Positions 1-64,000 of a stretch of 64,000 nucleotides of DNA are shown here, piece by piece. This DNA is from Pagrus major (lineage: Eukaryota; Chordata; Actinopteri; Spariformes; Sparidae). Position numbers and translations under genes: made by a program. Positions within the stretch are counted from its first letter, which is position 1; each line of letters opens with the position of its first letter. The stretch covers positions 7,680,741 to 7,744,740 of the forward strand of contig NC_133224.1 of the NCBI RefSeq assembly GCF_040436345.1, read 5' to 3'. Under the pieces are notes generated by a model. The model was not told the origin of the DNA. It ran no database searches and was given only the letters and a program-made list of their open reading frames with translations.

Positions 1-1849
1 TTTCCTTAAACATTCATTAGCTCCAAACATCAAGCAAGAAAGCAAGATGTGTGTAGGTGTGCAGAGCTTCAAAGAGCATAAGGAACGCCTCAGACTGAAG
101 TTTGGGAGAGAACTTTTCTTTTTCAATCATCTAAAGGGCACAAGCAGAAAAGATGCCGTGAATCCATAGCGTTAGCAGCTTGTGATTTAGATATAATTTC
201 ATGTAAATTTTAAACATTTATGTCCAATTAAGCAGCTGCTGGCTCCTCTGTGGTTTGAAAAAGAAAATCCTGTTTGGGGTAAAAAGAAAAACACGTTCAA
301 ATGAAGCGGCGACCTCCGGGGCTGAGAAAATGAAGCCAACGTGGAGGTACCAAAAATAACCGTTCCTCGAATGGCCATTTGAGGCTGGCTCCAAAAAGCG
401 AGTTGATCCCCACAAGAGCCCATAACTTTACAACTTTACAGCACAAAATAAACATGTTTACAGCCTGGTACAAAAAACAGTGTTGGTCTCTATGGCTAAA
501 TTAAAGGGCTCTGACCACTTTGAGTGCCAGTTAAAAAAAAAAAGTGGATTTATCTTCCCTCTCGCCTGCCATAACAAGCCACTGGGGTGCCAAAATCCTC
601 TGTAATGTACAGTAGCTTTTCGTATTTGACTGCTGAATGTAGGGTAAAAATGACGTACAGAGAAGAGATGGGAAAAAGTAAAAACACTGCAGGATAACAG
701 GAAGAAACGGAGTCTCTGGTGAGTGCCAACTTTGCTCAGATCGAACACAAACAGACACCCTCGTTACCAGTTGTTGCTTGCTATCTTGCAGCTAATGTAC
801 AGTAAAGTATTCTGGCTGTTCGGGGCAAATGATCCGACGATCAAACTCGACAAATGAATGGTTACTTGGTAGCCTCCAGCTAACTTGGCTCTCTTCAGCT
901 CCACAAACGCTCCATCTCTTTGCCCATTTTGCCCAGAAAAAGCCTTTGGTTGGTCCGAGAATGATGAACTTTCATTTGGCTTCGGCCTCACGAATAAACT
1001 TGTGTGTCTGTTCCACAAAGCTGGCTTGTTTTTTCATTTAAATTGGACCAAATCTCTCTGTATTCTTAGTTAATTAAGGGTCTTTTTGAAGTAACGCATG
1101 GCTGAGCTGATTCAAGCTGCTCAGCTACTTTTCAGCTGTGAAATACAGTAATGAGTCAAGCAGCATCAGCATAAAAATACATGTTTCCAAGAGTCTCCAG
1201 CTGCGTCCAAAACCTTTTCCCCCTCACCACCAACTTACTTGCTTAACAACATTAGTAGCACAGCAACAAAACCAGCGTTGTGTTCCCCTCATTAAGTCAG
1301 TTGTTCTGCAGGTGGCATTGATGTTAAACGTTTTCAGGTTTTAAGTGCCTACAAACCCACCGGCCACCCACACAGGTGTCTTCACTTCCCTTTGCTTGAT
1401 GAGACCTGTTATGTGAGGGTGAACAGACTGTGGCTGATTGACTTCTGCTCTCATGTCAGCTTTGTTTCAACTGGTAGGTGTGAGACGAATGACACATCCA
1501 TCTTTCTTAATTAGTGCTGTCAGTTTAATGAGCTCACATCATTCTGTTTCAGCAGGAATCCACCCGACCGAAAGTCTGACTGAAATTTTAATTATCCACT
1601 TTTGAGCAGTTTTTAGCCACGAGGACAATGTGGCTCGAGGGACGGTAATGTCAGTTATTTTCTTTATTGCATTTATACTTTTTTCAGGATGAAGCCTATT
1701 GATCCCTCGTCTTTTCCTCCAGCACCGTCAGGTTTTTACGTTTTGTTTTTTAATCACAAAATACCTGCAAAATTGATGACAATAACATTTTTTGTGCGAA
1801 TAAGTCATTGTTAGAATACTAGCACACTAACTAAGATAAAAAACATGGT

Positions 1850-2440
1850 ATACCTGCTTAACGTTAGCATGTTAGCAGGCTAACATTAGCATTTAGCTCT
1901 GTGAGGCTGTACTTTGCTAGCTAACATGGCTGTAGACTATTAGCCTTGTTCAAAAGCGGACAAAAACATTTGTTTGTGTAAACAGCTGTAAATCCTCAAC
2001 ACTAAGGGCTTTGTTTGAGTGATAGCTGTTAGCCGACAATGCTAGGAGTCGGCGCATCACCTTCTGTGGTATGCTACTAACAGACTAAACTAGCCTATAT
2101 CTGTTTCCCTACAATATTCAACATTATAAAGGCTGTCACTACCCAATCAGGGTAGCTGCCGGAGATAAGAGTGCGTCCACCATCTTGAACAGCTAGCTAG
2201 GTAGCATACGGCAACACAACTGGGATAAACCACATGCAGAACTGCCGCCATTAGCAAATGTAATCACAATGAAAAACTAACCTAACAAATTAGCCGTGGC
2301 TAGCTGGTTAGCATGCTAACTTCAGTAGATATCTCTGCAACAAACTACACAGGCATCATAACGTCCTAACTGCTGTTTCTTCACTTTCTGTTGAGCGTTT
2401 TCAACAAACATTTTTACATATTGCCCCTTTAATTTTAGCT
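1850..2440. repeat. Dispersed repeat, TTAGC/GCTAA-rich with CCTTTAA end
   Basis: Very dense in GCTAA/TTAGC pentamers and ends with a segment (2,300-2,436) that recurs at 38,690-38,843. Both copies run through 'gctaacttcagtag', 'tatctctgcaac' and a 'ttttcaacaaa/ttttcgactaaa' block to a 'cctttaa' end. This shows a multi-copy element with a short-inverted-repeat type terminus. The family name is not known to me. Confidence 0.65.
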
Positions 2441-3280
2441 AGAATACCTGAAATCGCCTACACAGGGTTACACGGCCTTAAAAATGAGCACGTCTGTATA
2501 AGAATGAGACCCTAACACCCTCCTCTTGTCTGCCTAATTTCCATAAAATGTTCTTCCCATGAGCACACACTCGTGTCACCAAAATTCAATCTCATTCATG
2601 TTCGTGACACAAAGTCCACATTACCTTCCTTTTCCCTGAAATTGGATTATACAGTCTGACATTTCAACCTGTTACGTGTAGCCGACAATTCAGTTTGGGC
2701 AACAAATCCAGTTAGGATTTAAGTATTATTTTGATCCTGGACCTGAAGTAAAAAAAGCCAAAATAACCAAACAGAACTCACAGTTGCCTGACTGTCCTTC
2801 TGCCTTCATATCATTATGTTGCATTTGGAAAATATGCTTCCCTTTTCATGCACAGAGCATGCAGCCGCATCACGTCTGATGACTAAATATATCCTATTTA
2901 TATGTTATGTACAGTCTGTGTGCGTATTATACTTTGATAGACTCAACAAACGCCTCCAGGCTCACAGAAGTCTTTGTTTTTGTTCCCTTTCTGCTATAAT
3001 AGCAGTAATGAGAGAGAGACAGCGGGCGGTGTCAGAGAGATGACAGCGCCTGTCTCACTCTCATTAAACCTCACACAGACCTGTCTTCACCCGCTGATAA
3101 AAGAGCAGGAGAGGGAGACAGGCCGATAATTGGAGCGGCAGCGTATGCAAATATTTAGCCATTTAGAGGAAATCTGGGATGTCTGTGTGGAAGTGGTGGG
3201 TGGTTCAGGCTCCTGCATCTGTATGTGTGTCTTCTCCAGAGTGTGTTTTAATGTGCATGGGAGTTGTTATTTTATGTGTA

Positions 3281-3305
3281 TGTGTGTGTGTGTGTGTGTG
3301 TGTGT
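3281..3305. repeat. (TG)n microsatellite
   Basis: Uninterrupted TG dinucleotide run of about 12 copies. Confidence 0.95.
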
Positions 3306-4962
3306 CTTCTCCCCAAGCGGCTGATGTCACTCAGTAGCCGAGCGGAGGAGCATCTCCGGTTTCCCGGGCGCACAAAGAAAATAACGGGCGCTCTGTTGCA
3401 GCGCTCCATTCTTCAGCAGCCTGTGGAGACCTGGTGGGCCTTACAGGGGACCCCTCGCCCCGCTCATCATCCACCCCTGGTTTTGTCTCTCTTTTCAACC
3501 CCTCTCTCTCACCATTCATCATTTCTTCTCACAGCCATACCTGCTGTATTCCCAGCTCCTCTCGAATCCTCTGTTTTAATAAAACATAGCGAAAATCATC
3601 AAAGGACGACAGCAGTGAGGATCAAAGCGTAAATAAATCCCCTTTTTTTTTCTCAACATCTTCCTCTTCTTCCGAGGATTTCTCTGAGTTTGACAAAACA
3701 CAGATGAATTATTACGTCGCAACTCTGCGCTTCTGCATTTTCTTTTGAAATTACTGTTGTTGTCGCTGGATGAATTGTAAAAAATCACTCCACCTCAACG
3801 TTGGTCTGATTCTCGTTGCAGGAAGATGCTAATCACTGTAGTTTACAGTACGGAGGCATGTGTTTGGAAATGGGTTCAGGAAATCCCGAAGAAAGATCAT
3901 CTGCAATGAAAATAAGCATGCAAAGGTTTGTCTGATCTTCACTTTGGGGATGGGGCATCACATTTATTCCTCTTGCACTGTAACAAGAACAGCCCAGAAA
4001 ACTTAACAAAGGGTCTGAATGGTTTAAGGAGACCGACTTCTGACCTTGTAGAGGAGATCTGCAGGGCGTCACACAGAAATGCAGCTGGTTGCTTGTTAGA
4101 AAGTAAGAAACTCTTCATCAGAAAGTTTGATAATGACGTCTTCACTTTGTATCTGCAGACTTGACGGTTGAATACAAACTGAGACTGCCTTAATTATTCA
4201 TGACTTACCAGCAGCAGAGATTTTTCCCAACCTGGCAACCCAAAAGTTGCTGACTAATAACGATAGAGCTCATAATTGATCCGTTGTGTCAAAGTCCGTT
4301 CCCTTGCTGATGTGTTTCCTCTTATCAGCCGGTAGAAGTAGTTGAGTAGAAGTAAAAAAGTTAGATGAATTGGAAATACTTGGAAATATACTCGATTACT
4401 CTCCACCACTGTGCACTGAGCTTTAACATCTTCAACGAGACTTTATTTGGTGAGTCGTGCTAATGAAAGCCTTCATATAAAGGATGGTGACAAATCATGT
4501 GGTCACGGTTGTCTCTTTTTGAAAAAGTTTAGTTGGAGAAAGTTCACATTCAAGTGTTTTCGTCTAACTCGTCCTTAAGCTCCCCGACTGGAGATCCACT
4601 TTCAGCACACTGAGTTTCTCTTTTTGAGTCTTTTTTCTCTGTTAAGTTCAGGGTCCCGAAAAAGCGAAAGCTTGAAACTTGAGCCTGGGATAAAAGCACT
4701 CATTATTGGGTTATCGAACCGAAGGACAGAGAGCTGCTGCTGCTGCTGGTGGTGGTGGAGGGGGGTTGAGACGGTGGTCTTAACTGTCCTCGGCCGTGGC
4801 CCCCGAGAGAGCGGGAGTCATGGATTTAAAAAACAAATGAACGGTTACAAGAAGGGGAGAAACCCGACCCCTCCCCTGCTTTGCATTCACATTAAACAAC
4901 TACTCTAAGCTACTTCTACTCGCCCCCCCCCCCCTCGGCCCCACCCACACACAACTGGTCTG

Positions 4963-4963
<1 letters not shown>

Positions 4964-5019
<56 letters not shown>
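4964..5019. repeat. (CA)n microsatellite
   Basis: Uninterrupted CA run of about 28 copies, preceded by a poly-C tract at 4,923-4,934. Confidence 0.97.
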
Positions 5020-5021
<2 letters not shown>

Positions 5022-5125
5022 CTCCTCCTCTGAAAGACAGCTTTCAGAATTGGATTACCAGCTCTGAATGGGGTCGGTTCCCCTCCGTTGGGTTTCGTCT
5101 CCATCCCCTGCCGGGACTAGTGGTC

Positions 5126-5190
5126 CACACACACACACACACATATGCACACACACACACACACATCCACACACACACACACACACACCA
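5126..5190. repeat. Interrupted (CA)n microsatellite
   Basis: Three CA runs separated by 'tatg' and 'tc' interruptions; the second member of a CA/TG cluster. Confidence 0.95.
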
Positions 5191-5325
5191 CTCCTCCTTA
5201 ATTGGTGGGCTGTGCCCTCATTACATGTCCAAATATATGCATGTGCTGCTATTGTCTCTCCCCGAAGACCCCCCCCCCCTTTGAATGTGGACTGAAAGCG
5301 CGTGACATGCCGAGTGTGTGTGTGG

Positions 5326-5330
<5 letters not shown>

Positions 5331-5355
<25 letters not shown>
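5331..5355. repeat. (TG)n microsatellite
   Basis: TG run in the orientation opposite to the neighbouring CA arrays at 5.13-5.19 and 5.50-5.54 kb. Confidence 0.95.
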
Positions 5356-5356
<1 letters not shown>

Positions 5357-5493
5357 GTGATCACAGCTGTGGATGTGTCCTTGATGGCAGTGAACTTGAA
5401 TCTCAGTCCGACCCTTTTCTTCTCTGGGGTGCAATGGAGACAAAGATTCATATTGTCTATGGGGACACCCTGAGGACGCTTTCACACACCGAC

Positions 5494-5496
<3 letters not shown>

Positions 5497-5538
<42 letters not shown>
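5497..5538. repeat. (CA)n microsatellite
   Basis: CA run of about 21 copies, the last of the 4.96-5.54 kb cluster. Confidence 0.96.
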
Positions 5539-5540
<2 letters not shown>

Positions 5541-6769
5541 CAGGTGAGCTTGGTGGGAGCTCGGAGGAAGAGATCTGGTGTCTTGTTATCTGCTGCAGGC
5601 TGTTGCTCTCCGTCTCTCTCCCTGCTTCTCACTGATGAATACCTCAGAGTAATTAGCATAAAATATTCAAGCAGACGTGAGGAAACTGGAAGCTCTTCAG
5701 CAAAAACCACAATTATCTCCCATCCAAAACTCACATACCGGCAGCAAGGGACTCGAAACACTACCTGAGCTTATCTTTTGTCATCTAAAAATCCAGACCA
5801 GCTGCTGAAAAACCTTCAGAAAGAAGACCTCAACACATCATCTTTCTGAGCCAGCTTTTATGTATTTGGCTTTCTCTTGTTTTGGCGGGCGTTCAGTTAG
5901 TAAAGCTAAGAGGCATAAAGTCTTCAAACACTGTAAAGATGACAGAAGATGCCAAACTATAGTTTACAAGCTTTAAAATGTTTAGCAGCTTTATTTATGT
6001 CCTTATCTGCCTCAGTGCATCGATCAAAATGTTGGTTTTATTCCCACTGATTATCCAGCAAGTGGAGGTGTTCGAAACAGGTGGGAAGTAAAGTTCTGCT
6101 TCATCTCCAACATCCTCCAACTTTTGTATTTCTGCCTGAATTATGTGGAAAAGACACCAAAATCTCAAGAAGTTCTTGTAGATTCATTGCAACTTGTGAA
6201 ATATTGATGCTGCTTTAAACTGGCAATGTAAAGGCTACAGATAATGGTACCATGGGTGTCCCAGGACAATGAAGACCGACTGGCAGTCCAGCACCATTTC
6301 TATCTGGCCTCATGTCTCCTTTAAAGACTAAATGAATGAATAATCTCAAGTTTCTTTCTGTGTTGAAAATGAAAAACGATCTGGATGTCTTTGGGACAGC
6401 GGAGCCAGCGACATACCGACTCGAAAAAGCTGCACTTCTTATCAGTTCTTCCTTGAATCCAAGTGGACGTTGTTGCCAAAATTCAAGAAATTCCCTCAAG
6501 GCGCTCCTGAGATATCGCGTTCATGAGGCAAGGACGTACTAATGGACAGATGGATGACCCGAAATATAATGCCGATGGCTGCGGCTGCCCCAGCGCAAAG
6601 ACAGAATGAGAGTGAAAATTTGATAACGATAATGATAATGTTGGTCTGTGTTCGCTGGATGTGTTACAGCTGCTGTAAGTGATATATGTGTTAAATAGCT
6701 CTATGTTCCTACAGTAATCACTGTTGTAGAGTAACCCATGTCTCTCCCATGGATTTCTCATACAGTCCC

Positions 6770-7015
6770 TGTTTTATTTTGTAGCTATATCCTCTTGTGT
6801 CTTGTGATTTGTTTCCCCTTGGATTTTTTTCAGTTTTTGTCTTTCTCTTTAGTTTTTTGGACTTTCCTTTCCTGCCTTTCTGTTGCTTCGACTTTGGATT
6901 TTGACTTGTAGATTTTTGATTTTGCATTTGGTTCCTCACCTTTTTGTGTAACTGTGACACCGGCGTCTGAATAAAAGTGAATAAAGAGTGTTGATCTCTT
7001 TAAAGTCTTTAACAC
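6770..7015 (+). repeat. Retroelement-like T-rich tail
   Basis: T-rich segment with 'ttttttggactttcctttcc', 'ctgttgcttcgactttgg' and a terminal 'tgaataaaagtgaataaa'. The style matches 3' tails of teleost LINE/SINE elements and resembles the T-rich element next to the minisatellite (10,060-10,120: 'tttggactcctttgcctg'). No reverse transcriptase remains. The family assignment is inference. Confidence 0.45.
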
Positions 7016-8455
7016 TTCTTTGTTTTTTATTTTCTATCTTGTCAGATGTCTTTCTCAGAGCAGAGACATGATCCAGTATTCAAAAATGAATGAATTACAT
7101 TTTCTTGTATGCCTACTGTTTGTTATTTTTATCCCTCTGTTTCCTGCATGCATCCATCCGTCTGTCAATCACCCGAGCCTCTCATCGTTTAACAGATTAA
7201 TTTGTGGAAGGCAGAGGTGGGATGAGTCAGCCACAGGTGTGATCGTCACGCCTGTCGTCCCTCGCTTCACCCTCCCTCCACTCAATATAAAAGATACTTA
7301 ACCATCTTCTCCCTCACATTCTCACCTCCTCGTGTCTCTCTCCTCACTTTCACACCTTCACTCATTTCCTCCCTCGCTCGGTGCTTCTGTCTAGAAGGTT
7401 TCACAGTACGACGACCCGATGCTGCTGGCAGCGGCGCGCTTATGCAATAATGGTGACACGTAGACAGAGAGGAGAGGACTGGAGGTGGAGTGTTTATGTG
7501 CATGTATGTAGAGAAGAAAGGGAGACACAGGGCTTTTTTCACTGAGCGGTGGGTGTTCGAGTGAGAGAGAACAGCTGTGGATTACTGTCATATCAGTTAC
7601 TGTTTCTCATGTCTGTGCTGAGGACTGAAATATGACCTAATGACAACAACATGAGTCTGGAAAAAGGCTAAAACAATTCATTTTACAAGTAATTAATAAT
7701 GCAATGCATCACCGAGAAAACTTTTCAAACAAAGTGTCTCTGAAAGGGTCTTTCATGGGTTATGAAGATCAGCCTTTTTCATTCTCGACAATATATATTC
7801 ACTGTGACTCTGCAGGGTGAGAGACAGCAGCTCACACACCTGATCAGATTTGCAGGTACAGGGACATTTGGATTGCGTGACTTCACCTCAGTCTCAGAGT
7901 TTCAGTTTCAGTTCCGCAGTGAAACTCCTGAGTCGTCGACGTAGCGAGTGAGCGAGGCGACAGCTGCAGGAGATCAGGATACGTCAGCTGACGTGCGGCG
8001 TCTCGAACAGATGTTGGTGTCAAAACATTTTTATGAAGTGTCTGTTTCAGTGGATGGGCTCTGATCTGGGACGTCTCTCTGTCGCTGTTCTACCTGTTCT
8101 CCTTCTGTTTTTATTTAACACACACACACCCAGAACAAACAGTCTTGTTACTCAGGTTGGTCAGATCTTGCTGTCTGTTCAAGTACAGCAATTTGCGCCT
8201 AGTGTCAGTAGGAGGATACAAATAAATACATTTACTCAAGTACTTTACTTAAGTATTTCTATTTTATGGCACCTTATACTTCTACTCCACTATATTTCGA
8301 GGCAAATAAGCTAGAAAGCTAGAAAACTACAAATACAGTTTTGCCTTGAGAGTCAGGCGCATACACCATATTCACACGGCAGTCATTTTTCTCTGACATC
8401 ACGCTCAGGGTGTGAAGCTCAAAGGTCGGGATAATGTAACGCTGCTGTGTTTCAG

Positions 8456-8660
8456 GTTGCAAGTTGTATAAACTAAGGAAATATACCAAATTGTTATCAT
8501 TTGATCGCTTAATGAGTGATTGACAACTAAAATGATAATCAAATATGTTGTTTTACTTGAAATACGGTCCTTTGTCCCTCCTAATTTTCACTATCTGTTG
8601 TAATTACAGTTGCTGATCAAATGTGTCAGATTACCTATGTTTATAGGACTTGCAATGGAC
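8456..8660 (+). repeat. Dispersed repeat, copy also at 40,671-40,815
   Basis: The block with 'atcaaatatgttgttttac', 'ttgaaatacgg', 'gttgctgatcaa' and 'gtttataggactt' occurs in the same order at 40,671-40,815 inside rin1. This is direct evidence of a multi-copy element. Confidence 0.75.
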
Positions 8661-9773
8661 TTGACATTTGAGCATGATATAAGAAGGAAATGGTCGCCGT
8701 CTGAATAAGGTCTATGACGTCCAATCATGAACTAAGGACGGACTGGATCTTGCAGACATTTTCAACCCCAATGGACAAAACATTTTTAGTCTTTCACAGT
8801 CTAACAATTAACCAGGTCAAATTCCTTCCTCACTTTTCCTTCTGAGCTGCAGTTGCATGCTGCTTTTGGACCAGACCGAGGATTAACCGAGCCTGCTGTT
8901 TAAGTCCAGTACAAACTACCGTATTCCTGCGTCCGCTTGATTTGGCTTCTGCAGTCATTATCCGACCACAGAGTCCTGACTCCGTGACTCAGCTGTCAGT
9001 TCCTGAGTCCAGGAGACGCAAACAAGGTGTCAACTCGACTGTGGAGGACTGATCGGTGATGGAGGGAGGCGAGTAGACAGATGAATAACAGAATGCAGCG
9101 GACATGAACGCCCAAGTCAGCTCTTCTGCCTGATGTCATATGCTGCTTGGCCCTCGGGCATCATTGGAAATGTGCATGTGAGGATCTCATCACATGCGTT
9201 TGTAGACGCAGTCTCATTATATCATTATATTTTCTTGTTTGAGGGTTCTTCAAAATGTCTGAAGTGTGTCGAAGATGGTTATGTGTCAAATCTTTGGTTT
9301 AAAGCAGACAGGTTCCTTCTTTTATTCTCCTGTAGATTGCTTCAAGTTTGGGAAACTCATCTCTTTCCACACTGTCGAAGTCATATAAAATATATATCCA
9401 ACCCAATACTCTTTCTTCTCTTCCCTTAAATATGTCTGGAGCGTAATCATTTTTACACATTTCTCAAATACTCAGCCTGACAAACTAGTCTCTTTGGAGG
9501 CTTTAGGATCTCTGCTGGAATATAAAATACATGTCTGTGGGTTTGAACAATGTTTGGCCGAACAGCTTGAGCTCATATTGACTGACTCATCAGTGGGTCT
9601 GCAGGGTTTAAAAGTGCAATCATGCAGCAGACATACTGCAGCAGAATAAATTGTGATTATACAGCTTTGCATAGGAATGATCATAAAACACATGATCACA
9701 CATTCTGTAAGAACTCTGTGGTTTATTTGTATGCACAAGAGCATAGTAACTGAGATGAACAGTAGTTGTGTCA

Positions 9774-10310
9774 TGGTTTGTGGTTTTAGTTCAGTTGATT
9801 TTGTTGTTTTATGTTGAGAGGTTTATACTTATGTGTCCTGTTTTACTATCCACTTCCTGTCATTGTCTGTTTTCCCGCCCTTTTTCTGTGTACACTAGTG
9901 TTTCAATTGTTCTTTAGCTCTTGTGAATTTATATATTTGAATGTTTAACATCCTGTGCCTTCTATGTATCTTGTTCCTGTGCCTGTTCCCCAGTTCTCAT
10001 GTGTCTCATGTGTCTCATGTGTTCTCCGTAGCTTTTGTTTTGTCTTCAGTTAAGTATTTATTTTTAATTTTTTCTTTGGACTCCTTTGCCTGCTTTTTGT
10101 TGTTTGGATTTAGTGGTTATAGTTCAGTTGATTTCCTATTTTATGTTGAAAAGTGTATCCTTGTGTGTCATGTTTTACTTTTTTCTATCTCCTGTCTATG
10201 TCTGTTTCCCCACCCTTTTCTGTGTACACCTGTGTTACATCTATTCACAAGCCCTTGTGTATTTAAATCTGTGTTTTTCTTTTACTCTTCGTTGGTTTGT
10301 CTATTTTCAT
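9774..10310. repeat. Duplicated T-rich element flanking the minisatellite
   Basis: Two diverged copies about 333-360 bp apart share a series of landmarks in order: 'tagttcagttgatt' (9,787 and 10,120), 'ttttatgttga', 'gtcctgttttac/gtcatgttttac', 'tgtctgttt' and 'catcctgtgcct' (9,949 and 10,309). The first copy also has three tandem 'tcatgtgtc' units at about 9,997-10,020. The copies look like the tail of a retroelement. The second copy runs straight into the first inverted minisatellite unit, so this element is the likely source of the repeat monomer. Confidence 0.75.
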
Positions 10311-10350
10311 CCTGTGCCTTCATTATCTCTTGTGTTCCTGTGTCTTTCAT
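10311..10350 (-). repeat. Inverted minisatellite unit at left array boundary
   Basis: This is about one and a half units in the opposite orientation to the array. After an 8-base loop (aagagaca, 10,351-10,358) the reverse complement follows at 10,359-10,389. The arms are about 30 bp and differ by one 1-2 base indel, so the boundary can form a hairpin. Confidence 0.9.
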
Positions 10351-10358
10351 AAGAGACA

Positions 10359-13300
10359 ATGAAAGCACAGGAACACAAGAGATAATGAAGACAGAGGAAC
10401 ACAAGAGATAACGAAAGACACAGTAACACAAGAGAAAATGACAGACACAGGAACACAAGAGATAATGACAGACACAGGAACACAAGAGATAATGAAGTAC
10501 AGGAACACAAGAGATAATGAAGGCACAGGAACATAAGAGATAATGAAAGGCACAGGAACACAAGAGATAATGAAGTACAGGAACACAAGAGATAATGAAG
10601 TACAGGAACACAAGAGATAATGAAGTACAGGAACACAAGAGATAATGAAGACAGAGGAACACAAGAGATACTGAAGTGCAGGAACACAAGAGATAATGAA
10701 GGCACAGGAACACAAGAGATAATGAAGTACAGGAACATAAGAGATAATGAAGTACAGGAACACAAGAGATAATGAAGTACAGGAACACAAGAGATAATGA
10801 AGTACAGGAACACAAGAGATAATGAAAGGCACAGGAACACAACAGATAATGAAGTACAGGAACACAAGAGATAATGAAAGGCACATGAACAAAAGAGATA
10901 ATGAAGTACAGGAACACAAGAGATAATGAAAGACACAGGAACACAAGAGATAATGAAGTACAGGAACACAAGAGATAATGAAAGGCACAGGAACACAACA
11001 GATAATGAAGTACAGGAACACAAGAGATAATGAAAGGCACATGAACAAAAGAGATAATGAAGTACAGGAACACAAGAGATAATGAAAGACACAGGAACAC
11101 AAGAGATAATGAAAGACACAGAACCACAAGAGATAATGAAAGACACAGGAACACAAGAGATAATGAAGTACAGGAACACAAGAGATAATGAAGGCACAGG
11201 AACACAAGAGATAATGAAAGACACAGGTACACAAGAGATAATGAAAGACACAGGAACACAAGAGATAATGAAGTACAGGAACACAAGAGATAATGAAGTA
11301 CAGGAACACAAGAGATAATGAAGTACAGGAACACAAGAGATAATGAAAGACACAGGAACACAAGAGATAATGAAGTACAGGAACACAAGAGATAATGAAA
11401 GGCACAGGAACACAAGAGATAATGAAGTACAGGAACACAAGAGATAATGAAAGGCACAGGAACACAAGAGATAATGAAGTACAGGAACACAAGAGATAAT
11501 GAAAGACACAGGAACACAAGAGATTATGAAAGACACAGGAACACAAGAGATAATGAAAGACACAGGAACACAAGAGATAATGAAAGACACAGGAACACAA
11601 GAGATAATGAAAGGCACAGGAACACAAGAGATAATGAAGTACAGGAACACAAGAGATAATGAAGTACAGGAACACAAGAGATAATGAAGTACAGGAACAC
11701 AACAGATAATGAAAGGCACAGGAACACAACAGATAATGAAGTACAGGAACACGAGATAATGAAAGGCACATGAACAAAAGAGATAATGAAGTACAGGAAC
11801 ACAAGAGATAATGAAAGACACAGGAACACAAGAGATAATGAAGTACAGGAACACAAGAGATAATGAAAGGCACAGGAACACAACAGATAATGAAGTACAG
11901 GAACACAAGAGATAATGAAAGGCACATGAACAAAAGAGATAATGAAGTACAGGAACACAAGAGATAATGAAAGACACAGGAACACAAGAGATAATGAAAG
12001 ACACAGAACCACAAGAGATAATGAAAGACACAGGAACACAAGAGATAATGAAGTACAGGAACACAAGAGATAATGAAGGCACAGGAACACAAGAGATAAT
12101 GAAGGCACAGGAACACAAGAGATAATGAAAGACACAGGTACACAAGAGATAATGAAAGACACAGGAACACAAGAGATAATGAAGTACAGGAACACAAGAG
12201 ATAATGAAGTACAGGAACACAAGAGATAATGAAGTACAGGAACACAAGAGATAATGAAAGACACAGGAACACAAGAGATAATGAAGTACAGGAACACAAG
12301 AGATAATGAAAGGCACAGGAACACAAGAGATAATGAAGTACAGGAACACAAGAGATAATGAAAGGCACAGGAACACAAGAGATAATGAAGTACAGGAACA
12401 CAAGAGATAATGAAAGACACAGGAACACAAGAGATTATGAAAGACACAGGAACACAAGAGATAATGAAAGACACAGGAACACAAGAGATAATGAAAGACA
12501 CAGGAACACAAGAGATAATGAAAGGCACAGGAACACAAGAGATAATGAAGTACAGGAACACAAGAGATAATGAAAGGCACAGGAACACAAGAGATAATGA
12601 AGTACAGGAACACAAGAGATAATGAAAGACACAGGAAAACAAGAGATTATGAAAGACACAGGAACACAAGAGATAATGAAAGACACAGGAACACAAGAGA
12701 TTATGAAAGACACAGGAACACAAGAGATAATGAAAGACACAGGAACACAAGAGATTATGAAAGACACAGGAACACAAGAGATAATGAAAGACACAGGTAC
12801 ACAAGAGATAATGAAAGACACAGGAACACAAGAGATAATGAAGTACAGGAACACAAGAGATAATGAAAGACACAGGAACACAATAGATAATGAAGGCACA
12901 GGAACACAAGAGATAATGAAGTACAGGAACACAAGAGATAATGAAGTACAGGAACACAAGAGATACTGAAGACAGAGGAACACAAGAGATACTGAAGTGC
13001 AGGAACACAAGAGATAATGAAGGCACAGGAACACAAGAGATAATGAAGTACAGGAACATAAGAGATAATGAAGTACAGGAACACAAGAGATAATGAAGGC
13101 ACAGGAACACAAGAGATAATGAAATACAGGAACATAAGAGATAATGAAGTACAGGAACATAAGAGATAATGAAGTGCAGGAACACAAGAGATAATGAAAG
13201 GCACATGAACAAAAGAGATAATGAAGTACAGGAACACAAGAGATAATGAAAGGCACAGGAACACAAGAGATAATGAAGTACAGGAACACAAGAGATAATG

Positions 13301-16300
13301 AAAGACACAGGAACACAAGAGATTATGAAAGACACAGGAACACAAGAGATAATGAAAGACACAGGAACACAAGAGATTATGAAAGACACAGGAACACAAG
13401 AGATAATGAAAGACACAGGAACACAAGAGATAATGAAGTACAGGAACACAAGAGATAATGAAGTACAGGAACACAAGAGATAATGAAGTACAGGAACACA
13501 AGAGATAATGAAGGCACAGGAACACAAGAGATAATGAAGTACAGGAACACAAGAGATAATGAAGGCACAGGAACACAAGAGATAATGAAATACAGGAACA
13601 TAAGAGATAATGAAGTACAGGAACATAAGAGATAATGAAGTGCAGGAACACAAGAGATAATGAAAGGCACATGAACAAAAGAGATAATGAAGTACAGGAA
13701 CACAAGAGATAATGAAAGGCACAGGAACACAAGAGATAATGAAGTACAGGAACACAAGAGATAATGAAAGACACAGGAACACAAGAGATTATGAAAGACA
13801 CAGGAACACAAGAGATAATGAAAGACACAGGAACACAAGAGATTATGAAAGACACAGGAACACAAGAGATAATGAAAGACACAGGAACACAAGAGATTAT
13901 GAAAGACACAGGAACACAAGAGATAATGAAAGACACAGGTACACAAGAGATAATGAAAGACACAGGAACACAAGAGATAATGAAGTACAGGAACACAAGA
14001 GATAATGAAAGACACAGGAACACAATAGATAATGAAGGCACAGGAACACAAGAGATAATGAAGTACAGGAACACAAGAGATAATGAAGTACAGGAACACA
14101 AGAGATACTGAAGACAGAGGAACACAAGAGATACTGAAGTGCAGGAACACAAGAGATAATGAAGGCACAGGAACACAAGAGATAATGAAGTACAGGAACA
14201 TAAGAGATAATGAAGTACAGGAACACAAGAGATAATGAAGGCACAGGAACACAAGAGATAATGAAATACAGGAACATAAGAGATAATGAAGTACAGGAAC
14301 ATAAGAGATAATGAAGTGCAGGAACACAAGAGATAATGAAGGCACAGGAACACAAGAGATAATGAAATACAGGAACATAAGAGATAATGAAGTACAGGAA
14401 CATAAGAGATAATGAAGTACAGGAACACAAGAGATAATGAAAGGCACATGAACAAAAGAGATAATGAAGTACAGGAACACAAGAGATAATGAAAGACACA
14501 GGAACACAAGAGATAATGAAAGACACAGAACAACAAGAGATAATGAAAGACACAGGAACACAAGAGATAATGAAGGCACAGGAACACAAGAGATAATGAA
14601 AGACACAGGAACACAATAGATAATGAAGGCACAGGAACACAAGAGATAATGAAGTACAGGAACACAAGAGATAATGAAGTACAGGAACACAAGAGATACT
14701 GAAGACAGAGGAACACAAGAGATACTGAAGTGCAGGAACACAAGAGATAATGAAGGCACAGGAACACAAGAGATAATGAAGTACAGGAACATAAGAGATA
14801 ATGAAGTACAGGAACACAAGAGATAATGAAGGCACAGGAACACAAGAGATAATGAAATACAGGAACATAAGAGATAATGAAGTACAGGAACATAAGAGAT
14901 AATGAAGTGCAGGAACACAAGAGATAATGAAAGGCACATGAACAAAAGAGATAATGAAGTACAGGAACACAAGAGATAATGAAAGGCACAGGAACACAAG
15001 AGATAATGAAGTACAGGAACACAAGAGATAATGAAAGACACAGGAACACAAGAGATTATGAAAGACACAGGAACACAAGAGATAATGAAAGACACAGGAA
15101 CACAAGAGATTATGAAAGACACAGGAACACAAGAGATAATGAAAGACACAGGAACACAAGAGATAATGAAGTACAGGAACACAAGAGATAATGAAGTACA
15201 GGAACACAAGAGATAATGAAGTACAGGAACACAAGAGATAATGAAGGCACAGGAACACAAGAGATAATGAAGTACAGGAACACAAGAGATAATGAAGGCA
15301 CAGGAACACAAGAGATAATGAAATACAGGAACATAAGAGATAATGAAGTACAGGAACATAAGAGATAATGAAGTGCAGGAACACAAGAGATAATGAAAGG
15401 CACATGAACAAAAGAGATAATGAAGTACAGGAACACAAGAGATAATGAAAGGCACAGGAACACAAGAGATAATGAAGTACAGGAACACAAGAGATAATGA
15501 AAGACACAGGAACACAAGAGATTATGAAAGACACAGGAACACAAGAGATAATGAAAGACACAGGAACACAAGAGATTATGAAAGACACAGGAACACAAGA
15601 GATAATGAAAGACACAGGAACACAAGAGATTATGAAAGACACAGGAACACAAGAGATAATGAAAGACACAGGTACACAAGAGATAATGAAAGACACAGGA
15701 ACACAAGAGATAATGAAGTACAGGAACACAAGAGATAATGAAAGACACAGGAACACAATAGATAATGAAGGCACAGGAACACAAGAGATAATGAAGTACA
15801 GGAACACAAGAGATAATGAAGTACAGGAACATAAGAGATAATGAAGTGCAGGAACACAAGAGATAATGAAAGGCACATGAACAAAAGAGATAATGAAGTA
15901 CAGGAACACAAGAGATAATGAAAGGCACAGGAACACAAGAGATAATGAAGTACAGGAACACAAGAGATAATGAAAGACACAGGAACACAAGAGATTATGA
16001 AAGACACAGGAACACAAGAGATAATGAAAGACACAGGAACACAAGAGATTATGAAAGACACAGGAACACAAGAGATAATGAAAGACACAGGAACACAAGA
16101 GATTATGAAAGACACAGGAACACAAGAGATAATGAAAGACACAGGTACACAAGAGATAATGAAAGACACAGGAACACAAGAGATAATGAAGTACAGGAAC
16201 ACAAGAGATAATGAAAGACACAGGAACACAATAGATAATGAAGGCACAGGAACACAAGAGATAATGAAGTACAGGAACACAAGAGATAATGAAGTACAGG

Positions 16301-19100
16301 AACACAAGAGATACTGAAGACAGAGGAACACAAGAGATACTGAAGTGCAGGAACACAAGAGATAATGAAGGCACAGGAACACAAGAGATAATGAAGTACA
16401 GGAACATAAGAGATAATGAAGTACAGGAACACAAGAGATAATGAAGGCACAGGAACACAAGAGATAATGAAATACAGGAACATAAGAGATAATGAAGTAC
16501 AGGAACATAAGAGATAATGAAGTGCAGGAACACAAGAGATAATGAAGGCACAGGAACACAAGAGATAATGAAATACAGGAACATAAGAGATAATGAAGTA
16601 CAGGAACATAAGAGATAATGAAGTACAGGAACACAAGAGATAATGAAAGGCACATGAACAAAAGAGATAATGAAGTACAGGAACACAAGAGATAATGAAA
16701 GACACAGGAACACAAGAGATAATGAAAGACACAGAACAACAAGAGATAATGAAAGACACAGGAACACAAGAGATAATGAAGGCACAGGAACACAAGAGAT
16801 AATGAAAGACACAGGAACACAATAGATAATGAAGGCACAGGAACACAAGAGATAATGAAGTACAGGAACACAAGAGATAATGAAGTACAGGAACACAAGA
16901 GATACTGAAGACAGAGGAACACAAGAGATACTGAAGTGCAGGAACACAAGAGATAATGAAGGCACAGGAACACAAGAGATAATGAAGTACAGGAACATAA
17001 GAGATAATGAAGTACAGGAACACAAGAGATAATGAAGGCACAGGAACACAAGAGATAATGAAATACAGGAACATAAGAGATAATGAAGTACAGGAACATA
17101 AGAGATAATGAAGTGCAGGAACACAAGAGATAATGAAAGGCACATGAACAAAAGAGATAATGAAGTACAGGAACACAAGAGATAATGAAAGGCACAGGAA
17201 CACAAGAGATAATGAAGTACAGGAACACAAGAGATAATGAAAGACACAGGAACACAAGAGATTATGAAAGACACAGGAACACAAGAGATAATGAAAGACA
17301 CAGGAACACAAGAGATTATGAAAGACACAGGAACACAAGAGATAATGAAAGACACAGGAACACAAGAGATAATGAAGTACAGGAACACAAGAGATAATGA
17401 AGTACAGGAACACAAGAGATAATGAAGTACAGGAACACAAGAGATAATGAAGGCACAGGAACACAAGAGATAATGAAGTACAGGAACACAAGAGATAATG
17501 AAGGCACAGGAACACAAGAGATAATGAAATACAGGAACATAAGAGATAATGAAGTACAGGAACATAAGAGATAATGAAGTGCAGGAACACAAGAGATAAT
17601 GAAAGGCACATGAACAAAAGAGATAATGAAGTACAGGAACACAAGAGATAATGAAAGGCACAGGAACACAAGAGATAATGAAGTACAGGAACACAAGAGA
17701 TAATGAAAGACACAGGAACACAAGAGATTATGAAAGACACAGGAACACAAGAGATAATGAAAGACACAGGAACACAAGAGATTATGAAAGACACAGGAAC
17801 ACAAGAGATAATGAAAGACACAGGAACACAAGAGATTATGAAAGACACAGGAACACAAGAGATAATGAAAGACACAGGTACACAAGAGATAATGAAAGAC
17901 ACAGGAACACAAGAGATAATGAAGTACAGGAACACAAGAGATAATGAAAGACACAGGAACACAATAGATAATGAAGGCACAGGAACACAAGAGATAATGA
18001 AGTACAGGAACACAAGAGATAATGAAGTACAGGAACACAAGAGATACTGAAGACAGAGGAACACAAGAGATACTGAAGTGCAGGAACACAAGAGATAATG
18101 AAGGCACAGGAACACAAGAGATAATGAAGTACAGGAACATAAGAGATAATGAAGTACAGGAACACAAGAGATAATGAAGGCACAGGAACACAAGAGATAA
18201 TGAAATACAGGAACATAAGAGATAATGAAGTACAGGAACATAAGAGATAATGAAGTGCAGGAACACAAGAGATAATGAAGGCACAGGAACACAAGAGATA
18301 ATGAAATACAGGAACATAAGAGATAATGAAGTACAGGAACATAAGAGATAATGAAGTACAGGAACACAAGAGATAATGAAAGGCACATGAACAAAAGAGA
18401 TAATGAAGTACAGGAACACAAGAGATAATGAAAGACACAGGAACACAAGAGATAATGAAAGACACAGAACAACAAGAGATAATGAAAGACACAGGAACAC
18501 AAGAGATAATGAAGGCACAGGAACACAAGAGATAATGAAGGCACAGGAACACAAGAGATAATGAAGGCACAGGAACACAAGAGATAATGAAAGACACAGG
18601 AACACAAGAGATTATGAAAGACACAGGTACACAAGAGATAATGAAGTACAGGAACACAAGAGATAATGAAGTACAGGAACACAAGAGATAATGAAAGACA
18701 CAGGAACACAAGAGATAATGAAGTACAGGAACACAAGAGATAATGAAGTACAGGAACACAAGAGATAATGAAGTACAGGAACACAAGAGATAATGAAAGG
18801 CACAGGAACACAAGAGATAATGAAGTACAGGAACACAAGAGATAATGAAAGGCACAGGAACACAAGAGATAATGAAGTACAGGAACACAAGAGATAATGA
18901 AAGACACAGGAACACAAGAGATAATGAAGTACAGGAACACAAGAGATAATGAAGTACAGGAACACAAGAGATAATGAAAGGCACAGGAACACAAGAGATA
19001 ATGAAGTACAGGAACACAAGAGATAATGAAAGACACAGGAACACAAGAGATAATGAAAGACACAGGAACACAAGAGATAATGAAAAAAATGCACAGGAGC
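10359..19100 (+). repeat. Giant minisatellite with higher-order structure
   Basis: Continuous tandem array. The constant core is 'aggaacacaagagataatga', followed by a variable tail: 'agtac' (25 bp unit), 'aggcac' (26 bp), 'aagacac' or 'aaggcac' (27 bp). Recurrent point variants (gattat, catgaacaaaag, gatact, caatag, cataag, caggtac, cagaacaac) mark unit types. Ordered strings of these variants recur with offsets of 466, 473, 1,733 and 2,206 bp in the right two thirds (identical starts at 13,246/14,979/17,185 and 13,712/15,445/15,918/17,651). Offsets of about 890-911 bp occur on the left (11,447/12,358). By length there are about 330-340 units. No gene, spacer or transposase is inside. The array is stop-poor on the - strand, which gives long meaningless open frames. 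Confidence 0.97.
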
Positions 19101-19140
19101 ATCTCTTATGTTCCTGTGCCTTCATTATCTCTTGTGTTCT
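19101..19140 (-). repeat. Inverted minisatellite unit at right array boundary
   Basis: After 'gaaaaaaatgcacaggagc' the sequence flips: about one and a half units in the orientation opposite to the array (same orientation as 10,311-10,350), then unrelated sequence. The last forward unit and this one can pair as a hairpin. Confidence 0.9.
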
Positions 19141-22100
19141 TCTATCCATGGAAATATGAGATGATCAGAGCAACAGCTCCACCTAGCATAAAATACTGAG
19201 CAACCAAGTTCCAACAGGGTTGGAGGTCAGGGTTGAGTGGTGGGTTTGCATCCTTGGTGAAATCAAACATCAGTGATCTTTACCTAAACCTAACCCAGTA
19301 GTTTTTGTTCCTTAACCTAACCAAACCTGGCAAGAAGGCTTTGCACGTCACACACAGACGCTAAAGTGTACTTTGTTTATATGTATCAGACGCCGTGGTG
19401 GGACAAAGCATTGCGACGACCTGGGATGAGAAGGTGTTGGTGATTTTAGTTAGGATCAAACTGAAAAGTCCAAAAGTCCGGGTCAAACGAGGTAGGTGTG
19501 AAAGAGCTTGTAGACTGCATTAGTTACTTGTGTCAAACTCTGCACAGTGAAGGTCAAACATTCAACTTTTTGAGTGTCAGGGGACTTTTACCTGTACTGT
19601 AGTGAAGGTGTGAGTTAAAAAACATCACGAAATACACTTTCTGAGCCGTGCCGTGACACTTATTGTAATGCAGCAATCTGTCTTCTGTCCGTCATCTTAC
19701 CGCCCCTGAAGAGCTCTCGAGTTGACACAGAGAGGTCTGAACAGCAACACACCGCCTGTCTCCATGACCTCCACAGAGCATATGATATGAGCCTACACAC
19801 AGTATCTGACACACACACACACACACACTGACAGTGTCTTACATGAGCAGTGTCCGTGTCTCTGCTCATTTCTGTCCCAGTGAGTCAGAGATGCTTTGCA
19901 CAGCGTTGAGACCACAATACATCACTTCCATTTTAGTTCACACTCTGAAGGGCTGTGGGCGGCAAGAGGGTTGTGTGTTTGTGTGTGTGTGTGTAGAGAG
20001 AGAGAGCAAGAGGGCAAAAAAGGAAAGCGATAACCCATGTGCCTCCATGCATTCCAATTAATTAGCATTAGCCCGGCGCTGTTGGTTTCCGAGTGGCTGC
20101 AGATTGCCACACTAGTGGTTTTTCCCACTCAGTGGATGGACGAACTGGCCCACAGTGATCTGGCATGTGAAAGATGCTGAAGAGAGGGAACTGTCCTAAC
20201 ATGGCAAACACCCAGCGATGAAACACAGAGAGCCACATCTGAAGCAGAGTTTCACCCCCTGAGGGCGTTCAGCGGACCGCAGATTGAGAAAATGGGACGT
20301 TAAAAAACACATCACACATCCCGACCTTGGACTGATCCGGCTTCTTGTGCCAGTTTGCTCAGAAATGAGTTACTTGCATTAGACAGACGCACAAAATGTT
20401 GCTATCTATTAGTTTTTGATGATAGTTTCTGTCAGAGCACAATGGATAATGGAAAAGGTTGCAGGATATTAGTTTTTGAGGTATTAAGGTGTTTCATCAC
20501 AGACACAGTGTAATTTTGAGACAGCAATTTTGTAATTTAGCCCCAAAATGCAGTCAGTATTAGCAGCGCTCTAACTACCTGTGGGAACACTGGGGTCACA
20601 TCTGTATTTTTAGGTTGAATGGACGTCTGTTTGTTGGTTTCTACTAGGCCTACTTTGGTCCAGACATAAATATCTCTGTTAGATGGGTTATGAAATCTTA
20701 TACAGACATTCATGGTCCCCAGAGGGTTAATCCTACTGATTTTCTGGATAATAATGTTAGTAGTATTCACTCGTTAAAGTCACTAAGCTAGATCACTATA
20801 AATGAATGATACGCCTTACTAATTGCTCTAAGAACGAGTACTAGCATCCTGTCACAATGTAAAACGCTGGTTCTGGTTAAGTGACGAGTTATCATGAAGG
20901 CTAGGAAAAAGAAAAAAGCATTTAAACCTTCATTTAGGGAAATAAAATGCTATTTTTTTTTAACATTGCTTAAATAACCTAAACACAAGATCCACTTTTT
21001 GGAGCTTTCAACTGCACATCATGCTTTATTTTGTCTTAAATCGGCATGTCACACTTCACATTACGGGCTGTGATTTCCTAGAAGTTTCTGGAAAGAGTTA
21101 TATAATCCGGCACTACAGTGGAAAAAAAGAGACGAAGCTGATCATTCATTACACTTGAAAGTTTCTGGTGTTTGGTTTGTTTTGTGTTTTTTTGCAAATA
21201 CAGTATAATTCAGCAGTTAATTTAATAAATAAAACATGTAAAAATCCTGCTTTCTCTGGGGAGGCTGGGGAGATTTAGACTCATGATATCAGCAGTTTAA
21301 AAAATCTGGCTACAGCCCTGAACGATGCGTTCAAACATTCAAAACAATGTTAATTTTTAGCTTCTGTGTCAAAAACAAGAGCAGGGAAAGAAGAGCAAAG
21401 AGCAAAACCACATCTTCTGTAACTGTAGAGGAAAACATGGGAACTGTAAACTCATTCACTCCCTCATGCTGGTTAGTAAGTGTCATTGTCGTAATTTCCA
21501 AAATGGCAGGACTTCACAGTTACACTCATCATCTGCAGGGATGAGTCCAGAGAGGCACGAAAATGGCAAGAAAACAAGTCTTACTGGGAACAAGATAACC
21601 AACCTGATTGGATAAAAGAGTGTGCAGAAGCATGATTCGTGGCAGAGGCCCAGAGAGTAATGATCCACTGCCAGGCACCAAACAACATCTGGAGCTGGCA
21701 GAGCAGCAACAAGCTCTGCAATTAGGAAAAAAATGAGGAATGTGCGTAAGCAGGGACATTATCAGGTTTTAAATCTAATCTGATCAGAAATGAGATAATG
21801 TGGCGTGAGAGGAGCGTGAAGATGAGTTCGTGGTCCTCTCACTTTTTGAAGAAGTTGAAGTAAAAGCAAGATAGTGGGTCCATCCACTCCTGGTGAAGGG
21901 GATGTCGTGACACGTACACATTAATCCAAATTGTGACGTCGGAAAAGTGGATACACAGATATTGGTCGAGATCAGGGTTAATCGTTGTCCTGTGATCAGT
22001 CTGTTTTACCGCACTACGGTGGCTCTGAATGGTCAAACAACCCTCTAAAGGCCTTTGATGTATGACATACAACGGATGAAAGTTTCGGAGTCAGTTTGTA

Positions 22101-22189
22101 AACATCACTGACACGACAAGAGGTTTTACTTATTTTTTAAAATGCGGAAATTTCAATGTGGTACGGTCGAACTTCCCGAGACCTCCATC

Positions 22190-22420
22190 CATCATCTGTA
22201 ACCTTTTGTTGCCAAACCCAGCTGACATTGGGGCGAGCGGCAGGGTACAACTTTGACGAGCTTGCAAGTTCATCACAGGGCTGACGTGTAGGGACAAGAC
22301 ACAGTCACACCTCTGGTAATTTAGATTAACCTCACCTGTCGTCTTTGGACTGTGGGAAGAGGCCGGAGAGAGGTCTCGAACACACAACGCCGCCCAAGGA
22401 AGCACTTTAATGTGTAAAAC
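22190..22420. repeat. Widespread teleost dispersed repeat fragment
   Basis: Contains 'cagctgacattggggcgag', 'ttcatcacagggctgacg' and 'gtctttggactgtgggaag', followed by 'ggagagaggtctcgaac'. These landmarks, in this order, belong to a repeat tail seen very often in fish genomes (consensus remembered, not looked up). The copy is diverged and has no coding capacity. Confidence 0.65.
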
Positions 22421-22690
22421 TGGTGGAATCACCCTTTAAATCATGCTTTAGATGCTACTAGTGGTGAATAAAGTCTATTCAAAATCACTGGCTGCCTCCT
22501 TGTTTACCTTTTTTTTGGTAATTGAGCCATGATGTTTCACTCAGTGGTGATCATGGTGCTTGAAGCTCCTGCTGGTGAAGCTTTAAAGGCGGCCTGTGGC
22601 GCCCTCAAGCGTCCAGAAATAGGAACTGCACATCCTCACCTGTAAAACAAAACAAAAAAAAAAGTGATGGATGCAGCAGTCCAGAAATAG

Positions 22691-22691
<1 letters not shown>

Positions 22692-22735
<44 letters not shown>
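22692..22735. repeat. (CA)n microsatellite
   Basis: CA run of about 21 copies. Confidence 0.96.
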
Positions 22736-22737
<2 letters not shown>

Positions 22738-23242
22738 TGCGTCAAATAATTTGACGCGTCTAACAGCTTCTGGTGGTCAAAGTGTTGGAGATCTGTGGTG
22801 TTTTTTATTTTTTATTTTATGAGCCTCAATTTGCATTTTCAGACCCTTGGCTGTTCTCTCCCACTTTAACACTGTTATATATACAAGTGCTTTATGTAAA
22901 GGACACAGGGATGATGATTGGGTGGTTTTCATAACGTTAAAATGTCAAAATCAGAGTTTCTAGTTTGTTACGAGGTGTGTTTTCACGTAAATCCTCGTCA
23001 TTTTATCCTTCAGGGGGTGTTTTTTTTTTACTGTTTGTTAAAACTCTAATATTCCTTATGGACTTCTGAATAGTATCTTCTGCAGGGGAAAATACACCAG
23101 AAAACGCCCTCTATTGTTATTCTCCTTACAAACCAAACAAAAAAGTGCTCCTCCCGACTAAAATATCATTTTGCAGTGGCATAACATGATTTGGTGTGTG
23201 AGTGAGTGTGTGTCAGAGTCTGTGAGGCGGGAGGAGGGGGGT

Positions 23243-23282
23243 GCACACACACACGCGCGCGCGCACACACACACACACACAC
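23243..23282. repeat. (CA)n(CG)n(CA)n alternating purine-pyrimidine tract
   Basis: A run of CA, then about five CG steps (cgcgcgcgcg), then CA again. All 40 bases alternate purine and pyrimidine, the pattern most prone to left-handed Z-DNA. It lies immediately upstream of the candidate first exon ending at 23,540. Confidence 0.95.
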
Positions 23283-23284
23283 AG

Positions 23285-23540
23285 TGTCTCTGCTGTGACT
23301 GTGTATCACTTCAGATGCTCAGACAGAATTAAAAATGCGCTCCTCCGCCTTGTCACCAGTGTGTTGTGCGCATTTTCCTTGACAAGCCCGTGTGCCCACA
23401 GCATGGTGCTCGGACTCAGAGGGCTCAGCACTGTCTCCATGCATTACCATTAAAAACTCTGCCGGACGCCTAATTAAGACGAGCAAAAGACCTACACGCA
23501 GCAGCGGCAGCAGCACCTGTTCCCACCCTTCACAGAGAAG
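23285..23540 (+). promoter_or_regulatory. Candidate promoter and untranslated first exon of rin1
   Basis: A less AT-rich, repeat-poor segment ending in 'cacagagaag' followed by the consensus donor gtaagt at 23,541. If it were joined to the acceptor at 36,694, the ATG at 36,695 would be the first in-frame start: reading back in phase through this exon gives no ATG before an in-frame TAA. A short upstream frame (ATG at 23,403, 16 codons) exists in another phase. No TATA box is evident. The assignment to rin1 rests on strand, donor quality and the absence of another gene between; it is inference. Confidence 0.4.
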
Positions 23541-25438
23541 GTAAGTTATTTTTATGGATTTGCGTAAAAATCTTTTTGGATGAGAGAGGAAGAAGAAAAA
23601 AATCAATCGACTCCATGAGGTGGAGATGCAGCCGGAGAGTTCCTGGAGAGTTGGCACATGCACGCTTTGGCTGCACATCACAGTATCTGTATTAATGTGT
23701 TTTTTCCTCCTTTTCTTTCTATTCTCAAGTTCAAAAGCGCGTCGGCGTTTGTTGTTTAGCGTAGTTTCCGGTCAGCAGGGGACGTCTTTGGTAAACAATG
23801 CCGCCGGGTGATTCATCCCATAATGTGACATTCAGATGCCAATTAATCAATTAGCGATCGGGGTGGTTGTGATCGTCGAGGCTGGTGATGTCACTCCAAC
23901 CGAGAGAGCCAGAAACCCAGTGGGCAGGTTTCATAATGGGGAGAAGTTTTTTTTCAGCCTGCCAGGAAGTCAAGACGAGCTTCTGATTGTTTTTCAGGCT
24001 GGCACCGAAGACGCAAAGTGTAGGTGTTCAAGGAAAAAATCTAATTAGTGGCAGCCACAGGTTTGTCAGGTTTGTTGTTCTGCCTGTGTGGACGTGACAG
24101 CTGGCTTTCTTCTCTGGATGTCTGGGAAACATCTGAGCAGACAAAAAGCCTTTTATTATATATAAAAAGTTTTGTATTGTCTGCACAGAGGAGCAGAAGT
24201 TCAGCTCCCCCTGCAGCTGATGTTGCACCAAAACCTCCACTGAATCTCCAATTTTGATATCATTCCTGCACCATCACCACCACCAGCCTGAACAGTGCTC
24301 AATTAACCACTCAGACTTTTTTACTATTGGAGTATCTTGATCTCCTGTCTCCCCTCTGAGGGCAAAGTGAATGTAATCTCACACCATTGGTCTGTTACAT
24401 AACTTTAAAAAACTGAAGTGCCATCCTGCCCGCGTGGGAGTGGATGTGATGTTCCCACTTCCTTGCTGTTGTTTTGCTCGTTAATTCTGAGGAGCACATT
24501 ACTGTAAGTGGCGTTTTGTGACTACACACATGGCCGCGGGGCTGATTACTTGTCCTGGCTGCGATTACGTAGCCTACCTACATGAAGTCTGTGATTGTTT
24601 GAACGTGGCATGACCATGTTAATTTTGACCAAATGTGTGTATATTTATGTGTGTAGGGGGGGGTGAATGCATTCTGCCCCTGTGTTGTGTAGGAGGAGTG
24701 TGATCGCAGTGTGCCCGAGCATGACGCTCAGAGCTGTTGGACAGAGTTCAGTCCTTTGCTGAGCAGTCTGTCCTCTGTGCTGGAAGTGGTGCGCAGACAG
24801 ACACGTTACAGTAACCTGACTCATGTATATGGCAGGCTTCCCCCATCATCACCGCTCAGGGAATTGTGTCACCGTCACGCAACCAGCAGGGAAAAATTAG
24901 TTCGATTTCCTGAAAGCAAACGTCCACCATTTTGAAGAATCCGGCAGCTTGCTGGTGGTTAAAAAAAAAAAAAGATGGGTGGCCACGACTGTGAAGTAAA
25001 AACACTGGAGATGATCACTGCACCTCCTGATCAGAGACTCAATAGTCTCCGAGAGCGACGTTACATAATCTTATTATTGAAAATGGCTTCGTAGCGCTTA
25101 ACTCACATTAACACGGGGTTACTTTCTCATTATCAGGACTTTTTCCCTCTAAAACGAAGCATCTCCGTGGAAATGTGCTCGAGAAAGGGTTATGCAATCT
25201 GGCACAGGTGGGAAGCCGAACTCTCTGGTGCCCCCGTGTTCAGAAAACATTTAGAAAATGCCCTCTTGGATGCGCCTGTGGTAGATAAATCATGATAAAG
25301 TGCTTCCTCTAGGGTTCCCTCTAGTTCACCACACATGTATCACGACTTTCTGCGCGCTGGTGCCCTTTTTTTTATTTGTCGCCCCTGCACCTCAAACATC
25401 CTGAGTCCGCCCCTGTAAAACTGAGGCGTTATTCAGGT

Positions 25439-25927
25439 TTTAAAGGACAAATTCTCACTAAATAAAAAAAAACTCAGTTATTATCTACTCATACAACGTT
25501 TTGATGGAAAGTGAGGTGAAGTGTTCGTCGCCCTCAAAACATTTCTGGAGCTTCAGAGCAAAACAGTGCTGCAGCGTTCCTCCTAAACAACTGAAGTAGA
25601 CGGGGACTTGTTTTAAAATGTAAAAAACAAACAAAGAAAAAACATCAAATGGCTCCATATAGCTCGTCCAGCGTGATCCAAGTCTCCTGAAGCCTCAAGA
25701 TCTCAAATTGATTTAAAAAAATAACATTATTTACACCCTTTTTCAAGCTGAAATCTTCACTGCAGCTGCTGAGCTAAAGCATTAGCATTACGTCTTTTCA
25801 AATCAATTTGGGATCTCGGGATCAGAAATGTTTTGTGGACTACGAAACTTCCCACGACTCTCCATCGGCATGAGAGTGATTAGATAATGACTGAATTTTC
25901 ATTTTTTGGGTGAACTGTTCCTTTAAA
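25439..25927. mobile_element. Non-autonomous foldback element (MITE-like), copy 1
   Basis: Begins TTAAAGGACAAATT and ends 'tgggtgaactgttcctttaa', so the termini are imperfect inverted repeats. The interior shares long blocks with 50,485-51,092 ('ggagcttcagagcaaaac', 'cagcgttcctcctaaacaac', 'ggggacttgtttta'). No transposase is present. Flanking TTAA at both ends suggests a TTAA-type target, which is inference. Confidence 0.75.
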
Positions 25928-26319
25928 CTTTGAGATAACACTTTATATTAGTAGCACTGTAGCATATTGGCTCTATATTAGTCATTTTAAAGCGCTCACA
26001 CAGGTTTTACCGATGAATCACTCATGAGCAAGAGTTAGAAAGACTTGATTTAGAGTTATCTGGACACTATTAACACTTGTAGTTTTGTGTTTTGTCACAT
26101 AAAATCTATTTATGAAGCGTTATTAAAGGAAAATGACTCTCCTGTTGTGGCACTACCACCTTACGAGACCCATAATGAGCCAACGCGTAACTCACATCCT
26201 TACTTTCCATTAATAAGCAGTAATTAGGAGGTTATTGAGGGAAAAGTTCAAAAATTAAATAAGATTATCAACAGAATGTGATTAAATAACAGTGTTGACA
26301 TCATGATGTGTTGTATTAT

Positions 26320-26640
26320 AAATCTACTGAAGCTAGCATGCTAACCAGCTAGCCCCAAAGGCCCCTAGCACTCCCTTTGTCCCAGAGTCTGAACTGCTAG
26401 CTGCACGGCTAACTGAGCTAACTAGCAGCAGTTGGCTGTAACTGTGGTGATGCTGCCCTCTATTTGTTTGAATTTGATATTGTTGAGATTGGATTTTCTT
26501 TAATTCTGATTTAATGCACATTTTTTCACCGTTATCCTTCATTTACAGCCTCGTACATGTTACGTTTGTCTCACTGTTCAACACTAAATCCCCTCTGTAT
26601 GAATAAAGTTTGATTTATTAAAACAATTTAAAGTTAGAGA
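26320..26640. repeat. TTAGC-rich dispersed repeat
   Basis: Shares 'gctagctgcacggctaac'-type, 'tgagctaactagcagcag' and 'gatgctgccctct' blocks with 56,380-56,614 (there 'gctagctccacagctaac', 'gatacactgccccct'). The two are diverged copies of one family. Confidence 0.65.
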
Positions 26641-28529
26641 CTAGAGAAGACAACATCCAGGATGTTAAGTGACCTAAAAAAAAACCTTGTACCTCCTTCA
26701 TATTCCACATCATCCTGTTAACTCACACTTCCCACCCCACAGCCACCTCTCAGACAGCGAAAGTAAAATCTCAGCACAGATAAGACATGATATCACCACC
26801 GCAGTTAAATAAAAAGCACTTGCTCCCAGCCACAGATAGCCCCATTTTTCAACATAGCACATTCAAAAGCACAACAGCCTTGATGAAGTGATAACGGCGT
26901 GATACAATGTGGAGGTTACCCTCTAGCTGATAGCATATTTTAGATGTGCTTCAGCTGATACACTCTGTTTTTTAATCAAAGCTCCAGTTCGCTGTCTTTC
27001 TAGTTTCCATAGCACCACTTTCTGGTCCTATAACTGACGCAGGAAGTGTGTCTATATTGTAAAAAAAACTCACTTGAAGCACTTTTTATGGAGGTTTCTC
27101 AGACGACCAGAGCTGCAGTTTCTTTCCAAGGGCTTGTTTTCATACATTTCTTAGTGAGGTCTGGTGGATGAATGCTCCAGTATGATTTGGTGTCAGTTTT
27201 TACAAATTTAAGAGTCTGAATAACCTCAAAGATGTGTCAGAAATACAACTATGATCGCTGTCAGATATCAGTTTCTGAACAAAAGCCTTGAGAAAAGGTT
27301 CAGACATACACAGGAGTTGATAATAAAGCAGCACTCGAACAGGAGACAGGTCTGAGTTTCGGCCCGCTTCAGAGAGTACAGTATTAATTCAGTCTTTTGT
27401 CCTCTTGTGGTCACTCTAACACAATGTGAAAATGGAGGATGAAAGTGATCCCTCATTGTCGTTGTGAGAAAGATTCAGACGAGGGAGTAGAAAGCCTTCA
27501 GAGACGCTGAAGATGAAATAACGTCCGAACGGTGGGCGTTTTAGAAGGATGCACCAGAGTCCCATAGGAAAAACAAGGGTTTTAATGTCGCAACATGGTC
27601 AGTATTCTGTCTTTGCCGTGTGATATCATCCTGTTTTTTCAAAATAAAGTCTCCAAACTAAACATTCACGCAGCCTTGGACCCAAATTTGGTAAAAACAC
27701 ATCCCCCCAAAAACTTTACAAAGCATTTGTTTTTGAGAGCCATTATTCACACTCACTTATCGAAAACCTCTGACATTATCTAACAGCCCTTTACAAAAAT
27801 AACATTTTTACGAGGTGCTCCTCGTGTCGATCCATCGTTAGTCACGCTGTGAATCATCCAGAGGTCGAAACAAATCAGAAAAGGCGGGATGTGTGACGTC
27901 AGAGGAGCCGGATCTTGTTAAATTATTGTGCTTTAACTCGAGTCTGAAGAAATATTTACATTTCTCCGTCACTTCACAAGTTTCTCCTTGCAAAATTAAA
28001 GTGTTTCCGAGAAGTCGAGGCATTTTGTTTTTAATTAAGTGTGATCGCTCCGACAGCATGCTGATATTATTCTGGCTGTTTTGTGTTTCGAGAGGTGACA
28101 GTGAGAAGTGACAGCATCTTGGAAAAAAGTTGTTTCACAAGTGAATAGACTGGAGCTGGATTGTTATTCTGGCAAGTTGTCGGCTTATTAAGAGGAGGGT
28201 TTCAAAACCCAACGCGAGATCGGGTGACCCGTTCAGATGGACGAGTTTGGCTCAGAAGCGCGGTGAGAAACAAACAAGAGTGATGAATATTTATAAGCCA
28301 TTGATCAGCTAAAATAATCAACAATTAAAACTTTATTCGATCGCCAATCGAGACGCGGCTGTTACGCAACTGTATTGCGCAACGTCGGGTGTTTCACTTG
28401 GCGGCCGAGACCGTGTGAACGAGCGGAGACTGTGATTGACTGACGGCTTCCTGTTTTTATTGCTTCGCGGAGTTTAGTGACACCGCAGTGAAGCAATGAG
28501 TGACTGAAAGCACCTGTGTGGATACGAAG

Positions 28530-28600
28530 GGCCTTAAAGGTCCAGTGTGCAGGATTTAGTTCGATCTAGCAGGGTTGTCCAAAGCACTGACGTGTCTTCA
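28530..28600. repeat. Fragment of a TTAAAGGTCCAGTGTGCAGG-type element
   Basis: The terminal motif 'ttaaaggtccagtgtgcagg' followed by 'atttagttcgatctagcagg' is typical of a short inverted-repeat element common in teleost genomes (remembered, not searched). Only one end is clear. Confidence 0.5.
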
Positions 28601-29244
28601 GTTTTAGCGTTAAAGCTGCTATTTGTAAGAAAAGTGGATTTTTGAGTCTCATTCCCAACTCGTCAAAAACAAAAAGACACTTTGGGATTGTAGGAGTCCA
28701 TTCATATGTAAAGTTAGATATTAATTTATTTGTTTTTGAGCGTTTTTGCCCTTTGTGTGTAGAAACAACATGGAACAAACCTTTATTTGAACCAGAGACG
28801 TTATATAGTTGCAGTTAAGTTGATGTCTTTGACCACGTGTTGCTCCATTACCACAGATTCTTGGTTATTTATTCAAATCATTTATAAAATTTCCCGTTTG
28901 ACACGTACCAGATTGATCATTTTACATGGGATTGTGTATAAACTTGCCATATTGTGGTCCAGCATGCATCAAAACCAGAAAACACACGGACTAATGCCGT
29001 GATAATGATTATGAACCGTATCTCCCACCACTAACTTGAAGGCCTCAAACTCAATGTCCTGGTTGTGTTTCGGTCCCTCGTGGCTCCTTCAGAGCTCCCT
29101 CTAATGAAAACACTCACCAGAGGTCGGAGCGAAGCGTTAGCTCGGGTCAGCTCGGTGTCACGCTGCGGAGAAAACCCCGAGGAAAAAGACCACTCATGGA
29201 GAAGTAAACGACAAAACACCTGATGACGTCACGATGGATACTGT

Positions 29245-29271
29245 ACACACACACACACACACACACACACC
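29245..29271. repeat. (CA)n microsatellite
   Basis: CA run of about 13 copies. Confidence 0.95.
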
Positions 29272-32200
29272 TTCGGTCTGACAGAAGTATTTGTGACGAT
29301 GCCCCTCATGAATCACCTCAGCAGTTAAACCGATACGCTTTCTAAGATTATGAATATTCACAGTTATGCTAACAGTCCTTCTCCTCTCCTACAGTCCCAG
29401 TGTTACTTCTGACTCACACTAACTGTCTTTGTACGACACAAACACACACTCGGTGAGACGCAGCTCCCTCTTCCCGGTCGCTACGGCGCTTTCTTTCTTG
29501 CAGGCAGGCATCTAAACGGACACCTGTCATCAGTCAGCAGGCCCCCCCGTGCCCACTGTTGCCCCCTGCGGATACTTATAGCCCACTGCAATTATGTCGC
29601 TCCATTAGTCATCCCACGCACGCACTGATGGGCTGCCGGCTATACTTAGCCACCGTCATGGTCACTTCTTGTGCAGAGGAGAGGTTTTTTACAGTCGGAT
29701 GCTCGTTGTCGGCGTCGAACGCGATGAACAGAGACGAAGAGTGAGAGCTCGTTTGTTGTTTTGACAGAGTCGGCGGTTTGTTTGTGAGGAAACAAACAAC
29801 TGTTGTTTGTTATGTAAGAGGAACGAGTTTCAGAGACACAAGATACGGCACGTTAATGAATCAGCTTTAAAGGAGCATCTGCAAACTTCAGAGGCTGTTC
29901 TCCCCTCTGCTTCCAGTCGTTATGCTAAGCTAACGGTCTCCTTGTTGAAGTGTGGGCCTCATATTTGAAAAAACAGCCGAGTTTCCTTAAATATCACATA
30001 AGAAATCAACTAGTAACATCCAGATTTTGGAGAAAACAGTTATTCTCTTTCTTGCCGAGGACAAACATTGATACAGGCTACAGCTAGGAGACGGCTAGGC
30101 TAGCTTTTATCCATTGATTAAACCAGCTGTATGAAAACAAGACAATGAAAAACACCATAAAATGACTTCATATCATTATTTTTATAACTTCTTTTCTCCA
30201 GCAGCGTCGCCGCCTGTTACCAAACTGTTTTAAAACTTATTTTATATATATATACTTTATATTTCATCACAGTCACAGTGTAAAACATCATAAATCAAAG
30301 GCAGAGTCGGTCTTTATAAAGGGACAGAGATTATAAGAATAGAAACACAAAGTAGGCTGTTTGTAAAGAGACTTTATAAATGTGTAAAATCACTTTTTTC
30401 TTTTAGGAAAATGTTAAAAAATCACCACACGAGTCGTCACAGTCACAATAAAATCCATCTTTGGGTCTTTAAATCTTCAACATGTTGTGAAATCTTTCAC
30501 AGAAAGCTTAAAATTATGTTTAGACTGTCGGAAAAGTTTGCTGAAATCAGACCAAACTTTACAAAAGTACAATTAACGTCAACGTCAGCTAAATCCATCC
30601 CAATCGGGCCGCCGTCACGTTCGACTACGGCCGCTCCAGAACATCTCCACCACAGAGCGCTGAGTTTAAAATGCCAGACAGCCGCTACTTTAACAGACTG
30701 CCTGCATAAAAGGGCTAACAAAACAGTGTTTGAACAGCCAGAGCTGCCCAGGAGAGGCGGCCAGGCTTTGGCTGTCTGCGGTGAATTATTGTAAAAAAAA
30801 ACACACAAAAAAAAAAAAAAAAAAACTGGCACATTTTTTACCGTAACTGGAGACTCTCCAAACCTACTGCTGCGAGGATGCTGCTCAGCTTGTTGCTGAT
30901 GCACCTGTCACGGCTGAGAAAGCATTAAGCACAAACTCAAGTTGTTTCATTGTTAATTTTAAAAACAGACTCCAGCTCTGACTCTGCGTTCACGGACGCT
31001 CGCGCTGCAAAAGTTTGAACCGAATCGGCAGAATAAACGTTGACAAAACTTTTTACGTTTCTTTATGTCGTAACTTTAAGTTTCTTTCGGTGGCATTTTC
31101 TATTTCTCTCTCGTCACAACGCTCTGCTTATGCTCTGGTTAGGTTTAGGAACAAAAAACACTTGGTTAGAGGTTAGGAGAACAAAAAAAAATCTTTTTTT
31201 GTCACCAAAAACATGGCTGGATGACCTGAGGCCTCATTAAAAACACCTGATATGATGCACTTTATTGTCCCTGTGGACACTTTATGATGATTGGATGAAC
31301 GTGGGTGTGCAAGAGCTTCAAAAACTGCTCAGGAAAAGACAAAAAATAGATGTTAAACACGTTAAAATCTGTAAGAAAACCAAACGAGTTGCTAAAAAAC
31401 TAACCCACAGTGGCTGGTGATGTGCTTCTCTGACTGCCTGCCTATCAAAATAAACCTCCAGATGGAAAAAACGTATGCAGGAGGCGACGGCGAGCAAAGT
31501 GCACGACACCGCTGTCTGTTTTCAGCGTCACCGTCGCTACACGGTTACATTAGTGGAAGACGGATGCTGCGCTGCACCTCGGATGATGAGGCAGCGTGGA
31601 GGGGGCGGTGGGAGACGATGTGGGGGATTGAGTTTCCTCCTCGTCCTCCCTCCGCTGCCGTCTCAGGAGCATCTCTGACTGTCTCTGGACTCATTCTGTT
31701 ACATCTCCTTCCTGCGGATAACTGGCAAAATGTGACAAGGTGATTTATCGCCGAGATATTTCGATGCATCGACCGTAAACATCGGCGCCGTTTTCGAGCG
31801 GTAACGTTCTCGTTCATGTCCTCAGGAGACCAGAAACTCGTTCAAAGGGCAGCGCTGTCTTGTGCTCTTACTACCTCTGTCATTATGGCTTCACCCTCCC
31901 ACACACAACACTTAACTGAATACAAGTTCATGTGCCTGTGGAGGCTGCTGAAATTAATTCTGGGAAATGTAGGAAACAGCCGTTGTTTTCAGACGGATTA
32001 GTGAGGAGCAGTTATATTAAAACAATTACAACTTGGGTGTTGGAGGTTTGTGGAAAGCTGTGAGGACAGAGGAAGTCACAGTGCCACCATGTAGGGATGT
32101 ACAGTGAGTGAAGGGTTTAAGGTTTTCTTTGAGTGTCTATCACATTTCTACGATCTGATCTGTACCCTCCCCAGATGCAAAGAAACCCCCCGTTTCCCAA

Positions 32201-34789
32201 TGCCGGGGAATCAAACATAAAACTCATGATGTGCTTTAAAAAAACATCTGGAAAATGCTGAAAACTCTCAAGAACAACAATTAAATAAGTCTCATTCACC
32301 ACCTTAAAGGGGCGCTATGTGAGAAGTGTCCACCTGTCGAACTCACGCACCAAATCAATCCAGGAGTGTTTTGTGGACGGCGCTGAGCTGACGCTGGTCT
32401 CAAACCTGCGTCCTCCTCTTCCTCTGCGTCACCAGGAATCAGCTGGAGGAGGCACAGCATTCATCTCACGAGGGCGCCGCTGTGCTCCTGTGTGACCTGA
32501 AGGGGTGTGATCTGGTCTGGAGGTGGAGAAATCTGGACACCATGATGATGGAGTCCATCTGCACCGGGCTGAGCTTCTAGCAGCTGATAGCCTCCTTTTT
32601 CTTCGTGTATATCTGATTAACAGCTGCACGACGCCGCTGTGATGTTTCCTGCATTAATCATCTACGCTAAACTCTCAGCAACACCCTGAAACCCCTGCAG
32701 GAGAGTGAATCTCACCACTGATACCTTCAGCACCTGTTGTTTTTCCTCTGCGAGCGTTTGAGTCACTCCATCGCTCCGTCATCGCTCGCTCAGCCAGCGA
32801 CTCGCTCGGTCCTTCTGTCCAGCTTTTGCATCTCTGCTTCAGATTTTTTTGTTCCCAAACGCCTCATCGCTTCTCTGGAGGTGTAAAAACCAGAATCTAA
32901 CGTCCTCCCTCCAACACGTCCATCAACAGCCGGCTGATTTGTGGCAGTGAAGTGCTCACTTTTTTCCCAAAAGTCCGGCCCTGACTCCCTCTTCATCTAC
33001 AAGTGCAGTTAGCAGCACCAGACTTCTGCTGCTGCTGCTAACTGCCCTCAGGTGCGAGAAACACCTTGTTAGATGTTACAGTGTACGCCAGCGTGAACCG
33101 CAGCGCTTCAGGCCTGCTGAAGTTGTGGTTTCCTTTCACCACAGCTTTAATTTTCAGCTTCTCATCTTCGCTTTTCATCATTTTTTTTTTTTTACCTTTT
33201 ATCTTTCTCCTCTGTTTCTGTGAGTCTCTCGCTTTCTCTGAGGGAATTACATAAGTCTTTCTGTGTGTGTGTGTGTGGGCAGCGTTGCATTTTATGTAAG
33301 GCGGACCTGGAAATGGCTAGCGAAACACTCGGGTCCTGCTCTCTGTGTTTTCTCTACTTGTCTTGTGGCCTCGTGTGGTGTTGGGTCATCGGACTGCGGA
33401 TCTGCGGGGGTGACTCTGCCAGCCCACACAGTCACACTCACAGCCTCTTTTTATTTTAAAAGCTCACCTTGAGATAAAAAAAAATATATATTTCGCTCCT
33501 AATTTGAAGATGATGATGCTTGTTGACTCGTGGTGCTCGTGTGAAGTGTGTCTGAAGTGTATCTGGATGAAGAGTCCGGCTTTAGTTATTTATTTGCCTG
33601 AGTCCTGCCGCCTTTATAGCGTCTGCTGCTGCTGCTACGCCGGTCAGACTTTTAATTCTTGCTATTAATTAAAATAACGACAGATTTACGACTCTGAAGC
33701 TGCAGTAATTACCGAAACAATGAGTCTAAAGCGGGCTTCTCGTTTCTAACCAACCGATTTTTGAGTTTGTCGGCCGAAATGACTGTTGTTCAGCATATTT
33801 AATCACCTGGAGCTGGCTAACATTAGCAACGGCTAACCAGACCACACTCCATCTTACCTTTAAGTGTTTTGAGCTGACTTATATTAAAACAAAACATATA
33901 AAGGGGTCTAAAATATGCCCTCAGACTGGAAACATTACCACCATAATGCTCAAAAACTGAGGCTAAAGTGAAATATTAGCTTGTTTCATGGCCGAGCTAG
34001 CTAGCACTAGTATTAGCTATATTACAGTTATATAAATCAAAATGTAATTCAGTTTTGTTTATCCGAACACAAACTGTGAATGGTTCCTTACAACATAAAC
34101 TTTACAGTACGCTTTATGTGCGAGACAAGATTTTAGAAAAGGCTAATGCTAGCATGTTTTTAGGTAGAGCTGCTTAAACTCAAATAAAGAGCGGGAAAGA
34201 GCTGCTGTCCTGCTTTCAACTGAACGCAGGTTGGCTCATATAAAGTGGATGTGCCGGTCCGAACCCGACCTGTAACGCTACAACATTATGTGGCTACCTA
34301 GCAACATATATGCATTGCACTGGAGGGCAAAAAAAACACCAGAGTGGTGTCCAAAAGTGCCCGAACTGTATGTTAAAGGGACAGTTCACCCCAGTTTGCT
34401 GCTATTTATCCATCCATCCATGTTTTGGTGTTATCAGTCATTGAGATGTCCCCCAGCAACGTCTCTTTTCCAGAAATCATGACGCATTTACTCAAGATAA
34501 TCATCAGACCTCCTCACGAGTAGTATATAACTACGTATGTGCACGCTGTCTTGCCTGTCTAATCACTAAACTATGATACTTTCCTTCTCTTCCAAACAGA
34601 ACCAACAGGTTCTGCATCCTCTGTCTTTTAGCGTCTTACATCTGTCAGAACAAAACCTGTGATTATTACATAACAGCGACTCCCTTGATTGATATCTGCT
34701 GCACTTGATTCCTGACCCCTCCAGCGCTATTTACCATTAACTCTTAATGGTCCCGGTGGAGCGCACAGATAACTGGTTTCCCCCCGTCC

Positions 34790-34820
34790 AGAGGGAGGGA
34801 GGGAGGGAGGGAGGGAGGGG
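34790..34820. repeat. (GGGA)n microsatellite
   Basis: About seven GGGA units. The G-runs could form a quadruplex on the + strand. Confidence 0.95.
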
Positions 34821-35047
34821 AGTTATATAATAGGTGGCAGGAGGTGATGAAGGAAAGAAATGTGTTACTGAATGAAAAACAATATTCGTAAAGCTTCCTG
34901 TAGCTGCTCCTCTGCTGCAGCTGATGTCGGAGCAGCGCAGAAATTTAACTTTGGTCTTCTGATGTGAGGGAGGAAGCGACAAAAAAAAAAAAAAAACAGG
35001 CTTCCTAGAAATAAAACACCTCTGCACCCCGGAAAACCTTTAAGATA

Positions 35048-35140
35048 GCCTGTGTGTGCAAGTGTGTGTTCGAGTGTGTGTGTCTACATACTGTAAAAAC
35101 ATGTGCGTGTGTGTGTGTGTGTGCGTGTGTGTGTGCACGA
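35048..35140. repeat. Interrupted (TG)n microsatellite
   Basis: Several TG runs separated by short interruptions. Confidence 0.9.
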
Positions 35141-35262
35141 GCATCTCCAACTTGATAAAGGGTGTTTCACTGAGTGGGAATGCCTGGTAGGATGTGTAGG
35201 CCCGGGTTGCCATGGCAACCATCTGCTGCTACGCTCGCCAGCAGCCCACACAGTGTGACATC

Positions 35263-35285
35263 CAGAGAGAGAGAGCGGGCGAGCG

Positions 35286-35317
<32 letters not shown>
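35263..35317. repeat. (GA)n microsatellite
   Basis: GA-rich run including 'gcgagcgagcgagaga' and an uninterrupted GA tract. Confidence 0.95.
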
Positions 35318-35320
<3 letters not shown>

Positions 35321-35742
35321 TTGAATGTTAACAATAAAACACACAAAAGATCAAACTGCAAAAAAAAAAAAAAAACGATTGTTGATTTGAAAAAAGTGCC
35401 TGAAAGTGAAAAAGTTCAAACACATTAAATCATTAAGAAAACACACGTTGAGTGTTTGTTAAGACAAGACGGAGGAGGAGGAGGAGAGGTGTGCGGTGTT
35501 CAGAGGCGACGGCGACACTTAGGACAGTATAGAGCGAACAGGAGGATGTAAAGCTGCTTCAACAAGGATTCAGACTCTGACGGGAAGTCTGGTGGAAGTG
35601 TAAGTCGTTTAAAGACGCTTTCAGGCAGCAGAAGAGTCGAGTTAGAGGTTAGGATGACGACCGTGAACCACAACATCTTCTCAGACATGAAATATCCTAA
35701 AAAAAAAAAGAGGTTACACTTCATTATACAGGTCCACAAATG

Positions 35743-35783
35743 TCACAATAATAATAATAATAATAATAATGATAATAATAATA
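35743..35783. repeat. (AAT)n microsatellite
   Basis: About 13 AAT units with one 'gat' interruption, directly abutting the MITE at 35,782. Confidence 0.95.
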
Positions 35784-36113
35784 AAGGAGCAGTATGTAGT
35801 TTTGGTAAATAAACTAAAACTCAGATGTTTATAATATGAATGAGGTAATAATACAAACTTGATCCATAAGTGAATAAACAAGCTGTTCTCAGAGGACAAT
35901 AAGGTCCCAGAACACTGTCTGAAGCTAGAAAGGTGGCAGGGTCCGCCACATATAAACAAAGTACAACAGTATGAAGCTGTGTTGTCCTTTGAGGTCAGTT
36001 TGTTTATTCAGTTTATTGAGTTTTGTTTGTTTAGGCTACAGAAAGATCAGTCAGTGAAGATCTTTCTCTTCTGTTTACAATTTCTTCCCCAAAAACTACA
36101 TAATGCTCCTTTA
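35782..36113. mobile_element. MITE with TAAAGGAGCAGTATGTAGTT termini
   Basis: The left end 'taaaggagcagtatgtagtt' and the right end 'aaaactacataatgctcctt' are inverted copies, enclosing about 330 bp with no coding capacity. This is a textbook short non-autonomous DNA element. The superfamily is not assignable from this copy alone. Confidence 0.85.
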
Positions 36114-36694
36114 ATTCCCAACTAGTTTCCAATTTTTACATTTTTAATAATTTCTATCATTTCAGCAGGTCGGTCCAGCTGGAACTGGAACAATGTTTTA
36201 CAGTTTGCTGCCATAAATTGCTAATTACTTACAAAAAGACCTTCAAGATCAAGAATCACGGTCGGGGAAGTTTAGGAAAATTATTCAAATGTCATTTTCA
36301 ATCATTTTTGAGGTAATAACTGTGTTAATTTAGGGATTATTTCAAAGACAGTCATAGTTGTTGCCAAAAAGGTGGCAAATAGTGCCTAAAATCAGCGTTT
36401 GTCAGTAGTATGATGCTTTTTTTTAAACTGAAAATGACATTAAATCTGATTTGTGGTAATGCAGTCACGGTCTGATTGGATTTCGTGTCACTACAACACG
36501 GTATTCATTGTGATGTCATGCTGCCGGTTGAATCTAAATGAGATCGGTGCCGCAAATGAGATGAGTCAGATTTACTTTTAGCTCCTCTTCTCATGATAAT
36601 TTAAAACATCTATACGTTTATTTTCCTGCCATACTTCTTGTACTATCATGTGACGAAGCAGCGTCCGTTTGAACTCTCACACATGTTGTTTCAG

Positions 36695-38314
36695 ATGCAG
36701 GAGGCCACCCAGCGAGGCGCTCAGCGGGCCTTCAGCGTCCTGGATCGTCTGCTGATCACACATCCAGTGTGGCTGCAGCTGTCACTCAACCAAGACTCTG
36801 CCCTCTACATGCTGCTCAGAGAGCCTGTTGGGGTAATCAATAATGTCGATCATGTGACCTCATCGGTTAAAAGACTGCAGGAGGAAAAAAAACAGGGGCT
36901 CTGTGCAACGTCTGTGCTAGTGCTAGCAGCTGGACGTTACAGTCCGCTCACATACGGCCTGTAAAATGTAACTTGCTATCGATACGTAGCGCCCCTTTAA
37001 TCACCATCCTAGCTACATTTTACCAGTTTCCCACATAAAAACTCATTTATTGGTGCTAAAATTTTGTTCATCTTGAGTAAAGACATAAAAGAAATAGTTC
37101 AACATTAAGGAAAATTAGAATATTTGCTTTAAAACGGTCATATAATGTCATTTTAGCAAAGATAATTATCTTGTTTATCTTGTAGCTGCTAATGCTAACT
37201 GAATGTTGACTGTTTTAATCTTGATTGAGGATTAGTTCAACACACTTTCTAGAAGATATATATCACTGTCATGTCTCGGTGTTAACTGTAGCACTCGAGC
37301 CAGGGGGGCAATTAGCCTAGCTTAGCCTAGAAAGTGTTAGCCTAGGGGTGCACAGCTAGCTTAAATCTGTCTTAAAACCCAAAATATCCCTACGAGCACC
37401 TCTAAATCACTGATGAACATCCTGTATTGTTTGCTAATTAGTAAACAAACACAAATATATTGACAATTGGTTGTTTGATTGGGAGAACGACAAGCTAGCT
37501 TCCACTCTTTAGGCTAGGCTACGCTAATCCCAGAGAGCTTTTGATCACAGTCATCTATTTAATATCATAACAGCAGCTTCAACGATTTAAATCCACATAA
37601 GTGTGTTTGAAAAACTGTTAAATTAAAACCTGCATCAACAGGAAACTGTTATCTGGTGTTTCTGTTTGCACCATCTGTCCCTTCGAGAGAATAAATATCC
37701 GTGAAGAAGACAACAACACCCCGATGTTTTCCTCTTGTTGTGCTGTTTACAGACTTTCCTGGTGAGGAGATGCAGCTCCAGCCTGAGGAAGGTTCTGAGT
37801 TTCAGAGTGACGGCCGACAAAAGTGCCTCCTCTGTCAGGGAGTGCTACATCTGTGAGGAAGACTCCAGTGAGTATTGTGTTACAACGCTACGTTAAACAC
37901 TCGGGTGAAGTCGTGTGGGACGGCTGAGGGTTTGAACAAGTGTCCCACTGAGTGTCTGTTTCTTCTGACCAGCGTTCGCCTTGGAGAGCTCGGCGCTCAG
38001 CTTCCCCGACCTGTGTCGACTGGTGGCCTTCTACTGTATCAGCAGGTGATGTGGTGTTTTATTTTTGGCCCAGTCTGCTCTGATTGGTCCGCTCTCGTAG
38101 GCCCGAGCAGGCCCCGCCCACAGTGTTTCCACATCAGCTCTGCCTGTGATGTGCTCAGATGCTCAGCGTTTACTCTCATTTCTTTTAATATTGATTTTTG
38201 TTGTTGTTGTTGTTGTCTGCAGAGATGTGTTGCCGTTTCCGCTGCAGCTTCCAGAGGCTATCGCTAAAGCCACGACACACCGGCAGCTGGAGGCCATCTC
38301 ACACATGGGACAAG
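36695..38314 (+). CDS. rin1: rin1 exons 1-4: SH2 domain
   Basis: Four short exons encode 'LITHPVWLQLSLNQDSAL', then 'TFLVRRC' with the phosphotyrosine-binding arginine, then 'SALSFPDLCRLVAFYCIS' and 'RDVLPFPLQLPEAI'. Donors are gtaatc, gtgagt, gtgatg and gtagca; acceptors tttcag, ttacag, accag and ctgcag. Phases 0,1,2,1 are consistent across the joins. The SH2 core looks intact, so phosphotyrosine binding is expected. Confidence 0.88.
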
Positions 38315-41300
38315 GTAGCACTCCCATTAGCCTCCTCGTCAAGTATTTGTATTTAGCGCTAATTAGCTAATGTTAGCTTTCTCACATGTCAAATTAAGAT
38401 GGTGAGGTTATCATACCTGCTAAACATCAGCATGTTAGCATCGTCACTGTGACCCTGACAGCATGTTGATGTTAGCATTGAGCTCAAATCAATCAAATGC
38501 TAACCCTCACAAAGTTGTTAGCATCTCTGACTCTTCTCAAAACACACAGGGGGCAGATTATCTCAGAGTAACCGCTAACTTCTGCTAATTGTCGCTGCCA
38601 TTAGCTAGTTAGCATCTTGTGCATCTTGTGGTCCAGCTCGGAGCACCAGAAGAGTGTTGGTGTTTACGCTGCTGGCACACGGGCTGTTAGCTAGCTGATT
38701 AGTATGCTAACTTCAGTAGGTATCTCTGCAACACAACACGTAGACGTCATAATGCCAAAACTGTTATTTCGTCACATTCTGGTGATAATTCAAGTTATTT
38801 TTTGTATGTTTTCGACTAAAATTCCTACATACTGCACCTTTAAGACAAAGTCCTCTCAAAGCTTGGATCTGAGGTCTATTGTCGGGGTCCTTGTTTGTAA
38901 ATCTCCGGTGCAGATATTAAAATAAAGTTAAACATTGGATACAGACACTGTGACGGCTGCTGCTCTCAAATGTGAGAAAGTAAACGTATAACCGACTGAG
39001 GTAGCGGCTGCCAGCTTGCATCTATTTTAAAGTGATAACATGAACTGATGCGGCGCCGCAGCAGCGAGCGAGGTGCGACTTCAACGTGGCTAAAAATGAC
39101 ACGAGTAAAGACCCAGAACGTGGCGCTGACGGCAGCTCAGCAATAAGTGTCTTCACACCAACAGCCTGCTGCAGATAAAACTTACATAATACATCACATA
39201 TCCTTTTCTTTCCGGACCTCTCTCTAGACTTCTGGAGCGCGCCGAGTGCTTCGGAGATCCAGAACGGACCGGTGGTTGCATCAACCAGCGACAGCAAGGT
39301 TCAGACGTCCTTTAACCCGGACCAGTGCCCCCTGCTGACCCGCAGCGGACACGGCAAACTCTGCTTCATCAACCCGCTCTTCCTACAGCTGGAGGTCAGC
39401 AAGGTTGGTACTGAAGGTTTGCGTTCTCAGTTTTTTGGTGAGAGCCTCTCGTCAGATGAAGGACTGGATCTTCTTCTTCTTCTTCTCTCCAGCAGCCACA
39501 ACTCATCAACCACAGTGCCTCCAATAAGCGGCACCGCTTCAAGCGCAGCATGCGTCTCCGGCTGTCCGAGTCGTCCATGAATCTGTCCCTGGAGGGGATC
39601 GGATCCTACTCGCCTTCCTCGTCGGGGGAGCAGACCGGCGGGTCGGAGAGGCTGCAGAAGGCCGGCGCCAACCCACAGAGGAGAGTTCACGCCGGGGCAG
39701 GGGTCCTGAGGAGAACCCCCGCCGTGTCGCCGGGCTCTGTGGAGGAAGAGGACATGATGTCTGTCTACGTGCCACAAGTAATGGGAATCATCAGCGTCTT
39801 CACCCTCGTCTGTTTTGTTTGTGTGATTATTGACTTATATTTCTGTTATTGTCTCTTCAGACGTCTGCGAAGGTGGACGAGCCTCCTCAGAACCAGCAGT
39901 CGGCCCAAGCAGGCGAGCCGGGCATCGAGGTGGCGGTCCTGGTCCTGGAGCGCCGGCCGGCTCCGTCCCTGGCCGAGCTGGACAGCAGCAGCTCCTTCAG
40001 CAGCATGGACGAGGACAATGACTCGGATTCAGATCCAGAAAGCATGGCCCAGTCCAAAACCTACATACCGCGCCCGCCGCTCGTGCGCTCCCGAGGCCGC
40101 GGCGGGCTGCACCGCATGAGCGAGGCGTTCGTGTGCTTCTTCGCTCCGGACAAGAGGCTGACGCGACTGGTGGAGGAGCTGTCCAGAGACCGGCGCTCCA
40201 CCTTCGGGGGTATGGTTCAGGACTTCCTCCTGGAACAGAGGGAGGCGCTCAAGTCCCTGGCGTCCTCCTCTTCGTCCTCCTCCTCGTCGTCACGCGTGAC
40301 CTCCGTGCAGCTCCTGCAGGGTCTGCGGCTGTTTCTGTCCCAGGCCAAGTGCTGCCTGCTGGACAGCGGCGAGCTGGAGCCTCCCATCGAAACGCTGGTG
40401 CCGGAGAACGAGAAAGGTGAACGGACCTGATACAGTAGAGCCTCATAGACCAGATTCATATGGCGGCCATGATCAAACGTTAGCCTACGTTAGCATTCGA
40501 CCACTTCCTTGCTAACGTTACTGTTTAATACGATAGCAAAGGCTTAATTTAATTTTAAAACATCAACGCTCATCTTGGACAAATTTATTTACCCTTTCAT
40601 ACCCTTGGATGTAAATAAACACAACGTTAGCTAGGAAATGGTTGAATGCTAACATAAGCTAACGTTTGATCAAATATGTTGTTTTACCTTGAAATACGGC
40701 TCAACGTCCCTCCAGATTGTCACCATCCTTCATCTGTTTAGCTGCTGATCAATCGGTAAGAGGTGAAATGCAAACAACTTGACAGATTCCCTTCGTTTAT
40801 AGGACTTATAGCCTTCTAACGTTAGCTTAGCATTAAGAAATTAAAGAGATTACTGGTTTATAAAGTGTTAAAAAACATTGATATAACCATCAAGTACCAC
40901 GTATAAACCCCTGTAGAAGTAAACGTACACTTCACCTCACAAACATTGTTATTTTCTTTTGATTCTTCTAGCAGTTTATCTTTTTAAGTTGATCAGGACG
41001 GACAGGTTCGACACTCACCTTCAGTGCAGCCGCTGTGAAGACAAACTCAAAGGCAGTTATGATAATATGCAGCAGATTTCACAGCCTGGTCCTCGTATGT
41101 CCGTGTTATAAATAATAAATGAATCCTGTGTGATGAAGCATTTATACCTTAGTGAAAATTTACATAATCATCTCTGCAGAGAAAAGGAGCTGTGAGTAAC
41201 GACAGGTGGAGAGATCACCTAGCATCCAGCCTCAGGCCTCCAACCATCTGATTGGTTTGTTCGACTCCCTGTCAGGTTTCTGAAGTAGGTGGATGCAGCT

Positions 41301-43251
41301 GCAGACATCTGGGGCAGCACCTGACTGCATCTACCTCAATGTGCAAAGAGGTGTGGAGCTAAAGCAGCTAACGAGCTAGCTAAGGCTAACAAGCTATCTG
41401 ACTTGAACCAGGCAGAATACCTAACTGTGCATTAGCCGCAAGATGGCGAGCAACTGCAGGCACAGAGGACGTGTGTGTCTGTTTGTGTTCAGTTTAGCTT
41501 CTGACTTCGTCAGCTAGCTGACATCTAGCTTACATTTAACTGACAGTTAGCGGACACTAGCTAACTTTTAACTCACAGTCAGGCACAAAACCGAGACAAA
41601 CATAACAGAGAAAAGCACATTTCTACAGCACTTTTCAGCTTTTTTAAAATCACAGCAGCAATTAGTTACAACTCGTTAATCTCTTATAAAGTAAAAAAAA
41701 CACACTTCCACTGTGGAAACGCACACATAAAAATTAATTTCACACAATTTAAACCCTGTTGATTTTATCGGTTAGTTATTTAATTGAATTTCGCTGACTG
41801 TGCTGGATTACACATTTCTGAATACTTCTGGTATCAGGCACGATTAAGTTTTATCACATCGCAGCGAGGAGACTGGGAAAAAAAAAAGAAAAAAAGACAT
41901 GGTACTATTAGAAAACACTGATTGAATAGAGCGCAGTGCCAGAGAGGACGCCGGTCTATGGAAACTAGATAAATGGTGGGCTGCCCAGGCTCTCTGGTGA
42001 AAAGGCTGTCAACACAAAGTAGTTTGCGTAGGGGCGGCGTCGAGCCTCATTCACCAGAGCTCGTATTGTATTTGGAAAAGCAGCATTAGGAGAAGCCCGG
42101 CCCGTTCACATCCATCAGCGTGATCACTGTAAAGACATCGCCGGGTGTTGCTGTGGAAGGATCCTAGTTGGATCTTTGTGACACCGTCTTGTGCGTAGGT
42201 TTGTCTTTTTTGGACTCCTTTGTGTGTTTTCGCAGGTGATGATGATGGATGTGTTTTGCAAGAGGCTTCAGGGGGGAAGAGCTGCTCGGCCGCCGCCGCT
42301 GCCTTTCCTTCCTCCTCGTCCTTTCCTTTCCTTCCCTTCCTTCCTGGGCTCTGGTTCTGATTTATCTCGCATTGCGTCGGTGGGAGGCATTTGCATTTTT
42401 TTTTTTTTCTTTCTCCCCCTCGTTTATCATAAAAAGATATCACAGTCCCACGCACACTCCAAGAGCAGCACGATTCAGGGGAGGCTGGGAGGGAGGGGAG
42501 GGATGGAAATAGTGCAAGGGATACGTGTGAAAATGTAATCAGATTACACGATCTGTGAGTAATAGCTGGCTAGTAATCTGCATTGCATGTAATCTATTAC
42601 TCTGGGAGGCAGAGGAGCAGAGAACGGAGGGCGTGAATGATTAATCGCAAAGGGGGGGGGATATCGTAAAAGGTAAATCGGGGAGATTAAACAGGAGAGG
42701 AGGGATACATGAAGGATGGAGAGGAGGGATGCATGAAGGATGGAGAGGAGGGATGTTGATGATGAGTGTGGAGATGTGTTACCCTGCTGCCCACTGACTG
42801 CAGGAGACTCACTGACAGTGTGTGTCCTCACGTGTGAGAGCAGCAACGCATGTTGTAACGTGTCCACGAGTTATGTGTGTTGTTACATATCACTGTTGTC
42901 AGGCGGACAAAAACAAAAGACCTGACGTCTCCAGAGTGAAAGGCTCCTTTTTAGCTTGATGATGATGCATTTCTGATAGTACGCAAAGAGGTTTTAAAGG
43001 AGTAGTGTAACATTTTGGGAGTATGTTGGCTAGATATCAGCTAGCTATCAGTTCAATGTTAGCTAGCTGTCAGGTTGCTGTCAGTTAGAAATAGGCTAGT
43101 TACAGTTTGTGTGTATTTTGGGAAATATGGTTATTTGCTTTCTTTATGAGGGGGATATGATTGATAACGCTGTCTTATATGTGTGAAGAAAAAAGAGGCA
43201 GTTAGCCTTGCTTAGCCTAGCATAGATTGCAAACAAGGGGGAACAGTAAGC

Positions 43252-43331
<80 letters not shown>

Positions 43332-43720
43332 CTCCTTTATTAATATGGTCACAAACAGAAATATAGACACATCAATCTGCAATTTTACAGGGAGGTAGGC
43401 TACACACAAACTGTAACTAGCCTATTTCTTAGCCAGTACAAACACCTACGCTAACACTAAGTCCAAGCGAATCCTTCATCTTGTGTTCAACTTTGGTGAA
43501 CACTGACAGGCAAATTTGCATTGTTGTTCGATAGCAAGCCATCTTTACTGGACTGATCTTCAGAGGAACAAAGAGGCAGAGTCCTTAACAGAGGAAGCTA
43601 AATTTAGCCGAGCTAAGCTACACAACACTTTTATATAACCCTGCTCTGCCAAAGTATCAACTGCTCCACAACAACAAGAACGGTTCACAGACAGTTATGA
43701 AAGTCGATGGTGCAAATATA

Positions 43721-43757
<37 letters not shown>

Positions 43758-46700
43758 TATGTTGAATGAAGCTTATTTTTAACTGACAGTTAGCTGACAA
43801 CTAGCTTACATTGAACTGACAGTTAGCTGACAACTAGCTTACATTGAACTGATAGTTAGCTGATATCTAGCTAATATTTAGCTGACATCTTGCTAAATTT
43901 GATCTGATGTGTAAGTGCGAGCTAGCTAACATTTAACTGACATTTAGCCGACACTAGCTACCTTTTAACCCACAGACAGCCAGGCACAGAACTCATGTGG
44001 CTAACGTTAGCATGTACCAGTGTAAACACGGACCTTCATCTGCTGCTTTGCATCCTGCTGCTGTATGAATAATCGCACTGGGTCGAATGCGGTAACAAAC
44101 TAATCAAATTCATCTATTTCCTTCCTTTGTTACTTATTTAAACATCTTCTACAATTGAAGATCAATTCCACTTTGTGTTTCTGACGCCTCCTTCACCTCA
44201 ATAATCCCGCTGTGACGATCAGCAGTGATCTGGGCCTGGCGCCAGAGCCTCTAGACATGTAGACACGGCTCCATACTTGCAGATGTTGAAATAAATAAAT
44301 AAATAAAACATAACAAGTCTCCTAAAATAACAAACCCTTCCTTCTTCTTCCTGCTGTCTCAGCTCTGGCTCTGGAGCGAGCCATGTTCTCCTGCGTGCTC
44401 CGGCCTCTGAGGTCCCAGCTGGACAAAGCTCTGGTGGAGCTGCACAGCCGGGACGGCAGCAGCCAGCGCCTCACCCAGAACCTGCTCCGCCTGAAGGGGG
44501 ACGCCGCCATGGAGCGCCTCGGCGTCCGGACGGGCGTCCCCGACAGCCGCGAGGTGGAGCGGGTGAAGCAGAAGCTGGTGCTGATGCAGAGGACGCACTC
44601 GCCCATCGACAAGGTGCTGCTGCTGCTGCAGGTGTGCAAGTGCGTCCAGAAGGCCATGGGGTCCTTACACGGTGAGCCCGGGCGGGATGTTGCTGGACCT
44701 TAGGAACCGGAAAGCTTCTCTGAAGGTCTGAAGTCGTTTAACTTCTGCTCTTCTTCTTTCTTCTTCAGGACAGGAAGTGAGCTGGGACGACTTCCTGCCG
44801 TCTCTGTCGTACGTCATCGTGGAGTGCAACAGGCCTCACATCCTGATCGAGGTGGAGTACATGATGGAGCTGTTGGAGCCATCCTGGCTCGGAGGAGAAG
44901 GTACGGACTCGATCTTAAACAACCTGCAGGGCCGCACATAAGCTCTCTGGGGCCCGACCGCTCAGGGGGGTCCATGAAGGCGTTCATCCTAATATAAGAG
45001 ACAGGATCCAGTTTTTATCTCGAGCCTAAACACTAAATGGAAATAAACATTTTATTTATTGTTGCTTTTGAAAAAATGTAGCTTGGTTCATGATGAAAAC
45101 CTCATGGAGGCTCATTTCTGCCAGTGAAACAACTAAAACAAACAAAAAACAAAGGTGAAGTTATAAGAAGAAGTCAAAAATATCAGATAGAAAGTTGATC
45201 TTGTGATTAAAAGTCATAAGTAAGGGCTGGAAAGTCAAAATATTGAGATAAAAAGTCTAAAATATCAGCTAAAAAGTCTAATATTGACATAAAAAATCAT
45301 AATTAAGGGCTAGAAAGTCGAAGTAATGAGATAAAAAAAGCTGAAATTATAAGAAAAGGTCATAAATATGAGACAGAAAGTCGATATTATTGGAAAAAAC
45401 GTCATAGTTTGGAGATAAAAAGTCAAAAATATGAGATTAAAAGTCATAATTAAGGGCCAGAAAGTCGAAGTGATGAGATAAAAACGAAAGCAGAAGAAAA
45501 GGAGGGAGCTTCTGACCCAAATAACATAATGTGTTGACCAACCTTTGCTCCAGGCCCGGCTCAAGAGGCTAACGTCACAGCTAACGTCTCTACCTTGCCT
45601 TGTTGCTGCAGGCGGCTACTACCTGACCAGCGTGTACGCCAGCCTGGTTCTGATCCAGAGCCTGGACAAGGAGAAGTCGACGCCGGGCTGCCTGATACCG
45701 GAGGCCCAAGAGGCGCTGAAGGAGTGGAGCTGCAGGCGGAGCCGAGAGGCCCAGAGACAGAAGGAGAACATGCAGAGCCAGGTGTGTTGTGATCGTAGTA
45801 GTACGACGACAACAACAACAACAACAACAACGACGGCAGCGCAGAGCCGCTTGGTGGTGTGAACAGTGTGTGTGGGCTTGTTCAGTGATCCGCTCTGCAG
45901 CTGTCACACATCAGCAGCTCAGTGTGAAACACAACAGCAGCTCCTGCTCATTACGCTGTGAGGCGAGTCGTACGGGAGGAGCTCTTTAACGTCGGTGTGT
46001 GCGGTCCGGTTCAGTTTATTTAACAGGTTTTCATCAGTTACATCAGTGTCCTCACCGTCTGTTTCAGCGCCTGTCTCTTTAAGAGCCCCGGCCTCCTCTG
46101 ATTGGTCGGCTCACTCACGCCTGAGCCGGCGCAGCTAACAAACGACAGAGCAGCCGTGCTAAATCACTTCTTTCTCCCCAAACACACAGTTTTAGCAAAT
46201 GTGTGACGTGGTGATGTCATGAAGTCACAGAGTTAAAGGCGGGACTACCGAGGAGGCGTTCAGGAGCAGCGTTTTCTGTGGGAGAAAAGAGCTTCTGTCG
46301 GTCCGGAGTAACTTTTAAAGATCTTTTCATGCACGATGACATTGTTTATGTAGACGCCTATTTATTTTAACAACTGCTAACAACTAGGTGCATTGTGGGT
46401 AATGTAGGAGGTAGGTTTTAAAGGGCAGTCCACTGGTAACTCATTGTGGAGAGTTTAAAAACTAATGACAAAATTGGGGATATCATCTTTTCTATTGGGC
46501 GTATTCTTCTTCCTGGTGCCTACATTACCCACAATGCAACGTAGCTAATGAGTAACATCACTGGAGGCTGGAAAAGGGCTGTTTTTCTGACCTGTAGTTG
46601 ACTTTGGTTACATTTTATAACAAACATAGTTAAATAACGGCACATTTATAGTTAATTAAACAGTTATTTCTTTGTTTACAAACAATAAAATGCTTTATAA

Positions 46701-48698
46701 ACCTATTTATTCAGATCACAATGTTGCAATTGATGTTTATAAATCTTGACGGTTGTTTAATAAACTATAAATGCACCAGTAAATAATGAAAGTGTTACTT
46801 GACGTGTGATAAAACATGTTTAAGACGGGCTTTAATAACTCCTCTTTAACGAGCGGAGTGAAATCTGGTGTGTAAATATGCGACGACGCAGATTTTAAAA
46901 GTCTTTCAGCGAGTTTCCTTCATCGACACGCTCAAACGAACCAAACGTGAACCCGTTTTATGCAAAACCGACGCGATAATCCGTCAAACGAGGTCAGATT
47001 TGATATTAATCACGCTGATGGCGCCGCGCGGTGAGCAACATCGGCTTATCTGTGACGGGCAGGTGAGGTAGAAACGAGCCCTTCGACCCGCGTTCGACCC
47101 ATCTCGCGTTTTACAGCCGCTGCTCCTGAAGCCGAAGACCGAACCCGGGTTTTCTAGAGGTCAGGCGCCGGGTGAAGACGTCCGCTTCAGATCATCACAC
47201 CTGGATTTCCCTCCTTGGCGTGCAAACACGTCTGAAATTCATTTGAGGGGATTAGTTTTTAGACATTTTCAGAGGTAATCCGTTGATCTGGGGCCGCCGG
47301 CTTTCACTAATGCAACTCACCACTTATTTATTTTTTTTACCTACACTCTCTATCATCGCCCCAGATTGGTACAAACGGGTCCACCAGATGCCACGGAGGA
47401 GAAGAAAGAAAGGAGAAAAAAAAAAAAAAAAAGGGCATTGTCATCCACAACGTTTCTGTCTCGTCACGTGGTGCCTTCTCCTGGCTTCAAATAGCCGATC
47501 TAACTCACCCGGCAGCCAGATTTTCCACTGACACAGGCGGGGATCAGTGAGCCAAGTGCTATGAAGAAGTGGGCGGTCAGATAACATGAAATTTATTGAG
47601 CTGCATCTACCCATCGAAGCAGGCAAACACAATATGCACACGGACAGCGAGGAGCTCAGTGACTCTGTAAGTTTGGCCGACGGCAGACCTGTTGATTGAA
47701 AATGCTGCTGTGTGCTTTTCTTCTTGTTGTTGTTGTTGTTAGAGCAAATGTGGCCACTTGTGTGTGTGTTGTGTGTGAAGGGGACTCTGGTTTCTCAAGA
47801 TGTGGTTAAAAGGATTTGTTTTTCACTGTGTGGAGAGTTGTGAGGGCGTCTGTAGGTGGCTGGATCTGACATTATGTAACAGGTAACGAGCACAGTCGCC
47901 GGTAAGTGGCGATTGTTAGTTTTGTGTGTTTGATCGCTTCTCTGGGAAAATGTCAGGAAGAAAAGTTTGTTTGCAGAGCGAGAAGCTCAGCAGCTTCGGC
48001 TGATGGACTTGTGTGGACGTTGAGGACGTGTCCTCTGGTGGATTAAACGTCGGGGAGTTTGTCAATGAAGCTGAGAGAGAGCGGTTTTCCCGGAGATGGT
48101 TTTCATGAAGCTTCTCGGACCTGCTGGCTGTGTGTGTGGGAAGTGGACGCTTTTGTTTCAGGGAGAAATGTTCTCCGTCAGTTTGTTGTAGTGGATTATC
48201 TCTCGTGTTTGCTCGGCTCTCACTCCTCCTCTGGCTCCATCGCTCTCTCCGTCCTCCCCCTCTGTTGCCCTCACTCCATAAGCCTCTTGACCTCTTGTTT
48301 TGCATCAATACAGCATATACTCACTCTTTTTTCCTCCCTCTCTCTCTCCTCCCTCCCTCCCTCCCTCCCTCCAGAGGTGCGTTCGGATACTTTTCCAGGA
48401 CGGGGAGCGGAGCGCCGTGCGGACGTTGCAGTGGAGAGCCGGGGAGACCAGCCAGGCCCTGGCGCAGCTGTGCGCCTCCACCTTCGAAGTGTCCGACCCG
48501 CAGCAGTACACCTTATACTGGCGCAGCGGCGGCGAGATGAGGGCCCTGCCGCCTCAGGCCCAGCCCCAGGACCTGGCCAGCCACAGCGAGGGAGGCCCCT
48601 CGCTCTCCTACCTGAGGACCGACCACGACTTCAGCAAGATGCGGCGGCTCACCAGAGGTGGCGCCGTGGACCTGAGCGAGTCGGTGTGTGAGGAGTGA
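36695..48698 (+). CDS. rin1: Ras and Rab interactor 1 (RIN1-type), 11 coding exons
   Basis: Guanine-nucleotide exchange factor for Rab5-type GTPases that couples activated Ras to endocytosis. My exons: 36695-36832, 37753-37867, 37973-38045, 38223-38314, 39228-39403, 39493-39777, 39861-40416, 44363-44671, 44769-44900, 45612-45781, 48375-48698. They join in frame to 2,370 nt (789 aa; human RIN1 is about 783). Order: SH2 (about aa 17-115, with the FLVRR arginine motif), a serine/acidic middle, RIN-homology plus VPS9 (about 315-682; 'GGYYLTSVYASLVLI', 'DDFLPSLSYVIVEC'), Ras association (683-789). 'THRQLEAISHMG' and 'FKRSMRLRLS' match RIN1 better than RIN2/RIN3. The ATG at 36,695 is the first codon after an acceptor, so a noncoding exon lies upstream. 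The end of exon 5 could instead be 39,394, also in frame. The 3' UTR probably ends after AATAAA at 50,285. Confidence 0.9.
39228..40416 (+). CDS. rin1: rin1 exons 5-7: linker, basic/serine region and start of RH domain
   Basis: Exon 5 begins 'DFWSAPSASEIQNG' and ends after 'GHGKLCFINPLFLQLE', the usual RIN signature after the SH2. Exon 6 has a basic 'KRHRFKRSMRLRL' patch (in mammalian RIN1 the neighbouring region carries regulatory 14-3-3 sites; not testable here). Exon 7 has an acidic-serine stretch, 'MSEAFVCFFAPDKRLTRLV' beginning the RIN homology region, and an 11-residue serine run just before 'VTSVQLLQGLRLFLS'. Exon 7 ends in phase 1 at gtgaac. Confidence 0.85.
42697..42755. repeat. 24 bp tandem repeat, about 2.5 copies
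   Basis: The unit runs 'gaggagggat' + 'acatgaaggatgga'; the second copy differs by a->g. Confidence 0.9.
43254..43326. repeat. (AT)n microsatellite
   Basis: Uninterrupted AT run of about 36 copies, capable of cruciform extrusion. Confidence 0.97.
43716..43756. repeat. (AT)n microsatellite
   Basis: Second AT run, about 18 copies with minor interruptions at the left. Confidence 0.93.
43782..43985. repeat. 33 bp minisatellite grading into TTAGC-rich repeat
   Basis: Two near-perfect 33 bp units ('ctgacagttagctgacaac' + 'tagcttacattgaa') followed by degenerate units. The last part ('gacactagctaccttttaac', 'cagccaggcacagaact') recurs at 41,550-41,595 ('gacactagctaacttttaac', 'cagtcaggcacaaaacc'). 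Confidence 0.85.
44363..45781 (+). CDS. rin1: rin1 exons 8-10: VPS9 catalytic domain
   Basis: Exon 8 (44363-44671) encodes the helical RIN-homology/VPS9 start ('AMFSCVLRPLRSQLDKAL', 'THSPIDKVLLLLQVCKCV'). Exon 9 (44769-44900) encodes 'DDFLPSLSYVIVEC' and 'EVEYMMELLEPSWLGGEG', and exon 10 (45612-45781) 'GYYLTSVYASLVLIQSL'. The Asp and Tyr corresponding to catalytic residues of VPS9 exchange factors are present. Splice phases 1/1/1/0 agree. No loss-of-function change was seen. Confidence 0.9.
45160..45490. repeat. Degenerate AAAAGTCA-type tandem repeat in rin1 intron 9
   Basis: About 330 bp of imperfect 18-24 bp units built on 'gagataaaaagtcaaaaat', with longer sub-blocks ('aagtcataattaaggg' + 'ctagaaagtcgaag') recurring at about 45,210, 45,293 and 45,443. 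Confidence 0.85.
45782..48374. other. rin1 intron 10, with CpG-rich segment and possible alternative exon
   Basis: About 2.6 kb. 46,860-47,160 is unusually CpG-rich for this window. 47,586-47,666 is an open ATG-led segment with a consensus donor in the same phase as exon 10 (see findings). The last 50 bases before the exon 11 acceptor are a pure C/T tract (48,320-48,373) acting as a long polypyrimidine tract. Confidence 0.55.
45803..45834. repeat. (ACA)n microsatellite
   Basis: About ten ACA units just inside rin1 intron 10. Confidence 0.93.
48375..48698 (+). CDS. rin1: rin1 exon 11: Ras-association domain and stop
   Basis: Encodes 'RCVRILFQDGERSAVRTL' through 'STFEVSDPQQYTLYWRSG' to the C-terminus 'VDLSESVCEE' and TGA at 48,696. 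It aligns with the Ras-association region of RIN1 ('LLRVAYQD...', 'CATKFRVTQPNTFGLF'). The tail after the domain is much shorter than the acidic tail of mammalian RIN1. Confidence 0.88.
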   Translation, partial: RCVRILFQDGERSAVRTLQWRAGETSQALAQLCASTFEVSDPQQYTLYWRSGGEMRALPPQAQPQDLASHSEGGPSLSYLRTDHDFSKMRRLTRGGAVDLSESVCEE

Positions 48699-50310
48699 GT
48701 GGGAGGAGTGGAGGGGGGAAAGGAGGGAGGAAGGGAGGAGGAGGAGGAGGATGGATGGTTGCTCTCGCTTTTCTCTCTCTCTCTTTTGTTCTGTCTCTCT
48801 CTCTCTCCGGCGGTGTGTTGCGTCTCGTCGTGGGTCAGGACTCGTTGTGACAAACTTCAGCCCTTCTCCAGACCAGGAGCAGAACCTTTAAAACGGTCGA
48901 CTCTTCCCTGAAACGGACCAACGCGCAGAGCAGAGCAGGACCCAACGTAGGGACTGTTGCCAAAAAAAGTTGTACTATGTACCGCTCAGTGTGGCTGCTG
49001 GTGTAAAGGAAGTGTACTGTGTGTAATTAATGGATCTTTGGTTGTTATTTTTGAAAACATGAGCCCAGAGTTTATACCGTGAGGGGATGACATCACTCAA
49101 AACACGTGAGGAGGCTCAAATCCAAAGACAAAATCTGTGAGGCTACTGTTGCCTGGAAACAAAAAAACACTTCCTGTACGCACACGAGAAGGCAAATTGT
49201 CCAGCGTTTGTGATGTGATGTAACTCCCTCTCACGGTATAGGTCCTGGGCTCAACCTTAAAAAAAAAAAAAAGACACTTGGATGTTTTTTATCGCTTCAC
49301 TTTCGTGTGTAAAAGTCCGCAGATCTTCGGATTGGAGCCGTCATTGTCGAAGGGTTTTTACGGTTTTGACAAAACGAGATGTGTTAAAAAGCCAAAAGAC
49401 CAAACCTCAATACCAAAGTGAACAAAAAACACATAAAGAGAGGCCAGGAGAAAAAAAACAATCAGGTTTACAAGCTCCAGAGAAGCTTTAAATGTATTTT
49501 TAGACTCACCCACAGAGACGGTTTTATTTTTTGCTTCGGTGAGAAGAAGCACAGACTCTCTCCTCCCCGCTCGCGTATTTCTATTAAGTGTTTTTGGCAG
49601 GTGGAGTAATGAGCGAGTAGGAGGGAAGTGATAGAAAAGCATCAGCTCTCTGTCTTTTTTTAAAAAACAACAACATCACATCGACGCACCGAGACGACCC
49701 GCAACAGATTTACTGAATGACTTGCGAATGTATTAAAAAATCTTTTTTTTTTTTTTTTGAATTTCTTTCCTGGCCTGTCAGACTTTGAATCCCGTCATCT
49801 CCACCCGCTTTTCAGTTCTGCTGCTTCTTCGAGAGGACAGTCGGACCAGATTATAAAAAAAACACCAGAACCTCCTCACGGTGACTGGGTTTGAATGTAA
49901 AATGTACAAAGTCACCAGCTTTCAGGTGACTCCTGCTGCAAGTCATCGCCACCAACTGACTGTTCAACAACTCAGTGTCATTACCAGTTTATCACGTTGT
50001 GTATTTAAAAAAAACTTTTAATTGTTTGTTGGGTAGATATCAAACCTAAGTATGGATTTTTTCGACACATCTGGAGTTTTTGAATCGGCCGATGGAGGTT
50101 CGTCGGATGTGTTTTGAACATAGTTGCATGCTTTTTTTTTCATTTTAACGTGACGGTTTCTGCGAATGTGCTGTGTGTGCGTGCGTGTGCGTGAAGCATG
50201 TGTTCATTGTGAGAGCTCACTACTTTATTTTTCTTTCAGTGTAAAAACACATTACTGTATCCTGTCAGGTAATTCAAGTATCGCAATAAAAGAGATTGCA
50301 ATATCTGTCC
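48699..50310 (+). other. rin1 3' untranslated region
   Basis: No coding potential; several poly-A and poly-T runs. It is continuous in sequence character from the stop to the AATAAA at 50,285. The length of about 1.6 kb is inferred from that signal. Confidence 0.6.
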
Positions 50311-50345
50311 AAGGTGTTGTTGTTTGTTGTGGATGTTGTTGATTC
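50285..50345 (+). terminator. Poly(A) signal and GT-rich element of rin1
   Basis: 'gcaataaaag' at 50,283-50,292 is followed about 20-25 bases later by the GT-rich run 'ggtgttgttgtttgttgtgg', the usual layout of a vertebrate cleavage/polyadenylation site. Confidence 0.75.
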
Positions 50346-50484
50346 GATGTCGACCACCAGAGGGCAGCAAATAACAACAACTACAACCACAACTACCCCA
50401 CAAATGTGTTGTTTTATTCAAGGTTTGTGGTTTCTGATATTGACGTCTTCACAGAGTTTTTTATATTTCTGTTTTTTTCTGATA

Positions 50485-51092
50485 TTAAAGGAACAGTTTA
50501 CCCAAAAATGAGAGTTCAGCCGTTATCTAGTCACTGCTGATGGATGAGGTGAAGTTTTCTGGAGCTTCACAGCAAAACTGTGTCGCAGCGTTCTCCTAAA
50601 CAACAGAAGTAGATGGGGACTTGTTTTAAAACGTAAAAAAACAACTGAAAGAAGAAAGAAAATGGCTTTATACAGCTTTTTAGGCGTCTCTGGAAGCCCC
50701 CAAGATCCAAAACTGATGTGAAAAGATGTTATTTACACCCTTGACTTGCGGTCAAGTTCATGCAGCAACCTCACTGTGTGCTAACGCTTTAGCTTAGCAG
50801 CTACAGTGAAGATTTCTGCTTTTTAAAAAAGGTGTAAAAAACATATTTTCAAATCAGTTTGGGATACTGGGCCTTCCAGAGACAAGGATTACATTGAACC
50901 AGCTGTATGAAACCATTTTTATTAACTTTTTTCCAGTTGTTAAAACAAGTCTCCATCTACTTAAGTTGTTTAGGAGAACGCTGCATCGCTGTTTTGCTGT
51001 GAGGCTCCAGAAAACTTCACCTGACTTTCCATCAGCATGAGGATGAGTGCATATTGAGTACATTTTTATTTTTGGGTGAACTTTTCCTTTAA
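50485..51092. mobile_element. Palindromic foldback element (MITE-like), copy 2
   Basis: Starts 'ttaaaggaacagtttaccca' and ends 'ttgggtgaacttttccttta'. The two halves are long inverted repeats of each other over some 250 bp: 'ggtgaagttttctggagc' on the left matches 'gctccagaaaacttcacc' on the right, and 'cgttctcctaaacaac' matches 'gttgtttaggagaacg'. No coding capacity. It lies between the convergent 3' ends of rin1 and actr2. Confidence 0.88.
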
Positions 51093-51141
51093 GATAGCAC
51101 TGCTCACTTTGCACAAGACTTACTTAGCATGTTTGATAAGA

Positions 51142-51147
51142 TTTATT
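51142..51147 (-). terminator. Candidate poly(A) signal of actr2
   Basis: AATAAA on the - strand, 535 bases downstream of the actr2 stop. No experimental support; the 3' UTR would include the repeat fragment at 51.37-51.53 kb. Confidence 0.4.
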
Positions 51148-51367
51148 TAAAGTCTGTGTAAAGGAAATTTGAAGATTCGCTTCGAAACACAACAAACATG
51201 ACGGAAAACAACTGTTGAAAACATGAAAAGACTGTGAAGCATGAAAACATTATTACAGAGACTGACTGATCATTTTAAACATTTCACTTTCACTACATCC
51301 CTCAGCATATTTTGACATTCTCGTTGTTTCCGGTCAACTTTTGCTTTAATTTCATCTTTAGGCTACA

Positions 51368-51530
51368 ATCACATAAATGTTTAATCAACAAAATGTCAGA
51401 AAATAGTGAAAAATATACTCTCAAATTGTGCATTTTGGAGTCCAAAACCCAAAGACTTCCCATTAATATTAACAGAGAAGCAGCAAATCTTCACATTTGA
51501 GAAGCTGGAACAAGAAAAATAATTGATTGT
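51368..51530. repeat. Teleost dispersed repeat fragment in the actr2 3' region
   Basis: 'gtccaaaacccaaagact' and 'tcacatttgagaagctggaa' are hallmark strings of a very common teleost short repeat (from memory). A related end fragment ('cgataatgccaataattg', 'ttagctgcagcccttat') is at 58,440-58,495. Confidence 0.6.
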
Positions 51531-51681
51531 TGTCATTTTTTTGTGTCAGGCGGCAAAATTTGATTCATAACAGAAATGAAAGAACTGCATTTTTGGTGAA
51601 TGACCAACTCTGACGCCGATCTACGAGAGGTGAGGAGTCGACATGAAACGCTGAAACGTTTGGGTGACGTTGTTTTTCCTT

Positions 51682-54600
51682 TTATCTGACTCCACCTCCC
51701 AGTTTCTGCAGCACTCCCAGGCCTTTTTCATCGTACTCTGCCTTGCTCAGCCAGAAGGAGTCCTTGTCTTTCATGATGTTGGCCAGCACCGCTCCGCCGA
51801 GGAACACCAAGTGTTTACGCCTGGGAGGGTCCTCGATGCGGATCTTAAACTTCTACATGAACAAAGAGAGGAGACGTCAGCTTTGCATTTCTGTTTTATT
51901 ACAAAGCAAGTCTAGTTGCTATATAAACACGGGGAAAGTATCAAAACGCTCGACCCACAGAGGGATGTAAACATCTGTACTCAGAAACTTTCCCTTCAAA
52001 CGAGCCCTCAGGACTTCTGTAAGGTTCTGATGTCACAGCTATACAGTCACAGCCGTGGTTGCAAAAAACACTGCGAGATTTGGTGGGAAAACATGGTGGG
52101 CGTTGCCTGCTCAGGCCTGTGAGAGCCGACCAATCAGAGCAGAGACTGGGCCTTAAAGAAACAGGCACTAAAATAAGAGTTCAGTCATTGTCTTGTTTGT
52201 TTTTTCCCATTATGATTAGTTAAATATGAAAAAATGGAAATAATGGACCTTTAACTCTTGTACGCCGTACTATACCACCTACAAAATATGTTTTAAAAAT
52301 ACAATTAACTGTCAACACATGACAGGAAAACTCTTAAAACAAGTCTGAACATCAACAGATCGCAGGGGAGTAGGCAGCACTGTCTCACTCTCCAGTAAAG
52401 CAGACATATTTCTGTATATTTAAATCCTTACTGATAGTTTCTCAGTGTCTCCGTCCAGCACCCTCTCCAGGTAGAGCTGCTTGATCTCTCGCTCCAGTCT
52501 GGATGGCAGGCCGGGGTACATGGTGGTCCCTCCTGACAGAACAATGTGCTTATAGAAGTCGGCCCTGCTCAGAAAAAACAAATCCAAGACTGGAAATTAG
52601 CATGTTTTGTTTGTCTCATATCTTGGTTTTATGTTAATACGGTAGCTGTGGGGTAAAAGCACAGACAGCAGTGAGGAGACTCAGACCTGAGGTCAATGTC
52701 TGCAGCCTGGATGGTGTTAAACAGCAGCTCAGCCACTCCCGCTCCCTCCACGTTGATGAGATGAGGCTGGAAGAGAGCTTCAGGGGCCCCGAACCTCTCT
52801 CCACCCACCTTCACTTGCCGGCCGTCGGGGAGCTACACCGGAGAAAGGAAGCAGCTCAGAAAAATCTCAACATCATGGTGTCAGACAGTCCCTGCTACAC
52901 AGCAACAAAAGATTTTATGTGAATGTTGGCAGACATGGAAAGATCCATAATAACACCACTGACAACCCTCTCATGTTTGTACACTAATTAGAAAATTAAG
53001 CTGGAGCTAGAGGCCAGTTAGCTTAGCTTAGCTTAAACCATTTAACTTCATGTAAATCCACATGGTATGACTTGTTTTTCGAGCACTTCAGGAATTGGTG
53101 GGAGGATATTTTACCTTACCGTTTCCTCCTGTGTCTTTATGCTAAGCTAAGCTAATGGGCTGCTGGCTGGAGCTTCATATTTACCACACAGGCACAACAG
53201 GCTATACCTCTACAGGACCTATATAGCCACAGACAGATACATTACCTCATAGCTGTGCATCCTGCTGATAGCTGTGTTTGAAAACTACTTTTAGTAATGC
53301 AACGCTTTTCTTCCACCCTATCCAGATCAAGATCTTTAATTCAGGAAGCAGCAGCGCTGGTACCACTTTTGTCCACAGGGGGCGCCAGAATCAACAAAAT
53401 AAGAGTCCCTCGAAGCCGCTTTAAGTAGATTAAAATAAAAAAAGGCTCTCTTAGGATTTTGTTCTGTATCATACTGTGAATGTCTCCACCAGGTAGGTGG
53501 TCTCCGTGGCCAGGCGCTGCTCCTGCTCGATGTTGTATCCCACGTAGCAGAGCTTCTCCTTCAACATGCGCACAGTCTCGAAGTCGGCCGTGTGGTTGAA
53601 GGCGTAGCCGCGGAGAAGCAGGAGCTGATGGTGGGAAGAAGATAAACGTTTGTGTTTTCTCTGCTCGTTTTATTTTCCTGATCAATATTTCAGACTCTAT
53701 CTCACAGCTCACCTTAATGAGGTAGCGTGTGATGTCACGTCCTGCGATATCCAACCTGCGCGTGAGGTGGGGTAAAGAAAAGCCCTCATACACCGGGCAG
53801 ATGTGTGTGACACCGTCCCCCGAGTCGACGACCACGCCGGTCAGCAAACCTGCAGACGAGAAACAAATTCCCAAACATTTGTAATTTGTGAATCCATCTT
53901 TGAGGTCAGTCAGTTAATTTTCCAAGAGTTTTGATGTCTTACCCTGAGCGTACAGAGTGAGCACAGCCTGGATCGCCACATAAATGCCGTGGAACTGGTA
54001 CTTCTCAAACATGACCTCGGCGATCTTCTCTCGGTTCTTGGTGGGGTTCATGGGCGGCTCGGTCAGCAGGATCTTAGAGAAGTAAATAAGAACTGATTGA
54101 ATAAAAAACCTGACTTTGTATCGTGTTTTTCCAGGCATGGCATGGAAAGGTTTTACCCAATTAGCCTCGCTCTACCTTGCATTCTGTCGGGTCGATGTTC
54201 AGGCGGTCGGGACCGAAGGTGTGGTCCCACAGGTGGAGCATGTCGTCCCAACAGCGCACCATGCCGTTCTCCATGGGGTAGGCCACCTCCAGCATGGAGC
54301 GACACTCGCTGGCCTCCTCACCCACCATCAGGTCCTGATGGGGCGAGAACGGGAGGAGATCAGCCCGAGTGGAGGCCGAGTTTAAAGGGATAAGAGCCGA
54401 CCTGTCTGTCTGTTCTATACATTTGAGTGATGCTACGTGTGTTAATTCTGACGCCGTCCTGTTTTTGCGTCGCTTTATTCGATTACTTACAGATACGATG
54501 AACATAAACACTATAATGAAGATGCTTGTGATTATAAAATATCCTTTACTTTCACATTTTACTCTCTGTGGCGGTGACCTTTGCCCTCCTGCTCTAAATG

Positions 54601-56023
54601 TCTGTGTGCAGCTCAGTAAGGATTACACAGTTCAAGGTCTGAATGATTTGTATGACCTCCGGTTGCATGAGTGTGCGAACTTAACTGTGTCTTAGGAGGC
54701 TCACTGGTGTAAGACACTAAGACACCTTGATTCGTGTGACCTGAGAGGTAAGAAGAGCCGGAGGAGAGGAGGTAGGTCAGGTGTTAATGAGCTGAACCGG
54801 ACTTACAGTGTGAGTCTAGACTCACCAGTCTTTCCCTCTGCACTGAATAGAGTATGACAACATGTAGACAGAGGTGGAATTAATGTTCCCTGTCAGTGTT
54901 TCAGTTGAATTGTCCACGATTAAAACCCAAATGCCGCCAGGCTGATTTCATCCGCCAGGTGACCTCACCTTTATCTCTATGTTGCCCACTTTGGTGGTCG
55001 ATCGGATGATCGGTCGACCCACCATGGCGGGGAAGATGTGGTCGGGGAAGTTGGACCCAGCGAAGCCGCACTTGACAAACTGTGGAGGGGATGTGAGAAG
55101 GAAACATATGATTTGTGAATTCAGTTCTCGTTTTCGTGTGTCGACTGAAACCGAGAGACTGTTTGCGCGGCCCTGAATCGATGCTGCATGCACACTCTGG
55201 ATACTTTCCACTCATAAATCAGTTGCATTGAGTTTAATCTGACGCTAATCCAGGAAACTGCCCCTAGAGTGTATTATCATGATGCATTTACCAGATTGTC
55301 TCTTATTTATCAGACAAAAGCAATTTTATTACATTTTTAAAAGCATAATTCATTCAGCAACCACCACATGTATTGTTACACTGCTTTTAAATGGCCTCCA
55401 GTTCACTTCAGACTATCTGCTGCTCTGCCTGTCATGACTACACCTCATACCGCAGTGTCTCAACTTGTCTTTGTGACCAGAGACACATTCCTTAGCCTGG
55501 AGGGATGCAACACATTCCTAGCAGACGCAGATGTAAGATACAGCCAGTCTGAGCCTACAGGTACACTTCCTGATTCACATTTGTTTTAACTGCAATGCCT
55601 GGTTATCAACATTTACATGTCACAATTCAGTATTATGTAAGTAGCCTTTAAATCTCTCTTCCTTCTTTTCATCCAATTATTGCTCAGCTCATAGCACTGC
55701 AACCATTTATGGCAGTGTGTGCACATTAGAGGCAGCGTGACAAGTCCGGACAGATGTGGAATCAGGCTGCAGACTCACACCCTTCAGATGTTATCCACTA
55801 CACGACCCAGCAAACGTTACTTTCTGAACACACCTGGTGTCAGTTTGCATCAGAAACACCGTGAATACAATCTGATATCTACTGGAACAGAGGAAAGACA
55901 ATAACCAGTGCTGTTGATAGTGCTGTCAAGCTGCTTTAAGGGTAAAATATAGACACTTTGGACTGTTTGACTTACCCCTGTCCCATTGTCACAGACCACC
56001 ACTTTTCTCCCCTCGCTGTCCAT
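51682..56023 (-). CDS. actr2: Actin-related protein 2 (ARP2) paralogue, 9 exons
   Basis: ATP-binding subunit of the Arp2/3 complex, which nucleates branched actin filaments. Exons (5' to 3'): 56023-55976, 55079-54969, 54334-54176, 54072-53943, 53849-53713, 53624-53475, 52832-52687, 52564-52432, 51852-51682. They join in frame to 394 aa, exactly the length of human ARP2. Visible signatures: phosphate loop 1 'CDNGTGF' (aa 11-17), 'GNIEIKDLMVG', '[16 protein letters not shown]', phosphate loop 2 '[11 protein letters not shown]' (about 155-165), '[19 protein letters not shown]', '[17 protein letters not shown]', 'EDPPRRKH'. Exon 3 is notably diverged (e.g. '[20 protein letters not shown]'). This suggests a second, faster-evolving copy rather than the canonical gene, but no catalytic loop is damaged. 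All donors are GT; the exon 4 acceptor is a weak 'ctaag'. Confidence 0.93.
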
Positions 56024-56215
56024 GCTTCAACAAACACTATAAACAGCCTCCTGTCAGGGCAGGGGTCTCGCTAACAAGTAACCAATTCACATGAATTTAG
56101 TAGCGCTGCAACTGACAGGTAAGCAGAAGTCCTCTTGCTACTCCCTTCAAGCGAGGGCGGGATTACTGAACGTGGGGACGCCCACTTCCTGTGGGAAGGG
56201 AGGCACTTTTGTTTT
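56024..56215 (-). promoter_or_regulatory. Probable actr2 promoter / 5' UTR
   Basis: Read on the - strand: an ETS-type core in 'cacaggaagtgggcg' (about 56,195-56,181), a GC-box-like 'cccgccctcg' (about 56,160) and 'attggt' (inverted CCAAT, about 56,080) precede the ATG by 60-170 bases. No TATA box at the usual distance, fitting a housekeeping gene. Alternatively 'ctgacag' near 56,055 is an acceptor for an upstream noncoding exon. Confidence 0.5.
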
Positions 56216-56332
56216 AGGGAAACAGGTAGTGTTCTGTGCAATGAGGCGTTCACAAGCAATTGTTGAAGTTGACATTCAGGGAGACATTTCTCTACATACA
56301 ATCCCTGCTTTCTCTAGGCAGATACAGGCAGA

Positions 56333-56614
56333 TAAAGGTGCAATGTATGTGACTTTTAGTTGAAAACATTAAAAAATGAACTGAAGTTAGCGTGCTAAAC
56401 TGCTAGCCCCCACTCATCCCCGTTCAGGGCTGCTGTGCTAGCAGTGTTAACACCAATACCTGGTCCCCAAGCTCCCAGTCTGGATCGCTAGCTCCACAGC
56501 TAACTCAGCTAACTCGCTAACGGCAGCTTCAGTTAGCGGTTACTCTGGCGATACACTGCCCCCTGTCTGAGTATGAATGTATAAGGTGGCCAAATCTTAC
56601 ATATCGCATCTTTA
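56333..56614. mobile_element. MITE-like element with TAAAGGTGCAATGTATGTGA end
   Basis: The left end 'taaaggtgcaatgtatgtga' and the right end 'tcttacatatcgcatcttta' are imperfect inverted repeats. The TTAGC-rich interior is shared with 26,320-26,640. No coding capacity. Confidence 0.75.
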
Positions 56615-56615
56615 A

Positions 56616-59600
56616 GCAGTCACGATCTTGCATTTGAAATTAAAACTGGGATTGTAAATATTTAATATATCATAGCATCATACTGTAGCTAGTTAGCTCT
56701 GTTAGAGGTGCAGCTAGCAGTCCGGCATAGCCTATCCTTTAGGCTACTAGACTAGGCCAGTGCACTTGTACTGTACTTTTTGTTTTTTAAATTACTTTAA
56801 TAAAATATAATCACATTTCTTAACACTATTTACACAACAGCATTGTGTAGGCTTTGTTTTTGTAGGCTGCTGTTTGAAGCTATGCCTATAAAGAAGGTAA
56901 AAACAGTAACGTTAGCTAAGCTAGCATTAAATACATGTAAAATGTCCAACCTGGCTGCATTTAGTCCTTCAATCAAATGGCTTCCCAAAGTGCGGCTGAC
57001 AGCTGAAAGAAATATCTTCTTGTGATAGATTGAAAGTTACTATCATTAGATTAACATCTATATTATTTCCATTAGCTTAATAATGCTAACAGCCCTTAAA
57101 AGACTCCGCCCCCTTCATTTCTGCCGTTACCGTTCACTTCCGGTCGCCATCTTTGTTGCGTTCTGGAAACAGACACAACTTGTGAAAACAAATCATCTTC
57201 ATTGTGCTGCAGAAACATTACTTTCTCCCAAACTTGGGTGTAGGAATATTTTGTGAGCCTAAAAATGCGCTGAGAACAGTGGTGAGTGTTGTCAAACAGC
57301 CTGTGGTTGTTTTTAATTTGAGAGTTTTGCTTGTGTCTGTCTAGAAAAACATGCTAGCTAGTGACTTGAAGTTTATGCTAACATCAGGAGTGCTAATTTC
57401 TCTTAAATGTCAAAACGATGGTGACAAAAGACATAAACCACGTTAGTGGTCTTAGTCTGTGAACAGCTGTGATAAAACCACTGTACTCCAACAGACAGGG
57501 GAATATAAAGGAGCGTTTAATTTAAAGGCAGGTGATTATTGGACTCTGGGGAGATGTTGACATGCTAACACCTAGCTGCATTGCAATGCTATAACAGATC
57601 AAACTGGGTTATAGTTATAATTTAATCAGTTACACCTGAGCTTTTCCTGCTTTGACGCACTCTTAAGGGCCGCAGCCAAAGATTATTTTCACTTTCAGTT
57701 CAGTTTTGCATCATGAATCCGATTCAGTTGGGAAGTTGGAAACCACTTGACGTAATATGTGGCATAATGTAGTGAATGAGCAAGTCTTTATTCAGTCTTT
57801 AGTTTCGTCTGCCGCTCACGTCTCACAGCACAGCTCCTGAGACACTTCACGCAGCGGGGGGACATCTCACTTACTGTCACATCACAGTAAAAATACATCT
57901 TTGTTTTCACCCACAAGGTAAATGAGCCTCATCATTAACTGCTCAGTTTGCGGAAATGGGAGGCACCGTCTGTAATTAGACTGTATAATACAGTTGTACA
58001 CAAATGGGATTGACGAAAAACTAAATACCCCGTGCATCCACCTAATACTGTACGATAAATGTAAGGATTTATAGTTAATCTTCGACCCTAAATCACAAAA
58101 AACACACTTTTTCATTTAAACGAAAAGCAATTTATGGATTTTTTCACCACTAATAAGCTACGTGAGTGTCGTTCGACAGTTGGTGCACCAAGAAGAAAAT
58201 TCACCAACTATTTTGATAATGAATGAATCATTTCAGTCAAATTTTGAGCAAATGTATCAAATATTTGCTGGTTCCTGCAGTGTAAATGTAAGGATTCGCT
58301 GCCTTTTTTTGTTATTTATGATAGTAAATGAAGATTCTTTGGGTGTTGGACTGTAGGTTGGACCAAAGAGGCAATTTAAAGATGTAACTCTGAGCTCTGG
58401 GATATTGTAATGAACATTACTCACAATTTTTTGACATTTTCATCAGCACATTAGTCGATAATGCCAATAATTGTTAGCTGCAGCCCTTATAAGCACAGTG
58501 AGTCAGTTAAACTTTGGATAAAAATAGGTTCATTTATTTACATAAAACATTTACAAAATACATCTTTTCATCGACATGCAGTAATGTGTTGTGAGAAATG
58601 AGGGTTGTAAGAAAGACAGCGGACATTAGGCCTTTTGAGTGTGTCGTTCGGACGCGAGGACACTGACGAGGTCTCACTGTTCTCAAATGTAAGAGGCACA
58701 TTGAGTTAAGACCGATCAGTGCTTTTTACATTCTCGCTGTGTCTGTTTCAGCTCCTGCAGGATCATGAGAGCAGCTCAGGAGCGTTTACAAAAAGCCCGA
58801 CGGACATTTCAAACAGAGAGGTGAACAGGTAAAAACACGGCTGGTAACAAAATGCTTTGTATCTTAGCAGCATCGTTAGTCACATAAGGAAAAGTCTCAT
58901 TAATATCTGTGTTGCATTGTAAAAGAGTGATGCCCTTAGTTCCTTTTTAAGGCAGTGAAACATGTTTAATTGGTCAGTCACTGTGTCTACATGCACATTA
59001 TAACCCGATTACTCAGAATAGCAAGATTAAGGTCATAATCATGAGCAGCACAGGCAAATGTGACTGTTTGAAGACGTTTACACGATAAAATAAATAATTG
59101 AGAAGAAATGTGGGTTATGTTTGTGCTGATAGTTGATGAAGCTCATCGGCCTTAAGCCAGTTATATTGTTTGTGTGACGCATCTTGCCGTAATCTGATAA
59201 TAACCAAATTATCAACGTGCATGTTAATGTAGTTATATTATTAGCCTACTCAAGGCATTGCTCATAGTGTCGTCATACAAATGAGTTGTGTATCTTAGAT
59301 GAGAACTATTAGAAAATCTTCTATCCCAAAATATTCACTGAACCGGTATCAAAAATTCACATTAATATTCACATTATCTAAAGGCCCAGTGGCTTGAGAA
59401 CGCTGTTGTTCGCGTACCCGCTCTATGTTTGCCTATCAACAGTGCTGAGTCATGGTCAGCAAACTAATGCATATAACAGTCAAGGTCATGTGCCATGGTG
59501 CTTTTTTTTTTTAAGTGCATGCTGTTCTTGCATATCATTCCCCTCACAATGTCCACTCATCGAGCGACCTACTCTCACTGAGGACACCTCCAGCGTGTCC

Positions 59601-59669
59601 TCAGACAGTTCAAGTGTCTCTAACATACAGTCTGAGTCTCGCCTCCGCACAGAACGAGAGTCCGTCGTC
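56616..59669. other. Intergenic region between actr2 and six7
   Basis: About 3 kb. It holds TTAGC-rich sequence (56,690-56,960), a promoter-like segment at 57,100-57,290, a dispersed repeat remnant at 58,190-58,495, and the probable six7 3' UTR. A possible six7 poly(A) signal on the - strand is AATAAA at 58,538-58,533. No further gene was recognised. Confidence 0.55.
57100..57290. promoter_or_regulatory. Promoter-like segment with adjacent ETS and YY1 sites
   Basis: 'cacttccggtcgccatcttt' at about 57,135-57,154 puts an ETS core directly beside a YY1 site, a pair typical of TATA-less housekeeping promoters; on the - strand it reads AAAGATGGCGACCGGAAGTG. A GC-box-like 'actccgccccc' lies at 57,103-57,113. 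On the + strand 'gaacagtg|gtgagt' near 57,280 would be a good donor; on the - strand 'gaacg|gtaacg' is possible. Which gene it serves is unknown. Confidence 0.5.
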
Positions 59670-61831
<2,162 letters not shown>

Positions 61832-62096
61832 CTCGGCTGGTTGCGTCTCAGTGGCTCACCGAAGAAGTTTGGAGACGTTCGCAAGACCGCATGAAACGAT
61901 GTATCCAACCGCGCGTAAAGCTCCGTGCGCTCGCTGCTTTCTTTTTTAAGTGTACTGACTCTCGCAGCATCTATCTGCTGCCTCGCTTACGCAACTCTTT
62001 CCTGGTATTTGGGCAAATGTTAAAGCCGGTGCACAACGGCGGCTCCAGGTTTCCAGAGTCGAGCCGAATAAAGAAAGAGGACAAGGAGTCAAACTG

Positions 62097-62105
62097 TATT
62101 TATAG
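62097..62105 (-). promoter_or_regulatory. TATA box of six7
   Basis: On the - strand 'gctataaatacag', a strong TATA element. Transcription would start near 62,070, giving a 5' UTR of about 240 bases before the ATG at 61,831. No intron signal is needed between them. Confidence 0.7.
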
Positions 62106-62559
62106 CTAGATACAATTAGCATCTCTGTGGTTGTTTTGAGAAGGATTATACGTCCCAGCCATTAGCCTCTTAGTGGGGGGTAGTGTGTACAGAGGTGACT
62201 GGCTGATCAGCTTGTTTGGCTTAGCCTGAGGATACATTGACTGCCAGGATGACTGCAGTGAGCAAACAAGCGAGGATAGGTTATTTAATAGGTCGGATCT
62301 GGTGGAGATGGAGCCCTCAGGAGGAGATGATGAGGATGGAGGTTGTGCACTAGAGAAAACAGCAGGCAGAACCGAGAACATGCAAGCAAAATGATGAGGA
62401 TAAGATTGTTTTGCCTTTTATAAATGACTGAAAACTTTACTTGACTTTACTTGGGTGGCACAATTAAATCGCAGTCCTCATGGTGATGACAATCGGTATG
62501 ACATGCTCCTCGTCATTTGGCCGACAGGACACGTCTTGACACAAAGCTGGAGCGATCCC

Positions 62560-62985
62560 TGACCAGCTAATACCCATGTAATTAAAACAGACGTGGCTGC
62601 ACCTATGGGCTATCCCCTGCGACCTCTTGCCAGGCCAAGACGTGGGACGCCTGTAGACATCGATGTATGGCGGAGTAACTCCAGGACAAGGAATTAATGA
62701 TCTGCTGCTTGGTTCAATCCTTCTGTTCTCAGTGACTCATTAATCAGTCTTAGGATAATTTTCTTATTAATCAGGTTAAGGATCCTGGAAGCATCTGTCA
62801 GCTATAATGCAAACATGTTACACTTCATTTGCACATCATAGCCTAGAGGGCTAAAATATTTGTTTCGCTAAGCATCGGTGGACCAAAGACTGAATCAAGA
62901 ATGCAAAGTTATGGATATTAAACGTACAATTTCACTCAAAGCCTACAATAAACATCAGACATGGGTTAATCCCTGGATTGAATAT
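62560..62985. promoter_or_regulatory. Candidate six7 enhancer rich in homeodomain sites
   Basis: About 0.5-0.9 kb upstream of the six7 TATA box. Contains 'tgtaattaaaac', 'gaattaatgatc', 'cattaatcag', 'aggataatttt', 'tattaatcagg', 'aaggatcc' and the facing pair TAATCC (62,967-62,972) / GGATTG (62,975-62,980), matching K50 paired-type (OTX/CRX) and other homeodomain sites. Function is inferred from site density and location next to an eye gene only. Confidence 0.4.
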
Positions 62986-64000
62986 GAGGCTTTGCATAAA
63001 GGTTGCAGTCAGGTGAAGGATCATCTGGTTTAAAATTAGGTGAAGAGGGTTAAAATCCGCCCTACAAATCTGTCTACAATACAGATATGAGCAGGCCAGA
63101 CAATGAGCGCTGATCTGAGAACATCAGGAGTCCATGTTTGTGGAGGCAAAGAGCTCGGATAGTTCGACTTGTTTGTTATCAGGAGATCCATTTTCTTTCA
63201 CAAACAACATTAAGCATAAAATTAAGTTTCACAACAAGTTTGTCATCTTAACATTTAACACACTTTGACAGAGTATAAGATGCATTAAAGTGTTGTTAAT
63301 CTATTGTAGATACAACTGATGCACACGTGGAATTACAGAAAAATCAGCTGACATCAAAATGAACAGTGGGATTTATGAATAAGATCAATGTTGTTCCATG
63401 ATTTAAAATTATTTGTGTATGATGTCAGGTGTCATGTTAAGAACCTTTACTTACACGTTAGTCAGATTTTTAAACATTTGCTGATAAAGAGACAGAAATA
63501 TGTTACATATCAACATTTTTTTCCTGAATGGATATTCAGAATGTCCAGGCAAATCTTTCTAGTTGTTTTCATTTAAGCAATTAAAACTCAGGTTTTATTT
63601 TTTCTCAACATTATAATGACTGAGGCAATATCTTACAGCCTTTAGCCTGGTCACCAGTTCTGACATACAGTTTCAGAAAGGACCCATAAAAGTTGCAAAT
63701 CACAATATTATAATTTATGTAAAAGTTGCTTAAAAATCTGTATTTATAGTCACAATTTTGTATAAGCTTGTTTTGTCAAGGATAAAACTGTTATTATAAT
63801 TTTTAATCAAATTTTGTATCCCTTTTTTAAATTATTATTCTCATCTTTTGCTATAATATATATACATATTTTTATGCTAAACAGTAAAACTACCTCAAAT
63901 TACCACGACATAAAGCAGTAACAGCCGTCAAACCCAGCAAAAATCCCAAATATATTCAATTTACACTAAAATAAGACAGAGAAAAGCAGATAATTCTCAC
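62986..64000. other. AT-rich flank upstream of six7
   Basis: AT-rich, no recognisable exon or repeat family; short open frames only. Confidence 0.5.

Follow-up and report, generated by a model that had tools for sequence, protein, structure and literature searches.

A minisatellite array joined to a solo-LTR-like element in Pagrus major, and its probable origin from a short direct repeat

Minisatellites are described as arising out of LTRs and also, at direct repeats of 5-10 bp, through slippage or unequal crossing-over (PMC6947457, PMC3389668, PMC9659126). Two mouse minisatellites, Ms6-hm and Hm-2, lie within MaLR LTRs (Kelly 1994, as cited in PMC9659126 and PMC6947457). In the model of Haber and Louis (1998), as it is described in PMC6947457 and PMC3389668, direct repeats of 5-10 bp flank the future unit. 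The background work cited in this field also includes Taylor and Breden (2000) and PMC8096271. The starting points of minisatellites are stated to be difficult to study (PMC3389668).

Here we describe an array in a 64,000-nucleotide stretch of P. major DNA (the window), which adjoins a T-rich element with the features of a solo LTR. Since LTR and direct-repeat origins have already been described, the array would represent a known type of event. The comparison was made within one genome, and the order of the steps proposed below is deduced from it.

The T-rich copies and the left junction

The original prediction placed two diverged copies of a T-rich element to the left of the array. Both are real, and they lie about 333 bp apart with 75-92% ungapped identity, depending on the piece compared. 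Copy 1 occupies 9769..10094 on the plus strand, its boundary with copy 2 being approximate. Copy 2 (10095..10345, plus strand) is joined to it, and its right side is truncated by the array. As copy 2 begins without the first 5' bases of the family and abuts the inner part of the right half of copy 1, the arrangement suggests that the two copies arose by local tandem duplication rather than by two insertions.

As originally read, cctgtgcc occurs in copy 1 at 9952 and 9976 (24 bp apart) and cctgtg in copy 2 at 10311 and 10337 (26 bp apart), and these coordinates are exact. The block of copy 1, CCTGTGCC...CCTGTGCC (9952-9983), is unamplified and is followed by LTR-type sequence. A 9-bp unit is also present about three times at 9995-10022 of the window, which is a second slippage place of the element within copy 1. 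The 26 bases of copy 2 between the two words (10311..10336, minus strand) had been taken for one array monomer in reverse orientation, and their reverse complement is exactly identical to the array unit of class C (unit C). We call this stretch the seed block; it is opposite in orientation to the array body. Like the repeats of the Haber and Louis model, the CCTGTG pair at 10311/10337 is a direct repeat of 5-10 bp that encloses one unit beside the array, with the spacing of unit C.

In copy 2 the LTR-type sequence ends at about 10345, three bases past the second cctgtg. After the second CCTGTG (10337-10342) come TCT, which is present in LTR copies too, and then TTCAT, and the plus-strand array runs from 10351. 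Positions 10343-10352 read TCTTTCATAA; the corresponding sequence of copy 1 is CCTGTTCCCC, and there LTR-type sequence goes on past the junction position. The end of the left inverted edge (10337..10350, minus strand) is made up of the second CCTGTG, three LTR-compatible bases and five array-like bases, and on the strength of these five bases only, 10346-10350 may be array rather than LTR sequence. Because the LTR of copy 2 stops just past the second CCTGTG, copy 2 represents a cut LTR/array junction and not an intact state before amplification. The window had been thought to preserve both the state before amplification and the amplified product. This holds in so far as copy 1 and the dispersed copies are unamplified; it does not hold for copy 2, a truncated junction from which the LTR continuation is absent.

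The dispersed family and its direct repeat

The T-rich element is a dispersed repeat with TG..CA ends, although several copy ends deviate from TG or CA. We searched for the family in its own genome (785.9 Mb, 25 contigs) using copy 2 and copy 1 as queries, which gave 659 and 860 first-look candidates, respectively. Of these, 40 each were scored, and 60 loci were cut out, leaving 45 copies after the window's own copies and duplicates had been dropped. The many first-look candidates indicate that the family is large, so the family counts given here come from a sample, whose members were picked by similarity to the window copies with queries that each contained a copy of the block.

Both ends were located in 16 copies, which start near TGTCATGG and finish near TGTGACA. 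Flanks resembling a target-site duplication, with at least 4 of 5 flanking bases agreeing, were found in 5 of these 16 copies and were lacking in the other 11. When one flank was shifted by 1-15 bases, the mean count was 0.43 (range 0-3, over 30 shifts), and 0.13 was expected when flanks were swapped between copies. The family thus has what is looked for in solo LTRs, TG...CA ends and a target-site duplication of 4-6 bp (5/16 copies against 0.43 and 0.13 in the controls), and we call the T-rich element solo-LTR-like only.

At the homologous place, family copies carry CCTGTG-like words with 0, 1 or 2 modules of 9 bp between them. Spacings of 8, 17 and 26 bp, corresponding to these three states, were found in 4, 12 and 3 copies (19 of the 45 could be classed); the classes were assigned by script, which entered L022 and L062 as one-module copies although by eye they look like two, and assigned L031 no module on the basis of a questionable first word. 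More than two modules were present in none of the 19 classable copies. A genome-wide scan for the unaltered 26-bp state that allowed up to 3 mismatches gave 7 places, and the reversed-pattern control gave none. Unamplified states with the CCTGTG direct repeat are therefore seen in copy 1, at these 7 genomic places and throughout the ladder of 19/45 copies. The proposal that a direct repeat enclosing one unit was the starting point agrees with these results: the CCTGTG pair is an old feature of the family, and the monomer matches the block it encloses. Inspection of other copies for their unit number, as had been suggested, gave the 0-2 modules just described and the array-type block in no other copy.

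The CCTGTG block is not the sole slippery place of the element, as weak short tandem arrays detected by TRF are scattered all over it in the 45 family copies. At locus L037 (C19:25817265-25820422), a family copy at 1348-2288 is tandemly multiplied, with pieces spaced 79-212 bp, and a 17-bp stretch is doubled around the CCTGTG block homologous to the seed.

Copy 2 has two modules, the first of which is altered. The first module of copy 1 is at an edit distance of 2 from that of the array, and those of 11 other blocks in the 26-bp state are at 4-7; as a chance level, a score of 2 was also reached at one of the 386 other positions in the two window copies. Compared over all 32 nt of the block, copy 1 has an edit distance of 7 to the seed and is no nearer than several other copies (6-10). 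The comparison of these modules gives moderate evidence that the altered first module predates the array.

The match between array and family exceeds chance. Exact matches of 18-22 nt to the array, read in the seed orientation, are present in 11 of the 45 copies, and the other 34 have none of at least 18 nt. No word longer than 15 nt was shared in either of two controls, one of 20 random sequences for each copy in which base-to-base transitions were preserved and one of an unrelated 8.7-kb window stretch, and with the array reversed in orientation the limit was 10 nt. We also scanned 786 Mb with a pattern of 29 bases running from LTR sequence into the seed, allowing up to 3 mismatches; this pattern catches class C units only. 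It was found at 44 places, of which one was exact (the seed), 31 were in array 1, one was at the right edge of array 1 and 11 were in a second array, while the control gave 0. An array-type block preceded by LTR sequence occurs exactly once, the other 43 of the 44 places being in the two arrays or at the right edge of array 1. A search for the left junction yielded two first-look candidates, and those of its 483 matches that were listed are all at the two array loci. The original prediction would have been refuted by the monomer turning up in many unrelated contexts; this was not seen, the class C block being confined to two loci in 786 Mb.

Two arrays and their edges

Array 1 (10351..19084, plus strand) consists of units of 25, 26 or 27 bp with a single exception of 23, and TRF reports 336.5 copies with a 25-bp consensus. 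Splitting at anchor words gave 329 units with seven double units left unsplit and 336 once these were split; they fall into 26 distinct variants, and unit C makes up 30 of the 336. Exact internal runs of 2230, 1756 and 1254 bp occur at shifts of 2206, 3939 and 1733, respectively, the run of 2230 bp (shift 2206) being the longest. These kb-scale runs indicate duplications of large blocks, which are recent if the assembly is correct, and slippage alone fails to account for them. There is no gradient towards the edges: the mean edit distance to the seed unit is 2.1 over the first 15 units, 2.2 for those in the middle and 1.8 over the last 15.

Open frames of up to 1276 aa run on the minus strand across 10282-19164 of the window. 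As the unit has no stops on that strand, we do not read them as a gene. No RNA family was found in the window at gathering thresholds. Elsewhere in the window, the minus strand has an ORF at 61409-61855 that we take to resemble a SIX-type homeobox protein, and an ORF at 53341-53913 with what is presumably an actin-like stretch.

The second array (array 2) lies about 1.8 Mb from array 1, at C10:9506092-9507833 (5593-7334 of L069), with 68.0 copies of 26 bp according to TRF; unit-like sequence starts about 65 bases before the TRF left end. Unit C is the commonest variant there (12 of 51 usable units, 60 in total). Array 2 is about five times shorter than array 1 and has nearly as many variants, 22 in the 51 units used compared with 26 in the 336 units of array 1, and three variants are common to both. 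A 259-bp local duplication flanks it on both sides (C10:9505766-9506018 and 9508592-9508850, within L069, C10:9500500-9510400); the two copies are 91% identical and also enclose a reversed, diverged LTR-like element. Such a site with a flanking duplication would fit copying during break repair. Within about 2 kb on either side of array 2 no family LTR with the needed block was found; the only clear LTR relative in these flanks is diverged and in reverse orientation.

The two arrays have different left ends and a shared right end. The common right terminus (19085..19149 of the window) comprises a spacer, about 1.5 inverted units (19101-19139) and a short tail. C10:9507815-9507898 matches window 19066-19149 with 98% identity over 84 bases, after which the two sites diverge. 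At full length the terminus was found at two places only among the matches listed (354 in total, 4 first-look candidates, 786 Mb).

The body of the array runs opposite to the LTR seed block and is bordered on both sides by inverted pieces, each about 1.5 units long. On the minus strand of the window, exact unit words were found only at 10319 and 19121, which are the two edges of array 1, and the stretch fetched around array 2 has one such place, its right edge; this exact-word scan passes over diverged inverted units within the arrays. The right terminus of array 1 folds into a hairpin with the last plus-strand units. Calculated with DNA parameters, the left-edge hairpin has -38.0 kcal/mol and the right edges -30.8 and -23.0, figures that stand without a shuffled control.

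No LTR remainder was recognised to the right of array 1, so its right boundary is unexplained. Some of the matches to the right of either array are to unit-like or simple sequence, and those to L014 and L023 are two isolated stretches of 29-33 bp outside those elements; none of them was accepted as LTR remainder. We likewise rejected a weak 26-bp match to the right of array 2 to L011 and L043 (one copy in two entries), and the reversed diverged relative to the right of array 2.

Origin of the array and known systems

We consider it probable, at roughly 70%, that the array is a minisatellite begun inside one dispersed solo-LTR-like copy, by duplication at CCTGTG followed by growth, inversion of the inside and copying between sites. 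Its origin in the LTR lineage by way of a short direct repeat is well supported. The 26-bp block would first have been doubled at the CCTGTG repeat by slippage or by unequal exchange, and the 8.7-kb array would have been built up in later steps, some of them duplications of hundreds to thousands of bases. Slippage alone leaves the reversed orientation of the body relative to the seed block unexplained, and the account needs a further step, either inversion or foldback. Inversion of the array's interior, or its copying back from a hairpin, may have come later and spared about 1.5 units at either end, which keep the original orientation. Since both arrays share the right inverted terminus, we infer that the already inverted array was copied with this terminus to, or from, the site 1.8 Mb away. 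The simplest history is growth in the LTR orientation, after which the inside was inverted, before copying to the other site. Foldback may instead have been part of the mechanism itself, the first duplicated block forming a hairpin at which replication switched strands and growth went on in the opposite orientation. We regard this as distinctly unlikely; if true, the terminus could be copied to a second site, and the minisatellite would have been born through a foldback intermediate and not by simple slippage.

The right terminus common to the two arrays means that one was copied, and this also suits an account in which the array arose elsewhere, at the second or a lost site, and joined the LTR copy through short shared words, so that array-type sequence came into the edge of copy 2 by conversion or at the junction itself. 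The end of the copy 2 LTR at the junction agrees with such a course, as does the wealth of variants in array 2 (22 in 51 units, against 26 in 336) despite its smaller length. The block of copy 2 could have been overwritten from the array, which would count against the origin we propose. However, the unit itself matches the LTR family over 18-22 nt, no family LTR bearing the needed block was found in the 2-kb flanks of array 2, and copy 1 has a similarly altered first module; we therefore think it unlikely, if worth keeping in view, that the array came from elsewhere. A near-identical hairpin terminus at two sites with different flanks could also mark the right end of a mobile element, of foldback or Helentron/HINE style, with the array as its cargo, and HINE elements are described as having central tandem repeats (PMC7492417). 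Yet among the matches listed the full-length terminus occurs at only two places in 786 Mb and the left ends of the arrays differ, and with the terminus found only twice we set this very improbable reading aside. No set of dispersed copies sharing both a left and a right end, as in Helentrons, was found, and the inverted pieces are about 1.5 units at two loci only, unlike the long terminal inverted repeats of tandem units in a foldback element. That the likeness of the T-rich element to the array is mere chance similarity of TG/TC-rich sequence is hardly credible. The element is rich in words like CTGTG and TCTTG and has weak short tandem repeats throughout, but the identity over 26 bp is exact, words of 18-22 nt are shared by 11 of 45 copies where the controls reach no more than 15, and the genome scan found the block with an LTR flank just once.

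Like Ms6-hm and Hm-2 as presented in PMC9659126, the array we favour as LTR-born would have arisen inside a transposon-like LTR; it differs from the mouse cases as described in being from a fish, in having its body inverted relative to the LTR block and in having a second array 1.8 Mb off. As in the model of Haber and Louis, a short direct repeat, here the CCTGTG hexamer pair, delimits exactly one unit, but the starting block varies in 9-bp modules, and the model as described has no inverted edges. A known fish case, as described, likewise involves slippage at separated short repeats and predicts an incomplete terminal unit. Both edges contain a partial unit here too, although these units are inverted. 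With Helentron/HINE elements, as far as PMC7492417 describes them, the locus shares a tandem array and a terminal hairpin-forming stretch, but only two places were found and they have no common left end. If inversion is part of growth, the locus would offer a test of foldback replication in the birth of an array. The inverted body is the unexplained part, and the type of origin is known, but it is rarely so easy to see and the record is unusually complete: one genome allows comparison of the parent family, the 9-bp slippage ladder, the unamplified neighbouring copy, the junction and both grown arrays.
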